A stretch of DNA of 61,850 nucleotides from assembly GCA_903879915.1 (NCBI GenBank), contig CAIRNJ010000045.1, forward strand, positions 1-61,850, written 5' to 3'. This DNA comes from an uncultured Elusimicrobia bacterium. Lineage in GTDB: Bacteria; Elusimicrobiota; Elusimicrobia; Elusimicrobiales; UBA9959. Shown piece after piece: positions 1-61,850 of this stretch. The stretch's first letter is position 1. Each line of letters starts with the position of its first letter. Both the position numbers and the translations under genes were made by a program. The notes beneath the pieces were generated by a model. That model ran no database searches, was not told the DNA's origin, and saw nothing but the letters and a program-made list of their open reading frames with translations.

Positions 1-1
1 G

Positions 2-109
2 ATGCAAAAAGAGAAGATAGAACTGTTCCGAAAGGTGCAGCCTGCAGGGCTAAATCTGTTCCTGAAAGGAGGACAGGCTACAAACACACGACGGAATCAC
101 GACGAGTGA
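2..109 (+). CDS. Possible 3' end of a gene entering from the left
   Basis: An open frame runs in from the left edge and stops with TGA at 107-109. It encodes about 35 residues, including IELFRKV, then LNLFLKGG and a basic, Asn/Arg-rich end. Codon use (many AAA, GAA and GGA codons) looks less GC-rich than the neighbouring genes. It would converge on the priA-like gene, whose stop is at 168. The family is not recognised. A second frame is also open through this stretch, so the call is weak. Confidence 0.25.
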   Translation: MQKEKIELFRKVQPAGLNLFLKGGQATNTRRNHDE

Positions 110-167
110 TTTCAGGCTCATTCTTAGATTGGAAAATGCTGGGCGCCGCCGGGCCCGCCGGCCGGGC

Positions 168-2141
168 TCAATGGAACCCGTGGGGGTCGGCTTCTATGAA
201 GTATTTAACTCCGGGCCGCTGCGGCAGCGCCATGGCTTTCTCCATGCACAGCATAGCGGCTTTTTCGGAGGCGGCCTTGACCAGGTAGTACTCGCCGTAG
301 AATTTGCGCTTCTCCTGGCCGGCCGGGATCACCGGGCCGATGATCTCGCTGGCGTCACCGGCCCTGCGCAGGAACGAAAGCGCCGCCAGGAAATCCGCCG
401 CCGCCGCCTGCATGGCCCCGCGGTCGTAGGAGGCGAAGCGGGCCTTGACCGTGAAAGAGAAGGGGGGATAGAAAAAATCCTTCCTGCCCGCCAGTTCGCC
501 GTCGGCGAACGAGGGATAGTCCATCTCCTCCAGCCGGGAAAAGACGTAGTGCCCGCTCTCGCGGGTCTGGATGAACAGCGAGCCCTTGCTGCCCAGCAGC
601 CGCCACGCCCCGTAAAAGGACTGGAAGGCCTTTTCCGAGGCGCGGAAATCGGCGCTGGACAGGTCGGCGTCGGCGTCTATGAACGCCACCAGGTTCAGGC
701 GCGGGGCGCCCAGTTCGCGCAGCGCCACGCGCGTGCCTACCAGCACGTCGGCCTCTCCCTTGGAGAAGCTTTCAAGTTCCGCGCGCATGGCCTTCAGCGA
801 GCCGCGCAGCACGTCGCCGTCGAAACGGGCTATCTTCGCCGCCGGCAGCAGCCGCGCCAGGGCGTCCTGCGTTTTCTGCGTGCCGGCCCCGTAATCGCGG
901 AACACCTTGCCGCCGCACCGGGGGCAGGCCTGCGGCTTCGGCTCTTTCTTGCCGCAGCGGCGGCACAGCAGCGAGGTAACGCCGTCGGCGGGGTTCTTCA
1001 AAAGGGTCAGGCCCGGCCCGCAGGCGGGGCAGCGCGGCATCCAGCCGCAGTTGGCGCAGAAAAGGCGCGAGGCGTAGCCCTTGCGCCCGGCTATGACCAG
1101 CGCCTGGCCGCCCGCGGCCACCGCCGCCCGCAGGGCGTCCGCCAGCGGCCGGGCCAGGATGTCGCCGGGGTACTTCGTCATGTCGAGCACCCTGACCTCC
1201 GCGCCGGGACCCGCGGCCGGCGCGCCGGCGTCGAAACGCCGCAGCGCGCCCGCTGCCGCCGCGCCCCAGGCTTCTATGGAAGGGCAGGGGCTGGCCAGCA
1301 GCACCGAGGCGTTAAGGGCCCTGACGCGCCTCAGCAGCACTTCCCGCGCGTGGTAGAAAGGCTCGGCCTCTTCCTGTTTATAGACCTCTTCCTGCTCGCC
1401 GTCCATCACGGCGAAGCGCAGGTTCCTGAAAGGCAGGAACACGCCGGTGCGGGTGGCTATCACCACCTTGTACGCGCCGCCGGCGGCGCCGGCCCAGGCT
1501 TCGGCGCGTTTCTTGGGCGTCAGCCTGGCGTGCCAGACTCCCACCCTGCCGGGGAAAACGGCCTCCAGCGCGGCCGCCAGCGCCGGGATGAAGCTCAGGT
1601 CGGGCACCAGCAGCAGGCCCTGGGCGTCGGCCGCGCCGAGCGCGGCGGCGAACAGCGCCGGGTAGATAAGTTCGCGCCGCTCCAGCGCGGCCAGGCGCAG
1701 CAGGAAAGCACCCGGGCCGGGACGGGCCGCCGCGGCGAGCAGTTCTTTTATTTCCGGCACAACCGGGGCCGGCGCGCCGGGCAGCCAGGGGGGCGGCGCG
1801 GACGGGGGAGGGAGCTCGCGCGGGGCGTGCGCGAAAAAAGCCCCCAGGCAGAGCCCCGGCGCGGAGCCCCAGCGCCCCGACATCCAGGCCGCTATCTCCG
1901 GCGCGTCCTCGGGGAACAGCGGGTTCTCGTCGAGCAGGCGGCCGACGCTTTTCAGCTCCTTGAAACGGGTGAGGTCGGCGTCCTTTTCAGGCAGCACGCG
2001 CAGGATCACGCCCACGGCTTCGCGCTTGCCCAGGGACACCAGCACGCGCAGGCCCGGCGCGGCGCTGAGCTCCAGCTCCTCCGGCAGCAGGTAATAAAAA
2101 GTCCGCCGGAGCGGAATAGGGAATGAGATCTCGGCCAGCAT
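168..2141 (-). CDS. priA: PriA-like primosomal protein N' with degenerate helicase motifs
   Basis: Replication-restart protein PriA by overall architecture, 657 aa. The N-terminal 3'-DNA-binding region starts with a PIPLRRTFYYLLP segment. The Zn-binding insert is intact, with eight cysteines in CxxC pairs (362/365, 371/374, 393/396, 406/409). The C-terminal PriA region is also recognisable (FFYPPF, IIGPV). The ATPase motifs are eroded: the Walker A position (about 147-158) has no GKT, the DEEHD Walker B box reads DGEQE (247-251), GSATPS reads ASPCPS, and the arginine-rich motif VI (about 510-517) is lost. It may therefore act as a DNA-binding loader or scaffold rather than a motor; Deinococcus PriA is a known ATPase-deficient precedent. 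It is the last gene of the minus-strand run, 3 bp after the UDG gene. Confidence 0.85.
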   Translation of the reverse strand: MLAEISFPIPLRRTFYYLLPEELELSAAPGLRVLVSLGKREAVGVILRVLPEKDADLTRFKELKSVGRLLDENPLFPEDAPEIAAWMSGRWGSAPGLCLGAFFAHAPRELPPPSAPPPWLPGAPAPVVPEIKELLAAAARPGPGAFLLRLAALERRELIYPALFAAALGAADAQGLLLVPDLSFIPALAAALEAVFPGRVGVWHARLTPKKRAEAWAGAAGGAYKVVIATRTGVFLPFRNLRFAVMDGEQEEVYKQEEAEPFYHAREVLLRRVRALNASVLLASPCPSIEAWGAAAAGALRRFDAGAPAAGPGAEVRVLDMTKYPGDILARPLADALRAAVAAGGQALVIAGRKGYASRLFCANCGWMPRCPACGPGLTLLKNPADGVTSLLCRRCGKKEPKPQACPRCGGKVFRDYGAGTQKTQDALARLLPAAKIARFDGDVLRGSLKAMRAELESFSKGEADVLVGTRVALRELGAPRLNLVAFIDADADLSSADFRASEKAFQSFYGAWRLLGSKGSLFIQTRESGHYVFSRLEEMDYPSFADGELAGRKDFFYPPFSFTVKARFASYDRGAMQAAAADFLAALSFLRRAGDASEIIGPVIPAGQEKRKFYGEYYLVKAASEKAAMLCMEKAMALPQRPGVKYFIEADPHGFH

Positions 2142-2144
2142 AAC

Positions 2145-2945
2145 CTACACCGGCTTTTCGAGGAATTCCTTCAGCATCTTCATGTCTTCCCAGGTATCGC
2201 GTTTCAGGTTGGGATTGCGCAGCAGGGCCGCGGGATGGTAGGTGGGCAGCACTTTGATGGGGTGCCCGGGGCCGAAGAGCTCGACGGGATAATCGTACCA
2301 ATGGCCGCGCACCGCGGAGATCCCCTTATCTATGCCCAGCAGCACCTTGGTGGCCACCGAGCCGAGCGTAACTATGCAGGCCGGCTTGATGAAGCGCAGC
2401 TGTTCGTCGAGGTAAGGCCGGCACGCCGAGATCTCCTCGGGCGTGGGCGGGCGGTCGTTGCCGTGCGCCTCCGGCGTTTCCGGACTTTTCATCGGGTGGC
2501 ACTTGACGATATTGGCGATGTAGACGTCGGAGCGCTTCAGCCCCAGCACGGTCTCGAGGATCTTGTCCAGCAGCTGGCCGGAACGGCCGACGAAGGGCTC
2601 TCCCTCGTGGTCTTCCTGGAAGCCCGGGCCTTCGCCCACGAAAACTACGCGGGCCTTGTAAGTGCCTACGCCGAAAACGGAGTTGAGCCGGGCTATGCCC
2701 AGCCCGCAGCGGCGGCAGTTCTTCACTTTTTCGGCGAGCAACGCGATGTCTTCGGCAGCCACGGCCGCGGCGGGCGCGGCAGACGCGGCGGGCGCCGGCA
2801 AAGGCGCCGGAGAGGGCGCCTGCAAGGGTGCCGCCGCAGCGGGAACCGCCGCCCCGGCGTTCAGCGGGGGCTCGGAGAGGTTCTCGTCCAGCGTACGGAT
2901 ATAGGCCGCCACGTCCCTGGCGGCCGCACCCAGAGCGCGCTTCAT
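2145..2945 (-). CDS. Uracil-DNA glycosylase, family 4 (Fe-S type)
   Basis: Removes uracil from DNA in base-excision repair. The 266-aa protein has a short N-terminal helix, an Ala/Pro-rich linker (about residues 33-65), and then the catalytic domain. Four cysteines fit the family-4 Fe-S cluster: CRRC, the C of NIVKCHP and the C of SACRPYL. Motif A reads GEGPGFQEDHEGEPF and motif B reads HPAALLRNP. I chose the ATG at 2945 because it overlaps the rpoZ stop by one base (TAATG). A longer open frame upstream is only the rpoZ region read in another frame. Some members of this superfamily are annotated as phage SPO1-type DNA polymerase-related proteins. Confidence 0.88.
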   Translation of the reverse strand: MKRALGAAARDVAAYIRTLDENLSEPPLNAGAAVPAAAAPLQAPSPAPLPAPAASAAPAAAVAAEDIALLAEKVKNCRRCGLGIARLNSVFGVGTYKARVVFVGEGPGFQEDHEGEPFVGRSGQLLDKILETVLGLKRSDVYIANIVKCHPMKSPETPEAHGNDRPPTPEEISACRPYLDEQLRFIKPACIVTLGSVATKVLLGIDKGISAVRGHWYDYPVELFGPGHPIKVLPTYHPAALLRNPNLKRDTWEDMKMLKEFLEKPV

Positions 2946-3268
2946 TATTTCGCGGCTTTCTGCCTGACGGGCCGGCTGTCGGCGGGGTCTTTGCCCGGGA
3001 CGCGCTTGGCCATGAGCTTGTCTTCTATGGCCTGATCGTCCTTCACGGACTTCTCCACTTCGGCCATCGTCACTTTCTTGTTCACGACGTCCAGCAGGGA
3101 GCGCTCGATGAGCTCGGCCATGGGGATCTGGCGGAACTCTTCCTGACGGCGCAGGTGGCGGGCCCACTGCATGGCCCTGACTATGTCCTGGTACTTGGAA
3201 GGACCGTAGTCGGAAATAAGACGGTCGAGTACTTCAGCGCTGTTCTCAACTTTCGCGTGCGTCGTCAT
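2945..3268 (-). CDS. rpoZ: RNA polymerase omega subunit-like protein
   Basis: Small RNA polymerase assembly subunit, 107 aa. The diagnostic part is the SKYQDIVRAMQWARHL segment, which corresponds to the NRFELVLLAxxRARQL helix of omega. A segment of the form IPMAELIERSLLDVVNKKVT follows. The C-terminus is basic and extends past the usual omega core. A strong ribosome-binding site (GGAGG) lies just upstream of the ATG. The position directly after gmk is the classical gmk-rpoZ arrangement and supports the call. The sequence is divergent, so the symbol rests partly on synteny. Confidence 0.75.
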   Translation of the reverse strand: MTTHAKVENSAEVLDRLISDYGPSKYQDIVRAMQWARHLRRQEEFRQIPMAELIERSLLDVVNKKVTMAEVEKSVKDDQAIEDKLMAKRVPGKDPADSRPVRQKAAK

Positions 3269-3296
3269 AATGAACCTCCAGATAAACCGCTGTAGA

Positions 3297-3935
3297 TCAG
3301 AGTCTGCCTTTCGCCCCGTTCAGCTGGCTGCCGAAATCCTTCACCTTGTCCAGGTTGCGGCCGGTCCGGCGGGTTTCCAGGTCGGCTATCGCAGCCACTT
3401 CGAGCACCGCTTCCTTAAGCCTGTCGTTTATCACCAGGTAGTCGAACCAGGCGGCCATCTTTATCTCGGCCCTGGCCGTTTCAAGGCGTACCGCGACGTT
3501 CTCCGGGGCCTCGCCGCGGCCGCGCAGGCGCTGCACCAGCGTCTTGAGGTCCGGCGGCAGCAGGAAAACCGTGACCGCGGCCGGGAACACTTTTTTTACT
3601 GACCGGGCGCCCTTCACGTCGATCGTCATCACCGGTATGCGTCCCGCTTTCAGCGCGTCCGCCACCGACTTCGCCGGCGTGCCGTAATAATTGCCGTGCA
3701 CCTTCGCCCACTCCAGCAGCTTGCCTTCCTTCCTCAGCTTCCCGAACTTTTCAACGGTGACGAAATAATAGTCCTTCCCGTCCACTTCGCCCGGGCGGCG
3801 CGGCCTGGTGGTGCAGGTAACGCTGAAAACGAAGCGCCGGTCCAGCTTAAGCAGCTCGGAACGCACGACGGTCTTTCCGCCCCCGGAGGGGGCGGAAATG
3901 ACCATCGGGAAGTACTTGTAGCTGCCTTGACGCAC
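3297..3935 (-). CDS. gmk: Guanylate kinase
   Basis: Phosphorylates GMP to GDP with ATP, in purine nucleotide metabolism. At 212 aa it has the usual family length. The P-loop APSGGGKT is near residue 15. The GMP-binding segment TTRPRRPGEVDGKDYYFV is present, followed by the lid and the conserved TIDVKGARSVKK strand. The start is GTG at 3935; the next ATG would remove residues just ahead of the P-loop strand. The gene begins 3 bp after the ppdk stop and is followed by rpoZ, so ppdk-gmk-rpoZ-udg-priA reads as one transcription unit. Confidence 0.93.
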   Translation of the reverse strand: MRQGSYKYFPMVISAPSGGGKTVVRSELLKLDRRFVFSVTCTTRPRRPGEVDGKDYYFVTVEKFGKLRKEGKLLEWAKVHGNYYGTPAKSVADALKAGRIPVMTIDVKGARSVKKVFPAAVTVFLLPPDLKTLVQRLRGRGEAPENVAVRLETARAEIKMAAWFDYLVINDRLKEAVLEVAAIADLETRRTGRNLDKVKDFGSQLNGAKGRL

Positions 3936-3938
3936 TGT

Positions 3939-6725
3939 TTACTTGTTCTTCCTCGGGTTCCGTATCTGGGACTGCGCCGCGGACAGTATGGCTATGGGCA
4001 CGCGGAACGGGGAGCAGGACACGTAGGTCAGGCCCACCTTGTGGCAGAACGCGACCGACGCCGGTTCGCCGCCCTGCTCGCCGCAGATGCCGATCTTCAG
4101 GTCTTTGCGGGTCTTGCGGCCGCGCTCGACGGTGATCTTTATCAGCTCGCCCACACCGTCCTGGTCGATGGTCTGGAAGGGGTCCACGGGGATGATGCCC
4201 TTCTTGACGTAGTCGTTAAGGAACGGTCCGGAGTCGTCGCGGGAATAACCGAAGGTCATCTGCGTCAGGTCGTTGGTGCCGAACGAGAAGAACTCCATGG
4301 TCTCGGCGAGCTTGCCGGCCATCAGGCAGGCGCGGGGTATCTCTATCATGGTGCCGACCATGTACTTCACCCTCACGCCTTTCTGCTTCATTACCTCGGC
4401 GTACACGCGGTGGATGATCTCGGTCTGGTGCTTCACCTCGTTCTCGAGGGAGACCACGGGGATCATGATGTCGGGGAACACTTTCACGCCCTCTTTATGC
4501 AGCTCGGCCGCGGCTTCGAAGATCGCGCGGGCCTGCATCTCGGTGATCTCCGGGTAGGTGATGCCGAGGCGCACGCCGCGGTGGCCCATCATCGGGTTGG
4601 ACTCGCGAAGGCCGGTGGCGCGGGCCTCGAGCTCCTCGTAGGAGATGCCCAGGGCCTTGCCCAGTTCTTCAAGTTTTTCCTTCTGATGCGGCACGAACTC
4701 GTGCAGGGGGGGGTCCATGAGGCGCACGGTCACGTGGAAGCCTTCCATCACCTTGAAGGTGGCCTTGAGGTCGTTCTTCATGTAGGGGAACAAGTCGTTG
4801 AGCGCGGCTTTGCGCTCCTCGAGGTTCTTGGACATGATCATCTTGCGCAGCTGGAACAGCGCCGCATCCGAGCCTTTGCCGTAGAACATGTGCTCTATGC
4901 GGAACAGGCCGATGCCCTCGGCGCCGTAAGTGCGGGCCTGGGCGGAGTCGGAGGGCGTGTCGGCGTTGGTCCACACTTTCAGAGCGCGTATGGAATTGCA
5001 GAACTTAAGGAAGTCCTGGAGCATAGCCATCGTGACGTCGCTGCATTCGACCAGCGGCATCTTGCCGGTGTAGACGAAGCCGCGGGAACCGTTGAGGGAG
5101 ATCCAGTCTCCCTCGTTGAGCACCGCGCCGCCGAGGTGGAGCGTCCTGGCCTTCAGGTCGATCTTCACGTCGGCGCAGCCGACGACGCAGCACTTGCCCC
5201 AGCCGCGCGCCACGAGGGCCGCGTGGGAGGTCATGCCGCCGCGGGCGGTGAGGATGGCTTCGGCCGCCCTCATGCCTTCGACGTCTTCGGGGTTGGTCTC
5301 TTCGCGGACCAGGATGACGTTCTTGCCTTCTTTCTTCCACTTAACGGCTTCTTCGGCCGTAAAAACTATCATGCCTACGGCGCCGCCGGGGCCGGCGGGG
5401 AGGCCTTTGCCGAGAGGCTTGGTGCCGAGCTCGATCTTCGGGTCGAGGATGGGGTGCAGCAGCTCGTCGAGCTGTTCGGGGGAGACGCGCATCACGGCCT
5501 CTTCCTTGGTGGCGAGCTTCTCTTTCTGCATGTCGAGGGCCATGCGCACGGCGGCCAGGCCGTTGCGCTTGCCGACGCGGCACTGGAGCATCCACAGGCG
5601 GCCGCCTTCGATGGTGAACTCGATGTCGAGCATGTCGTGGTAATGCTTCTCGAGCTTGGCGCGGATGGCGGCCAGCTCTTTGTAGGCCACGGGCATGAGC
5701 TGCTCAAGGGACTTGAGGTTCCTGGACTGCTCGTTGCGGCTGGATTCGTTGATGGGGTGGGGGGTGCGGATGCCGGCCACCACGTCCTCGCCCTGGGCGT
5801 TCTCGAGGAACTCGCCGAAGAAGGCGTTCTCGCCGGTGCCGGGGTTGCGGGTGAAGCCCACGCCGGTGGAGGAGTTCTCGCCCATGTTGCCGAACACCAT
5901 GGCCTGCACGTTGACGGCCGTGCCCCACTCGGCGGGGATGCCTTCGATGCGGCGGTAGGAGACGGCGCGCCGGCCCATCCAGGAGGCGAACACGGCGCCG
6001 ATGGAGCCCCACAGCTGGTCCATGTGGTTGTCGGGGAATTCTTTGCCGAGCACTTCTTTCACCTTGGCCCGGAACAGGATGCCCAGTTCCTTCAGGTCTT
6101 CGGCGGTCAGGTCGGTGTCGGACTTGGCGCCGCGCTTGGTCTTCATGTCGTGCATGATGCGCTCAAGCTGTTTGCGGATGCCCTGGTCGTCGGCGGGCTC
6201 GATGCCGGCGGCTTTTTCCATGACCACGTCGGAGTACATCATGATCAGGCGGCGGTAGGAGTCGTAAACGAAGCGGGGGTTATTGGTGAGCTTTATCAGG
6301 CCCGGGATGGTCTCGCTGGTGAGGCCGCAGTTAAGGATGGTCTCCATCATGCCCGGCATGGAGGAGCGGGCGCCGGAGCGCACGGAGACGAGCAGGGGGT
6401 TGTTGGCGTCGCCGAACTTCTTGCCGGTGATCTCTTCCACCTTGCGCAGGTTCTTCTCGACGTCCTGGGTGAGGCCCTTGGGGTAGGAGCGCTTATTGGC
6501 CCAGTAGTAAGTGCAAATTTCGGTGGTGAGCGTGAAGCCCGGGGGAACGGGCAGGCGCAGGTCGGGGTGGCCGGCCATCTCGGCGAGGTTCGCGCCTTTG
6601 CCGCCCAGCAGGTTCTTCATTGACGCTTTGCCTTCGGCTTTGCCGCCGCCGAAGAAATAGGTGACTTTCTTGGAAATTTTAACGGAAGATGCTTTCACTT
6701 TGGATTTAACAGCCGTCTTGGGCAT
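3939..6725 (-). CDS. ppdK: Pyruvate, phosphate dikinase
   Basis: Interconverts pyruvate + ATP + Pi with phosphoenolpyruvate + AMP + PPi, in glycolysis/gluconeogenesis. The 928-aa protein has the three PPDK parts: an N-terminal ATP-grasp domain (YFFGGGKAEG, GGKGANLAEM, SVRSGARSSMPGMM), the phosphohistidine domain with GGMTSHAALVARGWGK (catalytic His about 501, regulatory-type Thr two residues before it), and the C-terminal PEP/pyruvate TIM barrel ending with GICGEQGGEP. The ATG at 6725 follows an AGGAGC ribosome-binding site, and the upstream in-frame codons look non-coding. No PPDK regulatory protein (DUF299) gene lies next to it. PPi-dependent energy metabolism is an inference from this enzyme alone. 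Confidence 0.97.
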   Translation of the reverse strand: MPKTAVKSKVKASSVKISKKVTYFFGGGKAEGKASMKNLLGGKGANLAEMAGHPDLRLPVPPGFTLTTEICTYYWANKRSYPKGLTQDVEKNLRKVEEITGKKFGDANNPLLVSVRSGARSSMPGMMETILNCGLTSETIPGLIKLTNNPRFVYDSYRRLIMMYSDVVMEKAAGIEPADDQGIRKQLERIMHDMKTKRGAKSDTDLTAEDLKELGILFRAKVKEVLGKEFPDNHMDQLWGSIGAVFASWMGRRAVSYRRIEGIPAEWGTAVNVQAMVFGNMGENSSTGVGFTRNPGTGENAFFGEFLENAQGEDVVAGIRTPHPINESSRNEQSRNLKSLEQLMPVAYKELAAIRAKLEKHYHDMLDIEFTIEGGRLWMLQCRVGKRNGLAAVRMALDMQKEKLATKEEAVMRVSPEQLDELLHPILDPKIELGTKPLGKGLPAGPGGAVGMIVFTAEEAVKWKKEGKNVILVREETNPEDVEGMRAAEAILTARGGMTSHAALVARGWGKCCVVGCADVKIDLKARTLHLGGAVLNEGDWISLNGSRGFVYTGKMPLVECSDVTMAMLQDFLKFCNSIRALKVWTNADTPSDSAQARTYGAEGIGLFRIEHMFYGKGSDAALFQLRKMIMSKNLEERKAALNDLFPYMKNDLKATFKVMEGFHVTVRLMDPPLHEFVPHQKEKLEELGKALGISYEELEARATGLRESNPMMGHRGVRLGITYPEITEMQARAIFEAAAELHKEGVKVFPDIMIPVVSLENEVKHQTEIIHRVYAEVMKQKGVRVKYMVGTMIEIPRACLMAGKLAETMEFFSFGTNDLTQMTFGYSRDDSGPFLNDYVKKGIIPVDPFQTIDQDGVGELIKITVERGRKTRKDLKIGICGEQGGEPASVAFCHKVGLTYVSCSPFRVPIAILSAAQSQIRNPRKNK

Positions 6726-6841
6726 AATGTTTTGGCTCCTGTTGACTAATTTACTGTCTGGCCCGCGGGTGCGGGGGTCAAGCCCGTATGGGGGGCTTTC
6801 CTTAATGATACCAAATGGGGAGGCGGGGGGCAAGAAGGGAG

Positions 6842-7036
6842 CTATTTGACTATTTTACGTTCCAGGTATTCTATGACCATGGGGGCCAGGAAGAACAGGG
6901 CGACGAGCACCAGGAACGAAAAGACGGGCCCGCCTATGCGGCGCAGGAAAGGATCGAGGCCGCCCGCCTGGAACAGCAGCGCGGCCGCCACTATGCCTAT
7001 GAACCGGTTGCGGCGCTTCACTTCGGAAAGCTTCAT
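6842..7036 (-). CDS. Small membrane protein of unknown function
   Basis: A 64-aa protein with a basic N-terminus (KLSEVKRRNR), a short hydrophobic segment, and a stronger transmembrane helix around residues 36-55, ending in a charged tail. Its ATG overlaps the stop of the upstream S9 peptidase gene by four bases (ATGA), so it is translationally coupled and likely real. No family is recognised. It could anchor or accompany the peptidase, but that is only suggested by the coupling. Confidence 0.6.
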   Translation of the reverse strand: MKLSEVKRRNRFIGIVAAALLFQAGGLDPFLRRIGGPVFSFLVLVALFFLAPMVIEYLERKIVK

Positions 7037-9150
7037 TCTTTTATCCCTTCCAAGTCCAGCACGAAAGCGTACTCCAGGGCCACGAGCTTAAGCGCCTCGA
7101 AACGGCCCGATTTGCCGCCGTGCCCTACCTCCATGTCCGTCCTGAGCAGCAGCACGTTCTTGTCCGTCTTCATGTCCCGGAGCTTCGCCGCCCATTTAGC
7201 GGGTTCCCAGTACTGCACCTGGGAATCGTTGAGGCCGGCGGTTATCAGCAGGTTCGGGTAGGCCTTTTTTTCCACGTTGTCGTAAGGCGAATAGGAAAGG
7301 ATATAGTCGTAGTATTCTTTAATATTGGGATTGCCCCACTCGTCATACTCGCCGGTAGTGAGGGGGATGTCGGGGTCCAGCATGGTGGTGACCACGTCCA
7401 CGAACGGCACGGCCGCTATCATCCCCCTGTACAGTTCCGGCGCCATATTGGCGACGGCGCCCATCAGCAGGCCGCCGGCCGAGCCGCCCTCGGCGTAGAC
7501 ATGCGCCGGGGAAGTATAGCCGAGGTCTATAAGATAGCGGGTGGCGTCGATGAAGTCGTAGAAGGTGTTCTTCTTCTTCAGCTGCCGCCCGTCCTCGTAC
7601 CAGCGCCGGCCCATTTCGGAGCCGCCGCGGATATGGGGGAGCGCGAAGATGAAGCCCCTGTCGAGCAGCGACAGCCGCAGGGAACTGAAGTCGGGGTCGG
7701 AACTGTAGCCGTAAGACCCGTAGGAGGTTATGAACAAAGGGTTCGCGCCGCTCTTCAGGTCCAGCCCTTTTTTATAGACAATGGAGACCGGCACTTTCTC
7801 GCCGTCGCGCGCGGCGAACCACAGCCGTTCCGCCTTGTAATTTTCGGGGTCGAAGCCGCCCAGCACTTCCTGCCGCTTCATCAGCGCGCGGAAGCCGTCA
7901 CGAAGGTTAATGTCGTAAACCGAGAGGGGCGTGGTCATGGACTCGTAAGTAACGCGCAGCTTCTCCGTGCGGTACTCGTAGTTGTCGCCCAGGTCGGCCA
8001 GGTAGGCCGGCTCGTCGAAATCCAGGTAGGAATCGGCGCCGGTGGCGCGGTTGAACACGCGCAGCCGCCCCAGCGCTTTGCTGCGCTCCTTGAGCACCAG
8101 CCAGCCTTCGAAAACCTCCAGGGATTCCAACAGCGTATCCTCGCGGTGCGGGACCAGCTCAGTCCAGGCGTCCTTGCCGGTATTGACCGCGGAACAGGTG
8201 GAAACCTTGAAATTCCTGGCGCCTTCGTTGTTCAGCACGTAGAACTTATCCCCGCCGTCCGCTATGTCGTACTCGAGCCCTTTTTGCCGCGGCTGGAAAA
8301 CCTTTACGGGGGCGGCCGGGGTGTCGGCGTCTATCAGCAGGTACTCCGTGGAAAGCGTGGCGCCGGTGCGGATGAAGATATATTTCTCGGTACCGGCTTT
8401 CGAAATAGAGGCTTCGAAAGTTTCGTCGGCCTCGAAGAACAGTTCCTTGTCCTCTTTGGCGCCCAGCTCGTGGCTGAACACCCGCTCCCAGCGCAGGGTT
8501 TCCGGGTTCTGCTTCACGTAGACCAGCGTGCGGTTATCGTTGGCCCAGACCATATTGCCGGCGGTGTTCTCTATCTTCTCCTCCGCCACCCGGCCGGTGA
8601 CGAGGTCCTTGAAATATACGGTGAAGAACCGCCGGCCTTTGGTGTCTACGGCGTAAGCTATCATCTTGTGGTCCGGCCTTATGGCCGGGAAACGCACCTG
8701 GCAGAAAGCCTGGCCCTTCGCCAGTTCGTTGACGTCCAGCAGCACTTCCTCCGGCCCGTCGGCGGCGCCCCGCCTGCGCGCGTACACCGGGTATTCCCTG
8801 CCGGTCTTGTAGAACTTAAAATAATAGTATTCCCCGTACTTGAAAGGCACGGTGGAATCGTCCTGCTTGATGCGGCCTTTCATCTCGGCAAAAAGTTCCC
8901 CGCGGAATTTTTCCGTCGGCTTGAGCATTTCTTCCGTGTAGTCGTTCTCGGCCTTAAGGTAAGCCAGCACCCCGGGGGCGCTGCGGTCCTTCAGCCAGTA
9001 GTAATCGTCCGTCCGCGCCTCGCCGTGTTTCTCCAGCCTGAAGGGGATCTTCTGCGCCCGCGGCGGCTCGGCCGCGCGCGCCGCGGCGGCCCCCAGGCCA
9101 AGAAGGATAAAAGCGAAACCCGTTATGCCGGCGCATTCTAGCTGTGTCAT
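7033..9150 (-). CDS. Prolyl oligopeptidase family (S9A) peptidase, oligopeptidase B-like
   Basis: A serine peptidase of the prolyl oligopeptidase fold, 705 aa. An N-terminal hydrophobic stretch ends in AAARA near residue 26 and looks like a signal peptide, suggesting periplasmic action. Next come the family entry segment (DDYYWLKDR), a seven-bladed propeller region, and a C-terminal alpha/beta-hydrolase domain. The catalytic triad is visible: Ser557 in GGSAGG, Asp642 in GLNDSQVQYWEP, His677 in VGHGGKSGR. The oligopeptidase B-type RGG motif (HIRGGSEMGR) is also there. Substrates are probably short peptides cut after basic residues if it is a true oligopeptidase B. It is divergent from the TlpA genes. 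Confidence 0.92.
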   Translation of the reverse strand: MTQLECAGITGFAFILLGLGAAAARAAEPPRAQKIPFRLEKHGEARTDDYYWLKDRSAPGVLAYLKAENDYTEEMLKPTEKFRGELFAEMKGRIKQDDSTVPFKYGEYYYFKFYKTGREYPVYARRRGAADGPEEVLLDVNELAKGQAFCQVRFPAIRPDHKMIAYAVDTKGRRFFTVYFKDLVTGRVAEEKIENTAGNMVWANDNRTLVYVKQNPETLRWERVFSHELGAKEDKELFFEADETFEASISKAGTEKYIFIRTGATLSTEYLLIDADTPAAPVKVFQPRQKGLEYDIADGGDKFYVLNNEGARNFKVSTCSAVNTGKDAWTELVPHREDTLLESLEVFEGWLVLKERSKALGRLRVFNRATGADSYLDFDEPAYLADLGDNYEYRTEKLRVTYESMTTPLSVYDINLRDGFRALMKRQEVLGGFDPENYKAERLWFAARDGEKVPVSIVYKKGLDLKSGANPLFITSYGSYGYSSDPDFSSLRLSLLDRGFIFALPHIRGGSEMGRRWYEDGRQLKKKNTFYDFIDATRYLIDLGYTSPAHVYAEGGSAGGLLMGAVANMAPELYRGMIAAVPFVDVVTTMLDPDIPLTTGEYDEWGNPNIKEYYDYILSYSPYDNVEKKAYPNLLITAGLNDSQVQYWEPAKWAAKLRDMKTDKNVLLLRTDMEVGHGGKSGRFEALKLVALEYAFVLDLEGIKE

Positions 9151-9180
9151 TCGTATAGGTTAATCAAAAGCGGCCGGCGC

Positions 9181-9239
9181 TGTCAACGGCGCGGCGGGCG
9201 CGGCCGGCTGTTGACATTGTTGAAGCGGCTTTCTATACT
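9181..9239 (+). promoter_or_regulatory. Consensus sigma-70 promoter for the TlpA genes, with an inverted TTGACA
   Basis: TTGACA at 9211-9216 and TATACT at 9234-9239 are separated by exactly 17 bp. This is a near-perfect housekeeping promoter facing the redoxin genes and leaves a leader of roughly 85 nt. The -35 box is half of an inverted repeat: TGTCAAC at 9181-9187 against GTTGACA at 9210-9216. The mirror half could be a -35 box for the divergent peptidase, although no good -10 is seen there. The repeat could also be an operator. Confidence 0.7.
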
Positions 9240-9330
9240 TTAGCCGCCGGGCAAGAACGCTCCCGCTTATTTCAGCCGGGGGCCTTTATTTTGTAATCTT
9301 CTGTTTATAACGGCTCCACAGGAACGACCA

Positions 9331-9918
9331 ATGACAACAAAGACTGTTTTTAAACTGATTCTGCTCGCGGGCGTGGCGGCGGGCTTCGCCTGCAAAGACA
9401 AAGAAAAAGCGGCCGCCCCGGACGCCGGGACGGACGCGAAGGCCGTGACCGCCGTAGTAAAAATAGAAGAGGTGAAGACGGCGGACTATATAAAGAAAGA
9501 CACCTACTTCCGGCTGCCCGCGCTGAATGGCGGTGAAATAGACCTGAAGAACTACGCGGACAGGCCGGTACTGATAATGTTCTTCAGCGAAACCTGCCCG
9601 TATTGCCGCCAGGCCGCCCCTTTCCTGGAAACCCTTCACAAAACCTATAAGGAGAGAGGCCTTGCCGTATTGGGCATTTGCATAGAGAACGATCCCAGGA
9701 CCGCCGGGCGTTTTGCGAAGGATCTTGGGCTCACTTTCCCGCTGGCCTATAAAGGGATGCAGGTTCTCCGGCAGTACAAAGCCCAGGGCGTTCCTTACAT
9801 TTACCTGCTGAACGCGGAACATGAAGCTTTTGCCCTCTGGCCGGGCTATTCGCCGCAGTTCAATAGCTCGGTAAAAAGAGCCGTAGAAAAGAATTTGCCG
9901 CAGCCTGAGAAGATATAA
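9331..9918 (+). CDS. TlpA-like thiol-disulfide oxidoreductase (redoxin), copy 1
   Basis: A 195-aa exported redoxin. It has an N-terminal hydrophobic helix ending in GFAC (Cys21), which could be a lipidation site although the lipobox is not canonical. A charged/Ala-rich spacer is followed by a thioredoxin-fold domain of the TlpA/AhpC type. The active site is CPYC (Cys89, Cys92) after SET, and the cis-proline is in GVPYIYLL. A likely role is reduction or peroxide handling of periplasmic thiols. It is the first gene after a strong promoter and is followed by a paralogue sharing LGLTFPLAY, QYKAQGVPYI and WPGY-type segments. Confidence 0.85.
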   Translation: MTTKTVFKLILLAGVAAGFACKDKEKAAAPDAGTDAKAVTAVVKIEEVKTADYIKKDTYFRLPALNGGEIDLKNYADRPVLIMFFSETCPYCRQAAPFLETLHKTYKERGLAVLGICIENDPRTAGRFAKDLGLTFPLAYKGMQVLRQYKAQGVPYIYLLNAEHEAFALWPGYSPQFNSSVKRAVEKNLPQPEKI

Positions 9919-9989
9919 GATTCCCGGGGACCGATAAAATTAATACAATAAGGATCGCTGCGGCAGATCTCACGGGAACACACAACGAC

Positions 9990-10649
9990 ATGAATATCAC
10001 TAAAACGCTCGGTTTAATACTGGTCTATATTACAGCTTTCGCTTATTTCGGAGAATGCACGGTTACGCCTGACGCCGGGCTGCTTCCGACCGAAGCCTCC
10101 TGCGAACAAGCGTCCCTTGCGGCGCAGCCCGCCCCGCAGGCGGCTGAAACCGCGCAGGCCGCGGCAGCGAAGCCCGCGCCGGCGCAGGCCGTCAAGCCCG
10201 CCGCCGCGCAGGCCGCGCGCCCCGCTTACGAAAAAAAAGAGACTTACTTCGCTCTTCCCGCCGTGGCGGGGGGAAAGATAGACCTCGCCGCCTACGCGGG
10301 CAGGCCCGTGATGTTCATGCTGTTCACCGAGAACTGCCCTTACTGCCGCAAGGCCGCTCCCGCGCTGGAAAAACTTTACAAGGCCTACGGGCCGAAAGGC
10401 CTGACGGTGCTGGGCATATGCATACAGGACGACGCCGAAGCCGCGAAGAATTTCGCGGCCGACCGCGGCGTAACCTTCCCGCTCGCCTACGCCGGCCGCG
10501 ACGTCTACCGGCAGTACAGGGCGCAGGGCGTGCCTTACATCTTCCTGCTTGACGCCCGGCACGAGCCTGTCACGGTCTGGCCCGGCTACGACCAGTCCTT
10601 CGATACGGAGATGGCCCAGGCCGTAGAAAAGGAACTCGCCAAGATCTAG
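9990..10649 (+). CDS. TlpA-like thiol-disulfide oxidoreductase (redoxin), copy 2
   Basis: A 219-aa paralogue of the preceding gene. It has an N-terminal signal or anchor helix, a long Ala/Pro/Lys linker (about residues 35-80), then a redoxin domain with CPYC (Cys116, Cys119) and the cis-Pro segment GVPYIFLL. The two catalytic domains align along their whole length (LPA-GG-IDL-Y--RPV, CPYCR-AAP-LE-L, LGIC). This indicates tandem duplication, with the second copy gaining a longer linker. It probably sits tethered in the periplasm. The 70-bp gap between the copies holds no obvious promoter. Confidence 0.85.
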   Translation: MNITKTLGLILVYITAFAYFGECTVTPDAGLLPTEASCEQASLAAQPAPQAAETAQAAAAKPAPAQAVKPAAAQAARPAYEKKETYFALPAVAGGKIDLAAYAGRPVMFMLFTENCPYCRKAAPALEKLYKAYGPKGLTVLGICIQDDAEAAKNFAADRGVTFPLAYAGRDVYRQYRAQGVPYIFLLDARHEPVTVWPGYDQSFDTEMAQAVEKELAKI

Positions 10650-10673
10650 CCGCGGCGGCAAAGGAAAACCAGC

Positions 10674-11792
10674 GTGTCCATAGCTATTCAGAAGGGCGGC
10701 ATACTCATCCACCGCGTGTTCGACGTGGGCGGAGAGATCTCCCTGACGCGGGCCGAACAGCTGATCAGCGAGACCGGCAAAGGCCCCCGCCTTAAGTTCT
10801 CCACCAATACCCGCAAAGCCATCATCATAAAGGACGCGCCCCTTAAAACCGAGCTCGGGGTGGAGACCCTCGATCTGCCCTCGGGCGCCTTCCCGGTCAG
10901 GATATTCGCGCGCCTGTGGAACTACGGCGTTATCTCCATCACGCTGGAACTGGATATCCCGCCGGACACCCCGTGGGACAGCCTGGTAAAGCTGGCCGCC
11001 GAACTGGAGGCCTCCGAGGAGGTGGACCTGGTGGCCCTGGGCCGCAAGGACGCGCTGAAGCGGCAGATACTGCCGGCCATAGCCGATCCCGCCGACTGGG
11101 ACATTTTCGAGGACTACATCACCTATATAGTGGAGAAGGCCGACGGCCTGGGGAACCCGCGCGAATTCATAAAGAAGGTGGACGTGGCGGCGCTGATACT
11201 GGCCGAGGACAAGGAAATACTGGGCGAGGAATCCCGGGATTTCATACTGGAAAGCGCCATACAGTATTCCAGCACCGACCTGGCGATAATAGACTGGAAC
11301 TCGGCCCTGCTGATAGAGCCCGAGGGGCAGCGGGACGTGGCCGACGCGATAGAGTTCTCGCTCACGCATCTGCTGGAATTCCGCTATTACGACGAGATGC
11401 TGGGCCGGAAGCTCGACGAGCTTTACGACGCCATGGACCAGAAGCGGGAAAGCGTGGCCAATATTTTCCGGAACTTCTACGCCGACATCGCCGAGGATTC
11501 CAGCCGCAAGTACATGGAATTCTCGGAGTTCCTCGGGCGGGTGGAGAACTCGCTCAAGACCGTCGGCGACCCCTACCTGGCCGTGGTCTTCAGGGCTTCC
11601 GCGCTGGAGTTCCACTTCGACGACTGGCGCAAGAGCATCTCGCGCAAGATGGAGACCCTGGCGCAGATAAGCCAGATCCTGCACGGCGAGGTGAACACCC
11701 GCCGCAGCCACTGGCTGGAAATAATAATTATCGTGCTGATCGCGGTGGAAATGGTGCCGATGATGCTGGACTTATGGAAGTTCCTGCACTGA
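10674..11792 (+). CDS. RMD1/YagE-type (DUF155) membrane-anchored protein
   Basis: A 372-aa protein that starts at GTG (10674) after AAAGGAA. The order of segments (ARLWNYGVISITLEL, a long helical middle with EFRYYDEMLGRKLDELYDAM, and a C-terminal hydrophobic helix preceded by RRSHWLE) matches the RMD1/YagE (DUF155) family as I know it. Members are tail-anchored and poorly characterised; in fungi they are linked to meiotic division and mitochondrial gene expression. It lies 24 bp after the second redoxin, probably in the same transcript. Its last 21 bases overlap the end of the convergent M23 peptidase gene. The family call is by recognition of segments only. Confidence 0.6.
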   Translation: MSIAIQKGGILIHRVFDVGGEISLTRAEQLISETGKGPRLKFSTNTRKAIIIKDAPLKTELGVETLDLPSGAFPVRIFARLWNYGVISITLELDIPPDTPWDSLVKLAAELEASEEVDLVALGRKDALKRQILPAIADPADWDIFEDYITYIVEKADGLGNPREFIKKVDVAALILAEDKEILGEESRDFILESAIQYSSTDLAIIDWNSALLIEPEGQRDVADAIEFSLTHLLEFRYYDEMLGRKLDELYDAMDQKRESVANIFRNFYADIAEDSSRKYMEFSEFLGRVENSLKTVGDPYLAVVFRASALEFHFDDWRKSISRKMETLAQISQILHGEVNTRRSHWLEIIIIVLIAVEMVPMMLDLWKFLH

Positions 11793-12968
11793 CAGCGCTT
11801 TTATAGCCGCCGCCACGGCCTCTTTGCCCCTGCCGCTCACGCCGCCGCTCGAGCGGTATTTTATTTTCAGGAAATTCAGGGGTTTTCCGTTCTGCTTCAG
11901 GCGGAAGTCCAGGTGCGGCCCGCTGGAAAGCCCGCTGGACCCCACATAGCCTATCACGTCGCCCTGCCCGACGCGCCGCCCGCCGCGCACGCCCTTGGCG
12001 AAGCGCAGCAGGTGCCCGTAGGTGGACTCGTAGCCGGAGGAGTGGCGCAGGATGATCAGCCTGCCGTTGCCGCCCTTCCACCCCGAGAACGAAACAGTGC
12101 CGTCCGCCACGGCGGAAACCGGCGTGCCGGCCGGGGCCGCGTAATCTATGCCGAGGTGCGGCCGCACGTATTTCAGTATCGGGTGGAAACGCTTGTAGGT
12201 GAAGTAGGAGGAAATGCGGCGGTAATGCAGCGGCGCGCGCAGGAACATGTTGCGCAGCGACTCGCCCCTTTCGTCGTAATACGCGCCCTGGTACTCGGCG
12301 GCGGCCTTGCGGCCGGTTTCCACCCCGTTGTAAACGGCCGCGGTTATTTTAGGGGAGAGCACCTTGCCCGCCGGGTCGCTTTTATAATCCCAGGCCAGCG
12401 CCCAGCTGTCCCCGCCGCGCACTTCGGTCAGGAAGTCCACGGACCAGGAGAACACGTCGGTATAGTCGAGGATCACCGCCGGCGGCACGCCGCCCGCCGT
12501 CATGGATTCCCACAGCGAGGATTTTATCCGGCCGCTGGCTGCGGAGGAGGCGGCCGTGATCTCCACGGGCCGCACCGAAACGGAGAATTTCCCGCCGGCG
12601 GAGGGGAACAGCAGATAGTTGTTCAGGTCCTTGGCCACCACCAGGTACTTCAGCGCGCCCGCCGTGGAGAAAACGATGCTGTAGGAATCTTCCCGGCGCA
12701 GGCGGCGCAGGCTGACGCTCCTGGCAAGGGCCGCGCTGATGCCGGCCCGGGCGGCGTCGCCCAGCCCCTCGGCCTTGAAGACCGTGTCGAGGGGGCCGGT
12801 GAAATTCCCGGACGCCACGCGCAGCAGCTTCGCGTTGGGGAGGGGTTTGCCGCCTTCGCGGCGGACCAGCAGGTTAAGGACCGCGGCGAACACGACCGCC
12901 GCCGCGAGGAAGCCGGCCAGCAGCGCCCACCGCGTCCTTTGCCTGTTGCCGTACGCCCGGTGCAGCAT
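11772..12968 (-). CDS. M23 family peptidoglycan endopeptidase with HLD variant
   Basis: A murein-active LytM/M23 metallopeptidase, 398 aa. One membrane helix (residues 15-33) anchors it at the inner membrane facing the periplasm. The middle region (about 45-245) resembles the OPA/peptidoglycan-binding N-terminal parts of MepM-type enzymes. The catalytic domain has HLGID (His271, Asp275), STYGHL (His319) and GPHLDFRL (His352, Asp354). In most active enzymes the last motif is HxH, so one zinc ligand is replaced by Asp here. HLD variants may still bind metal, or the protein may act as an amidase activator. The ATG overlaps the glutamine synthetase stop (TGATG), so the two are coupled. Confidence 0.87.
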   Translation of the reverse strand: MLHRAYGNRQRTRWALLAGFLAAAVVFAAVLNLLVRREGGKPLPNAKLLRVASGNFTGPLDTVFKAEGLGDAARAGISAALARSVSLRRLRREDSYSIVFSTAGALKYLVVAKDLNNYLLFPSAGGKFSVSVRPVEITAASSAASGRIKSSLWESMTAGGVPPAVILDYTDVFSWSVDFLTEVRGGDSWALAWDYKSDPAGKVLSPKITAAVYNGVETGRKAAAEYQGAYYDERGESLRNMFLRAPLHYRRISSYFTYKRFHPILKYVRPHLGIDYAAPAGTPVSAVADGTVSFSGWKGGNGRLIILRHSSGYESTYGHLLRFAKGVRGGRRVGQGDVIGYVGSSGLSSGPHLDFRLKQNGKPLNFLKIKYRSSGGVSGRGKEAVAAAIKALSVQELP

Positions 12969-14458
12969 CAGCAGTACAGGTATTCTTCAACCAGTTTCTT
13001 TATCTCTTCTTCCTTGCCGAACAGGCGCTCGCTGAGGTTGCGGTCGTCGTAGGCCTTAAGACGTTTTATCGTAGAGTCTATCACCTGCGGCGTGAATACG
13101 CCGCGCGCCTCGAACATCGCGCGGCTGTTTTCCAGCGCCTCGGCGGAAGCCCAGCAGGAAGGGGGAAGCTTGGGCAGCTTCTCGGTGATCACGGCGTGCT
13201 CTTTGTGGTAGATGTTCTTGTCCACGAAATACTTGTCGGCGTAAGCCAGCGCGTCGGAGCGCTCGAAGCCCCGGCGGGCGGCCACGCAAAGCCCGGCCAT
13301 CAGGAAATGCAGGTTGGCGGAGCCGTCAGCGGAGCGGACTTCCACCGTCTGCCTGGATTCGACCTGCGGCGCCGGCGAGCCCGGGTTGGCGTCCTTCACC
13401 ATGCCGCCGGCGTTGGTCCAGCCGAGCGGGATGCGGATCAGCGCGGAGCGGTTGCGGTAGGCCCAGCAGACGTTGATGGGCGCCTCCTGGTGCGGCACCA
13501 GGCGGAAATAAGAGGTGGGCACGGTGTTGCCGAAAGCGGTCATGGGCGCGGCCAGCTCCAGGAAACCGGCTATCAGCTTCCTGGCCGGGGCGGACAGAGC
13601 GCCTTTCTCGAGCATCGCGTTCTTGCCGTTCTTCATCAGGCAGGTATGCACGTGCAGCCCGGAGCCCGCGTGGCCGATGGAGATCTTGGGGGCGAAGGAG
13701 ATCACCACGCCGTACTTGTTGCCTATGCCGGACAGCATCCACTTGGCCACCGCCAGCTGGTCGGCCGCCTCGGAGGCGGGCACGGGCAGGAACTCTATCT
13801 CCTGCTGGGACATTTCGGAATCCTCGGTGCGGATGAAGCCCACTTCGGAGTGGCCGTACTTTATGCGGCCGCCGGCCTCGGCTATGGCCGCCATCGCCTC
13901 GGTGCGCAGGCCTTCCCACTTGGAGAAAGGATAGGATTCGTGGTAGCCTTTCTGCGTGACGGTGGGATACAGCATGTTCTTCGGAGAGATAACGTAATAT
14001 TCCAGCTCGCCCATGGCGTGGAACTCGAAGCCGGAGACCTTCCTGAACTCCGCCTCGGCGCGGCGCAGCGTTTCGGCGGGGGCGCCGGCGAACGGCTTGC
14101 CGTCGGGGGTATAGAAGGAGCAGAGGATGTCTATGGCCGGGGTCACGGAAAAAGGATTTACGAAGGCCGTGCGGTAGCGCGGCATCACGTAGAGGTCGCT
14201 GGAGCCGGCGTCTATGCCTTTGAAAAGGCTGGACCCGTCCACGCGCTCGCCGGAGGTGAGTATGCGGTCCAGGTATTTTTCGTCGTTGATGATGAAATTC
14301 AGCGTCTTCAGGCGGCCGTCCCCCGCGGCGTAGCGGAAATTAACCATCTTGATGCCGTGGGCCTTGATATACTTCACGATGTCGGCGCGGGTGAAGTCCC
14401 GGGGCTCCTTATTAAGGAAAGCGGCTATTTTATTGGCGTAAATCTTATTCTGGCTCAT
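12968..14458 (-). CDS. glnA: Glutamine synthetase family protein
   Basis: ATP-dependent synthesis of glutamine from glutamate and ammonia. The 496-aa protein has the N-terminal beta-grasp domain (VNFRYAAGDGRLKTLNF) and the catalytic domain with glutamate-binding and metal motifs: ELEYYVI, QQEIEFLP, GSGLHVHTCL, and the ATP-binding segment NRSALIRIP. A VEVRSADGSANLHFLMA segment sits where classical enzymes read ExRxxDxxxNPYL. The usual adenylylation tyrosine loop (NLYDLPPEE) is not evident; the region reads KNIYHKEHAV. It is a divergent GS-I-like enzyme, perhaps without adenylylation control. The adjoining intergenic palindrome may be an operator. An ammonium transporter gene is about 37 kb away. 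Confidence 0.88.
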   Translation of the reverse strand: MSQNKIYANKIAAFLNKEPRDFTRADIVKYIKAHGIKMVNFRYAAGDGRLKTLNFIINDEKYLDRILTSGERVDGSSLFKGIDAGSSDLYVMPRYRTAFVNPFSVTPAIDILCSFYTPDGKPFAGAPAETLRRAEAEFRKVSGFEFHAMGELEYYVISPKNMLYPTVTQKGYHESYPFSKWEGLRTEAMAAIAEAGGRIKYGHSEVGFIRTEDSEMSQQEIEFLPVPASEAADQLAVAKWMLSGIGNKYGVVISFAPKISIGHAGSGLHVHTCLMKNGKNAMLEKGALSAPARKLIAGFLELAAPMTAFGNTVPTSYFRLVPHQEAPINVCWAYRNRSALIRIPLGWTNAGGMVKDANPGSPAPQVESRQTVEVRSADGSANLHFLMAGLCVAARRGFERSDALAYADKYFVDKNIYHKEHAVITEKLPKLPPSCWASAEALENSRAMFEARGVFTPQVIDSTIKRLKAYDDRNLSERLFGKEEEIKKLVEEYLYC

Positions 14459-14506
14459 GTTCTGTGCTCCCTGTCTCCCTTATCCTTTATTTAAAATGAT
14501 AACAAA

Positions 14507-14548
14507 TTTTGCCGGCCGGCAAAAAGTTCAGCACCGGCAATTTGAACT
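14507..14548. promoter_or_regulatory. Palindromes between glutamine synthetase and the envelope operon
   Basis: This divergent 167-bp intergenic region holds an 18-bp perfect palindrome, TTTTGCCGGCCGGCAAAA (14507-14524). It is followed at once by AGTTCA-N12-TGAACT (14525-14530 and 14543-14548). Neither is followed by a T-run in either direction, so an operator or a leader structure is more likely than a terminator. AT-rich sequence at 14488-14510 is a plausible -10 region for glnA. The binding protein is unknown. Confidence 0.4.
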
Positions 14549-14625
14549 CCCGGGCATTTTTTGTTAACCTTAATCCGGTGGGTGACAGGGATATGTTTTA
14601 ACGCCGACTTAACCGGGGGCACAGA

Positions 14626-16212
14626 ATGAAAAACACCGCCGCAGCGCTGCTAATTTTACTGACCTGTCCCGCCGCGCGGGCCCAGACGGAGTTCCACGCC
14701 TCCAACGAATTGTCGATAACGCAGAACGACATGTTCGGCGCCGGCAAAGGCGCCTCTTCGCTGAGCAGGGGCCTGAACTACCTGGACGTCCTCAACCTTT
14801 ACGGCAGCGGGACCAAAGGCGGCTGGAGCTACAATTACACGGCCGGGACCAAGATAACCGACGACGACCGCGCGGACGCGAAACGGGTTTCGCTCACCAA
14901 CATACAGGGCCGGGCCGCCAAAGGCGCTCACACCATAACCGCGGGCGACGTGTTCGAATCTTTCTCGCAGTACGCGCTGGGCACCTCGCTGAAGGGCGGC
15001 TCTTACCGTTTCCTTAAAGAAGGGGCCCGGCTGCCGCAGGTCACCGCGCTGTTCGGCTGGGCGTACCCGCGCTGGGACAGCCTCTGGAAAGATCCCGTGA
15101 CGCGCACCTTGCGCCGCCAGGCCGCGGGCCTGCGCGTAAAACAGGATATCAATTCCGGCCTGTGGGCGGGGCTGAGCGCGGTGGCGGGCAAGGACACCGG
15201 CAGGATGAACGCCGGCGACGCGCTGTATGACGCGAAGAACTATACTTTCGACTTCAATTACGCTCCCCTGCCCGGCCTGACCATGGCCGGAGAGCACTCG
15301 ATGTCGGACAGCGCGCTGTCCGCCTCGGCGGGGACGACGGAGGTTTCGTCCAAGGGCAACGCCACCCGCGTGGAGCTTGTGGGCGACGCGGACCCCAGCC
15401 GGGTTTCGCTGGAATACGAGAACGTGGAACCCGCCTTTTACTCGGCGCTGGGGTCCGCCACGCCGGACCGCCGCAAGCTAAAGACCAAATGGCGCTACAA
15501 GTACTCGAAGCGGGTCACTATTACGTCGGGCCTGCTGTGGTACCGCAACAACCTGGACGCCTCCAGGGCGGCCGGCACGACCGACAACTGGAAACCGGAA
15601 CTCTCGGCGGCCATAAAGAAGCCATTCTCCTCGCGGCCTTATTCTTTCGCGGACCTCTCCTATAAGTTCGACCGCAAGTTCGGCGGCGGCTCCAGCGGCG
15701 CCGACCATTACCTGAACGCCAACTACCGGGACCGCTTCGGAGAACTGGATTCCGACACCAACCTGGGCTGCACGCTCTACAGAACGAAAACGGCCGTGCG
15801 CGACTCTCAAGAGGTGAATTTCAACACCTCGCTCAATTCCCGCCACGAAGTAAAATCGGTCGTACTGAAGCCTTCCGTGAACCTCGGCACCTGGTACTCG
15901 AAGGACGAACTGGCCGACGCCACTGACAAGCTTTACGAATATTCGCTGGGCCTGGGCTTCGAGGCGCCGGACGCGAATTTCACCGGCGACGTGCGCGCCG
16001 GCAGCAACCTGCTGCGCAAATCAGCCGCCGGCGCGGACGATTCGGACAAGTTCTTCGCCGCGCTCAGCGCCTACTGGCGTCCGAAGCTGCTGGCGAAACT
16101 GAACGACTCGACCATCTTCCTGCGCGCCGGGTTCAACGATTACGCTTTCTCCACCACTTCCCGCAACTTCCGCGAGAAGAGCGTGACGGTAGGCCTCAAT
16201 ACTTCGTTCTGA
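14626..16212 (+). CDS. Predicted outer-membrane beta-barrel protein
   Basis: A 528-aa exported protein with a clean signal peptide (MKNTAAALLILL...ARAQ). The mature part is made of alternating polar/hydrophobic strands with frequent Tyr, Trp and Gly and ends in ...VGLNTSF. A terminal Phe is typical for BAM-assembled outer-membrane barrels. Strand-like segments such as GGWSYNYTAGTKI, KTKWRYKYSKRVTI and HYLNANYRDRFG recur through the sequence. No specific porin or transporter family is recognised. It starts a three-gene run, 28 bp before the next gene, which suggests that the two downstream exported proteins work with it in the envelope. Confidence 0.75.
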   Translation: MKNTAAALLILLTCPAARAQTEFHASNELSITQNDMFGAGKGASSLSRGLNYLDVLNLYGSGTKGGWSYNYTAGTKITDDDRADAKRVSLTNIQGRAAKGAHTITAGDVFESFSQYALGTSLKGGSYRFLKEGARLPQVTALFGWAYPRWDSLWKDPVTRTLRRQAAGLRVKQDINSGLWAGLSAVAGKDTGRMNAGDALYDAKNYTFDFNYAPLPGLTMAGEHSMSDSALSASAGTTEVSSKGNATRVELVGDADPSRVSLEYENVEPAFYSALGSATPDRRKLKTKWRYKYSKRVTITSGLLWYRNNLDASRAAGTTDNWKPELSAAIKKPFSSRPYSFADLSYKFDRKFGGGSSGADHYLNANYRDRFGELDSDTNLGCTLYRTKTAVRDSQEVNFNTSLNSRHEVKSVVLKPSVNLGTWYSKDELADATDKLYEYSLGLGFEAPDANFTGDVRAGSNLLRKSAAGADDSDKFFAALSAYWRPKLLAKLNDSTIFLRAGFNDYAFSTTSRNFREKSVTVGLNTSF

Positions 16213-16240
16213 CGCTTTTTCGACAAGGGAGACAAAACAT

Positions 16241-17494
16241 ATGAAAAAACTCGTCCTGATACTTGCCGCGGTCATGGCCTTCTCCGGAGCCGCCGACGCC
16301 AGATGGTGGATATTCGGCAAGTCCGCCGCCGACTTCGGGCTTAAATACCTGTACATCAACGGCATACCGGCCGACGAGACCGGCAAAGAGATCAAACTTT
16401 TCCAGGAAGCGCTGCCGCCCGGCGGCGCGGTAAAGATAAACGGCCGGGCCTCGAGCGCCACGGTGGGAAGCGTGCGGCTGACCTTGGACGGCAAGGGCAC
16501 CTGGCTGGACGTCAAATTCGCCGACAACGGGACGTTCGAATATTTTTTCAAGCCCGAAACCGGAAAAAAATACACGCTGCTCATCGAAATAACGGACACG
16601 GCGGGAAAGACCAACAACATCGAGGACACCCGCAAGGAGATAGAACTTTCCTCAGAGAACATGCAGGCCAAGGTACGGGCGGCCCTGGATACGCTCTTCG
16701 ATTCCTATAACAGGGAGAACCTCCGGGCTTTCATGGCCGGGGTGGGCGAGAACTTCGCCGGTGACAAGGCCATACTTGAAAGGGCCGTAAAGCGCGACTT
16801 CGACGCGCTGAGCAACATAATAATGCGCTATACCGTCAACAACGTGGCCGCCGGCGCGCAGGGCCGGGTGTTCGTTTCAATAAGCTATTCCCGCATGGTT
16901 TTCATCAACAAGACCGGGGCCTCCCACACCGACAGCGGCTCCACGGAATTCGTGTTCGATTCCACTGAAGGGAAACTTTCTCTTTTCAGCATGAAGCAGC
17001 CGCTGATGTTCGGTCTTTCGGACGCCGAGAACGTGGCCACCGGTGAGGTGCTGGGGAACACCGCCCCCAACCTCGTTATTAACGACACTGGCGACCTCGG
17101 CGGCGGGATACTGACAAAAAGCGTAACCTGCTCCGGGTCCGGCACCACCCTGCACTGCTTGTACTATTTTTCTACCGGAGAAAAAGGCTGCCACCCGCAG
17201 ACCGACATGGGAGAGAAAGGCGCGATAGGGGAATTCCTCATATATAATACCGCCGCGGAGCTTCACGACCTGCAGATCAAGACCTTCAACAAAGGTCTTG
17301 CCTCTCTGACGGCAACGGAAGTCCGTGACCCCGCAGGATATTCCTCCTCTAACCCTTACACCGCCACCGTTTCGGCGGGATATTCTTACGGCATAAGGAA
17401 GCCCGCCACCGGCGAATTCTGGGGGATAGAGTTCATCTCCCTGCCGGCGGCGAGCGGCGCGCAGGATACCACCTTCAGGGTAAAGAGTTTCTAA
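16241..17494 (+). CDS. Exported protein with Ig-like and NTF2-like regions, unknown function
   Basis: A 417-aa protein with a signal peptide (cut near ADA, residue 20). Residues about 30-135 look like a beta-rich Ig/Big-type domain that builds up to KKYTLLIEITDTAGKTN. Residues about 141-255 resemble an NTF2/SnoaL-like domain: a helical start (VRAALDTLFDSYNREN), a GENFAGDKA turn, then strands ending VSISYSRM. The C-terminal part has four cysteines (VTCSGSG, LHCLYY, GCHPQ...) that could form disulfides. The same helix-turn-strand pattern occurs at the C-terminus of the next gene. A good ribosome-binding site (AAGGGAGA) precedes the start. Confidence 0.65.
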   Translation: MKKLVLILAAVMAFSGAADARWWIFGKSAADFGLKYLYINGIPADETGKEIKLFQEALPPGGAVKINGRASSATVGSVRLTLDGKGTWLDVKFADNGTFEYFFKPETGKKYTLLIEITDTAGKTNNIEDTRKEIELSSENMQAKVRAALDTLFDSYNRENLRAFMAGVGENFAGDKAILERAVKRDFDALSNIIMRYTVNNVAAGAQGRVFVSISYSRMVFINKTGASHTDSGSTEFVFDSTEGKLSLFSMKQPLMFGLSDAENVATGEVLGNTAPNLVINDTGDLGGGILTKSVTCSGSGTTLHCLYYFSTGEKGCHPQTDMGEKGAIGEFLIYNTAAELHDLQIKTFNKGLASLTATEVRDPAGYSSSNPYTATVSAGYSYGIRKPATGEFWGIEFISLPAASGAQDTTFRVKSF

Positions 17495-20151
17495 TGGCAC
17501 TGAAAACCCTTCTTTTATCTGCGCTGTTCCTCTGCGGGAACGGGGATCTTTTCGCCGACACAACGCCCGCTTCGTATTCCGACGCGCAGGACCAGCTGGC
17601 GTGGCTTTCGCTGGAAGCCACGGTTACGCATAAGGCGCTTAAGGAAAAGATAAAGGAGCAATCGGCCGATTACGAAACCCTCAACCGGCTCAGGCAGGCG
17701 AAGATCTCGGTGGAAGAGATGATACAGCGCGACAATGTCGCCAAGGCCTGCAAGGTCGTGGACCTCGGCTTCACCGCCGCCGGGGTAGTCACCGGCGGCG
17801 CCGCCGTGGCCGCCAAGGAGGGGGGCAAGGCCGCCTTCAACTGGATAGCCGGCAAGATAGCGGTAGAGGGCGCCAAGGAAGCCGCCGGCGTGCCGGGCTA
17901 CAGCGACGCCGTAAAGGTAGGGGCGTACATACTCAACAAAGCAGGGCAGGACGAGCTTGCAGGACAGCTTTCCAAGGACAATATCGAGGTCCTGACCAGG
18001 GCACAGCAGCTGATACAGGACGATTCCGACGACAAAACGCTGAAGGACAAGCTTCCCGAGCTGCGGCAGATGATCTTCGACATGGAAAGCGCGATAGAGA
18101 AGAACGACTATCAGCTTAAATACCTTTCCACGAAGATGGATGAACTGAAGAAAAAAGGTGATCTTTTGAACAGCGCGGCTAAGACCCTGAAAGAAAAAGA
18201 GGCGAAAGAGGCGGAAAAAGCGGTTGAAAAGAGCAAAAAAGCGGAGCCGCCGCTGCTAAACACCGAACTCTTCAGGCCCGCCGAAGTGCCGCCAGCCGCC
18301 GTCGGGCCTAAGGATACGCCGGAAGAAAGGAAGAGAAAGATACAGGAAAGCATCGACAGATACATCAGTTCGCTCAGGGCGAAAATAGCTGGCGAGAAAA
18401 AAACCGCCGACGCCGCCTGGGCCGCTCTTAAGAAGCCGGAGGGCAACGTCAGGTATGCCCGCAACGACGGCACGGACCAGGTAAAGGACCTCTTCTATTC
18501 GCTGAACTACCTCGAGGGCGGATTTACTGAAACCCGGACTTACGTGAACATGCAGAGCATTGAGGCCTCGGCCAAAAGCGAAGCCGACTTCCTCTCCAGG
18601 TACAGGGAACAGCTTGAGAACCACAGGTCCGAAATAAGATCGAAGATAGAGCCTATAATAACGGATATCTCCGGCTATACCGGGCAATGGAAGTCGGTTC
18701 GCGACACTTACGGGCCGCAGGGCTATTTCGTCAGCGACCCCGAGAAGGTCAGGGAGATGACCCCCTGGACCGATTATTACGAGATGCCGCTGAAATTTAT
18801 CGACGGTTATCTGAAGGCTACCGAAGGCCTCGAGCCCAGGTTCAGGGCTATCGAAGCGAAAGCGGCCGCGCAGAAAAACGCCATCTACGCCGAAGCCAAG
18901 GAGCTGCTTGCCGCCTACACGGCTAAGCTGCAGGACTTCAGGGATTACAAGCCGCAGACGGTCGCGCAGCTGGAGAAGATCGGCGCCGAACTTTCAAAAA
19001 AGGCCGATACGGTGTCCACGCTGCCCAGCGATTTCGTGAGCGAATTCTCCTACAACGGAAAACACGACCTCGCCGACCTGGAAGCGAAAGTGACGGCCGC
19101 CAAGTCGGCTTTTTCAGCCATGCAGGGCCTGTCCCGGGCGGGAACGCTACTGGCCTGCGACCTCGAAGCCAGGTACAGGGAGCTGGGAGAAATGGCCGGC
19201 TCGGCGCTGATGAACGAGGCGCGAACGATAAGCTACATGGCCGAGAACAGAACGCACAAGGAGGCCATGGCCGCGGCCCTGAAGAGGACCGCCGACTATG
19301 CCCCCGAGATGCGCGGCGCCGAAAGTTCTCAATACCTTGCCAGCGCTGTCTCCAACGCCGCGGCCACAATGTTCGGCGCCGAGGACGCGCTTAAATTCCT
19401 GCAGAGCCGCAGCGCCCAGCTTGTAGCGGTCTACGGGAAAGCCGCCGCCGCCCTGAAGAACGATCTTTCGAAGGACCTCTCTTATCTTGAAAAGACGGAA
19501 CCGGGAAGGTATGGGGCGGAGATACAGAAACTTTTCGAGCCAGCCCGGAGGGCTGAAGCAGAAATGGGGAAAATAATAGAGGAAGTGCTGAAAGCGCCGC
19601 TTTTCGGCGACAAGCCGCTGCTCGAGCGCGTCGGCTTCTGGACAGCGCAGGCCGAAGCCGGGCGGGCAGGGCTTGAAAAGATCACCGCCGCCTTCTGGGA
19701 CAGCCCGCAGGGCAAGAGAATCGCGGAGGCGCGCAGGATAGGAGAGCTGCAGGTCTCCCGCGAGACCAGCGACCCCGGCCTGGCGGCTGTACGGAGGCTG
19801 TACGAGGGCTTCGAAAGCGCCTACGAAAGCCGGAACGCGGCAAAACTGATGTCCTTCATTTCGGAAGACTGGAGCGCCGGCGACGGCACCACCGCTTCCG
19901 ACCTCAACGAACAGTTCACCAGGATATTCCGGTTATTCGATGAAATAAGCGTGGACATCACCGGCCTGCAGGTGGCCGGGGAGGGGAAAAACATGTACAC
20001 CGCCTCCTATAACATGATGATACGCAGCAGGATCTACAAGAAGAACATCAAGCGCGAAGAAAGTTCCTCGGTTTACGAGCATATAGAGGTCAACGGAACA
20101 GCCGCCAGGATAAAGAGAACGGAGGCCGGCGGGTACTGGGACATTAAATAA
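17494..20151 (+). CDS. Large exported coiled-coil protein with C-terminal NTF2-like domain
   Basis: An 885-aa protein with an N-terminal signal-like segment ending near LFADT. A helical region contains a small-residue-rich hydrophobic stretch (VDLGFTAAGVVTGGAAVAA, about residues 86-104). Long Lys/Glu/Ala-rich coiled coils span most of 180-740. The last part, about 758-885, looks like an NTF2-type domain (VRRLYEGFESAYESRN, then SEDWSAGDG, ending with ...SYNMMIRSR). That domain resembles residues 141-255 of the previous protein. The ATG overlaps the previous stop by one base. The function is unknown; a periplasm-spanning or scaffold role for the barrel at 14626 is plausible but inferred. Confidence 0.65.
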   Translation: MALKTLLLSALFLCGNGDLFADTTPASYSDAQDQLAWLSLEATVTHKALKEKIKEQSADYETLNRLRQAKISVEEMIQRDNVAKACKVVDLGFTAAGVVTGGAAVAAKEGGKAAFNWIAGKIAVEGAKEAAGVPGYSDAVKVGAYILNKAGQDELAGQLSKDNIEVLTRAQQLIQDDSDDKTLKDKLPELRQMIFDMESAIEKNDYQLKYLSTKMDELKKKGDLLNSAAKTLKEKEAKEAEKAVEKSKKAEPPLLNTELFRPAEVPPAAVGPKDTPEERKRKIQESIDRYISSLRAKIAGEKKTADAAWAALKKPEGNVRYARNDGTDQVKDLFYSLNYLEGGFTETRTYVNMQSIEASAKSEADFLSRYREQLENHRSEIRSKIEPIITDISGYTGQWKSVRDTYGPQGYFVSDPEKVREMTPWTDYYEMPLKFIDGYLKATEGLEPRFRAIEAKAAAQKNAIYAEAKELLAAYTAKLQDFRDYKPQTVAQLEKIGAELSKKADTVSTLPSDFVSEFSYNGKHDLADLEAKVTAAKSAFSAMQGLSRAGTLLACDLEARYRELGEMAGSALMNEARTISYMAENRTHKEAMAAALKRTADYAPEMRGAESSQYLASAVSNAAATMFGAEDALKFLQSRSAQLVAVYGKAAAALKNDLSKDLSYLEKTEPGRYGAEIQKLFEPARRAEAEMGKIIEEVLKAPLFGDKPLLERVGFWTAQAEAGRAGLEKITAAFWDSPQGKRIAEARRIGELQVSRETSDPGLAAVRRLYEGFESAYESRNAAKLMSFISEDWSAGDGTTASDLNEQFTRIFRLFDEISVDITGLQVAGEGKNMYTASYNMMIRSRIYKKNIKREESSSVYEHIEVNGTAARIKRTEAGGYWDIK

Positions 20152-20177
20152 AGGCCCGGGAAACCGGTCTTTCAGGC

Positions 20178-20207
20178 CAAAAGCCTCCCGCCGGCGGGGG
20201 GCTTTTG
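20178..20207 (+). terminator. Hairpin at end of the envelope operon
   Basis: A 12-bp stem (CAAAAGCCTCCC paired with its complement at 20196-20207, one G-U pair) closes a 6-base GCCGGC loop. It lies 27 bp after the stop of the 885-aa protein. No T-tract follows, so it may be a weak or factor-assisted terminator, or a 3'-stabilising hairpin. Confidence 0.5.
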
Positions 20208-20220
20208 CCATTAACGCCGA

Positions 20221-20249
20221 TTGACTATGAGGAGTGTAATTAATATAAT
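20221..20249 (+). promoter_or_regulatory. Sigma-70 promoter of rpsO-pnp
   Basis: TTGACT (20221-20226), a 17-bp spacer and TATAAT (20244-20249) form a near-consensus promoter. The leader to the rpsO ATG is about 30 nt. Its presence shows that the in-frame codons upstream of 20287 are not coding. Confidence 0.8.
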
Positions 20250-20286
20250 AGGACCAAGCACAAAACTACATAAAGAGAGAGAAAAA

Positions 20287-20556
20287 ATGGCATTAACCAA
20301 GAACAAAATCAGAGAAACTGTGGAGAAATTCTCCGCAAAACCGAACGATACAGGCTCGGCTTCCGTACAGGTGGCCCTGCTTACCGAACGGATACAGTAT
20401 CTTTCCAAACATCATACCACAAGCCCCAAGGACCACGCCTCACAGCGCGGCCTTACCACGCTTGTTTCACAGCGCAAGCGCCTTCTTTCCTACCTGGAAG
20501 CCAACAACCGGGAAGAATACAAGAAGGTCATTAAAGCTTTAGGCTTAAGGAAATAA
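20287..20556 (+). CDS. rpsO: 30S ribosomal protein S15
   Basis: Binds 16S rRNA in the platform of the small subunit and helps form the bridge to 50S. At 89 aa it has the standard S15 length. Conserved segments include GSASVQVALLTERI, LSKHHTTSPKDHASQRGL and the terminal RRYxxLIxxLGLR-type helix, here KKVIKALGLRK. I chose the ATG at 20287 because it gives the canonical N-terminus and lies downstream of the promoter. It is followed 3 bp later by pnp, the widely conserved rpsO-pnp order. Confidence 0.97.
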   Translation: MALTKNKIRETVEKFSAKPNDTGSASVQVALLTERIQYLSKHHTTSPKDHASQRGLTTLVSQRKRLLSYLEANNREEYKKVIKALGLRK

Positions 20557-20559
20557 CAA

Positions 20560-22701
20560 ATGACAAATTACCCGAAACCGCTCCGCCTTGAAGAACAGGT
20601 GGGGGATAAGCTCATTTCATTCGAGACCGGAGCGCTGGCCAAGCAGGCCGGCGGCGCCGTGATCATCCGCATAGGGGACACCATGGTGCTCTCCACCGCG
20701 CAGCAGGCCAACAAACCCAAGGATACCCCGCCCCAGTTCGTGCCGCTCAGCTGCGACTACAAAGAGCGCACCTACGCGGCCGGCATGATCCCCGGCGGCT
20801 TCTTCAAGCGCGAGGGCAAAGCCCGCGAGAAAGAAGTCCTGGCCTCCCGCCTGACGGACCGCGCCGTGCGCCCGCTGTTCCCGGATTATTTCAACACCGA
20901 GACGCAGGTGGTCAACATGGTGATGTCCTACGACGGCATCAACGACGCCGACGTGGTGTCCATCAACTCGGCCTCAGCGGCCCTGATGATCTCGGACATC
21001 CCGTGGAACGGCCCCGTGTCCGCGGTGCGCGTGGGCAAGCTCGACGGCAAGTTCATAATGAACCCCACCAACGAGCAGCGCGAGACCTCGGAGATGGAAA
21101 TGGTCATCTGCGGCACGCCCAACGGCATCCTGATGGTGGAAGGCGGCGGCAAAGAGCTCCCTAACTCCGACCTGATCGGAGCCATGGAGGCCGCCAAGCC
21201 CGAACTTGAAAAGCTCAACAACCTGCAGATCAAGCTGAAAGCGCAGATCGGCAAAGCCAAGACCGCCATCGCCACTCCCGAAATAAAGGCCGACCTCAAA
21301 GCCGCCGTCGAAGAGATGGTAAAGGCCGAGATCGAGAGGATCCTCTCCTCCAAGCCCGAGAAGAAAGCCATGGAGAAGGCCCTTGAAGAGATAAGGATCA
21401 AGGCCTATACCGCGATGACGCAGAAATATCCCGAAGACGTTACCGCCTCTTACCAGGCCAAGACCGTGTTCGAGGACGTCCTCTCCTCAGTGTGGCGCCG
21501 CCTCACGCTCGATACCAAGGTGCGCACCGACGGCCGCCAGACCGACGAGATCCGCGAGATCAACATCGACCCCGGCTTCCTGCCCCGCACCCACGGTTCC
21601 GCCGTGTTCACCCGCGGCCAGACCCAGGCGCTGGTGATCACCACGCTGGGCACCGCCGACGACAAGCAGATGCTGGACGCGCTGGAAGGCAAGACCTACG
21701 ACAGGTTCATGCTGCACTACAACTTCCCCAGCTACTCCGTGGGCGAAGTGAAGCCCGACAGGGGCCCCGGCCGCCGCGAAATAGGCCATGGCCACCTGGC
21801 CAAGCGCGCGCTGCTGCCGCTGCTGCCCCCGGAAGAAACGTTCCCTTACACCATCCGCCTCGTGTCCGACATCCTGGAGTCCAACGGCTCCTCGTCCATG
21901 GCCACCGTCTGCGGCGGGTCCCTCAGCCTGTTCGACGCCGGCGTACCCATGAAGGCCGCCTGCTCGGGCATCGCCATGGGCCTCGTTACCGACGGTTCCA
22001 AGTTCGCGGTGCTGTCCGACATCGCCGGCCTGGAAGACCACTACGGCGACATGGACTTCAAGATAACCGGCACGCGCAAAGGCGTGACCGCGCTGCAGAT
22101 GGACGTGAAGCTCGCCACCGGCATCCCCATGAACATCATGAAGGAAGCCATCGAGCAGGCCACCCGCGGCCGCCTCCACATCCTTGACCTGATGGACAAG
22201 GCCATGCCGACGCACCGCGCCGACATCTCCGAGTTCGCGCCCCGCATAGTGAAGCTGATGATCCCCCGCGACAAGATCGGCGCCTTCATAGGGCCCGGCG
22301 GCAAGAACATCCGCGGCATACAGGAGCGCACCGGCGCCAACATCGAAGTCGAGGACGACGGTTCAGTGTTCGTCTCCAGCTCCGACAAGGCCAGCCTTGA
22401 GGCCGCCAAATCCATGGTGGAGCAGTTCAGCATGGAAATAGAGGTGGGCAAAGTCTACAAGGGCACCGTAGTTTCGATCGTCGACTTCGGCGCCTTCGTG
22501 GAAGTGCTCCCCGGCAAGGAAGCCCTCCTGCACATTTCAGAGATCGACACCAAGCGGGTAAACCGCGTGGAAGACGTCCTGAAGATGGGCCAGGTAATAG
22601 AAGTAAAAGTGCTGAGCATGGAAGGCCCCGGGAAGTTCCGCCTGTCCCGCCGCGCGCTTATGCAGCCGGGTTCACAGCCCGTGCAGCCCGTAAGGAAGTA
22701 A
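20560..22701 (+). CDS. pnp: Polyribonucleotide nucleotidyltransferase (PNPase)
   Basis: Phosphorolytic 3'-5' exoribonuclease and RNA tailing enzyme of the degradosome, 713 aa. The order is: first RNase PH domain, an all-helical linker, the second RNase PH domain (VRTDGR, FLPRTHGSAVFTRGQTQ, and the catalytic region near LSDIAGLEDHYGDMDFK), a KH domain (IGAFIGPGGKNIRGIQERTG) and a C-terminal S1 domain (GTVVSIVDFGAFVEV). All parts are intact and of usual length. The gene is co-transcribed with rpsO. A strong hairpin follows the stop. Confidence 0.98.
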   Translation: MTNYPKPLRLEEQVGDKLISFETGALAKQAGGAVIIRIGDTMVLSTAQQANKPKDTPPQFVPLSCDYKERTYAAGMIPGGFFKREGKAREKEVLASRLTDRAVRPLFPDYFNTETQVVNMVMSYDGINDADVVSINSASAALMISDIPWNGPVSAVRVGKLDGKFIMNPTNEQRETSEMEMVICGTPNGILMVEGGGKELPNSDLIGAMEAAKPELEKLNNLQIKLKAQIGKAKTAIATPEIKADLKAAVEEMVKAEIERILSSKPEKKAMEKALEEIRIKAYTAMTQKYPEDVTASYQAKTVFEDVLSSVWRRLTLDTKVRTDGRQTDEIREINIDPGFLPRTHGSAVFTRGQTQALVITTLGTADDKQMLDALEGKTYDRFMLHYNFPSYSVGEVKPDRGPGRREIGHGHLAKRALLPLLPPEETFPYTIRLVSDILESNGSSSMATVCGGSLSLFDAGVPMKAACSGIAMGLVTDGSKFAVLSDIAGLEDHYGDMDFKITGTRKGVTALQMDVKLATGIPMNIMKEAIEQATRGRLHILDLMDKAMPTHRADISEFAPRIVKLMIPRDKIGAFIGPGGKNIRGIQERTGANIEVEDDGSVFVSSSDKASLEAAKSMVEQFSMEIEVGKVYKGTVVSIVDFGAFVEVLPGKEALLHISEIDTKRVNRVEDVLKMGQVIEVKVLSMEGPGKFRLSRRALMQPGSQPVQPVRK

Positions 22702-22708
22702 GCTTGAT

Positions 22709-22737
22709 CCGGCCCCCGCGTCCGACGCGGGGGCCGG
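22709..22737 (+). terminator. Strong hairpin after pnp
   Basis: A perfect 12-bp GC-rich stem (CCGGCCCCCGCG, 22709-22720, with its complement at 22726-22737) closes the loop TCCGA. No T-run follows and the next gene starts 23 bp later. It could therefore be a processing or stabilising stem, or a partial terminator, rather than a full stop. Confidence 0.6.
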
Positions 22738-22759
22738 AATATCTACCGGAGGCCCATCG

Positions 22760-23227
22760 ATGAAAAAAACTGCCAAACCTCAGGAAACAGCTTTCGACCA
22801 GGTACAAAAATTTTACCAGTTCATGAACTCCAACAAACTGGAAGTCATTGAGTTCTCAAAAGACAACACCTATATAAAGCTGGTGCGCAAACATAACAAC
22901 GCCGTGCACCAGATCCCCGTTTTCGCGCCGTCGGCGCACGCCCCGGCCGGCAAGGCCGCCCCGGCCGCGCAGGCCCCAGTAGCGCACGAGGGCGAAACGA
23001 TAAAAGCCCCCATGTCGGGAATATTTTACCGCGCCCCGTCCCCGTCCAGCCCGCCCTATGTGCGGGAGGGGGACACCGTTAAGGAAGGCCAGGTCATCTG
23101 CGTCATCGAAGCCATGAAGGTCTTCAACGAAATAAAGGCCGAGACGAACTTCACGATAGAAAAGGTACTGCAGGAGAACGGCAAGCCGGTAGAGCCGAAC
23201 GGCGCCCTGTTCCTGGTAAAGAAATAA
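22760..23227 (+). CDS. accB: Biotin carboxyl carrier protein of acetyl-CoA carboxylase
   Basis: Carries biotin for the carboxylase steps that make malonyl-CoA. The 155-aa protein has an N-terminal helical region resembling AccB (EVIEFSKDNTYIKLVRK), an Ala/Pro-rich swing linker (residues 55-76) and the biotinyl domain. The biotin-accepting Lys120 is in EAMKVFNEI, and the thumb region (APSPSSPPYVREGDTV) is typical of acetyl-CoA carboxylase BCCP. The biotin carboxylase gene accC, often adjacent, is not here. Instead a winged-helix protein starts 1 bp after the stop. Confidence 0.93.
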   Translation: MKKTAKPQETAFDQVQKFYQFMNSNKLEVIEFSKDNTYIKLVRKHNNAVHQIPVFAPSAHAPAGKAAPAAQAPVAHEGETIKAPMSGIFYRAPSPSSPPYVREGDTVKEGQVICVIEAMKVFNEIKAETNFTIEKVLQENGKPVEPNGALFLVKK

Positions 23228-23228
23228 T

Positions 23229-23456
23229 ATGCAGGACTCAGCCAAATATACCGACACCCTGGGACAGACCGCCGGCAACGTACTTGAAACGCTCAAGGCG
23301 GCCGGCGGCGACGCCACCTCCTGGGACCTGAAACTGAAACTCCACCTCTCCAGCTCCGCGCTGTACATGGCGCTGGGCTGGCTGGCCGCGGAACGGAAGA
23401 TAGAACTCTACCCTAAGGAACTTAACTTCAGGGTAGTCCTTGCGGATAAGAACTAA
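23229..23456 (+). CDS. Small winged helix-turn-helix protein (DUF2582-like)
   Basis: A 75-aa protein resembling the DUF2582 winged-helix family: TAGNVLETLKAAGGDATSWDL, then SSSALYMALGWLAAERKIEL. It is probably a DNA-binding regulator of its neighbours or a structural wHTH, and it lacks an effector domain. It lies one base after accB, so it is very likely co-translated with it and may link fatty-acid synthesis to regulation. That link is inference from position only. Confidence 0.7.
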   Translation: MQDSAKYTDTLGQTAGNVLETLKAAGGDATSWDLKLKLHLSSSALYMALGWLAAERKIELYPKELNFRVVLADKN

Positions 23457-23537
23457 ACCGGCCGGATTACCGCGCAGCTGGGCTCAACTGCGGCGCTTTT
23501 CTTGCCGTATTAAAACCGGGCGGACATAACAGCGACC

Positions 23538-25880
23538 ATGCGCGATCTCGCAAAGAACAGAGCTGCGGCACAAGGGAAGAAAAAGACCTCCCCGTTCGCC
23601 TACGCCCTGTACTGGATGGCCGCTTTCGCTTTTTCCCTGTGGCTGGCCTGGGTGCTGTTCAGCTCCGGCCCGCGCGGCCTGCTGGGAGACACCGTAGCAG
23701 CCGCGTTCCTCTCCTTCCTCGGAAAAACCGCCTATTTCTTCCCTTTCATCTTCCTCTACGGCCTGGTGGCCATACTGACGAAAGTGAACAAGCCGCATAA
23801 AGGGGTTATCACTCTTGTCGCCGGGACCTTCCTGACGCTGGGCTCCCTGTCGGCTGGCATACAGCTGCTCAGCTCCAGGTTCGGGCCGTGGGAAGGCTCC
23901 TGGCAGGTGGCCGGCGGCTGGCTCGGCTATTTCCTCGAACAGCTTCTTTCAAAGATACTCGGCCCGATAGGCGCCGCGCTTTTCTCGGCCGTGCTGTTCT
24001 TCGCCGGGGTACAGCTGCTTTTTAAGATCTCCTGGCGGCGCCTGCTTAAAGTGGTCTCGGCCGCCATAGCCTCCGACTACCGCGACTGGACCTCCGCCCG
24101 CCGCGAGCTGAATTCCCGGCTGAAGAACATTTCGGAGAAGCAGCCGGCGGAAGGCCCGGTTTACGATGTGAAGCCCATACCAGAGCCGCCGCCGGTAGTG
24201 CGCGGCAAGCCGGACGCCGGGGCGCAGCCGGAATTCGTTCCGCCGAAAACGCAGATAGTCCGCCCTTCCAAAGCGCAGGAGAGCACGGCCCGCAAGGCCG
24301 CCGTCCCCGCTCCCGCCGCCGCGGGCGGCGCGGCAGCGGACAAGGAAGCCCCGCACGACCCGCCGGAACTTCACTTCAAGGATTTCAAGCTGCCCACGCC
24401 CGACCTGCTCGATCCCGTGGCGGAGCAGGGTTTCGTAGGGCCGTCCGACGAGGAAATGGCCGGCGCGAAAAAGAAGTTGGAGGAAACGCTCAAGAGCTTC
24501 AACATCTCCGCTTACGTGGCGGACATCTACCCGGGCCCGGTCATAACGCGCTACGAGGTGACCCCCGCGCCCGGCGTCAAGATAAGCTCCATCGTCTCGC
24601 TGTCCAACGACCTCGCGCTGGCCATGAAGGCCGCCGGCATACGCGTGATAGCCCCCATCCCGGGCAAATCCGCGATAGGTTTCGAGATCCCGAATTTAAA
24701 ACGGGCGAAGGTCTGCCTGCGCGAAGTGCTGGAAAGCGCGGAGTTCAACGAGCGCAAAGAGCCGCTGCTTTTCGCCATAGGGCGCCACGCCGAAGGTTCC
24801 ATGGCCATGGCCGACCTGGAGGGGATGCCCCACCTGCTGGTGGCCGGCTCCACCGGTTCGGGCAAGAGCGTCTTCCTGCAGTCGCTGATCGTTTCGCTGA
24901 TGTACCGCAGGACCCCCGACGAGCTGAAATTCGTTTTCATCGACCCCAAGCGCCTGGAGCTTTCCTCCTACCAGGACATTCCTTATCTGTACGACCCCAA
25001 GGAAACGCCCGACCGCGTGGCGGTGATCACCGACGCCAAGGACGCGGCCAAGACGCTGATAGCGCTGACCAAGGTAATGATGAAGCGCTACAAGAAATTC
25101 GAGAGGGCGCGCGTGAAGAACATCGCGGGCTACAACAAATGGGCCAAGGCCAATAACGAGCCCCAGGAATACTACATAGTAGTGGTTATCGACGAGCTGG
25201 CCGACCTGATGGTGCAGGCCAAGAACGTGGTGGAGGAGAACATCCAGCGCCTGGCGCAGATGGCGCGCGCCGTGGGCATACACCTGGTGCTGGCCACCCA
25301 GCAGCCTTCCGTGGACGTGATCACCGGCGTGATAAAGGCCAACCTGCCCTCGCGCGTGGCGCTGCAGGTCACCTCCAAGGTGAACTCCCGCGTGATCCTG
25401 GACACCGGCGGCGCCGAGGCGCTGATCGGAAAAGGCGACCTGCTTTACCTCACAAAAGATTCCCCGAAGCCGCTGCGCATACAGGGCGCTTACGTTTCAG
25501 AAGCGGAGATCAACAAGGTGGTGGAGTACCTGAAAACACAGGGAAAGCCGCATTACACTCCGCTGGAGGAGGAAGAGGAAGGTTCGGTCTCCGGCAAAGG
25601 AAGCTCTTCGGAAGAACTGCTTACGGCCCTGCGCCTGGTGCTGGCCCGCCGCCGCGTTTCGCAGGACCTGCTGAAGGCGCATTTCGGGTCCTCCTCGCGG
25701 GCCACCAACATCCTGAGCATACTCGAAGTGAACGGCTTCATCCAAAAACCCGAAGGCTCGAACCGCTGGGAGATCTATTTTGATAAGATAGAATCGCACC
25801 TTAAGGCTCACGAGGGAGACACCATCCAGCCCGTTGCGCCGACCACGCCGGTGGCAGTGCAGGAGGAAACTGACCTATGA
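23538..25880 (+). CDS. ftsK: FtsK/SpoIIIE-type DNA translocase
   Basis: Septal DNA pump that clears and decatenates chromosome termini during division, 780 aa. The N-terminus has four predicted membrane helices (about 20-42, 55-80, 88-110, 140-165). A Pro/Ala/Lys linker follows, then the alpha-beta motor with Walker A GSTGSGKS (about 436-443), Walker B VVVIDELADLM, and the ATQQPSVDVITG segment. The C-terminal gamma winged-helix domain (LLTALRLVLARRRVSQDLLKAH...) would read KOPS-type polarity sequences. The ATG at 23538 follows a short leader. The stop overlaps lolA (ATGA). Confidence 0.95.
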   Translation: MRDLAKNRAAAQGKKKTSPFAYALYWMAAFAFSLWLAWVLFSSGPRGLLGDTVAAAFLSFLGKTAYFFPFIFLYGLVAILTKVNKPHKGVITLVAGTFLTLGSLSAGIQLLSSRFGPWEGSWQVAGGWLGYFLEQLLSKILGPIGAALFSAVLFFAGVQLLFKISWRRLLKVVSAAIASDYRDWTSARRELNSRLKNISEKQPAEGPVYDVKPIPEPPPVVRGKPDAGAQPEFVPPKTQIVRPSKAQESTARKAAVPAPAAAGGAAADKEAPHDPPELHFKDFKLPTPDLLDPVAEQGFVGPSDEEMAGAKKKLEETLKSFNISAYVADIYPGPVITRYEVTPAPGVKISSIVSLSNDLALAMKAAGIRVIAPIPGKSAIGFEIPNLKRAKVCLREVLESAEFNERKEPLLFAIGRHAEGSMAMADLEGMPHLLVAGSTGSGKSVFLQSLIVSLMYRRTPDELKFVFIDPKRLELSSYQDIPYLYDPKETPDRVAVITDAKDAAKTLIALTKVMMKRYKKFERARVKNIAGYNKWAKANNEPQEYYIVVVIDELADLMVQAKNVVEENIQRLAQMARAVGIHLVLATQQPSVDVITGVIKANLPSRVALQVTSKVNSRVILDTGGAEALIGKGDLLYLTKDSPKPLRIQGAYVSEAEINKVVEYLKTQGKPHYTPLEEEEEGSVSGKGSSSEELLTALRLVLARRRVSQDLLKAHFGSSSRATNILSILEVNGFIQKPEGSNRWEIYFDKIESHLKAHEGDTIQPVAPTTPVAVQEETDL

Positions 25881-26659
25881 GGAAATTATCCGTTATCGCC
25901 GCGCTGCTTTGTTTCGCGCTGCCCGCCGCCGCCCAAAAAGCCCCGGCCGTAAAAAAAGCCGCCCAGCCCGCTAAAAAAGCCGCGGCGGCAGCGGTCTCCA
26001 CCGCGGCGCCCGCCGTGGCCGTGGCCACAACGGCGCCCGCCGCGCAGCTCCCGGCCGTCAACGCCGCCGCGGAACGGGCGAAGAGAACGCTCGCGAACCT
26101 GGAAGCCTGGGACGCCAAGCTGGAAACGCTCAAGGCCGATTTCACGCAGGAAATTAATTTCAAAGAGGCCGGCCTCAGGCAGTCGGTGGAAGGGACGCTT
26201 CAGTATAGCAAGCCGAACCTGCTCAGGATAGAGCACACGAAACCGGCCGCCCAGCTGGTGGTCACCGACAAGACCGACATCTGGATCTACAAACCGGCGG
26301 ACAAGCAGGTGGTACGCACCACGTGGGACGCCTGGCGCAGGACCCAGGACCAGAACTTTTCAGGCATACTGGATTTCGGCAATTACTCCACGCTCGCGGC
26401 CAAGAATAACGCGGCCGTGCCCGAAGGGGAGAAAGACGGGCTGGTAACGCTGGTCCTCACGCCGCGCTCGGGCAGCAGCTACGAACTTACGCTGCGCCTC
26501 TCGGCGGCCGACTATTTCCCCGTGGAGGCGGAACTGGCGGTGGACAGCACGGTAATAACCACGCGCCTGCGGAAAGTCGAGAAGAACGGCGCCATAGCGA
26601 AGGAGATCTTCAGTTTTTCTCCGCCCAAGGGCGCGGAAGTGCTGGAATTCAAGAATTAA
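25877..26659 (+). CDS. lolA: Outer-membrane lipoprotein carrier protein LolA-like
   Basis: Periplasmic chaperone that ferries lipoproteins to the outer membrane. The 260-aa protein has a signal peptide (cut near AAAQ, residue 20) and an Ala/Lys/Pro spacer (about 20-65), longer than usual. The LolA fold follows: LETLKADFTQEI, GTLQYSKPNLLRIEHTKP, VVTDKTDIWIYKPADKQV, LRLSAADYFPVEAEL. The ftsK-lolA order is common in diderm bacteria and supports the call. The ATG overlaps the ftsK stop, so expression is coupled. Confidence 0.9.
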   Translation: MRKLSVIAALLCFALPAAAQKAPAVKKAAQPAKKAAAAAVSTAAPAVAVATTAPAAQLPAVNAAAERAKRTLANLEAWDAKLETLKADFTQEINFKEAGLRQSVEGTLQYSKPNLLRIEHTKPAAQLVVTDKTDIWIYKPADKQVVRTTWDAWRRTQDQNFSGILDFGNYSTLAAKNNAAVPEGEKDGLVTLVLTPRSGSSYELTLRLSAADYFPVEAELAVDSTVITTRLRKVEKNGAIAKEIFSFSPPKGAEVLEFKN

Positions 26660-26680
26660 GTAAGAGCTAAAAAAGCAAAA

Positions 26681-27292
26681 ATGACATTAGCAAACCGAAT
26701 AACGATGTCGCGGATGGGCCTGAGCCTGGTCATCTTCGCGCTGATCCTGGCCGGGTCTTTGTGGGCTGAAATATCCGCCCTCGTGCTGCTCACCATCGCC
26801 TCCATCTCCGACGGCATCGACGGCGCCATAGCCAGGCGGACCATGACCACCACGCCTTTCGGCGCCATAGCCGACCCGTTCGCGGACAAGATACTGGTGA
26901 TGTCTGTTTTCCTGGCCTTCGCCTCCATCCCGAGCCTGGGCGTCCCCCTGTGGGCGGTCTTCATTATACTGCTGCGCGAGCTCACTATTTCCACGCTCAG
27001 GGTGCTGGCCGCGCTCAACGGGGAAGTGATGAAAGCCGAGCAGAGCGGGAAAATAAAGACCACCATACAGCTTATAGCCGCCTTCACCATAATGACGCTG
27101 CTCATCATCGACACCTGGGCCAAGACCACGCCGATGCCCGCGCCGCTCGACCTGCTGCCCGCGCTGACGCCGGCCATCGTCTGGTGGCTGACCATAATAG
27201 CGGCGGCCTTCACGCTGTTCAGCGGCGCCTTATACCTTTACAACCACCGCCAGCTGCTTAGGAAATCGTGGACCGAACGCAAACGTCCGTAA
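26681..27292 (+). CDS. pgsA: CDP-diacylglycerol-glycerol-3-phosphate 3-phosphatidyltransferase
   Basis: Makes phosphatidylglycerophosphate, the committed step to phosphatidylglycerol. The 203-aa integral membrane protein has the CDP-alcohol phosphotransferase signature, with Asp44, Asp47, Asp65 and Asp69 in SDGIDGAIARR and FGAIADPFADK. About five to six transmembrane helices are visible, including a C-terminal one before the basic tail. The next gene, pgpA, overlaps its last 25 bases and performs the following step in the pathway. Confidence 0.92.
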   Translation: MTLANRITMSRMGLSLVIFALILAGSLWAEISALVLLTIASISDGIDGAIARRTMTTTPFGAIADPFADKILVMSVFLAFASIPSLGVPLWAVFIILLRELTISTLRVLAALNGEVMKAEQSGKIKTTIQLIAAFTIMTLLIIDTWAKTTPMPAPLDLLPALTPAIVWWLTIIAAAFTLFSGALYLYNHRQLLRKSWTERKRP

Positions 27293-27768
27293 AGGACGCC
27301 CTCGTGCGGTTCCTCGCCAGCGGCGGCTTCATAAGTTATATCCCCGCATATCTTACCGGCTTCAAAAAATTCACCGGTTCGGGGATGGCCGGCACCCTGC
27401 TGGCCCTGCTGCTGGTCCCGCTGCTGCCGGAGAACCGGTACTCCTTCGCGCTTTTTGTGCTGGCTTTCCTGCCGCTGGCCATATGGATAGCCGGCCGGGC
27501 GGAAAAAAGCTATGCCGTCCACGACGATCCGCGCATAGTGATAGACGAGATAGCCGGCTACTGGGTGGCGATACTGTTCCTGGACCGCACGCCTTTCAAC
27601 CTGGCCGCCGCCTTCATATTATTCCGCGCGCTGGACACGCTTAAACCCTGGCCCATAAAAAAACTCGAGACTTCGCTCGGGGGGGGTTTTGGTATAATTA
27701 TGGATGACGTGCTGGCCGGGCTGGAGGCGAATCTCCTCACCCGCCTGGCCGTTATGATATTCCTATGA
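27268..27768 (+). CDS. pgpA: Phosphatidylglycerophosphatase A
   Basis: Dephosphorylates phosphatidylglycerophosphate to phosphatidylglycerol, directly after PgsA. The 166-aa membrane protein has the PgpA motifs GFKKFTGSGMAGTL, DDPRIVIDEIAGYWVA, FRALDTLKPWPI and IIMDDVLAGL. The GTG start at 27268 overlaps pgsA by 25 bp and has an AGGAAA site upstream. Starting later would cut the N-terminal helix. Two to three hydrophobic segments are visible. The stop overlaps the next gene (ATGA). Confidence 0.92.
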   Translation: MDRTQTSVKDALVRFLASGGFISYIPAYLTGFKKFTGSGMAGTLLALLLVPLLPENRYSFALFVLAFLPLAIWIAGRAEKSYAVHDDPRIVIDEIAGYWVAILFLDRTPFNLAAAFILFRALDTLKPWPIKKLETSLGGGFGIIMDDVLAGLEANLLTRLAVMIFL

Positions 27769-28718
27769 AACTATTTTTAGCCGTTATTCCTTTCTTTTTC
27801 CTTTCCCTGCCGGCCGGCGCGCAGATCATCGGGATGATGACCACGACCAGCACTACTACGGCTGTCGCCGCGCCCGCTGCGGCCGGCCCGGCCGTATTGC
27901 CCGGCGTGCCCGCGGCGGCCGACGCACCCGCGGCGGCCTCCCGGCAGGAGAAAGCCGGCCCCTCGAAACCGTCCGTTTACGAAGCCGGCAAAGTGCCGCT
28001 GAGCGGCATCGTTCTGATGCCGACGGCCTACCTGGGCCGCGGAAAGAACGCCATAGGGCTGGGCCTGGACATAAACGCGGCTTATTACATCGGCCGCCTG
28101 TACGGGAACAATTCATATAACTGGACGCTGGAGAAAAAAAGCTACCTTGACCGCGTAGGGCTCTGGCTGCTTTCCGCCGATACCAAGATGCAGATACAGA
28201 CGGAAGGGACCTGGCGGCCCGCGATGGCGGCCGGCGTTCAGGGCATATTGAAGTTCCGCGACTCCCCGCAGCCCACGCTCAACGGTTCGGTGACCATCTC
28301 CAAGAAGATAGACTCTAAGAACACCGACACTTACGCCAACGCCTACCTGGCCGTGACGAAACGCCTGCATCCCAGGTTCCTGGTGAACGTAGGCTACTCC
28401 GACGGCGACATGCCCAAAGTTATCTACGGCCTCTCCGAATTCCTTTCAAAGGAGGCGCTCAGCCTCAACGGTCATACCGACGCCGCAACCCCTACGGGCA
28501 TGCTTTTCGGCGGCTTCATGTGGATGATTAAAAAAGATTCCCCTATCGGCGTAGAACTAATGCTGCCGCAGGGCGCGCCGCAAAGCCCCCAGCTGATAAA
28601 TTTCCACCTGGGCACGCTGCTTAAACTGAATTTCGAGGTTTCTTATCTTAAATTCAAAGGCGGCTGGGACCTGCTGGGCATGTTCCAGTTCCGCTACACC
28701 TACCTGCCGAAGAAATAA
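27765..28718 (+). CDS. Exported, probably outer-membrane protein of unknown function
   Basis: A 317-aa protein with a signal peptide (cut near GAQ, residue 20), a low-complexity Thr/Ala/Pro stretch (about 25-65) and a beta-rich remainder (KNAIGLGLDINAAYYIGRLYG, TYANAYLAVTKRLHPRFLVNVGYSD, ...MFQFRYTYLPKK). Aromatic, strand-like segments suggest an outer-membrane barrel, although it ends in Lys rather than Phe. It is coupled to pgpA by ATGA. No family is recognised. A clear intrinsic terminator follows. Confidence 0.6.
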   Translation: MKLFLAVIPFFFLSLPAGAQIIGMMTTTSTTTAVAAPAAAGPAVLPGVPAAADAPAAASRQEKAGPSKPSVYEAGKVPLSGIVLMPTAYLGRGKNAIGLGLDINAAYYIGRLYGNNSYNWTLEKKSYLDRVGLWLLSADTKMQIQTEGTWRPAMAAGVQGILKFRDSPQPTLNGSVTISKKIDSKNTDTYANAYLAVTKRLHPRFLVNVGYSDGDMPKVIYGLSEFLSKEALSLNGHTDAATPTGMLFGGFMWMIKKDSPIGVELMLPQGAPQSPQLINFHLGTLLKLNFEVSYLKFKGGWDLLGMFQFRYTYLPKK

Positions 28719-28738
28719 AAGTTCTTTCGTTCATCAAG

Positions 28739-28769
28739 CCGCCGGAAAACTTTCCGGCGGTTCTGTTTT
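28739..28769 (+). terminator. Intrinsic terminator of the ftsK-to-28718 operon
   Basis: A 9-bp stem CCGCCGGAA / TTCCGGCGG (28739-28747 and 28752-28760) has a 4-base loop. It is followed by TTCTGTTTT. It lies 20 bp after the stop codon. Confidence 0.85.
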
Positions 28770-28776
28770 CCGTCGG

Positions 28777-28910
28777 AGGGGTGGCCGGGGGCCGGGCTGG
28801 CAAAACGCGGGGTCGGGCACACCGTGCCCGCCCCTCATCACTCGGCTGCCGCGCTTACGTAAGCGGCAGCCTCCGCGAAGGTTTTGCCAGCCCGGTCCCC
28901 TGCCGCCCCA
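28777..28910. repeat. Structured palindromic repeat, copy A
   Basis: A long palindrome between convergent genes. The outer arms 28783-28806 and 28881-28904 are complementary over 24 nt with two mismatches. Inside are a small hairpin (GGGCAC-ACC-GTGCCC, 28815-28829) and a second stem (GGCTGCCGC, 28844-28852, with GCGGCAGCC, 28863-28871). A 42-nt block (28800-28841) and a 20-nt block (28868-28887) recur, inverted, in the copy at 40652-40808. The differences between copies fall at paired positions on both sides of the stems. It has no coding potential that looks real. Confidence 0.8.
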
Positions 28911-28941
28911 CTGGGAATCTCGCGGTTCTTTTCAGGCGCAA

Positions 28942-30015
28942 TTATTTTTTCTTCAATTGTTCTATCAGTTTTTCCGCTTCCGGTTTTCTGGAAGGTGCTA
29001 AAGAGGACATCTTAAGGAAATCTTTTTTGGCGGCGGCGACCTTGCCGGTCTCGGCCAGCACGCGGCCGCGCAGCTCGTAAAAATCCGCGTTCGCGGGATC
29101 CATTTTCACCGCCGTCCCGGCCGCCTCGAAAGCGCTCTCCAGCTCGCCGGCGCGGTACAGCGCCGAGCCGAGCAGATAATAGTAGCTGGCGTAACCCGAA
29201 ACGTCCTTCCAGCCCATCGCGGCCGCGCGGTCCCGGGCCGCGCAGGGAAAATCCTTTTCCGCCTCGCAGGACCGCGCGCGGTCCAGATAATACGACATGC
29301 GCCCGCCGCTCATCCGTACGGCCTCCGTGAACTTCTCTATCGCCCGGCGGTGACTGCCGCGCGCCGCGTCGATGCGCCCCAGCCGCCAGAGCGCCGCGTG
29401 GCTCTTAGGCTTCAGCTCCAGCACCTTGAGCGCCGCCTTCTCCGCCCCCGCGGCGTCGCCGAGCCGGTCAAGACAAACAAAGCCGGTCTCATACCCCGAA
29501 GCCTCCAGGGGGCTCAGGCTTACGTACGCCGCGGCGTCCTTCGCGCAGGCCTTGTAATCGCCCAACTGATAGTTCGCCTCCGCCCGGACTATATAGCCCT
29601 CGTCGTAAGTGGGGTCGTAGCTCAGGGCCTTGGAGGCCAGGTCCCTTTGCCGCGCGTAATCGCCGTAAAGCCGCCCGTAGACCAGCGCTTTAAGCAGATG
29701 GGACATTTCCTGCGCGTAGCCCAGGCTTATCGCGCGGTCCGCCTGCGCCAGGGCCTCTTTGGCCGAGCCGGCTTCATAATAGATCCGGCCCTTGTAATAG
29801 TAGAGCAGGGAATCGTTGGGATGCGCGGCCAGCCGCTTATCCACCAGCGCCGCGGCCCCGGCCGGGCCCGCCTGCGCGACGGCGCGCGCCAGTATGTTCC
29901 AGTCGAGCAGGCCCTCGCGCGCGGCTACGGACCGCTCCAGGGAGGAATAAAGAACGGCCAGGCTCAGCGCGGCGGCCAATGAACAAAGAACTGTTATTTT
30001 GAAATTTCTGCTCAT
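28942..30015 (-). CDS. TPR-repeat protein with N-terminal membrane anchor
   Basis: A 357-aa protein starting at the ATG at 30015 (MSRNFKITVLCSLAAALSLAV). It has one hydrophobic N-terminal helix (signal or anchor), followed by at least seven tetratricopeptide-like helical pairs (for example NDSLLYYYKGRIYYEAGSA, PTYDEGYIVRAEANYQLGDY, SHAALWRLGRIDAARGSH, NADFYELRGRVLAETGKV). TPRs mediate protein-protein contacts, so a periplasmic or membrane scaffold role is likely. The partner is unknown. A longer frame upstream (to 30096) crosses a hairpin and is not favoured. It is divergent from the phosphosignalling operon. Confidence 0.8.
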   Translation of the reverse strand: MSRNFKITVLCSLAAALSLAVLYSSLERSVAAREGLLDWNILARAVAQAGPAGAAALVDKRLAAHPNDSLLYYYKGRIYYEAGSAKEALAQADRAISLGYAQEMSHLLKALVYGRLYGDYARQRDLASKALSYDPTYDEGYIVRAEANYQLGDYKACAKDAAAYVSLSPLEASGYETGFVCLDRLGDAAGAEKAALKVLELKPKSHAALWRLGRIDAARGSHRRAIEKFTEAVRMSGGRMSYYLDRARSCEAEKDFPCAARDRAAAMGWKDVSGYASYYYLLGSALYRAGELESAFEAAGTAVKMDPANADFYELRGRVLAETGKVAAAKKDFLKMSSLAPSRKPEAEKLIEQLKKK

Positions 30016-30038
30016 AAACGGACAATATAAAATAAGGC

Positions 30039-30077
30039 AGGGCTGCCTATTGGGGGGTAGGTGAGGGAGGCAGCCCT
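30039..30077 (-). promoter_or_regulatory. Leader hairpin upstream of the TPR gene
   Basis: AGGGCTGCC (30039-30047) pairs with GGCAGCCCT (30069-30077), a perfect 9-bp stem around a G-rich 21-nt loop. It lies 24 bp upstream of the TPR start codon on the minus strand. It may be a 5'-UTR structure, or a terminator-like barrier between the divergent units. No ligand class is recognised. Confidence 0.4.
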
Positions 30078-30165
30078 GACGATTTAATTCTACCACCCGA
30101 CATGACCGTTGTCAAGGGGGCCTATAATAAAAGCCGCATTTCAGCCCGGGCCCGGCAAAGCCGCA

Positions 30166-30194
30166 TTGCATTGCCATATATTATATTTTATAAT
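30166..30194 (+). promoter_or_regulatory. Putative promoter of the phosphosignalling operon
   Basis: TTGCAT (30166-30171), a 17-bp spacer and TATAAT (30189-30194) lie in an AT-rich stretch about 65 bp upstream of the receiver-GGDEF start. The -10 box is perfect and the -35 box is weak (3 of 6). Confidence 0.55.
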
Positions 30195-30259
30195 TTTACA
30201 GGTGAAGTCCCGTTGGGGCTTAGCCTGGCGGCAGCGGGCTGAAAATTTCTGGGGGCACC

Positions 30260-31192
30260 TTGTCTGGAAAGAAAGTTCTGGTGGTGGACGACGATCCCAA
30301 TGTGGGACTGCTGATATCCGCCGTACTAAAAAAGCACAACTATGTCGTTACCGCCCTGTCCGACAGCGGAGAGGTGATGCTTTTCCTGCAGCAGAACAAG
30401 CCGGACATCATCCTGCTGGACCTGCGCATGCCGGGTATCGACGGCTATGCTCTCTGCAAACATGTCCGCGAAGCGCCGGATACGCGCGACATCCCGATAA
30501 TAATACTCAGCGGCGTTTCCGAGACCGAGGCCAAAGTCACCACCATCGAGCTCGGCGCCGACGATTTCATAACCAAGCCGTTCGACGTGCGCGAACTGCG
30601 CGCACGGGTGAACCGCCTGATAAAGCGCAAGAATTCCGACACCGCGCTCAATCCCCTTACGCGCCTGCCCGGCAGCCCGGCCATCGAAGAAGAGGTGCTG
30701 CGGCGGCTGGCCGACAGCGAGCCCTTCGCTTTCTGCTACGTCGACGCGGACAACTTCAAGGCTTACAACGACGTCTACGGCTACGCGAAAGGCGACGAGG
30801 TTATAAGGCGCATAGCGCTGCTGCTGGCCGAAAAAGCGAAACTGACCGCCGGCAGCGATTATTTTCTCGGCCACGTCGGGGGGGATGACTTCGTGCTGAT
30901 AACCTCCCCGGAAGACTGCGAGCCGATGGCCAAAGCCATCACCGAGGAATTCGACGGCATCATCCCCTCTTTCTACAACAGCGAAGACCAGCGCCGGGGC
31001 TATATCACCACCATGGACAGGAAGAACAAGACCCAGGACTTCCCGATAATGTCGCTCACCATCGCCATAGTGGCCCCGAAAACGCAGCAGCATTACGCCA
31101 AGATAGTGGAGAGCGCGGCGGAGCTCAAGTGTTACGCCAAGGACCTTCCGTCGAGACGCGGCAGCATTTTCGTGAGGGACAGAAGAATCTGA
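30260..31192 (+). CDS. Response regulator with GGDEF-like output domain (GGDDF variant)
   Basis: A 310-aa two-domain regulator. The receiver domain (residues 5-120) has the acidic pocket VVDDDP, phospho-acceptor Asp54 in LLDLRMPG, and Lys in ITKPFD. The output domain (about 130-300) resembles diguanylate cyclases: LTRLPG near its start, YVDADNFKAYND, KGDEVIRR, and a signature reading GGDDF instead of GGDEF. Substitution at the fourth position leaves catalysis uncertain; it may make c-di-GMP, bind GTP, or only dimerise. The start is TTG at 30260 after a G-rich site. No histidine kinase is adjacent. The stop overlaps the first Ser/Thr kinase gene (TGATG), which suggests coupled signalling. Confidence 0.85.
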   Translation: MSGKKVLVVDDDPNVGLLISAVLKKHNYVVTALSDSGEVMLFLQQNKPDIILLDLRMPGIDGYALCKHVREAPDTRDIPIIILSGVSETEAKVTTIELGADDFITKPFDVRELRARVNRLIKRKNSDTALNPLTRLPGSPAIEEEVLRRLADSEPFAFCYVDADNFKAYNDVYGYAKGDEVIRRIALLLAEKAKLTAGSDYFLGHVGGDDFVLITSPEDCEPMAKAITEEFDGIIPSFYNSEDQRRGYITTMDRKNKTQDFPIMSLTIAIVAPKTQQHYAKIVESAAELKCYAKDLPSRRGSIFVRDRRI

Positions 31193-33261
31193 TGACCGAA
31201 CCCGACTTCCGCGGCACGGTATTCGCCGGCTGCACGATAAGCGATAAGCTCGGACAGGGCGGAATGGGCACTGTTTACAAGGCCCACCACGACGCCCTGG
31301 ACAAGACCGTCTGCGTCAAGCTGCTGTCCCCGGACCTTGCCCGCGACCAGCGCAACATAGATTTTTTCCTGCGCGAAGCCCGCTCCGCCGCGAAGCTGGA
31401 GCATCCGAACATAGTGCACATCTACAACTTCGGCCAGGAGAACGGCTCGTACTTCATCGTGATGTCCTGCGTGGAGGGGAAAAGCCTGCAGGACCTGGTG
31501 GAGGCTCGGGGCCCGCTGCCCGTCTCGGAAGCCACCCTGCTCATAGCCGGCATACTGGACGGGCTGGCCCACGCCCACTCCAAGACCATCATCCACCGGG
31601 ACATCAAGCCGTCTAACATACTCGTGGATAATTCGGGAATGCCGCACATAGTGGATTTCGGCCTGGCCCGCAGCATGAACGAGGAAAAGCAGCTTACCAT
31701 GGCGGGGGAAATGATAGGCACCGCGTATTTCATGTCCCCGGAACAGTGCCTGGCCGGAAAAGTGGACAACCGCGCCGACCTTTACTCCGTGGGCGCCACC
31801 TATTTTTACATCCTGACCGGGAAATATCCTTTCGACGGAAAGACCTCGATAGAAGTGATACACAAGCACATCAGCAACCCCGTGCCCAACCCGCTGCTGG
31901 TGAACCCGGATATCCCGCTCTGGGCTTCGCGCGTGATAGAGCGCCTGATGCGCAAAAAACCCGAGGACCGCTACCAGAACGCCGAGGAAGTGGCGCTGGA
32001 GCTGCGCAAGTACAATTCGGGAGAGCTCAGCCTCTCCAAGACCTCCAACGAAAAAACCTTCGACATGCCGGAGCTGAGCGCGCGCCTGCTGGCCGAGGGT
32101 TCGCCGCCGCCGCCGCCCCCTTCGGCCAAGCCGGCAGAAGCGGACGCCGCGAAGATGGCCGCGCCGCTGCCCTGGGCCGCGTCCGACCCCACAAAAGCTC
32201 CCGCGCAGGCGCCCGGCAGCAAGCCCGCCCTGCAGCTCGGGCTGCTCAACAACGCCATAAAGATAGTCATGCACCTGGCGCTCACTCTCGGCGCCATCGG
32301 CTGTTTCATTCTCGCCGGGGCTTCCGGCAAGCTCTCGGGCTCCCTCTCTAACCCGCTCGCCACGAACCCGATAGTTACCGGCATCTTCGCTATTTTCGGC
32401 TTCGCTCTTTTCAGCTGGGCGCTGTTCATGAAGCCCAGGAAATTCACTTTCCTCTACGCGCTGTTCGCGCTGACCGCGGCCGCCGCGGCCTATGCCGGCG
32501 GCGCCTATATCCCGGCCCCCGAGGGGGCGGATATCGCGGCAAAAGGCTTCCTGGCCGTTAACCTGGGAATGGCGAACATCGCCTCGGCCACCGCGCCGCT
32601 GCTCTACGCGTTCTTCCTGTACCTGCTGGCGTCGAAGCTGGTCTTCCGCGGCAGCTGGCTCGTAAAGCTGCTGGCCATAGCCGCCTATATCGGCAGCCTG
32701 GCGCTCACCTACGTCTATTTCAAGGCAGGCCTGCCGGTGACGCCCGGCGGCACCTGGCTGGCCGCGGCCGGAGCGCTGTCGGCGGCCGGCCTGGCTACTG
32801 CCATCATGCAGCGCCAGTTCTCTTTCTTCAGCAACCCGCAGTTCTTTTTCCTGGCCGCTAACCTGGCGGTATTCGCGATGTTCACCAACCCGCAGGTAGA
32901 AATAATCACCCAGGAAAAGGTACGCGTGGACGCTGAATCCGTGGACCTCGCCAACAGGAACAACCGGGCGGATTACCGGCGCGCCCTGGAAGCGGCCCAG
33001 AACGAAGTGCTGTACGACGTGGACGGCAGGCCCATAGAAAAGAAACTGACGCCGCCGCAGGAGCTGAAGCCGCTCGAGGTCGGCGTGCTGCGCAGCCAGG
33101 CGCGGGTGGAATACTATTCCGCGCTGAGCAAGCGCATAACCGCCGCGCTGGCCGACTCCGCCGGCATAGTTTTTATCGGCCTGTTCCTGGCGCTGATGGC
33201 GAACATCTGTTTTATCGAGGAACTGCTGTCCTCTTACCGGGACACGGAGAATTTTTCTTAG
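31192..33261 (+). CDS. PknB-type Ser/Thr protein kinase with multi-span membrane C-terminus
   Basis: Transfers phosphate to Ser/Thr of protein targets. The 689-aa protein carries its kinase domain first (about 15-285): Gly loop LGQGGMGTVY, catalytic HRDIKPSN (His135-Arg136-Asp137), DFGLAR, and the activation segment ending in GTAYFMSPEQ. A Pro-rich linker (about 305-350) leads to some seven or eight transmembrane helices (about 357-590 and one near the C-terminus, 650-675). A charged loop that is probably extracytoplasmic or cytoplasmic lies between them. There are no PASTA domains. The start ATG overlaps the upstream stop by one base. The membrane part is the likely sensor. Confidence 0.92.
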   Translation: MTEPDFRGTVFAGCTISDKLGQGGMGTVYKAHHDALDKTVCVKLLSPDLARDQRNIDFFLREARSAAKLEHPNIVHIYNFGQENGSYFIVMSCVEGKSLQDLVEARGPLPVSEATLLIAGILDGLAHAHSKTIIHRDIKPSNILVDNSGMPHIVDFGLARSMNEEKQLTMAGEMIGTAYFMSPEQCLAGKVDNRADLYSVGATYFYILTGKYPFDGKTSIEVIHKHISNPVPNPLLVNPDIPLWASRVIERLMRKKPEDRYQNAEEVALELRKYNSGELSLSKTSNEKTFDMPELSARLLAEGSPPPPPPSAKPAEADAAKMAAPLPWAASDPTKAPAQAPGSKPALQLGLLNNAIKIVMHLALTLGAIGCFILAGASGKLSGSLSNPLATNPIVTGIFAIFGFALFSWALFMKPRKFTFLYALFALTAAAAAYAGGAYIPAPEGADIAAKGFLAVNLGMANIASATAPLLYAFFLYLLASKLVFRGSWLVKLLAIAAYIGSLALTYVYFKAGLPVTPGGTWLAAAGALSAAGLATAIMQRQFSFFSNPQFFFLAANLAVFAMFTNPQVEIITQEKVRVDAESVDLANRNNRADYRRALEAAQNEVLYDVDGRPIEKKLTPPQELKPLEVGVLRSQARVEYYSALSKRITAALADSAGIVFIGLFLALMANICFIEELLSSYRDTENFS

Positions 33262-33276
33262 CCGGGGGAAAGCAAA

Positions 33277-36200
33277 GTGCGAAAATTCATATTTTCAAAC
33301 ATACTGTGGGGATTCGGGCTGACCATCGCGTCGCTGTTCTGCTATTTCACCAACCGGGGCATCGAAGCCGCGGAGCTTAAATTTTACGATTTCCGCGCCC
33401 AGCTGAGCTCCAGCCAGCCCCATATAAACGACGTCGCCATAATCGAAATAAACGACGACAGCATCTCGAAGATAGGCCGCTGGCCCTGGTCGCGGTCGAA
33501 AATAGCCGAGATGCTGGTCCTGCTCTCCTCCGAGACCACCCGCCCCGCGGTGATAGGGCTGAACATCCTTTTTTCCGAGCCTGAGAAAAGCGGCGAGGCG
33601 GCCATGGCGGACCTGCTCAGGAACCGCTATACGGAGCTGGTGGCGTCAAAAAAGATCAAGGAGACCGGCAAAAGTTCCGAATTCCTGGGCCTGCTGGAGA
33701 CGGCCAGGAAGGACGCCGACAACGACGCGAAACTCGCCTCGGCCATCTCCGCGGCCGGCAACGTGGTCCTGCCGCTCTATTTCGGCACCGGCATCCCCAC
33801 GTCGAAACCCAAGCCCGAACCCGAATGGCTCAAACGCTTCGCTCCCACGGTCTCGCACAACGCCGGTCCGGCCGACATAACGGAAGAAGGGACCGAAATA
33901 ACTACGCCCCTGGACGCCCTGGGCGCGGCCGCCGCCGGCGCCGGGCACGTGAACGTCTTCACCGACCTGGACGGCACCGTGCGCAAAGAATACCCGTTCA
34001 TACCCTACGGTCTGAGTTTCTACCCGTCTTTCGCGGCCGAGATAGTGCGGGTGCGCCTGGGCCTGTCCTCGGGAGAGGTGAACCTTACCCCCGGCTCCGT
34101 CGCGGTCTTCGGGAAAAGCCGCATGCCGCTGGACCCCACCTCCTCCTCCCTGGTGGCCTTCAACGTGCGCAAGGCTTTTAAATACTATTCGTTCTACGAC
34201 GTGCTCAACGGCAAGGTGGTGCCGGAGGCTTTCAAAGGCAAGATGGTGCTGATCGGCATAACCGCGCAGGGCATCGGCAGCCTTTACGTGACCCCCACCG
34301 ACTCCACCATGCCGGCCGTGGATTTCACGGCCAACGTCGCCGAGAACATCCTTTCCGGCAGGTTCATCGCCCGCCCCGAGTGGGCCTTCCCGGCCGAGCT
34401 GGGGCTGATACTGCTGGCGGGCCTGTTCACCGCGCTGTTGCTGCCGCGCCTGAAGGCGGGCCCCGGAGCGCTGGTTACCGGCACGGCTTTCACCGCGCTG
34501 ATTGCGGCCGGTATTTTCCTTTTCACGTCCAAAGGGCTCTGGCTGAAGGTGATGTATCCCTCGGTGCTGCTGGTCACCGGCTACATTTTCGTGATCTCGA
34601 AACGGTTCTTCAGCACGGAGAAAAAGAAAGAGCTGATAGAAGTTTCGCAGATCGAAACCAACAAGATGCTGGGCCTGTCCTTCCAGGGGCAGGGCATGCT
34701 CGACCTGGCCTTCGAAAAGCTGCGGCTGTGCCCGATCGACGCCAACATGAAATACACGCTGTACAACCTCGCGCTGGACTTCGAGCGCAAGCGGCAGTTC
34801 AACAAGGCGGCGGCGGTATACGAGCACATAGGCCAGGTGGACGCCGGGTATAAGGATATAATCTCCAAGATCGACATACTGAAAAAAGCCTCGGAAGGCG
34901 CGGTGTTCGGCGGCTCCCTCGGCGGGAAGTCCAACGATTCGACCCTGCTCATGGGCGGAGCGTCCGCTACGCCCATGCTGGGCCGCTATGAGATACAGAA
35001 GGAACTGGGCAAGGGCGCCATGGGCATCGTCTATCTGGGCAGAGACCCGAAGATAAACCGGACCGTGGCCATCAAGACCATGCGCTTCGAGGAAGGCATG
35101 GAGGAGAAGGCGCTGAAGGACCAGAAGGAGCGCTTCTTCCGCGAAGCCCAGGCCGCCGGCAACCTTTCGCACCCGAACATAGTAAAGATCTACGACGCCG
35201 GCGAAGAGCAGGACATAGCCTACCTGGCCATGGAGCTGCTCAAGGGCGACGACCTTAAGAAATGGGCCGCCAAGGACAATCTGCTGCCCGTCGACAAAGT
35301 GCTGGAATACATGGCCAAGTCCGCCGACGCGCTGGACTACGCCCATAAGAACGGCGTGGTGCACCGCGACATCAAGCCCGCCAACATCATGCTGCTCGAG
35401 GACGGCTCGCTGCGCGTAGCCGACTTCGGCATAGCGCGCATCACGGAATCCTCCAAGACCGCCACCGGCACCGTGATGGGCACGCCTTATTACATGAGCC
35501 CCGAACAGATAGCGGGCAAAAAAGTGGACGGCCGCGCCGACCTCTTCTCCCTGGGCGTGACCCTTTACGAGCTGCTGACCGGCGAAAGGCCCTGGAAAGG
35601 GGGCGAGGCGATAGGCACGCTGTTCTTCCAGATCTCCCAGGATCCCTGGCCGGATCCCGTTGTGTACAGGCCCGACCTGCCCAAGGAGATCCTTACCGTT
35701 ATAGACAAAGCCCTGAAAAAGAACCCGGATGAGCGTTATCAAAGCGGGGCGGAAATGGCCGAAGACCTGCGCGCCGTGCTGGAGAACCGCCCGCTGAAAA
35801 CGGCGCAGGCAGCACCGGCGGCGCAGCCTAACCCCGAGGCACAGCCTAAACCGGCGGCGGCGCCGGCAGCGGCCGCACAGCCCGCGTCCGCCCCCGCTCC
35901 CACTGCTGCAGCGCAGCCCGCTCCCGCTCCGGCGCCGGCCGCGCAGCCCGCTCCCGTCCCTACGGCGGCCGTTCTGCCCGCGCCCAAACCGGACCCCAAA
36001 GCGGCAACGCAGCCAAAACCGGCCCAGGCGCCGGCCCCGAAGCCGGCTGCTCTTCAGCCCGCGCCCAAACCAGCTCCCGCGCCGGCCGCGGCACAGCCCA
36101 AACCGGCACCGGCCGCCCAGCCCGCGCTCAAACCGGAACCCAAAGCGGCGACGCAGCCAAAACTGGCCCCGGCCCCGAAACCTGCTGCGCTTCAGCCCGC

Positions 36201-36591
36201 GCCCAAGCCCGCTCCCGCGCCGGCCGCGACACAGCCCAAGCCGGCCCCGGCGGCGGCCGCCCAGCCCGCGCTCAAGCTGGAACCGAAAACGTCCCCATTA
36301 TCGGCAGCCAAGCCTGCTCCCGCGGCTGCGCCCGCGCAGCTTAAACCCGCCCTGGCAGGCATAGAACTTGCGCCCCGGGCCGGCCTTGAGATGACTTTAA
36401 AAGTTTCACCGCCGGACGGAACGCCCGCCCCCGCGCCGGCCGCCGCCGGAACCGCTCCGGCGCCCGCGAAACCCGCCGTCGAACCCGCGCCCGAAAAGCC
36501 CAAGCCTGCGCCGGCGCGGCGCCCAGACCCGACCGGTCACGACTTTGAAAAGACCTTCCCGCTAATTTACCCGACCGAGGAGAAAAAATGA
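33277..36591 (+). CDS. CHASE2-domain Ser/Thr protein kinase with long Pro/Ala/Lys tail
   Basis: A 1104-aa sensor kinase. An N-terminal membrane helix is followed by a periplasmic CHASE2 sensor (about 25-360, with FYDFRAQLSS and DVAIIEINDDSISKIGRWPW), three transmembrane helices (about 370-450) and a helical, TPR-like linker. The cytoplasmic kinase domain (about 570-840) has LGKGAMGIVYLG, HRDIKPAN (His696-Arg697-Asp698) and DFGIAR. The final about 250 residues are low-complexity Ala/Pro/Lys/Gln repeats such as AQPKPAPA, ending in a short charged peptide. The start is GTG at 33277 after GGGGGAAAG. It is the largest gene of the operon. Its stop overlaps the PP2C gene (ATGA). Confidence 0.93.
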   Translation: MRKFIFSNILWGFGLTIASLFCYFTNRGIEAAELKFYDFRAQLSSSQPHINDVAIIEINDDSISKIGRWPWSRSKIAEMLVLLSSETTRPAVIGLNILFSEPEKSGEAAMADLLRNRYTELVASKKIKETGKSSEFLGLLETARKDADNDAKLASAISAAGNVVLPLYFGTGIPTSKPKPEPEWLKRFAPTVSHNAGPADITEEGTEITTPLDALGAAAAGAGHVNVFTDLDGTVRKEYPFIPYGLSFYPSFAAEIVRVRLGLSSGEVNLTPGSVAVFGKSRMPLDPTSSSLVAFNVRKAFKYYSFYDVLNGKVVPEAFKGKMVLIGITAQGIGSLYVTPTDSTMPAVDFTANVAENILSGRFIARPEWAFPAELGLILLAGLFTALLLPRLKAGPGALVTGTAFTALIAAGIFLFTSKGLWLKVMYPSVLLVTGYIFVISKRFFSTEKKKELIEVSQIETNKMLGLSFQGQGMLDLAFEKLRLCPIDANMKYTLYNLALDFERKRQFNKAAAVYEHIGQVDAGYKDIISKIDILKKASEGAVFGGSLGGKSNDSTLLMGGASATPMLGRYEIQKELGKGAMGIVYLGRDPKINRTVAIKTMRFEEGMEEKALKDQKERFFREAQAAGNLSHPNIVKIYDAGEEQDIAYLAMELLKGDDLKKWAAKDNLLPVDKVLEYMAKSADALDYAHKNGVVHRDIKPANIMLLEDGSLRVADFGIARITESSKTATGTVMGTPYYMSPEQIAGKKVDGRADLFSLGVTLYELLTGERPWKGGEAIGTLFFQISQDPWPDPVVYRPDLPKEILTVIDKALKKNPDERYQSGAEMAEDLRAVLENRPLKTAQAAPAAQPNPEAQPKPAAAPAAAAQPASAPAPTAAAQPAPAPAPAAQPAPVPTAAVLPAPKPDPKAATQPKPAQAPAPKPAALQPAPKPAPAPAAAQPKPAPAAQPALKPEPKAATQPKLAPAPKPAALQPAPKPAPAPAATQPKPAPAAAAQPALKLEPKTSPLSAAKPAPAAAPAQLKPALAGIELAPRAGLEMTLKVSPPDGTPAPAPAAAGTAPAPAKPAVEPAPEKPKPAPARRPDPTGHDFEKTFPLIYPTEEKK

Positions 36592-37397
36592 CCCTGAAAA
36601 TAGAATTCAGCGGCGCCTCCGACCCGGGTAAAGTGCGCGCCAACAACGAGGACAACTTCCTGCTCGCGCCTGAGCTGGACCTAGCCATCGTGGCCGACGG
36701 CATGGGGGGGCACAACTCCGGCGAGGTCGCTAGCTCCCTGGGCGTAAAAGTAACGCGCGAGAAATTCGAATCGATGTCCGGCACCGGCCTCAAACCAAAC
36801 CCTTACGACGAGAAGCTCTGCCTTGAAACCAACCAGCTGGGCTTCGCCGTCCAACTGGCCAACTCGGTGATCTACGAGGCCGGCAATTCCGGGCAGGACA
36901 ACAAAGGAATGGGAACCACGCTTACCGCAGCTCTGTTCAAGAGCCCGCGGCTGTGCCTGGCGCACATAGGCGATTCCCGGGCTTATCTTCTGCGCAACGG
37001 CCAGGCGAAGCAGCTCACCGAGGACCATTCGCTGGTAATGGAGCACGTGCGCAACGGCATCCTTACCAAGGCGCAGGCCGAGATCTCCCCGCTGCAGAAC
37101 ATCCTTACCAGGGCGCTGGGCACCCAGAAAACCCCGGCCGTGGACATGTTCGAGACCGAACTGGCGGAGGGGGACAGGATACTGATGTGCACGGACGGCC
37201 TGTTCAAGGCCGTCAGAGAGCCGGAGATATTCGCAACGCTCACAGCGCAGCCGGATGACGCACTGGCCTGCGCCAGCCTCATAGCCTCCGCCAACGCCCG
37301 CGGCGGTCCGGACAACATAACCCTTGTGATCGGAACGGTAACGAAAAAGACCTTTAAAGAGAAATTAAAGGACATGGTCAAGAAATCTTATGCGTAA
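36588..37397 (+). CDS. PP2C-type Ser/Thr protein phosphatase
   Basis: Metal-dependent phosphatase that reverses Ser/Thr phosphorylation, cytosolic, 269 aa. Visible PP2C motifs: SDPGKVRANNEDNF, IVADGMGGH (metal-binding Asp), GMGTTLTAALF, AHIGDSRAYLL, LMCTDGLFK, and GGPDNITLV near the C-terminus. All metal-binding aspartates look present. Translational coupling to the CHASE2 kinase (ATGA) and to the FHA gene (8-bp overlap) forms a kinase-phosphatase-reader cassette. The partner kinases are most likely the two upstream. Confidence 0.95.
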   Translation: MTLKIEFSGASDPGKVRANNEDNFLLAPELDLAIVADGMGGHNSGEVASSLGVKVTREKFESMSGTGLKPNPYDEKLCLETNQLGFAVQLANSVIYEAGNSGQDNKGMGTTLTAALFKSPRLCLAHIGDSRAYLLRNGQAKQLTEDHSLVMEHVRNGILTKAQAEISPLQNILTRALGTQKTPAVDMFETELAEGDRILMCTDGLFKAVREPEIFATLTAQPDDALACASLIASANARGGPDNITLVIGTVTKKTFKEKLKDMVKKSYA

Positions 37398-38040
37398 ATT
37401 ACAGCTCAGGTTCGAATCAGCCTTTATACGGGAGATCCCCCTGGACAAGCCGTCTTTTACCCTCGGGAGAAAGCCCGACAACGACATCGCCCTGGACAAT
37501 GCCGCGGTTTCCGGGCATCACTGCAAGTTCTACGAGGCCGGAGGCGGCTGGTTCGTGGAGGACCTCAACTCCACCAACGGAACTTTTGTGAACGGGAAAA
37601 AGACCCTGAAGGCCGGGCTGAAGAACGGGGACATCGTGGCCATAGTGAAGTACTCGCTGATCTTCGCGGACACCTCCGCGGAACAGAACAAAGCGGACAA
37701 GACGGCCCTGCCGGCGCAGAAACCCAAGCCCGCGCAAGGCACGCTGGAAGTGCTGGACAACCCGCTGGACAACCGCAAGGAATTCGAACTTACCGCGCTG
37801 TCCACTTATATCGGCCACTCGGCGCAGGCCGCCATCCCCTACAAGAGCGGCGGTCTGTTCGGCGGGGGGCCGGAACTCGCGGCCGTGATCACCATGCGCC
37901 CGGACGGCTACTACCTGAACCCCATCAAGGAAGGCTACGCCAAGCATAACGGCAACGCCCTTACGGAAAAAGCGCTGCTGGCCGACGACGACGTGATAGA
38001 GGTGGGCATAACGCGCTTCCGGTTCTTCGTCAAGAAGTGA
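37390..38040 (+). CDS. FHA-domain protein with a second, degenerate FHA-like domain
   Basis: A phosphothreonine-reader protein, 216 aa, probably cytosolic. The first FHA domain (about 22-92) has the full recognition set: Gly26-Arg27, Ser41-Gly-His-His44, and NSTNGT (60-65). A short charged linker is followed by a second region (about 128-213) with FHA spacing: YIGH in place of the GR turn, PDGYYLNP, HNGNAL, LLADDDVIEVGITRFRF. It lacks the phospho-binding Arg, so it may serve in protein contact. As the last gene of the operon it would bind a target phosphorylated by the upstream kinases. Confidence 0.85.
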   Translation: MRKLQLRFESAFIREIPLDKPSFTLGRKPDNDIALDNAAVSGHHCKFYEAGGGWFVEDLNSTNGTFVNGKKTLKAGLKNGDIVAIVKYSLIFADTSAEQNKADKTALPAQKPKPAQGTLEVLDNPLDNRKEFELTALSTYIGHSAQAAIPYKSGGLFGGGPELAAVITMRPDGYYLNPIKEGYAKHNGNALTEKALLADDDVIEVGITRFRFFVKK

Positions 38041-38052
38041 CCTTTTCCTAAA

Positions 38053-38132
38053 TTAGCAATCGCAGCCCAAGACTGCTATTGACACTAAAACCCGCTTTTG
38101 CTAAACTAGCAATTGTAAGGTTGAAGTGCTAA
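38053..38132 (+). promoter_or_regulatory. groESL promoter with two CIRCE-like operators
   Basis: TTGACA (38079-38084), a 17-bp spacer and TAAACT (38102-38107) form a sigma-70 promoter. Two inverted repeats have the 9-9-9 geometry of the HrcA operator CIRCE. The first is TTAGCAATC-N9-GACTGCTAT (38053-38079), touching the -35 box. The second is CTAGCAATT-N9-AAGTGCTAA (38106-38132), covering the end of the -10 box and the start site. Both resemble TTAGCACTC-N9-GAGTGCTAA. Heat-shock repression by HrcA is expected; hrcA itself is not in the window. Confidence 0.8.
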
Positions 38133-38177
38133 AAATCATTTTAAAACTCAGGCACTAATTCTACAGGAGGGAAAAAC

Positions 38178-38486
38178 ATGGCAGACACAGCGACCAAGAT
38201 AAAGATACAGCCCCTCGGCGACAGGGTAATCCTGAAAGCCGTCGAGGCCAAAGAAGTGAAGAAAAGCGGGATCATCATCCCCGAGACCGCCAAAGAAAAA
38301 CCGCAGGAAGCGGAAGTCATCGCGGTGGGCAAAGGCCGCACCACCGAGGACGGCAAGCTCATCCCGATGGAAGTGAAGGCCGGCGACCACGTGCTTTACG
38401 GCAAATACTCCGGCACCGAGATCAAGATAAACGATGAGGAATATCTCATCATGCGCGAGGAAGACGTCCTCGGCATCGTACGCTGA
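38178..38486 (+). CDS. groES: Co-chaperonin GroES
   Basis: Seven-membered lid of the GroEL folding chamber, 102 aa. Conserved segments: [14 protein letters not shown], the mobile-loop region [26 protein letters not shown] (slightly long N-terminus), [19 protein letters not shown], and the terminal EEDVLGIV. A strong AGGAGGG site precedes the ATG. The gene sits directly behind the two CIRCE-like operators and 24 bp before groEL. Confidence 0.97.
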
Positions 38487-38510
38487 TACTATAAGGAAAG
38501 GAATTAAAAC

Positions 38511-40145
<1,635 letters not shown>

Positions 40146-40168
40146 GCCGTACAATAAGTAAATAAAGA

Positions 40169-40198
40169 CCCCCGGCCCCAAAAGGCCGGGGGTTTTTT
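40169..40198 (+). terminator. Intrinsic terminator of groESL
   Basis: A 9-bp stem CCCCCGGCC / GGCCGGGGG (40169-40177 and 40184-40192) has a CCAAAA loop and is followed by six T residues. Confidence 0.93.
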
Positions 40199-40253
40199 AT
40201 TTGCCTTAGGCGCGCGTTTTATATATTCTGTAAGCGGTTACGGAGGAGGCGCG

Positions 40254-40634
40254 ATGGGAATAGAGTTCAAGATAAACGTAAAGAGCAAGATCACGCTGAA
40301 CGGCAAGGAATACGGCTCGGTGGAGGATGTGCCGCCGGAACAGCGGGACGTGGTGCAGAACGCGCTGGCGCAGGCCGGCGCGCCTGGAGCGCACAAGAAG
40401 TTCACGGTGAACGGCACGGGTTACGACAGCCCCGAGGCGATGCCGCCCGACGTGCGCGCCACCTACGAGCAGGCCCTGGAGAAAGCCAAGACCGTGGCCC
40501 GCCGGACCGGCGCCGAACTGCCCGCGCCCCAGACCGGGATCAGGGTGGAAGGGGGGCTTTCCCCGAAAACCCTGGCGATAATAGTATTCCTGGCCATCCT
40601 GGCCCTGATGATAAAATACTTCACGGCGCACTAG
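40254..40634 (+). CDS. Small tail-anchored protein with two repeats of an NG-PP motif
   Basis: A 126-aa protein not tied to a named family. Residues about 13-42 and 49-78 are an internal repeat: each reads roughly K-(I/F)-T-(L/V)-NG-x-x-Y-x-S-x-E-x-(V/M)-PP-(E/D)-x-R, followed by a helix ending in (A/E)-(Q/K)-A. A Pro-rich linker then leads to a single C-terminal transmembrane helix (about 102-122) and a short tail. Such C-terminal anchors leave the repeats in the cytoplasm. A GGAGG ribosome-binding site and an independent position after the groEL terminator suggest its own transcript. The function is unknown. Confidence 0.7.
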   Translation: MGIEFKINVKSKITLNGKEYGSVEDVPPEQRDVVQNALAQAGAPGAHKKFTVNGTGYDSPEAMPPDVRATYEQALEKAKTVARRTGAELPAPQTGIRVEGGLSPKTLAIIVFLAILALMIKYFTAH

Positions 40635-40651
40635 CTAAAATTTTCACTGAA

Positions 40652-40808
40652 GGCGGCGGGTGGACCGGTTAGCAAAACCTTCGCGGAGGCTTCGGCTTGC
40701 GTAGCGCCGAAGCCGGGTGGAGTTCGCGAAGCGAACGACACAACTCGTGATGAGGGGCGCGCACGGTGTGCGCGACCCCGCGTTTTGCTAACCGGTCCAC
40801 CCGACGCC
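40652..40808. repeat. Structured palindromic repeat, copy B (inverted relative to copy A)
   Basis: Arms 40652-40678 and 40782-40808 are complementary over 27 nt with one mismatch. Read on the minus strand, 40747-40788 matches 28800-28841 of copy A at 40 of 42 positions, and 40672-40691 matches 28868-28887 exactly. The two differences are a C/G pair swap within the small hairpin (GCGCAC-ACC-GTGCGC here). The central region has a different stem (GCTTCGGCTTGCG against CGCCGAAGC) and a GTTCGCGAAGCGAAC segment. It lies between convergent genes, like copy A. Confidence 0.8.
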
Positions 40809-40814
40809 CGGGCT

Positions 40815-42083
40815 CTAAGCCGCTTCGGGGTTTTCCGTCGGGGTGGTCGTTATCATTTCTTCGGCGTCTTTTAGGCCGTTCTGGGACCGCGTTAAACTGC
40901 CGCCCAGGCCCCAGAAGCCGGCGGCCGAGACGCAGGCCAGGAAAGCTATCAGGAACCACGGGCCCTGCTGGAAATGCGGGCTGAGATGGTCAATGGCGTT
41001 CGAACCGATAAAGATGCCCGTAGCGCTGCCCACCTGCTGAAAAAGCCCCTGCACGCCCAGGTAGCGGCCCTTCTCGTGGCGCCCCGCCATGTTAGCGCCC
41101 AGCGCCTGAATGCCCGGCGACACCGCCACCTCGCCCAAAGTAACCACCACAATGGACGCCGCCGCGAAATAAAAAGAATAAGCGTAGCCCACGCCCAGGT
41201 AGCCCGCCGCGTAGAACAAAGCCCCGAGGGTAAGCCCCGTAGTGATACGCCAGCCCTCCACGAAGCGCGTGACAAAATACTGCATCAGCACCACGATAGA
41301 ACCGTTGATAGTGAACAGCAGCCCTATCTGCCGCTCCGAAAATCCCAGGTAAGTCTTTGAATAAAGCGAAGTAGCCACCACCAGTTGGCTCATCACCGCG
41401 CACATCGTAAAAGTAAAAACGCAGAAGCGCAGGAAATCCTTATTGCGCAGCGTGCCCGCCGCCGCCTGCAGGCTGAAGCCCTCGAACCCGCCCCGCGCCT
41501 CGCCAGGCTTATCCTTCACCGACAGGAAAACAATAACCGCGCAAACCGCGTACACCGCCGCCGTCACCCCGAACAGCGCGGCATAAGAGCCCGCCGCCAG
41601 CAGCCCGCCGATGGCCGGCCCCACCGCCCAACCCGCGTTGCCGCCCATCCTGAGCAGGCCGTAGGCTTTCATGCGCTGGGACGGGGGAACATAATCTGCC
41701 ACCCAGGATCTTGCCGCAGGCTGAAAGAACGAGCCCACCAGCATCCCCAGCGGATGGAAAACATAGATCGCCCAAAGCCCCGCTTTGCTGTAAATAACCC
41801 AGGCGATTATGGCGATAAGTACCGCGCGCAGCACCAGGGAAAGCACCATCACTTTCTTGCGGCCTATCGCGTCGGAGATCTCGCCGCCGGCCACATGCGC
41901 CACGGAAGCCAGCAGCATAGAAAGTGAAAGAAAAAGCCCCACCCAGGCCATAGGCACGCCGCGGTGCCCGGTAAGATACAGCGCCAGAAAAGGGAAAGAG
42001 ACCGAATAACCGGCTGTCATCAGCGCTTCCGAACCTGTCAGAAGCCAGAAAGCGGGGGGCAGAACCATACAATATAATAGCAA
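40815..42083 (-). CDS. Major facilitator superfamily transporter
   Basis: A proton- or substrate-coupled membrane transporter, 422 aa, with 11-12 predicted transmembrane helices. The loop 2-3 signature GGEISDAIGRKKVMV corresponds to the MFS motif GxxxDRxGRRxxL. Segments such as GGNAGWAVGPAIGGLLA (motif C-like) place it with drug/proton antiporters of the MdtH/EmrD type. A cytoplasmic Thr/Glu-rich C-terminal tail is present. The substrate cannot be told. An alternative start at Met6 would lose only five residues. It stands alone, with copy B of the repeat just downstream. Confidence 0.88.
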   Translation of the reverse strand: MLLYCMVLPPAFWLLTGSEALMTAGYSVSFPFLALYLTGHRGVPMAWVGLFLSLSMLLASVAHVAGGEISDAIGRKKVMVLSLVLRAVLIAIIAWVIYSKAGLWAIYVFHPLGMLVGSFFQPAARSWVADYVPPSQRMKAYGLLRMGGNAGWAVGPAIGGLLAAGSYAALFGVTAAVYAVCAVIVFLSVKDKPGEARGGFEGFSLQAAAGTLRNKDFLRFCVFTFTMCAVMSQLVVATSLYSKTYLGFSERQIGLLFTINGSIVVLMQYFVTRFVEGWRITTGLTLGALFYAAGYLGVGYAYSFYFAAASIVVVTLGEVAVSPGIQALGANMAGRHEKGRYLGVQGLFQQVGSATGIFIGSNAIDHLSPHFQQGPWFLIAFLACVSAAGFWGLGGSLTRSQNGLKDAEEMITTTPTENPEAA

Positions 42084-42184
42084 GACGACGCGCAGAAAAG
42101 ACAGCGCCGCGGCGCGCCCGCGCCGGGCCGCCCCGATTTATCTATGAAAAATCGTGGTTTTTTGCTAAAATATAGTTAATCCCG

Positions 42185-42910
42185 ATGCCAACCGCCGAAC
42201 TTACACGCAAGAGCGCGCTGCTAGCGAATTTTGCGGACATCAACAGCAGGATAACCAAAGCCTGCGCTGTGTCCGGAAAAGACCCCTCGGGAATAGAACT
42301 CCTGGCAGTCACCAAATACGCCGCCGCTGCCGACGTGGCCATTCTCGTAGAGGCCGGCGCCGTTAAGACCGCGGGGGAGAACAAAGTACAGGACGCGAAG
42401 AACAAATGGACGGCCGGCGAACTGGCCGGGAACCGCGCCGCTGTCTCTCTTCATTTTATAGGACACCTGCAGACCAACAAAGCCAAAGCCGCGGTGGAAA
42501 CTTTCGACTGGATAGATTGCATTGACAGCCTGAAAATAGCCGCGGAAGTCAACCGCCACGCCGCCGCCTGCGGCAAAGTGATGCCGGTGCTCATACAGCT
42601 CAAGCTCACCGCCTCGGCCACGCAGTCGGGCGTAAACCCGGCGCAGGCGGGGGAACTGCTGGCCGCCATCGGCGGCCTGGCGAACCTGGCCCCCAGCGGC
42701 TATATGGGCATAGCCCCGGCAGGCGCAGCCCCGGAAGAGCTGAAAACGGTTTTCGCGGAAGCTAAAAGGATCTTCGACCGGGATTTCCCGAGCAAAGCGA
42801 ACAATTCCGGCTTTAAGAATTATCTTTCGCTCGGCATGAGCGGGGATTACGAGCTGGCGGTGCAGGCGGGTTCCAACCTGCCGCGCATCGGCAGCGCGCT
42901 GTTCGCCTGA
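42185..42910 (+). CDS. yggS: YggS/PLPBP family pyridoxal phosphate homeostasis protein
   Basis: PLP-binding protein that buffers pyridoxal phosphate and amino-acid metabolism; it has no known catalytic activity. At 241 aa it has the usual length of about 230. The Schiff-base lysine is Lys44 in LLAVTKYA. Other conserved segments: GENKVQDAKNKW, LHFIGHLQTNKAK, and the phosphate-binding end LSLGMSGDYELAVQAG...RIGSALF. The ATG at 42185 lacks a strong ribosome-binding site. In many genomes this gene precedes a DUF167 gene, as here. Confidence 0.93.
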   Translation: MPTAELTRKSALLANFADINSRITKACAVSGKDPSGIELLAVTKYAAAADVAILVEAGAVKTAGENKVQDAKNKWTAGELAGNRAAVSLHFIGHLQTNKAKAAVETFDWIDCIDSLKIAAEVNRHAAACGKVMPVLIQLKLTASATQSGVNPAQAGELLAAIGGLANLAPSGYMGIAPAGAAPEELKTVFAEAKRIFDRDFPSKANNSGFKNYLSLGMSGDYELAVQAGSNLPRIGSALFA

Positions 42911-43027
42911 TCTGAGACGTAAAGGGGCCTTCCGGCGTAAGGCTCCCTCCCCAGAAACTGCACAAGGGGGAAACCACCAGCCGCGGCGCAGGACATCAGC
43001 CGCGGCGGCAACAGAGAGGTATAGAAC

Positions 43028-43291
43028 ATGATTGTAAAAGTACGAGTGATACCGAACTGCGAAGACAACGAAGTGGTTTCCCGCATAGGCAGCGTCCTGC
43101 GCGTGAAAATATGTGCGGCGGCGGAAGACCTTAAGATAAACATGCTGCTCCGTGATTATCTCTCGGAATTCTTCGAAGTCCCCGCCAAGATGGTCAACAT
43201 CATACGCGGGGCCAAAGGCCGCGAAAAGACGGTTGAAATAACCGGCAAGACCGAAGAGCAGCTTAAGAACCTCCTGGACGCGATACCGTAA
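43028..43291 (+). CDS. DUF167 (YggU) family protein
   Basis: An 87-aa conserved protein of the DUF167/YggU family, matched by VKVRVIPNCEDNEVV, LRVKICAAAEDLKINMLLRDYLSEFF (family: LKVRVxAPPVDGKANxxL) and VNIIRGAKGREKTVEI. The family has a known fold but no established function. It usually travels with yggS/yggT, which agrees with yggS 117 bp upstream. Family Pro and Gly residues in the middle are partly replaced (AAAEDLKIN), so it is somewhat divergent. An AGAGAGG site precedes the ATG. Confidence 0.85.
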   Translation: MIVKVRVIPNCEDNEVVSRIGSVLRVKICAAAEDLKINMLLRDYLSEFFEVPAKMVNIIRGAKGREKTVEITGKTEEQLKNLLDAIP

Positions 43292-43296
43292 AACAA

Positions 43297-43385
43297 ATCG
43301 AAGATCGGGGATCAAGGATCGGGGATAGCGAAGAAGCCAGAACTTTTCCCGGTTCCTGATCCTCGATCCTCGATCCTCGATTCTC
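43297..43385. repeat. GATC-rich imperfect inverted repeat
   Basis: Left arm 43297-43326 consists of GATC(G/A)-spaced units (GATCGGGGATCAAGGATC). Right arm 43352-43385 repeats GATCCTC three times. The arms are roughly complementary and hold six GATC sites in under 90 bp. It lies between DUF167 and mtnA. It could act as a hairpin or terminator, or as a methylation-rich spacer. Confidence 0.55.
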
Positions 43386-43392
43386 TATTTAT

Positions 43393-44454
43393 ATGATCCC
43401 CCCAAGGCTCATTTTCAGAAAAGGGTCGTTAAAAATACTTGACCAGCGGCTGCTGCCCGCCAAGGTTTCATACCTGACCGTAAAGGACGCCGCCGGCGTG
43501 GCAAAAGCCACCAAGGACATGGCCCTGCGCGGCGCGCCGCTCATCGGCTGCGCCGCCGCTTTCGGCTTCGCGCTGGAACTGCGCAGGCGCTGCCCCGCCT
43601 CCGCCAAAGAACTTGAAAGGACCGCTTTAAGTACGGCCGGGCTGCTCAAGGCCGCGCGGCCCACCGCGGTGGCGCTGTTCTACGCCGCCGACCGCATGCT
43701 GGCCGCGGCGCGCGCTTTCGCCGCGGCCAATCCCGGCCGCTTAGATACCGCCGCAAAGGCGCGGCTGCTGGCCGCCCTGGACCGCGAAGCGCGGCTGGTA
43801 ACCGAGGAAGACGAAGCCGCCTGCCTGGCCATGGGCCTGCACGGCGCCAGGCTGCTGCCGCGCGGAACGGTGATAATGACGCACTGCAACGCCGGGGCGC
43901 TGGCCACCATGGGCATAGGCACCGCCGTGGGCGTAATAACCGCCGCCCACGCGCAGAAAAAGATCAGGCACGCTTATTCCTGCGAAACGCGCCCCTATAT
44001 GCAGGGCGCGCGCCTCACCATCTGGGAACTTATGCGCGAAGGCGTTCCCGCCGAATTAATTACCGACAACATGGCCGCGCACATCATAAAGACCTGCGGC
44101 GTCAACGCCATCGTGGTGGGCGCCGACCGCATAGCGGCCAACGGCGATACCGCCAACAAGATAGGCACTTACGGCCTGGCCGTGATAGCGCGCCACCACA
44201 AGGTGCCGTTCTACGTGGCCGCGCCTACTCCCACGATAGACACGCGGGCGCCCGACGGGGACTCCATCGTGATAGAGGAGCGCTCCACGGACGAAGTGGT
44301 GCGCATCAACAACGTGTGCCTGGCGCCTAAAGGCGTGAAGGCCCGCCATCCCGCTTTCGACGTTACCCCGGCCGCCCTGATCACCGCCATCATAACCGAG
44401 AAGGGCGTGATAGCGCCGGTTACCCGCGCCAACATCCGCAAGAACCTGGCGTGA
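43393..44454 (+). CDS. mtnA: Methylthioribose-1-phosphate isomerase-like protein
   Basis: Isomerises 5-methylthioribose-1-phosphate to the ribulose form in methionine salvage. The 353-aa protein belongs to the eIF2B-alpha/MtnA fold. Signature segments: DMALRGAPLIGCAAAFG, the catalytic Cys in MTHCNAGALATMG, QGARLTIWEL, and the catalytic Asp in VVGADRIAANGDTANKIGTYG. All look intact and the length is normal. No other methionine-salvage genes are adjacent, so it may act with dispersed genes or in the related DHAP shunt. The start has no strong ribosome-binding site. Confidence 0.93.
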   Translation: MIPPRLIFRKGSLKILDQRLLPAKVSYLTVKDAAGVAKATKDMALRGAPLIGCAAAFGFALELRRRCPASAKELERTALSTAGLLKAARPTAVALFYAADRMLAAARAFAAANPGRLDTAAKARLLAALDREARLVTEEDEAACLAMGLHGARLLPRGTVIMTHCNAGALATMGIGTAVGVITAAHAQKKIRHAYSCETRPYMQGARLTIWELMREGVPAELITDNMAAHIIKTCGVNAIVVGADRIAANGDTANKIGTYGLAVIARHHKVPFYVAAPTPTIDTRAPDGDSIVIEERSTDEVVRINNVCLAPKGVKARHPAFDVTPAALITAIITEKGVIAPVTRANIRKNLA

Positions 44455-44527
44455 GGGGGCCGCCTCCGGAACAACCGCTGTTTTATTTCGTAATCTCTTT
44501 GTAACACCCCTTTGTTATCATTTACTC

Positions 44528-45559
44528 ATGACAGCTCCTATTCCGGCGCGCTATTACGCCTACATAAAAAAAAGCATACGCGGTCCTTTTATCGCCAAAG
44601 ACGCGGCGCTGATAGCCGGGTTCAGCCGCTCCACGCTGATCTGCCCGGAGAAAGCCCTTGGCCAGTGGACCGAAGCGGTAATGATGCCCGACTTCCAGGC
44701 CCTGCTGGACGCGCCGCCGCAGGCGCCCGTAAAGCCCAAGCCGCCCAGGACCGCCGAGGCCGTTGAGGAGCAGGCGTCCCGCGCGCTGCTGGAAAAAGCC
44801 ATCGCGAAGAATTCCAGCCTGGAGAACGAAGTGCGGGAGCTGCGCAAGTCCTACACTTCGGAAAAAGCTTCTTTTGACTCCGCGCTGAAGAAAAGAGAAC
44901 TGGAGATAAGGGCGCTCGCCGAAAAGCTCAAGCGCAATATCGAGAGCACCCAGGCCGTGAAAGGGGAACATCCCTCCTGGGAAATGCTGTACAAGACCCT
45001 GAAGAAACGCTCGGAAGAAAAGCTTTTCGAGATCACGCAGGCGCTTTCCGAAAAAACGACCGAAATAATACGCCTGAAAGAGACCGTGCACGCCATGCAG
45101 GAAGCCGCCGCGGCCGCCGCCAGGCAGGCCCCGCTGGACCTGCAGGCGCATACTGAAGAACTCAGGGCGGAGCTCAAAGAGGTCAGATCCCAGCTGGAAG
45201 AGAAGGACATGCTGGCCCGCACCCTCAGCGACAACATGGACTCGCTGCTGGGCAAGCACGAGGAGCTGCAGCATATAATGCTCGACGAGCGCCGCGACGC
45301 GGAAGAGCAGAACAGGAAGTTCTGCGAGGAAATAGGCCGCCTGCACGCCGACCTGAACTGGCGCGACCAGGAAGCGGCGAAGGTAAAGGCGGAGCTCGCC
45401 GAGACCATCAGCCGCGCCAAAGAACTGGAAATGGTGGAAGGGATAAAGTCGCGCGAGCAGGAAGAGCTTTACGGCGTGCTCAGTTCGAAGCTCAGGATCC
45501 TCTCCGGCTATTTCGAGAACCTGGAAGCCAGGGTGAAGTTCGCTTTCCGCAAGGCCTGA
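44528..45559 (+). CDS. GYF_2-like plus coiled-coil protein
   Basis: A 343-aa soluble protein. Residues about 7-55 read YYAYIKKSIRGPF, then ...LICPEKALGQWTEA. This matches the pattern of bacterial GYF_2 domains (Y-x-x-GPF...W-x-x-A), usually a protein-interaction module. After a Pro/Lys linker, residues about 75-320 are almost continuous heptad-like coiled coil (Glu/Lys/Leu/Ala-rich). The C-terminal end (KLRILSGYFENLEARVKFAFRKA) is helical. There is no signal peptide or membrane helix. It stands between mtnA and the TonB operon and looks monocistronic. A scaffold role is likely; the partner is unknown. Confidence 0.65.
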   Translation: MTAPIPARYYAYIKKSIRGPFIAKDAALIAGFSRSTLICPEKALGQWTEAVMMPDFQALLDAPPQAPVKPKPPRTAEAVEEQASRALLEKAIAKNSSLENEVRELRKSYTSEKASFDSALKKRELEIRALAEKLKRNIESTQAVKGEHPSWEMLYKTLKKRSEEKLFEITQALSEKTTEIIRLKETVHAMQEAAAAAARQAPLDLQAHTEELRAELKEVRSQLEEKDMLARTLSDNMDSLLGKHEELQHIMLDERRDAEEQNRKFCEEIGRLHADLNWRDQEAAKVKAELAETISRAKELEMVEGIKSREQEELYGVLSSKLRILSGYFENLEARVKFAFRKA

Positions 45560-45660
45560 ACCGGCAGCCCTCCGTACGGCGGGCCGCCCGCCCGCCCGAA
45601 CCGCTAACTCCTCCGTTCGAATTGCTATAATTTTATATAGCCGGACAGAACCGGCCACTT

Positions 45661-46290
45661 ATGAACATAACCATCAAACAGCTCATCTCTGCCGGGGGCC
45701 CCATACTGTTCTTCCTGGTGGGACTTTCCATTTATTCCCTTGCGCTTATCTGGGAACGCTGGACCGTCTACAGACGCACCTTCAGCGGCATGGAAGACCT
45801 CATGCACAAAACCCACGCCCTGATAAAAACGGGCGAGATGAAGCAATTATCCGAACTCTGCGCCCGGACCAAGAGCCCGGCGGGGGAGATCCTGTACAAG
45901 GTCATAGCCCATTACGGCAGCCCGCTCGAGAAGCGCGAGCTGGCCGAAAAAGCCGTGGAGTGGCAGGTCTCGCGTCTCAGCAAAAGCCTGACGGCGCTGG
46001 CCACCATAGGCAGCGTAACGCCTTTCATCGGCCTGTTCGGCACCGTGCTGGGCGTGATGCGGGCGTTCAAGGACCTGTCGGTCTACGCCGGCGCCGGCCC
46101 CTCGGTGGTGGCCATGGGCATAGCCGAGGCGCTGGTGAACACCGCGGCCGGCCTGTTCGTGGCGGTGCCCGCCATCGTGGCCTACAATTACTTCGCCCAC
46201 AAGGCCAACGATTTCTCCAGCGAGGTCAACTGGCTCGCCGAGCAGGTCATAGACCGCACGGCGCACAGGGAATTCAGCAGCCTGGTCTGA
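45661..46290 (+). CDS. exbB: MotA/TolQ/ExbB proton channel family protein
   Basis: Inner-membrane channel subunit that converts proton-motive force to mechanical work for TonB or TolA, 209 aa. It has an N-terminal transmembrane helix, a cytoplasmic loop, and the conserved pair of helices with TIGSVTPFIGLFGTVLGVMRAF and ALVNTAAGLFVAVPAIVAYN, which is the family signature. It is 13 bp upstream of exbD. A TATAAT box sits about 30 bp upstream (45626-45631) without a clear -35. It begins a run that continues to the NarL regulator at 51051. Confidence 0.93.
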   Translation: MNITIKQLISAGGPILFFLVGLSIYSLALIWERWTVYRRTFSGMEDLMHKTHALIKTGEMKQLSELCARTKSPAGEILYKVIAHYGSPLEKRELAEKAVEWQVSRLSKSLTALATIGSVTPFIGLFGTVLGVMRAFKDLSVYAGAGPSVVAMGIAEALVNTAAGLFVAVPAIVAYNYFAHKANDFSSEVNWLAEQVIDRTAHREFSSLV

Positions 46291-46303
46291 CCGGTAACAC
46301 CAC

Positions 46304-46717
46304 ATGCGCGTACATACCATAAAGAGCGGCATTATAGCGGAGATGAACATGATCCCGCTTATCGATATTTCGCTTATCCTGCTGATCATCTTCATGGTAA
46401 TAACCCCGTTCCTGGTGCAGTCGCAGATACAGGTGAGCCTGCCCAAGGCCTCCTCCGGCCAGAAAGGCGCCGACGAAAGCGTGCTGAAAGTGCAGCTGGG
46501 CGCCGACGGCTCCATGGCCGTGGACGGCAAGACCATGCCCTTCCAGCGCCTTGAAAAAGAGCTGATACTCCGCTTTGCCAAGGCTTACAACAAGACAGTG
46601 CTGGTGGAAGCCGACAAAAGCGTGCCGGTGCAGCGCGTAGTTACGGTGCTCGATATCGCGAAAAAGCTGGGCGCCGGCAAGATAGGCATTGCCGTAAAGC
46701 CCGACGACGGAAAGTAA
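46304..46717 (+). CDS. exbD: ExbD/TolR family protein
   Basis: Partner of the ExbB channel, 137 aa. It has one N-terminal transmembrane helix with the critical Asp in MIPLIDISLILLIIFMV, followed by a periplasmic domain (QIQVSLPKA...) that ends in the usual KIGIAVKP-type strand. The length is normal. It is clustered with exbB and tonB, so it probably energises a TonB-dependent receptor. No receptor gene lies in the window, and no Pal or TolB is seen. Confidence 0.92.
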   Translation: MRVHTIKSGIIAEMNMIPLIDISLILLIIFMVITPFLVQSQIQVSLPKASSGQKGADESVLKVQLGADGSMAVDGKTMPFQRLEKELILRFAKAYNKTVLVEADKSVPVQRVVTVLDIAKKLGAGKIGIAVKPDDGK

Positions 46718-46738
46718 CCCCCTGGGAAAGACCACAGC

Positions 46739-47365
46739 ATGAGGAATTACCTTCTTTACTCCTCTTCCGCCCATTTCCTGTTCCTGCTGGGCCTGTTCAT
46801 TTTCATGCAGCGCATCCCGCTGGTCGCAAAAAAGGAACAGGCCTATTTCATAGATTTCATCGGCGACTCCAAGATCGCCTCCATGCAGGCGGCCGTAAAA
46901 ACCGAGCCGGTCCCGCAGCCCGCTGCCGCCAAAACAACAGCCGAGAGACCTGACGAGGACGATTTCTCCGCCGACGCCCTGCCCAAGCCCAGCGTGCTCT
47001 CCGGCGAGCCGAACGCGCAAAAGACCCCGGCCCCGGCGCCCGCCGAAGCGCGCAACGTTACCGGGCTGGTGACCGACTCCCAGAATTTCCCTTACCCCTG
47101 GTATATCGCGCAGGTGCGCGAAGCCCTCTGGAACGCCTGGACCGGCAAAATGCCTTCGGGCGGCAAGCTGCGCAGCACCGTGAAGTTCACCATAAAAAGG
47201 AACGGGGACATTAAAAGCGTGGCCGTGGAGAAATCCTCCGGCAACAGGCTGTTCGATTACGCCTCGGAGTCCTCGGTGCAGAGCGCCTCGCCGTTCCCGC
47301 CGCTGCCCGACGATTTCTACGAGGACACCCTGACGGTACACGTGGAATTCAAAGCGGGAGAATAA
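46739..47365 (+). CDS. tonB: TonB-family protein
   Basis: Energy transducer between the ExbBD motor and the outer membrane, 208 aa. An N-terminal helix (about 7-24, without the long Pro-rich domain of E. coli TonB) is followed by a moderately Pro/Ala-rich spacer (55-105). The C-terminal TonB/TolA fold comes next (YPWYIAQVREALWNAWTG, LRSTVKFTIKRNGDIKSVAVEKSSG, ...PPLPDDFYEDTLTVHVEF). The residue pattern in the C-terminal domain is also compatible with TolA. It is 4 bp from the next small membrane protein gene. Confidence 0.87.
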   Translation: MRNYLLYSSSAHFLFLLGLFIFMQRIPLVAKKEQAYFIDFIGDSKIASMQAAVKTEPVPQPAAAKTTAERPDEDDFSADALPKPSVLSGEPNAQKTPAPAPAEARNVTGLVTDSQNFPYPWYIAQVREALWNAWTGKMPSGGKLRSTVKFTIKRNGDIKSVAVEKSSGNRLFDYASESSVQSASPFPPLPDDFYEDTLTVHVEFKAGE

Positions 47366-47369
47366 GACC

Positions 47370-47750
47370 ATGGCCATCGTATTTTTCTCCATCTGCACTG
47401 TTATTCTGCACCTGGGGGTATTCGTCTGCTACCCCGATACCGGCAAAATGGGCTTCCTGTTCCTGATCTTCTCGTCCATGCTCTGGACCGCCTGCTTCAT
47501 CTTCCTCACCACGATGCTGCCGTCGCTGAGAAGGTCCACCGTCATGTTCCTCAACACCGCGGCCCTGCTGGCCTCCCTGCTGTCCACGCTGTTCTTCATC
47601 CCGCAGGAGGACGGCGGCTCCGTTTTCGACAAACTGGCGCTGGGCATCTATCCCGCGAAAGCCACGGTCTACAGGGGCCTGCTGCGCCTGGGCATAGACT
47701 ACAAGCCGCTGAAGCCGCCGGAGAGCGCTCCGAACCTGACAGAACTTTAA
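47370..47750 (+). CDS. Small polytopic membrane protein, paralogue 1
   Basis: A 126-aa protein with three to four hydrophobic segments and a short polar C-terminus. It aligns along its length with the next gene: H-(L/A)-x-x-x-x-YPDTG, then LLW-type and LNxA-type segments, a PQ-D--(V)--KL--G-YP motif and a (L/M)-x-R-(L/F)-GI end. A tandem duplication is clear. No named family is recognised. The position inside the TonB operon suggests an inner-membrane accessory role for the motor, which is inference. Confidence 0.7.
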   Translation: MAIVFFSICTVILHLGVFVCYPDTGKMGFLFLIFSSMLWTACFIFLTTMLPSLRRSTVMFLNTAALLASLLSTLFFIPQEDGGSVFDKLALGIYPAKATVYRGLLRLGIDYKPLKPPESAPNLTEL

Positions 47751-47763
47751 GCCGGGAGAACAA

Positions 47764-48186
47764 ATGGGACTTATCTTTAAACTGGCTTTAGTGGCGCTGC
47801 TGCACCTGGCCTTCATAACGGCCTATCCGGACACCGGCCCTTTCGGCAATTATTACCTTATCATCTCCATGCTGCTCTGGGCCGGGTTCATCCTGTTCAT
47901 CTCCACTGCCGTGAAACTGCTCAAGTTCCTGGTCGGGCCGCTGGCGCTGGTACTGAACCTTGCCGTCTTCTTCCTGATGGGCCTCGCCATCGCGCTCACC
48001 CTGCCGCAGCAGGACAAGACCCGCGTGCTGGAAAAGCTGCAGAAAGGCGCCTACCCGACGCGCTCCACGCTTAACGCCGGGATGAAGCGCTTCGGCATAA
48101 ACCTGGACAAAGAAATAGAAAAGGGCGCGGAAGAGCTGAAGGAACAGGCGCAAAAAGCGGCTAAAAAAGCCGCGAAAAAAATATGA
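47764..48186 (+). CDS. Small polytopic membrane protein, paralogue 2
   Basis: A 140-aa membrane protein with the YPDTG and LPQQDKTRVLEKLQKGAYP motifs shared with the preceding gene. It differs by a longer Lys/Ala/Glu-rich amphipathic C-terminal helix (EELKEQAQKAAKKAAKKI). A GGGAG ribosome-binding site lies just before the ATG. The stop overlaps the epimerase start (ATGA). The function is unknown. Confidence 0.7.
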   Translation: MGLIFKLALVALLHLAFITAYPDTGPFGNYYLIISMLLWAGFILFISTAVKLLKFLVGPLALVLNLAVFFLMGLAIALTLPQQDKTRVLEKLQKGAYPTRSTLNAGMKRFGINLDKEIEKGAEELKEQAQKAAKKAAKKI

Positions 48187-49130
48187 AAACTATAGCCGTT
48201 ACCGGCGGCACGGGGTTCGTGGGCGGGGCGCTGTCGAAGGCCCTGCTGGAAAAAGGTTACGCGGTGCGCATAATAACCCGCAGCGCGCCCGCACGGCCGC
48301 AGCCGGGCGCCGCTTACGCGGTGGCCGATTTTTCCGACGCTGAAAGCCTGAAAGCCGCGCTGGCGGGGGCCGACGCCGTGGTGCACCTGGCCGCGGCGCT
48401 GTTCTGCCGCTCAGGCGAGGCTTTCCTGAAAGCCAACGGCGCCGGCACGGCCAACCTTGTAAAGGCCGCCGAAGCGGCGGGCTCGGTAAAAAAGATCGTG
48501 TACCTTTCCAGCCTTGCCACCGCCGGGCCGTCCGGCGCCGAAACCCCGAAGACCGAAGCCCAGCCGGACGCCCCGGTCTCCTATTACGGCCGCAGCAAAC
48601 TGGAGGGGGAGAAGGCCGTAAAACAATTCGCCCGCGGGAGTTTCGTGATACTGCGGCCGCCCATAGTTTACGGCAAGAAAGATTTCGGCCTGTCCACCAT
48701 CGCCGAATGGGTGCGCCGGGGCGTGATGGTGAACGCGGGCTCGGCCAGCGGCCGCTTCAGCTTCATCTACCTCGACGACCTGGTCCGCGCGCTGACGCAG
48801 GCGCTGGAGACCGAAAAGTTCGACGGCGGCACTTTCTACGTCTGCGAGAACAGGGTGTATACCTGGCGCGAATTCATAACGCTGCTGGCCGCCGGCATGG
48901 GCGTTAAAATGCCGCTGATGGTCTCGCTGCCGCCCTGGGCCGTATTCGCGGCCGGCTGCGTGTACGAGGCCGTTTCCTTGCTGACCGGGGCCACCCCGGC
49001 GCTGAACCGCGACAAGGCCCGCGAAGCCCCCGGCCCGAACTGGACCGCCTCGCCGGCCCTGTGGGAAAAAACAGCCGGGTGGAACGACTGGACCCCGCTG
49101 GCGGAAGGCATACGCAGGACCTTTAACTAA
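48183..49130 (+). CDS. NAD-dependent epimerase/dehydratase family protein
   Basis: An extended short-chain dehydrogenase/reductase, 315 aa. The Rossmann motif VTGGTGFVGGAL is at the N-terminus. VHLAAAL follows, and the catalytic pair sits in YLSSLAT and YYGRSKLEGEK (Tyr-x-x-x-Lys). The substrate-side motif RPPIVYGKKDFG is typical of nucleotide-sugar or sterol-type epimerases. The C-terminus lacks a transmembrane helix. The precise substrate is unknown. The gene is translationally coupled both to the membrane protein upstream and to the kinase downstream. Confidence 0.9.
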   Translation: MKTIAVTGGTGFVGGALSKALLEKGYAVRIITRSAPARPQPGAAYAVADFSDAESLKAALAGADAVVHLAAALFCRSGEAFLKANGAGTANLVKAAEAAGSVKKIVYLSSLATAGPSGAETPKTEAQPDAPVSYYGRSKLEGEKAVKQFARGSFVILRPPIVYGKKDFGLSTIAEWVRRGVMVNAGSASGRFSFIYLDDLVRALTQALETEKFDGGTFYVCENRVYTWREFITLLAAGMGVKMPLMVSLPPWAVFAAGCVYEAVSLLTGATPALNRDKAREAPGPNWTASPALWEKTAGWNDWTPLAEGIRRTFN

Positions 49131-50404
49131 TGTCCCGGCCGAACAGATCCCGCAACAAGCTGCTGAAGCCTTCGCAGGCCATTCACGCGCTGCACCCCGA
49201 AGTTCCCAAGAACGAGGTTATACACGCGCTCAGAGAGCGCGTCAAGGAACTCACCGCGCTGCATTCCACGGTATGCGTGCTGCAGGACGACCGGCTGTCC
49301 ACCAGGGAGGCGCTGGACCGCATAGTGCGGCTTATTCCGCCGGCCTGGCAGTACCCGGAAATTACGGCGGGGCGCATAATAGTGGGGGATTGCGAAGCCC
49401 GCAACCCCGGCTTCAGGCGGACGCGCTGGCTGCAAGCCTGCGATTTTCGCATAACCCGCGAGGTAACGGGCCGCATTGAAGTTTATTATCTAAAAAAAAT
49501 GCCCAAAGAGGCCGAAGGCCCTTTCCTGGCCGAAGAGCGCAACCTTATAAATTCTCTGGCCGACATGCTGCGCACCTATTTCGCGCGCAAACTGGCTTCC
49601 CGGGCCCTGCTGGACGCCCACAACGACCTGGAGCGCCGCGTGCGCGAGCGCACGGCGGAACTGGAGGAGCTGAACGCGGCGCTGAAGGCCGAAGTGAAGG
49701 AGCGCGAGCTGCGCCAGAAGGAAATACTTTCGTACCAGGAGAAACTGCGGGGCCTTTCCTCGGAACTGATACTTACGGAAGAGCGGGAGCGCCGGGAAAT
49801 AGCCACCAACCTGCACGACATCATAGGCCAGACGCTGGCCATGGCGAAAATGAAGGCCGGCGCGCTGCGCAGCGCCTGCCCGGCGAGGGAAGCGGCCGCC
49901 GAGCTCAGGAACCTTTCGGGCTTCATCGACGAGGCCATCCTCGCCACCCGCACCCTTACCTTCCAGCTGGCGTCGCCCATCCTTTACGAGCTCGGGCTGG
50001 AGAGCGCGCTGGAGCGGCTGGCGGAGGATACGCGCCGGCGCCACGGCCTGGCGGTAGCTTTCAGCGGCGAGGGCGGCCGCGTGCCGCTGCCCACCGAGAC
50101 CAGCGTGCTGATCTTCAAAGCCGTGCGGGAGCTGCTGATGAACGCGGTAAAACATTCGAAAGCCTCCGGCGTAAAAGTGCGCGTGCGGCGCGCCGGCGGC
50201 AAAATAGCCGTTACGGTGCGCGACAACGGCCGCGGCTTCAACGCCGCCGCCGCCTCCGTTTACGACGGGGACAAGGGCGGCTTCGGCCTTTTCTCGATAA
50301 GGGAGAAGGTCTCGCACCTGGGCGGCGAATTCACGCTGAGCTCCCGCCCCGGTTCCGGTACGCTGGCGGTTATAACGGCCCCGCTGGCCAAGGAAAAAAG
50401 ATAA
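49130..50404 (+). CDS. Soluble sensor histidine kinase, NarL type
   Basis: A 424-aa cytosolic kinase without membrane helices. Residues about 35-170 form a ligand-sensor region with the recurring pattern IPPAWQYPEITAGRI and EVYYLKK...GPFLAEERNLI. A coiled coil follows (about 170-215). The HisKA_3 dimerisation domain has phospho-acceptor His229 in REIATNLHD, and the HATPase_c domain has NAVKHSKAS, DNGRGF and GGFGLFSIREKV. It would phosphorylate the response regulator encoded directly after it (one-base overlap). The signal is unknown. Confidence 0.92.
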   Translation: MSRPNRSRNKLLKPSQAIHALHPEVPKNEVIHALRERVKELTALHSTVCVLQDDRLSTREALDRIVRLIPPAWQYPEITAGRIIVGDCEARNPGFRRTRWLQACDFRITREVTGRIEVYYLKKMPKEAEGPFLAEERNLINSLADMLRTYFARKLASRALLDAHNDLERRVRERTAELEELNAALKAEVKERELRQKEILSYQEKLRGLSSELILTEERERREIATNLHDIIGQTLAMAKMKAGALRSACPAREAAAELRNLSGFIDEAILATRTLTFQLASPILYELGLESALERLAEDTRRRHGLAVAFSGEGGRVPLPTETSVLIFKAVRELLMNAVKHSKASGVKVRVRRAGGKIAVTVRDNGRGFNAAAASVYDGDKGGFGLFSIREKVSHLGGEFTLSSRPGSGTLAVITAPLAKEKR

Positions 50405-51051
50405 TGGAAACCAAGATCCTCATCTGCGACGACCATAAGCTCTTCCGGGAAGGCCTGCGCGCCCTGCTTGAGAAACAGCCGGGCGTTAAAGTGACCGGAG
50501 AAGCCAGGGACGGCATAGAGGCCGTACGCCTGGCGAAAGAGCTTTCGCCCGACATAGTGATAATGGACATCTCCATGCCGGGCCTCAACGGCATAGAGGC
50601 GGCCCGCAAGCTGGCCAAGACGCGCAAGGGAGCGCGCGTCATAGCCCTTTCCATGCATAACGACCGCAAGTACGTTACCGAGATCTTCAAGGCCGGGGCA
50701 CGCGCCTACCTGCTGAAGGATTCCGCTTTCGAAGAGCTGATGGACGCCATCAAGGCTGTCAACTGCGGCCGTTTCTTCCTGAGCGCCGGCATCACCAGCC
50801 TGGTGCTGGGCGATTACATCAAAGGCCCCGCCGCCGACCCCCGCAGCCCGTTCACGCTGCTTTCCGCGCGCGAAAGGGAAGTGCTGCAGCTGCTGGCCGA
50901 GGGGCTGCGCACCAAAGAGATCTCCCACAAGCTGGGCCTGAGCGTCAAGACGGTGGAGACGCACCGCAAGAAAATAATGGAAAAGCTGGACATTACCAGC
51001 ATAGCCGGCCTTACCCGCTACGCGGTCAAGGAAGGGCTGGTAAGCCTGTAA
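50404..51051 (+). CDS. NarL/FixJ-family response regulator
   Basis: DNA-binding partner of the preceding kinase, 215 aa. The receiver domain has the phospho-acceptor Asp55 in VIMDISMPG and the conserved Lys in LLKDSAFEE. The C-terminal LuxR-type helix-turn-helix (about 150-210) reads LSAREREVLQLLAEG, then TKEISHKLGLSVKTVETHRKKIMEKL. Targets are not visible. Nearby candidates include amtB downstream and its own operon. Confidence 0.95.
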   Translation: METKILICDDHKLFREGLRALLEKQPGVKVTGEARDGIEAVRLAKELSPDIVIMDISMPGLNGIEAARKLAKTRKGARVIALSMHNDRKYVTEIFKAGARAYLLKDSAFEELMDAIKAVNCGRFFLSAGITSLVLGDYIKGPAADPRSPFTLLSAREREVLQLLAEGLRTKEISHKLGLSVKTVETHRKKIMEKLDITSIAGLTRYAVKEGLVSL

Positions 51052-51162
51052 GGTTTTTCTACCATACCAGTCAGGGAATCCCCGATATTCCGCTTTCACC
51101 GCAATCCCTATAATTAATTAACGCGGCCCAGCCGCCGCAATTAGTTACGGAGGGAAACATCT

Positions 51163-52374
51163 ATGTTCGATACCGGAAATACCGGGTTCATGCTCGTGTC
51201 GACCAGCCTCGTCATGCTCATGACCCCCGGCCTCGCCTTTTTCTACGGCGGGCTTGTAGGCCGCAAGAACGTGCTGGCAATAATGATACAGAGCTTCGTT
51301 TCGATGGGCGTAACCACGGTGCTGTGGTACGCTTTCGGCTACTCGCTGTGCTTCAGCGGCGGCCAGGGCGCTATCATAGGCAACCTCGACATGGCCTTCA
51401 TGCACGGCATCACGCCCATGACCGCCTTCGCGGGGTCCAGCAGCATCCCGCTGCTGGTGTTCTTCGCCTACCAGATGATGTTCGCGCAGATAACCCCCGC
51501 GCTCATAACCGGCGCGTTCACGAACCGCATCAACTTCAAGGCCTACCTGATCTTCCTGGTGGCCTGGCTGATCTTCGTGTACTTCCCTCTGTGCCACATG
51601 GTGTGGGGCGGGGGCCTGATGGCCGCGCACGGCGTGCTGGACTTCGCCGGCGGCATAGTGGTGCACGCCACGGCGGGCTTCGCGGCGCTGGCCTCGGTGT
51701 TCTTCGTGGGCAAGCGCAAGGTGGTGGACTCGGGCGCGCACAGCATACCGCTGGTGGCGCTGGGCACCGGCCTGCTCTGGTTCGGATGGTACGGCTTCAA
51801 CGCCGGCAGCGAACTGCGGGTGGACCCCGTTACGGCGCTGGCGTTCGTCAACACCGACGTGGCGGCCTCCTTCGCCGCCATCACCTGGCTGTTCATCGCC
51901 TGGTCGCTGGAGAAGAAGCCCAAGTTCGTGGGGCTGCTCACCGGCTCCATAGCGGGCCTCGCCACCATCACCCCGGCCGCCGGCTACGTCACCACGAAAG
52001 CGGCGGTCTGCATAGGCATACTTTCCAGCGTGATCTGCTACATGGCCGTGAACATGAAGAACCGGCTGGGCTGGGACGATTCCCTGGACGTCTGGGGCGT
52101 GCACGGCGTGGGCGGCGTTACGGGCGTGATCCTGCTGGGCGTGTTCGGCACCACGGCGGTCAACGCCGCCGGCGCCAACGGCCTCTGGCACGGCGACGCC
52201 ATGTTCTTCGGCAAGGAAGTCATAGCGGTAGCGGCCACGGCCATCTACGCGTTCCTGTTCTCCTACGGCTGCCTGTTCGTGATCAACCTGTTCACGCCGG
52301 TAAAGACAGACGAGAAAGAGGAAGAGACGGGACTGGACGAAGCGCAGCACGGCGAAACCGCCTACCTGCACTGA
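51163..52374 (+). CDS. amtB: Ammonium transporter
   Basis: Trimeric ammonium channel of the inner membrane, 403 aa, with eleven helices. Conserved features: an N-terminal segment GLAFFYGGLVGRKN, the twin pore histidines in DFAGGIVVHATAGFAAL and DVWGVHGVGGVTG, and the aromatic entrance around WFGWYGFNAGS. The C-terminal tail is short and rich in Asp/Glu. No glnK (PII) gene lies beside it, which is unusual for AmtB. A TATAAT box (51109-51114) lies 48 bp upstream. A hairpin terminator follows. It starts 111 bp after the NarL regulator. Confidence 0.95.
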   Translation: MFDTGNTGFMLVSTSLVMLMTPGLAFFYGGLVGRKNVLAIMIQSFVSMGVTTVLWYAFGYSLCFSGGQGAIIGNLDMAFMHGITPMTAFAGSSSIPLLVFFAYQMMFAQITPALITGAFTNRINFKAYLIFLVAWLIFVYFPLCHMVWGGGLMAAHGVLDFAGGIVVHATAGFAALASVFFVGKRKVVDSGAHSIPLVALGTGLLWFGWYGFNAGSELRVDPVTALAFVNTDVAASFAAITWLFIAWSLEKKPKFVGLLTGSIAGLATITPAAGYVTTKAAVCIGILSSVICYMAVNMKNRLGWDDSLDVWGVHGVGGVTGVILLGVFGTTAVNAAGANGLWHGDAMFFGKEVIAVAATAIYAFLFSYGCLFVINLFTPVKTDEKEEETGLDEAQHGETAYLH

Positions 52375-52384
52375 CACGCGTACA

Positions 52385-52414
52385 ATACCCGCCCGGCGGG
52401 ATCCGGGCGGGTAT
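52385..52414 (+). terminator. Hairpin terminator after amtB
   Basis: A 12-bp stem ATACCCGCCCGG / CCGGGCGGGTAT (52385-52396 and 52403-52414) closes a 6-base loop. It is followed by a short T-containing stretch. Confidence 0.75.
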
Positions 52415-52438
52415 TTCAGGTTCTTAAGGAGATATATA

Positions 52439-53179
52439 ATGAGAATGAGCAGCCTGATGACTGCGCTTATGGTCTGCCTGACCCCGCTGGCCGCCTACGC
52501 CACGCCGTCCACCCAGATCTGGATACCCTCCACCGACGTACAGAAATATAAAAGCGTCCACTTGAACGCGGATAACTATGTTGCGGCCGAAAAAGAAACT
52601 AACGGTAACTGGAAAGCGCCGGTGTTCGTGATAGGCCCCACTGTGGGCGTGCTGCCTTACGAAAAAATACAGGCAGAGGCAGGCTTCGACGTGATAAAGG
52701 CCGGGCTTTCGGCCGACAACTACCCCGTTTATCTGCACGCCAAAGCGGGAACGCCCGAAGGCTCGCTCTTCGGCGGCAGCCCGGCTTTCGCGCTGGGCGG
52801 CTATAACTTCGGCCTTAAGAGGGACGTAACGGACCAGAATATAATTTACGGCCTGACCGCGAAGAACCTTGCAAAGCTGGGCAGGCTCTCGGCGGGCTAT
52901 TATTCCGGCAACAAGAAAGTGCTGGTAGACGAGCACGGCGCTAAGGCCAATACCGGCCTGCTGCTGTCCTGGGACAGAACGCTGGGAGAGATCTCCGACA
53001 AGCTCTGGGCGGCGGTGGATTACCAGGGGGGGAATTCCGCCCTGGGCGCGCTCAGCTTCGGGGTTTCCTGGGCTTTCGCGCCTAACACCAGCGTAATATT
53101 CGGCTACGACGTATACAATAATGCCAAAATTGCGGGGAAAGGTACTTTCACGGTACAGTTGGACATTAATCTTTGGTAA
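52439..53179 (+). CDS. Exported beta-rich protein, probably outer-membrane
   Basis: A 246-aa protein with a signal peptide (cut near YATPS, residue 21). The mature part has alternating strands: LNADNYVAA, VFVIGPTVGVLPYEKIQAEAGFDV, GGYNFGLKRDV, SAGYYSGNK, ...FGYDVYNNAKIAGKGTFTVQLDINLW. The terminal Trp after a strand fits a barrel ending. No named family is identified. A GGAGA site precedes the ATG. It is followed at 53201 by the Gln/Asn-rich small gene, most likely on the same transcript. Confidence 0.65.
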   Translation: MRMSSLMTALMVCLTPLAAYATPSTQIWIPSTDVQKYKSVHLNADNYVAAEKETNGNWKAPVFVIGPTVGVLPYEKIQAEAGFDVIKAGLSADNYPVYLHAKAGTPEGSLFGGSPAFALGGYNFGLKRDVTDQNIIYGLTAKNLAKLGRLSAGYYSGNKKVLVDEHGAKANTGLLLSWDRTLGEISDKLWAAVDYQGGNSALGALSFGVSWAFAPNTSVIFGYDVYNNAKIAGKGTFTVQLDINLW

Positions 53180-53200
53180 ACAAGACAAAAGGAGAATCAG

Positions 53201-53389
53201 ATGAATAACAATACGGGAAACAACAACAATAATCAGCAGCAGAATCAGAACCAGCAGCAGAACCAGCAGCAGAACCAGAACCGGCAGCAGAATCAGAACA
53301 AGAACAACCAGAATACGGATCAGCAAAAGAACCAGAATCAGCAGCAGAATCAGAACCAGCAGCAGAAAAAGAATCCCTGCTGCTGCTGA
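53201..53389 (+). CDS. Tiny Gln/Asn-rich protein ending in Cys-Cys-Cys
   Basis: A 62-aa protein composed almost entirely of Gln and Asn, with a few Lys, Arg, Thr and Asp, ending in PCCC. It is real by context: AAAGGAG precedes the ATG with ideal spacing, it follows the exported protein by 21 bp, and a terminator begins about 27 bp after its stop. Such composition is prion-like and could self-assemble. The terminal cysteines could bind metal or thiolate. No signal peptide is seen. Slippage of its CAGCAGAAY repeats may make the length variable. The function is unknown. Confidence 0.65.
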   Translation: MNNNTGNNNNNQQQNQNQQQNQQQNQNRQQNQNKNNQNTDQQKNQNQQQNQNQQQKKNPCCC

Positions 53390-53415
53390 AGCGCCGCAGG
53401 CTGTTCCTATTAAAA

Positions 53416-53443
53416 GGCCCCGCCCACAAAGCGGGGTCTTTTT
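53416..53443 (+). terminator. Intrinsic terminator after the Gln/Asn-rich gene
   Basis: CCCCGC (53418-53423) pairs with GCGGGG (53431-53436) around a CCACAAA loop. It is followed by TCTTTTTAT. Confidence 0.8.
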
Positions 53444-53491
53444 ATAAGTAAGCATTCATCTGTACTAAAATCGAGGACAAATCGGCGTATC

Positions 53492-53562
53492 TTTACGGTT
53501 TTTTTACGGGTTCAGGGAGTCTTTTTACTTCCATTCCCGACGGACGCGGGGTACACTATTAT
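53492..53562 (+). promoter_or_regulatory. kdp promoter region with phased TTTAC repeats
   Basis: TTTACGG at 53492 and 53503, and TTTAC near 53524, are spaced about 11 and 21 bp apart, roughly one and two helical turns. This resembles the directly repeated T-rich sites bound by KdpE in E. coli. A -10 candidate, TACACT (53552-53557) or TATTAT (53557-53562), lacks a good -35, as expected for an activator-dependent promoter. Confidence 0.5.
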
Positions 53563-53576
53563 ATGGAGAAAAACAT

Positions 53577-53660
53577 ATGAGCTTCCAAATTGCCGGCATA
53601 ATTTCGGCGCTGCTGCTGGTTTACCTGGTGTACGCGGTATTCAACCCGGAAAGGTTCTGA
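53577..53660 (+). CDS. kdpF: KdpF small subunit of the Kdp potassium ATPase
   Basis: A 27-aa single-helix membrane peptide that starts MSFQIAGIISALLL and ends VYAVFNPERF. Length, hydrophobic core and the closing NPERF-type motif match KdpF, which stabilises the KdpABC complex. A TATGGAGA ribosome-binding site lies just upstream. Its stop is one base before kdpA. It is easily missed because of its length. Confidence 0.85.
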   Translation: MSFQIAGIISALLLVYLVYAVFNPERF

Positions 53661-53661
53661 T

Positions 53662-55353
53662 ATGAATAAATTCGACGTGCTTCAGCTCTTGTTGTACGCG
53701 GCCGCGCTGGTTACGCTGGCGAAGCCGCTGGGCTGTTATGTGGCCGGAGCGCTGCAGGATAACAGCGCCCTGCAGTGCCGCGTGTTCGGCCCGGCAGAGC
53801 GGCTGATATACCGGCTGTGCGGCATAAGCCCGGCCGCGCAGATGAACTGGAAAACATACCGCGGCGCGCTGCTGGCCTTCAACGCGCTGGGCCTGGCGGC
53901 GGTGTTCCTGCTGCAGCTGTTCCAGCACAAGCTGCCGCTTAACCCGAACGGCAACGGCCCTGTCGAATTCTGGCTGGCCTTCAATACGGCGGTAAGCTTC
54001 ATGACCAACACCAACTGGCAGGCTTATGCCGGCGAAACGACCTTGAGTTACCTTACGCAGATGCTGGGGCTGGGAGCGCAGAATTTCCTGAGCGCGGCCA
54101 CCGGCATGGCGGTGATGGCCGCAATGGCCCGCGGACTAACAGGGCGGAAAACTGCGGGAGTGGGCAATTTCTGGGGCGACGTCACGCGCGTGACCATAAG
54201 GGTGCTGCTGCCTCTCTCGTTCGTCACTGCCTTCCTGCTCGTCGGGCAGGGCGTGGTGCAGACGTTCAAACCCAACGCGGTGATAACGACCAGCGAAGGA
54301 GCGCGGCAGGCCATACCGCTGGGGCCCGCGGCCTCGCAGGTGGCCATAAAGCAGCTGGGCACCAACGGCGGCGGCTTTTTCAACGCCAACAGCGCGCACC
54401 CGCTGGAAAATCCCACGCCTTTGTCCAATTTTATCGAGATGCTGGCGCTGCTGCTGCTGCCGGGCGCCTGCGTGTTCGCCTACGGCGCCATGACGGGCGG
54501 CAGGGCGCATGCCCGCGTGCTGTTCGCGGTGATGTTCTCCGTCTGGGCGGCCGGGCTGGCCGGCGCGCTGTACAGCGAATATTCCGCCGCCGCCGTGACC
54601 GGCCAAGCCGCGCTGATGGAAGGCAAGGAAACGCGCTTCGGCGTGACCAACAGCGTGCTGTGGGCCGTGTCCACCACCGCGGCCTCCAACGGCTCGGTGA
54701 ACGCCATGCACTCCAGCCTGTCGCCGGCGGCCGGCGGCATAGCCCTGTTCAATATCATGCTGGGCGAAGTTATCTTCGGCGGCGCGGGTTCGGGAATGTA
54801 CGGCATGGCGCTGTTCGTGCTGCTTACTGTTTTCCTGTGCGGCCTGATGGTGGGGCGCACGCCGGAATACCTGGGCAAGAAAGTGGAGAAGCGGGAGATA
54901 CAGATGGCCATAATAGGGATACTGGCTCCCGGCGCGGTAATACTTACGGGCGCGGCGCTGAGCTGCGCGGTGCCCGCGGCGCTGGCCTCCCTTTCAGCCG
55001 GGGGTCCGCACGGCTTCTCGGAGCTGCTTTACGCCTGGAGCTCCGCCGCCGGCAACAACGGCAGCGCTTTCGCCGGGCTGAACGCCAATGCGCCCTTCTA
55101 TACTATTGGCCTGGCCCTGGCCATGCTGGCGGGGCGTTTCGCTGTGATACTACCCTGCCTGGCCATAGCCGGGAGCATGGCGGTAAAGACGCCGTCGCCG
55201 CCTTCGGCCGGCACGCTGCCCACGGACACGCTCACGTTCGGCGTACTGCTGGCGGCGATCATACTGATCGTGGGCGGGCTCACGTTCTTCCCGGCGCTGA
55301 TGCTGGGGCCGGGAGCGGAGCAGCTGCTGATGTACGGCGGGACGGCTTTTTAG
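53662..55353 (+). CDS. kdpA: Potassium-transporting ATPase subunit A
   Basis: K+-binding channel-like subunit of the high-affinity Kdp pump, 563 aa, with about ten helices. Selectivity-filter-like segments are present: FMTNTNWQAYAGE, LGTNGGGFFNANSAHP, TTAASNGSVNAMH, and NNGSAFAGLN. The length is normal. It is followed 9 bp later by kdpB. It transports K+ inward at low external potassium. Confidence 0.96.
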   Translation: MNKFDVLQLLLYAAALVTLAKPLGCYVAGALQDNSALQCRVFGPAERLIYRLCGISPAAQMNWKTYRGALLAFNALGLAAVFLLQLFQHKLPLNPNGNGPVEFWLAFNTAVSFMTNTNWQAYAGETTLSYLTQMLGLGAQNFLSAATGMAVMAAMARGLTGRKTAGVGNFWGDVTRVTIRVLLPLSFVTAFLLVGQGVVQTFKPNAVITTSEGARQAIPLGPAASQVAIKQLGTNGGGFFNANSAHPLENPTPLSNFIEMLALLLLPGACVFAYGAMTGGRAHARVLFAVMFSVWAAGLAGALYSEYSAAAVTGQAALMEGKETRFGVTNSVLWAVSTTAASNGSVNAMHSSLSPAAGGIALFNIMLGEVIFGGAGSGMYGMALFVLLTVFLCGLMVGRTPEYLGKKVEKREIQMAIIGILAPGAVILTGAALSCAVPAALASLSAGGPHGFSELLYAWSSAAGNNGSAFAGLNANAPFYTIGLALAMLAGRFAVILPCLAIAGSMAVKTPSPPSAGTLPTDTLTFGVLLAAIILIVGGLTFFPALMLGPGAEQLLMYGGTAF

Positions 55354-55362
55354 GATGAACCT

Positions 55363-57435
55363 ATGACCACTAATAGTTTCTGGAGCAGGGAACTGGCGGG
55401 CAAGGCGGCGCTGCAGGCCTTCGTAAAGCTCAACCCCGTAACGCTCAGCCGCAGCCCGGTGATGTTCGTAACTCTTATCGGCGCGGCCATGGTCACGCTG
55501 GACGTGCTGGCCGGGCTGCCGCGCGTCTCCGGGTTCGAAGCGCAGATAGCGCTGTGGCTGTGGGTCACGGTGCTGTTCGCCAATTTCGCGGAGGCCATGG
55601 CCGAAGGCCACGGTAAAGCCCGCGCGGAAAGCCTGCGCCGGTCGCGCGTGGAGATAATGGCGCGGCGGCTGGACGGCGGCGCGGAGAAAAAAGTGCCGGC
55701 CTCGTGCCTGCGCAAGGGCGACGCGGTGGTCTGCTCGGCGGGGGACCTGATCCCCGGCGACGGCGAGGTGATAGAGGGCATAGCCAGCGTTGACGAATCG
55801 GCCATAACCGGCGAGTCCGCGCCGGTGATCCGCGAAAGCGGCGGCGACAGGAGCGCGGTGACCGGCGGCACCAAAGTGCTCAGCGACAGGATAGTGGTGC
55901 GCATCACCGCGGAGCCCGGCAAAAGCTTCGTGGACAGGATGATAGCGCTGATAGAGAACGCCAACCGCCAGCGCACGCCCAACGAAATAGCGCTGAGCCT
56001 GGTACTTTCGGCGCTGACCCTGCTGTTCCTGCTGGCGGTGAGCTCGCTCAAATTGTTCGCGGATTACGGCGCGGCCGCGGCGGGGCAGGACCTTTCCGGC
56101 CTGGTCACAGTGCCGGTGCTGGTGTCGCTGCTGGTCTGCCTTATCCCTACCACCATCGGCGGGCTGCTCAGCGCCATCGGCATAGCGGGCATGGACAGGC
56201 TGGTGCAGCGCAACGTCATAGCCAAGAGCGGGCGCGCCGTGGAGGCCGCCGGGGACATAGACGTGCTGATGCTGGACAAGACCGGCACCATAACGCTGGG
56301 CAACCGCATGGCCTCGGCCTTCGTGCCGGCGCCGGGAGTGAGCGAAAGAGAGCTGGCGGAGGCGGCGCAGCTGGCTTCGCTGGCGGACGAGACGCCGGAG
56401 GGGCGCTCCATAGTGGTGCTGGCCAAGACCCGCTTCGACCTGCGGGCCAGGGAACTGCACCCGCACGAGGCGCGGTTCATACCTTTTTCGGCCAACACGC
56501 AGTTCAGCGGCGTGGAACTGCTGAACGCCGGGCGCGAACCGGTACGCAGGATCTTAAAGGGCTCCGTGGCCGCCATAAAGGCGGAATGCGCCGGGCGTTT
56601 TCCGCCGGAGCTGGAAGCCGCGCAGGCCGAGATCGCCAATTCCGGCGGCACGCCGCTGGCGGTAATTGACAACGGCAGGGCGCTGGGGATAGTGCAGCTT
56701 AAGGATATAGTAAAAGGCGGAATAAAGGAGCGCTTCGCCCAGCTGCGCAAGATGGGGATAAAGACGGTGATGATAACCGGCGACAACCCGCTGACGGCCG
56801 CGGCCATAGCGGCCGAGGCCGGCGTGGACGACTTCATGGCGCAGGCCACGCCCGAGTCAAAGCTGGCCCGCATCAGGGCCGAACAGGCCGCCGGGCGCCT
56901 GGTGGCAATGACAGGGGACGGAACCAACGACGCGCCGGCGCTGGCGCAGGCCGACGTGGCCGTTACCATGAACACCGGCACGCAGGCCGCGCGGGAGGCC
57001 GGTAATATGGTGGACCTCGACAGCAACCCCACCAAGCTGATAGAGATAGTAGAGACAGGCAAGCAGCTGCTGATGACGCGGGGCTCACTGACCACGTTCA
57101 GCATAGCCAACGACGTCTCCAAGTATTTCGCCATCATCCCGGCGCTGTTCTGCTCGCTGTACGCCGCGGGCGGTCATGCCGGGCCGCTGGCCGCGCTCAA
57201 CATCATGCGGCTGCATTCGCCGCAGAGCGCCATACTCAGCGCGGTGATCTTCAACGCGCTGGTGATAATATCCCTGATACCGCTGGCGCTGCGCGGCGTG
57301 AAATACGTGGCGGTGGACGCGCAGGCGCTGCTGCGGCGCAATATGCTCATCTACGGCCTGGGCGGCATCCTGGCGCCGTTCGCCGGGATAAAGCTGCTGG
57401 ACGTCATTATCACCGCCGCCGGGCTTGTGAGGTAA
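55363..57435 (+). CDS. kdpB: Potassium-transporting ATPase subunit B (P-type ATPase)
   Basis: Catalytic P-type ATPase subunit that hydrolyses ATP to drive K+ uptake, 690 aa. The phosphorylated Asp305 is in MLDKTGTIT. Other P-type motifs: ITGESAPV, the KGS nucleotide-binding segment, [20 protein letters not shown], and [22 protein letters not shown]. The transmembrane arrangement is standard. It lies 3 bp upstream of kdpC. Confidence 0.97.
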
Positions 57436-57438
57436 ATT

Positions 57439-57984
57439 ATGAGAACCACCTGGACAGCGCTGAAACTTTTTATCTGCCTGAGCGCTCTTACCGGGCTGCT
57501 CTACCCGCTGGCGGTATGGGGCGGCGCGCGCCTGTTCCTGCGCGCCAGGGCGGAGGGGTCCATGGTCGAAGCCGGGGGCCGCGCGGCCGGATCCGCGCTG
57601 GTAGGCCAGAACTTTTCCGGGGCGCGATATTTCCATCCGCGGCCTTCGGCGGTGAACTATGGCGCGCTGCCTTCAGGAGGCAGCAACCTTTCGCCCGCGT
57701 CGGCGGCCCTTGAAGCGGCGGTGAAGCAGCGCCGGGCGCTGTACGGCGCCGCGGCCCCGGCCGACATGCTGACCGCCTCGGGCAGCGGGCTTGACCCCCA
57801 CATCAGCCCGGAGGCGGCGCGCCTGCAATGCGCGCGCGTGGCCAAGGCGCGGAGCGCGGCCGAAATTGATATCATGTCCCTTGTGGACGCTATGACCGAG
57901 CCAAGACAAGGGGGCTTCCTGGGGGAAGCGCGCGTGAACGTGCTGCTGCTCAACCTTGAACTGGACGGGAAGTACTCAAAATGA
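57439..57984 (+). CDS. kdpC: Potassium-transporting ATPase subunit C
   Basis: Single-span subunit that assists ATP binding by KdpB, 181 aa. It has an N-terminal helix with LTGLLYPLAVWG, then SALVGQNFSGARYFHPRPSA, and GSGLDPHISPEAARLQCARVA with the conserved DPHISP. The C-terminal part matches KdpC in length. It overlaps kdpD by four bases (ATGA). Confidence 0.96.
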   Translation: MRTTWTALKLFICLSALTGLLYPLAVWGGARLFLRARAEGSMVEAGGRAAGSALVGQNFSGARYFHPRPSAVNYGALPSGGSNLSPASAALEAAVKQRRALYGAAAPADMLTASGSGLDPHISPEAARLQCARVAKARSAAEIDIMSLVDAMTEPRQGGFLGEARVNVLLLNLELDGKYSK

Positions 57985-60656
57985 CCAACGACGGCGCCAT
58001 CCGCCCCGACCCCGACGAACTCCTGAAGTCGCTCAAAAAAGCCGGCGAGCGCGCTAAAGGCGGGAAGCTGAAAATATTCCTGGGGATGTCCGCGGGTGTG
58101 GGGAAAACCTATGCCATGCTGGAGGCCGCGCGCGCCCTTATAAAGGACGGCGCGGACGTGCTGGCCGGCGTGGTGGAAACGCACGGCCGCGCGGAAACGC
58201 AGAAACTGCTGGACGGCGTGCCTGCCCTGCCCAAGCGGGCCATGTCCTACCGCGGCAGGGATTTCCAGGAACTGGATATAGACGCGCTGCTTAAGCGCAA
58301 ACCGGAATACGCGCTGGTGGACGAACTGGCGCATACCAATGTGCCCGGCTCGCGCCATGAGAAGCGCTGGCAGGACATAGTGGAACTGCTGGACCACGGC
58401 GTGAACGTGTACACCACGCTCAACATCCAGCACGTGGAAAGCCGCAAGGAAGACGTGGAACTGGCCACCGGCATCTCTATGCGCGAAACCGTGCCGGACT
58501 CGGTGATAGAGCGCGCGGAACAGATAGAACTGGTGGATATTCCTCCGGAAACGCTGCTCGGCAGACTTGCCGAGGGGAAAGTATATCTCGGAGAAAAGCG
58601 GACCCAGGCCGCCGATAATTTTTTCCAGCAGAACAAGCTGACCGCCCTGCGCGAAATGGCGCTGAGGTTCGCGGGGGATATAGTGGGCAATGAATTGCGC
58701 GAAATGTCGCCGGCCGGGCAGACCTCTAAATTTACGCATGAAAAACTGCTGGTCGCCGTCAGCCATAGCCCGCATTCGCGGCGGCTGATACGCGCGGCCC
58801 GCAAACTCGCTTTCGCCGCCGAGGCTGACTGGCTGGCGCTGCACGTGGACACCGGCCTGCCTCTGTCGGAAAAGGATAAGAACCGCCTGGCCGAGAATAT
58901 AGAGCTCGCCCGGAATCTCGGCGCGGCGATCGTCACGACTACGGACGCGGACCTGGTCCCGGCCATTGCCAGGGTAGCGAAGCAGCACAGCGTTACGAAA
59001 ATACTGATAGGCCGGCCGAGGAGCGGCTTCCTGTCGAAGATAGGGCCTTCCTTGCTGGACAGGCTGCTGGCCGAGACCGATATCGATATCCAGGTCATGC
59101 ACGACACGCGGTCAGCGGCCGGGGCCAAAGAAATATCTTATTTTCCCGTTTTCCGCGCGGAGGGGAAACGCCCGTACCAGTCCGTTATGCTCCTTGTCGG
59201 GGCCGTTACCGTCGCAGGAGCTTTGCTGGAACAGGCCGTCGGGTATCAATCCGTCGGGTTTTTCTATCTGCTTTCCGTCCTGGCGATAGGCGCGGTCTTT
59301 ACCGCTGGCCCGATATTGCTGACCGCCGTGCTGAGCGCGCTCGCCTGGAACTTCTTTTTCATCCCTCCGAAATACACTTTAGGCATAACCAGAACGGAAG
59401 ACGCCCTGATGTGCCTGACCTATCTGCTGGTGGCCGTAATAACAGGATTGCTGGGGCACCGCATACTGCATGCCCAGCGCCTGCTTCGGGCAAAGGAGAA
59501 GTCCAGCGAGGCCATGCTGGATATCATGGGGCAGTTCGCCTTTCAGTCCCGGCGCAAAGAGTGTCTCGATACCGTGATGACCAAAATGCGCAGTTTTTTC
59601 GACGGTTCCTTCGAGGTCATCTTCGCGAAAGCGCCGGGCGAACACGAGATCTCCACCGCCGCTTCGGTGCGCTGGCTTTCGGAGGCGCGGGAGTGGGCCG
59701 TGGCCAGGTGGGTGCTGGATAACGGCAAAGAAGCCGGCTGGAGCACGGATACTTTGAGCTCCTCGCAGGCTTTATACATACCGCTGATCGCCCACGGCAA
59801 AGTAACGGGCGCGCTGGCCTATATGCCGAACAACGCGGCCGTGCCGCTGGGCGAGGAGGCCAGGAGCCTGCTGCTTGCGCTATGCGGACAGATAGCTTTT
59901 TATTTCGAGCAGGAGATATACAGGGAACAGGCGCAGGCGTCAGAGGCGCTGAAACGCTCGGAGAAACTCTATCAGACCATACTCAACAGCGTCTCGCACG
60001 AGATAAAGACCCCGATCACCGCCATAATAGGGCTGGTGTCCGCGCTGGAAGACGAAAAAATTGCCGTCGACCCGCGGGCAAGGAAGCCCATCCTCGACGA
60101 GCTTGCGGAAGCGGCGGAAAGGCTCAACAGGGAAGTAACTAATATCCTGGACATGTCCCGGCTGTCCTCCGGGCTGCTCAGCCTGAAAAAGGAATGGTTC
60201 GACGTGCGGGAACTGGCGGAAGCCTGTGTTTCAAAGCTTGCCCCAAGGCTGGGAGAACACAAGCTGGAGTTACGGGTACCGGACGACTTGCCTTTTTTAT
60301 TCGCGGATTACGCGCTGATGGAACAGGTCCTGGTAAATATCCTGTCCAACGCGCTGAACTACACTCAGCCCGGAAGCCGCATTGAATTGAGCGCCGTCCA
60401 AGAAGGCGAAAACCTGGTCCTTCGGGTGGCGGACAGCGGGCGGGGGATACCGCGGGAATATCTGGGAAAGGTGTTCGCCCCGTTCTTCCGGGTACCCGGA
60501 ACACCTGCCGGCGGGACCGGGCTGGGCCTTGCAATAGCGAAGACAGTACTTGATCTGCACAATGGCACGATAGCGGCATTGAACAGACCTGACGGCGGCG
60601 CGGAATTCCTGATAACGCTGCCGCTCGAGCAGCAGCCCGACCTGGAGACAAAATGA
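57981..60656 (+). CDS. kdpD: Sensor histidine kinase KdpD
   Basis: Membrane sensor for potassium limitation and turgor, 891 aa. An N-terminal KdpD domain carries a Walker A-like GMSAGVGKTYAML (about 36-48). A USP-like domain comes next (about 255-370). Four transmembrane helices (about 400-500, DUF4118 type) are followed by a GAF-like region (about 515-650). The HisKA domain has phospho-acceptor His673 in SVSHEIKTPITAI, and HATPase_c ends with DSGRGIPREYLGKVFAPFFR and GGTGLGLAIAK. It is coupled to kdpC and kdpE by four-base overlaps and phosphorylates KdpE. Confidence 0.96.
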   Translation: MTNDGAIRPDPDELLKSLKKAGERAKGGKLKIFLGMSAGVGKTYAMLEAARALIKDGADVLAGVVETHGRAETQKLLDGVPALPKRAMSYRGRDFQELDIDALLKRKPEYALVDELAHTNVPGSRHEKRWQDIVELLDHGVNVYTTLNIQHVESRKEDVELATGISMRETVPDSVIERAEQIELVDIPPETLLGRLAEGKVYLGEKRTQAADNFFQQNKLTALREMALRFAGDIVGNELREMSPAGQTSKFTHEKLLVAVSHSPHSRRLIRAARKLAFAAEADWLALHVDTGLPLSEKDKNRLAENIELARNLGAAIVTTTDADLVPAIARVAKQHSVTKILIGRPRSGFLSKIGPSLLDRLLAETDIDIQVMHDTRSAAGAKEISYFPVFRAEGKRPYQSVMLLVGAVTVAGALLEQAVGYQSVGFFYLLSVLAIGAVFTAGPILLTAVLSALAWNFFFIPPKYTLGITRTEDALMCLTYLLVAVITGLLGHRILHAQRLLRAKEKSSEAMLDIMGQFAFQSRRKECLDTVMTKMRSFFDGSFEVIFAKAPGEHEISTAASVRWLSEAREWAVARWVLDNGKEAGWSTDTLSSSQALYIPLIAHGKVTGALAYMPNNAAVPLGEEARSLLLALCGQIAFYFEQEIYREQAQASEALKRSEKLYQTILNSVSHEIKTPITAIIGLVSALEDEKIAVDPRARKPILDELAEAAERLNREVTNILDMSRLSSGLLSLKKEWFDVRELAEACVSKLAPRLGEHKLELRVPDDLPFLFADYALMEQVLVNILSNALNYTQPGSRIELSAVQEGENLVLRVADSGRGIPREYLGKVFAPFFRVPGTPAGGTGLGLAIAKTVLDLHNGTIAALNRPDGGAEFLITLPLEQQPDLETK

Positions 60657-61339
60657 AAACGGGAGCCAAAGTACTGGTTATCGACGATGAAAAGTCCATA
60701 CGGCGTTTCATGGACGCCAGCCTGACGGCCAAAGGCTATAACGTATTGCTGGCGAAGACCGGGCAGGACGGCATAAAAGCAGCGGCAGAAGATCATCCCG
60801 ACGTGATAATTCTTGACCTAAACCTGCCGGACAAGGACGGCCTTTCCGTTCTGAAAAAGATCCGGGAATTCTCCCGTGCGCCCGTTATGGTGCTGACCGT
60901 AAAAAGCGCGGACGCGGACAAGGAACTTTTGCTGGATTCCGGCGCGGACGATTACCTTACGAAGCCTTTCAGCCTGCCGGAACTTCTGGCCAGGATACGC
61001 GTGGCCTTACGCCATTCCATCAACCTGCAGGAAGACACAATATTCAGGCATGGAGCGCTCGAAATAGATTTCGGCACGCGGGAAGTCGCCGTCGGCGGCA
61101 AAGCGGTTCATTTGACCGCCACTGAATTCGGCCTGCTAAAGGCGCTGGTCAGCCACGCCGGGAAGATAGTCACGCGGTCCCACCTGTTGTCTGAAGTGTG
61201 GGGGCCGCACGCCATAGAGCAATCCCATTATCTGCGGATATATGTAAGCCAGCTCCGCCGGAAACTTGAAGCCTGCAGCGAGGAGCTCCGCGGGCTGATA
61301 ATCACCGACCCCGGCGTGGGATACAGGATACAGGTATAA
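60653..61339 (+). CDS. kdpE: Response regulator KdpE
   Basis: OmpR-family activator of kdpFABC, 228 aa. The receiver domain has Asp55 in IILDLNLPDKDG and the conserved Lys in YLTKPF. The C-terminal winged helix contains VHLTATEFGLLKALVSHAGKIVTRSHLL and YLRIYVSQLRRKLE, ending in PGVGYRI. It should bind the phased TTTAC repeats ahead of kdpF. It is the last gene of the operon. Confidence 0.96.
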   Translation: MKTGAKVLVIDDEKSIRRFMDASLTAKGYNVLLAKTGQDGIKAAAEDHPDVIILDLNLPDKDGLSVLKKIREFSRAPVMVLTVKSADADKELLLDSGADDYLTKPFSLPELLARIRVALRHSINLQEDTIFRHGALEIDFGTREVAVGGKAVHLTATEFGLLKALVSHAGKIVTRSHLLSEVWGPHAIEQSHYLRIYVSQLRRKLEACSEELRGLIITDPGVGYRIQV

Positions 61340-61430
61340 GATCCTTGAATGCGTTCTGATCTCCCGGACTGGAAAGAAAATTTTTTCGCAGAATCCGGGG
61401 GAAACCTGCGTTCTTAAAAGTGAAAAAGTT

Positions 61431-61520
61431 CGGAGAGGAAGGGATTCGAACCCTTGATACGGGTTTACCCCGTATGCCGGTTTAGCAAACCGGTGCCTTC
61501 AACCACTCGGCCACCTCTCC
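61431..61520 (-). tRNA. tRNA-Ser (anticodon GCT)
   Basis: A class II tRNA read from 61520 to 61431. The acceptor stem is GGAGAGG / CCTCTCC. The D arm contains GCCGAGTGGTTGAAGGC. The anticodon arm CCGGT-TTGCTAA-ACCGG has anticodon GCT, decoding AGC/AGT. A long variable arm (CATACGGGGTAAACCCGTATC) and the T arm AAGGG-TTCGAAT-CCCTT follow. The discriminator base is G and CCA is not encoded. A T-rich stretch (AACTTTTTC) follows on the minus strand. Confidence 0.96.
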
Positions 61521-61522
61521 AC

Positions 61523-61592
61523 TTGTCGCACCCAAATCGCACTGCAAAGCGATTTGGGCGAATAACGCCGGACCTCTAAAGGAAATCGGTCC
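61523..61592. repeat. Hairpin-containing repeat, copy 1
   Basis: TTGTCGCACCC, then a 10-bp stem (CCCAAATCGC, 61531-61540, with GCGATTTGGG, 61549-61558), then CGAATAACGCCGGACCTCTA and GGAAATCGGTCC. The same flanks recur at 61714-61781 around a different stem. It starts 3 bp upstream of the tRNA-Ser 5' end. Confidence 0.75.
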
Positions 61593-61713
61593 GGTGCTCC
61601 ACGAGGGAAGCTAAGCTTCCCTTCGTCGCTCGCTATACCGCCTTCGGCGGTCCGCTCGCTGAACCCTTTTTATAAGGTCCCCGCGCTTGCTACGAAGGAA
61701 GCGCGCGGGCTTA
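61593..61713. other. Hairpin-rich spacer between the tandem repeats
   Basis: No gene is seen. It contains the palindrome GGGAAGCTAAGCTTCCC, the hairpin CCGCC-TTCG-GGCGG with overlapping arms near 61639-61650, and CCGCGC / GCGCGCGG-type pairing near 61681-61709. The whole stretch looks structural or repeat-derived. Confidence 0.5.
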
Positions 61714-61781
61714 TTGTCGCACCCCGCGCTTTACTACTTGCGCGGGGCGAATAACGCCGGACCTCTAGCGGAAATCGGTCC
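61714..61781. repeat. Hairpin-containing repeat, copy 2
   Basis: The same TTGTCGCACCC start and CGAATAACGCCGGACCTCTA / GGAAATCGGTCC end as copy 1. The stem is CCCCGCGC (61722-61729) with GCGCGGGG (61740-61747), so both sides have changed together. It is in direct orientation relative to copy 1. Confidence 0.75.
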
Positions 61782-61816
61782 TATCCAAAACGGATTTACG
61801 CTGGCTAATTCCGTTT

Positions 61817-61849
61817 ATGTACTATGTAATCTACAAACTTTGCCCTTGC
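61817..61849 (+). CDS. Possible start of a gene leaving on the right
   Basis: An ATG at 61817 opens a frame reading MYYVIYKLCPC to the edge. The YYVIYKL pattern resembles the first strand of small GIY-YIG nuclease-family proteins, but eleven residues cannot establish that. No clear ribosome-binding site is seen. Confidence 0.2.
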   Translation, partial: MYYVIYKLCPC

Positions 61850-61850
61850 C

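Follow-up and report, generated by a model that had tools for sequence, protein, structure and literature searches.

What keeps the two arms of a palindromic DNA repeat complementary when their sequence changes from one copy to the next? The question is raised by two related sequences in the window, a stretch of 61,850 nucleotides from an uncultured Elusimicrobia bacterium: copy A (28777-28910, + strand) and copy B (40652-40808, on the opposite strand). Both are members of a DNA repeat family of Elusimicrobia bacteria that is old, multi-copy and unnamed. A sequence-only reading of the window had attributed the pattern either to selection acting on a folded RNA or DNA hairpin or to copying of one arm onto the other. 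The analysis described here favours copying over selection for an RNA, on account of concerted arm changes and core inversion.

Two copies in the window

Copy A and copy B share a 42-nt block (GCAAAACGCGGGGTCGGGCACACCGTGCCCGCCCCTCATCAC in copy A) with exactly two base differences and an identical 20-nt block, AGCCTCCGCGAAGGTTTTGC, and both blocks noted in the earlier reading are borne out by the sequence. The outer arms differ between the copies (GGCTGG/CCAGCC in A, GGTTAG/CTAACC in B) yet are complementary inside each, and the inner hairpin swaps a pair (GGGCAC/GTGCCC in A, GCGCAC/GTGCGC in B), both as that reading had described. A repeat search returned arms of 29 nt (90% complementary) within copy A and 27 nt (96%) within copy B, together with A-B shared blocks of 63 nt (84%) and 52 nt (81%); when mismatches are allowed, the arms extend to 28/33 pairs in copy A and 26/27 pairs in copy B. 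Each copy folds as an extended hairpin that has a three-way junction inside and is far more stable than shuffled sequences, with a folding energy of -106.9 kcal/mol and a z of -9.7 for copy A. The parts of both copies are collected in Table 1, including a conserved tail in the right flank of copy A that the first reading had missed.

Table 1. Parts of copies A and B in the window
Copy	Feature	Positions	Strand	Remarks
A	Inner-side motif	28775..28786	+	GGAGGGG(T)GGCC, spacer-facing in doublets
A	Outer stem P1, left arm	28777..28806	+	
A	Hairpin P3	28809..28834	+	GGGGTC GGGCAC ACC GTGCCC GCCCC; one bulged T; conserved triloop ACC
A	Hairpin P2b	28844..28871	+	conserved tip GCTTACGYAAGC
A	Outer stem P1, right arm	28881..28909	+	
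A	Conserved tail	28910..28928	-	GAACCGCGAGATTCCCAGT on - strand; wrong side of core
B	Outer arm	40652..40678	-	3' arm on core's strand
B	Hairpin P2b	40688..40714	-	
B	Optional extra hairpin insert	40715..40746	-	GAGTTGTGTCGTTCGCTTCGCGAACTCCACCC, 32 nt
B	Hairpin P3	40754..40779	-	
B	Outer arm	40782..40808	-	5' arm on core's strand

Both copies are situated between convergent genes. Copy A is flanked by a 317-aa gene that has no Pfam match and a gene for a TPR protein, copy B by a 126-aa gene and one for an MFS transporter. By eye, an ordinary terminator-like hairpin at 28738-28760 precedes copy A, and the element itself was rejected as an intrinsic terminator, as it has no T run.

Copy number and distribution

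BLAST with copies A and B located, by sequence search only, about 30 copies in the own genome. Many of them stop at contig ends, as expected of a repeat that breaks assemblies. In G000, the contigs C13, C22, C24, C33, C39, C42, C73, C97, C103, C104 and C112 end inside the element, several of them with matching ends that could be joined through their overlap. A covariance model built from 36 copies found 9-99 copies per genome in all 32 genomes of the genus, with matches down to an E value of 1e-22; these matches and the roughly 30 genome copies place the two-copy pattern beyond chance. The proposal of a repeat family with pairing-preserving changes is thereby upheld, since the covariance model yields further copies as well as significant covariation. 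Neither a lack of further copies nor a loss of pairing between the arms, which had been named as outcomes speaking against the proposal, was encountered.

In a class-wide sample, many copies are present in three other genera of the same family, one genus has one copy in each genome, and weaker copies, 1-4 each, appear in a small number of genomes from the class's other families. No copies were detected in five genera of the same family, or in any listed genome of the sister family, and elsewhere in the phylum the element is rare or absent. Records with the exact core pattern are Elusimicrobia MAGs, along with unnamed 'bacterium' bins and one short 'Verrucomicrobia' contig. The latter (L387, MIDO01000085.1, 5459 bases) carries the element in a MAG labelled Verrucomicrobia GWC2_42_7 and is probably a misbinned Elusimicrobia contig. 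A phage or plasmid origin was set aside, as the viral contigs, phages and plasmids searched gave no match. Rfam 15 contained nothing above the gathering score, with chance-level matches only, mostly to microRNA families, and the literature search found no paper describing the family. With no GTAG or CGTC tag either (see below), the earlier view that this is not a named REP, BIME or MITE family stands. The repeats are non-autonomous, dispersed, palindromic and BIME/REPIN-like, and are confined mainly to one family of Elusimicrobia. With them, a phylum of which few members have been cultured gains a large repeat family without a name, and many contig breaks in its assemblies are explained.

Architecture and covariation

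The unit of ~130-150 nt forms a three-way junction composed of a long outer stem P1, hairpin P3, and stem P2 with hairpin P2b. The order of the full unit, visible in other species, is the polar tail GACCGCGAGATGCGAAGTCGGGG, the three-way-junction hairpin, and CCCCTCC. The triloop hairpin CAC-ACC-GTG with its bulged T (P3), the P2b tip GCTTACGCAAGC and the junction strands are conserved. Sequence varies, with pairing kept, in P1 (modelled with 20 pairs but usually longer), in P2, and in the stems of both P3 and P2b. The arms, 25-30 bp in length, differ from copy to copy and enclose a core of ~75 nt; the inner arms fall into two sequence classes common to several species. A pair counter found 85.8% of cells paired, against 71% in shuffled and at most 54% in slid controls. 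Double-change cells numbered 247 against 82 in shuffles, a highly significant covariation, and double changes are present in 35 of the 48 pairs.

Of the 64 copies with a tail, 61 have it on the same side of the core, copy A being among the rare exceptions. All 25 close pairs of copies are inverted (+,-) doublets with gaps of 33-210 nt and variable spacer sequence, and we infer that single copies are often remnants of doublets. A 22-bp palindrome, AAAAGGGGACAGGCTACTTTTT, carries one copy (L013, 1467-1662, G000:C51; L271) in its loop, and near relatives of this palindrome stand alone in L121 and L126.

Placement among genes

Gaps between tandem genes hold 127 of the 184 placed copies, gaps between convergent genes 39 and gaps between divergent genes 9, with the remaining 9 running into the end of an ORF call; gene calls came from a simple hexamer caller made for this analysis, so that single placements may be wrong. 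Background intergenic gaps are 150:28:43 for tandem, convergent and divergent genes, and divergent gaps are accordingly depleted of copies (9/175 vs 43/221, p 2e-5). The median distance to the upstream stop codon is 50 nt. A role at gene 3' ends in mRNA protection or DNA topology is possible by analogy with what has been proposed for REP sequences.

Orthologous sites

Nearly all comparable copies of the own genome have a counterpart at the same site in G002, where the flanks are ~95% identical, and several sites are also shared with species of only 70-85% identity. At 13 sites with complete copies in both genomes, the left arm was aligned with the reverse-complemented right arm. Over 347 arm columns, 20 concerted double changes were observed against 1.6 expected if the arms mutated independently; 39 other columns carry a single-sided change and 7 the same mismatch kept in both genomes. 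At the clearest site (L026/L003 vs L152), four changes are concerted and none is single-sided. Every concerted change falls in the outer arm, nine pairs or more from the junction, and the inner arm mismatches (TATC vs TAGC) are retained in both species. The concerted changes comprise 9 transitions and 11 transversions (51:41 in the flanks), with no transition bias, and the arm mismatches of the two close genomes are 17 G.T and 16 A.C, with no strand bias, so that neither a G.U route nor a single RNA strand stands out between these genomes. The arms change at 13% per side, which is not above the 12% of the immediate flanks, a figure inflated by two poor alignments; slow compensatory selection may therefore contribute.

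The core is inverted relative to its flanks at 3 of the 13 sites, one flip being assigned to G002 with G021 as outgroup; all genomes are metagenome assemblies, in which palindromes may be wrongly assembled, at these inversions as well. Flips other than that of copy A rest on one assembly each, and at L163 another apparent flip extends across an N gap. Copy A has an inverted core, given that its tail is on the wrong side, and the core has the same orientation in G002, i.e. in two independent assemblies. Since the orthologous site in G013 holds a doublet (L225), copy A looks like a leftover right-hand doublet unit with an inverted core.

G002 lacks both copy B and the 126-aa gene beside it; another palindrome, GGGGTCAGGTCTTGCATTTCAAC, occupies that site (C203 ~10944-11007; L119/L149). 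In the own genome, this second palindrome also lies 1.5 kb away from a RAYT gene (L085). Besides copy B, only three copies of its genome (L027, L029, L032) contain the extra hairpin, GTTCGCTTCGCGAAC inside GAGTTGTG...CCACCC, which is absent in G002 at all three of these four sites that could be aligned. At a further locus (L002/L009, G000:C91:48464-49998), two inverted copies 1.3 kb apart enclose two genes, where G002 has a single copy (L161, C12); the segment between was thus lost or gained.

Proposed template switching and alternative explanations

On balance, we favour a BIME/REPIN-like family whose arms are kept matching mainly by template switching during replication, the core inversions being events of the same kind. 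The nascent strand of a long palindrome would switch template and copy one arm onto the other, as in quasipalindrome correction. If the strand folded back, primed on the inner arm and copied the outer arm, concerted changes would be limited to the outer arm and inner mismatches would persist; an event of the same type that started in the first arm would leave the core inverted. The element may have spread earlier by transposition, and its present inheritance would be mostly vertical.

Homogenised arms and inverted spacers have both been reported as results of template switching between inverted repeats (PMC8604942). In RNA genes, template switching has been reported to produce multi-base compensatory changes and loop inversions and proposed to maintain RNA hairpins (PMC8794818). 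The combination of homogenised arms and inverted spacers is this published signature, and for that reason arm copying is preferred to selection for an RNA. Concerted arm changes are accompanied here by spacer inversion at the three orthologous pairs and in copy A relative to its tail. The family resembles the reported hairpins (PMC8794818; PMC8604942) in linked multiple double changes, arm homogenisation and inversion of the spacer or loop. It differs in that the reported cases lie in rRNA genes and yeast coding genes, whereas the present family is dispersed and has ~75-nt cores. The strong conservation of the loops is not explained by template switching and points to a protein or RNA partner. 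If template switching is the right explanation, RNA-like covariation arises largely from DNA replication and imitates the usual proof of functional RNA; with hundreds of copies, many at mapped orthologous sites, the process would be measurable in wild bacteria.

A structured non-coding or 3'-UTR RNA, with pairing selected on one strand and copies dispersed by an earlier mobile phase, would account for the strong covariation, the conserved loops and the proximity of copies to an upstream stop codon. The transcribed strand would then probably be the one with CCUCACGGAGG...GGCCACGGUGUGGCC. The best evidence for an RNA is that A.C mismatches outnumber G.T ones on the core+ strand (310 vs 60 in 203 copies), A.C there corresponding to G.U on the opposite strand; the imbalance is found mostly in five columns, and looks inherited as subfamily features. 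The double changes between the two close genomes, however, lack a transition or strand bias, and the core flips, so that no constant strand would be transcribed. Copies between tandem genes are found in either orientation (79:48), the commoner one being opposite to the strand favoured by the wobble count. As there is no Rfam family either, we regard an RNA origin of the pairing as unlikely.

Pairing would also be selected if the element were a single-stranded DNA substrate for recombination or transposition, similar to REPINs or attC sites, because the enzyme must recognise the folded strand; each round of transposition may itself rebuild the two arms from a single one. Conserved tips and bulges in variable stems, the polar tail, the inverted doublets and pairing without strand bias would all suit such a substrate. 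The copies of two close species, on the other hand, are almost all at shared sites, hence recent transposition cannot drive the arm changes. RAYT was rejected as mobiliser: no match to the model occurs in 99 kb around 31 Y1_Tnp loci, and five genomes of the genus have 29-60 copies without Y1_Tnp. The absence of attC boxes from 212 copies (see below) also speaks against this explanation, which we consider quite improbable.

Gene conversion between paralogous copies, swapping whole stems or elements, could explain why inner hairpin types such as GGCTGCC/GGCAGCC and GGGCTCGG/CCGAGCCC replace one another at orthologous sites and recur in paralogs. Each site, by contrast, has outer arms of its own, which remain homologous to those of its counterpart in the sister species, yet change in concert; this makes conversion very improbable. 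That the core is a small element inserting into the tips of pre-existing palindromes, which become its arms, can hardly be sustained: the copy in the loop of AAAAGGGGACAGGCTACTTTTT, a palindrome that exists alone elsewhere, is the single such case, no empty palindrome was seen at any orthologous site, and the occurrence of inner arms in two cross-species classes indicates that they belong to the element.

Relation to known repeat systems

REPINs and BIMEs are REP doublets (Bertels and Rainey 2011, PMC3116915). Like them, the present family is intergenic, has tens of copies, forms inverted doublets (all 25 close pairs) with a variable spacer and a polar end, and persists long in genomes; compensatory changes in the hairpin are also reported for REPINs. 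In contrast, the unit here is a three-way junction rather than a hairpin of 20-40 nt, with copy-specific arms, core inversions, no RAYT association and no GTAG tag (GTAG at arm ends in 44/212 copies, vs 44/212 in shuffled flanks). The repeats form a new, unnamed BIME/REPIN-like family with unusual long, probably self-templating arms, which works like REPIN doublets combined with quasipalindrome correction.

CGTC-tagged REPs, with stems of 8-9 bp, loops of 4-5 nt and a CGTC end, are likewise palindromic repeats apparently without a dedicated transposase (PMC3733652, Di Nocera et al. 2013). The arms described here are longer, at 25-30 bp, and lack a CGTC end, the motif being below the shuffled level at the arm ends of 212 copies. 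Bacterial MITEs such as ERIC, RUP, RPE and Correia/NEMIS have a largely fixed sequence and short terminal repeats (review PMC2229807). The element is similar to MITEs in its size of 100-200 nt, intergenic location, non-autonomous nature and long stem-loops, and unlike them its arms vary freely but in concert. Palindromic arms are present; no clean empty site between G000 and G002 and no linked transposase was found.

No neighbouring gene recurs across non-orthologous sites as a candidate mobiliser, and the 6-14 kb around dense copies hold housekeeping genes. Membership of the REP/RAYT, CGTC-REP and attC families was tested and rejected for each.

attC sites conserve structure over variable stems and contain bulged bases, and the element shares both properties. 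The boxes RYYYAAC...GTTRRRY were found at the stem ends of 0/212 copies on either strand, which rules out attC identity, and the only cassette-like arrays seen are ORF6N tandems in a few genomes. We also considered a new structure-recognised DNA recombination system, in which a candidate enzyme would invert cores and join cassettes with an ORF6N-domain protein as candidate partner; the element-ORF6N gene tandem units of several genomes would be the cassettes. We consider such a system very improbable.

The element is situated upstream of ORF6N-domain genes (PF10543), in the same orientation, in L202 (G182:C66), L192, L292, L477 and L487. The distance between element and gene is ~150-250 nt, and over 1 kb in L477. 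In G182, four element-ORF6N units of ~850 bp stand in tandem.
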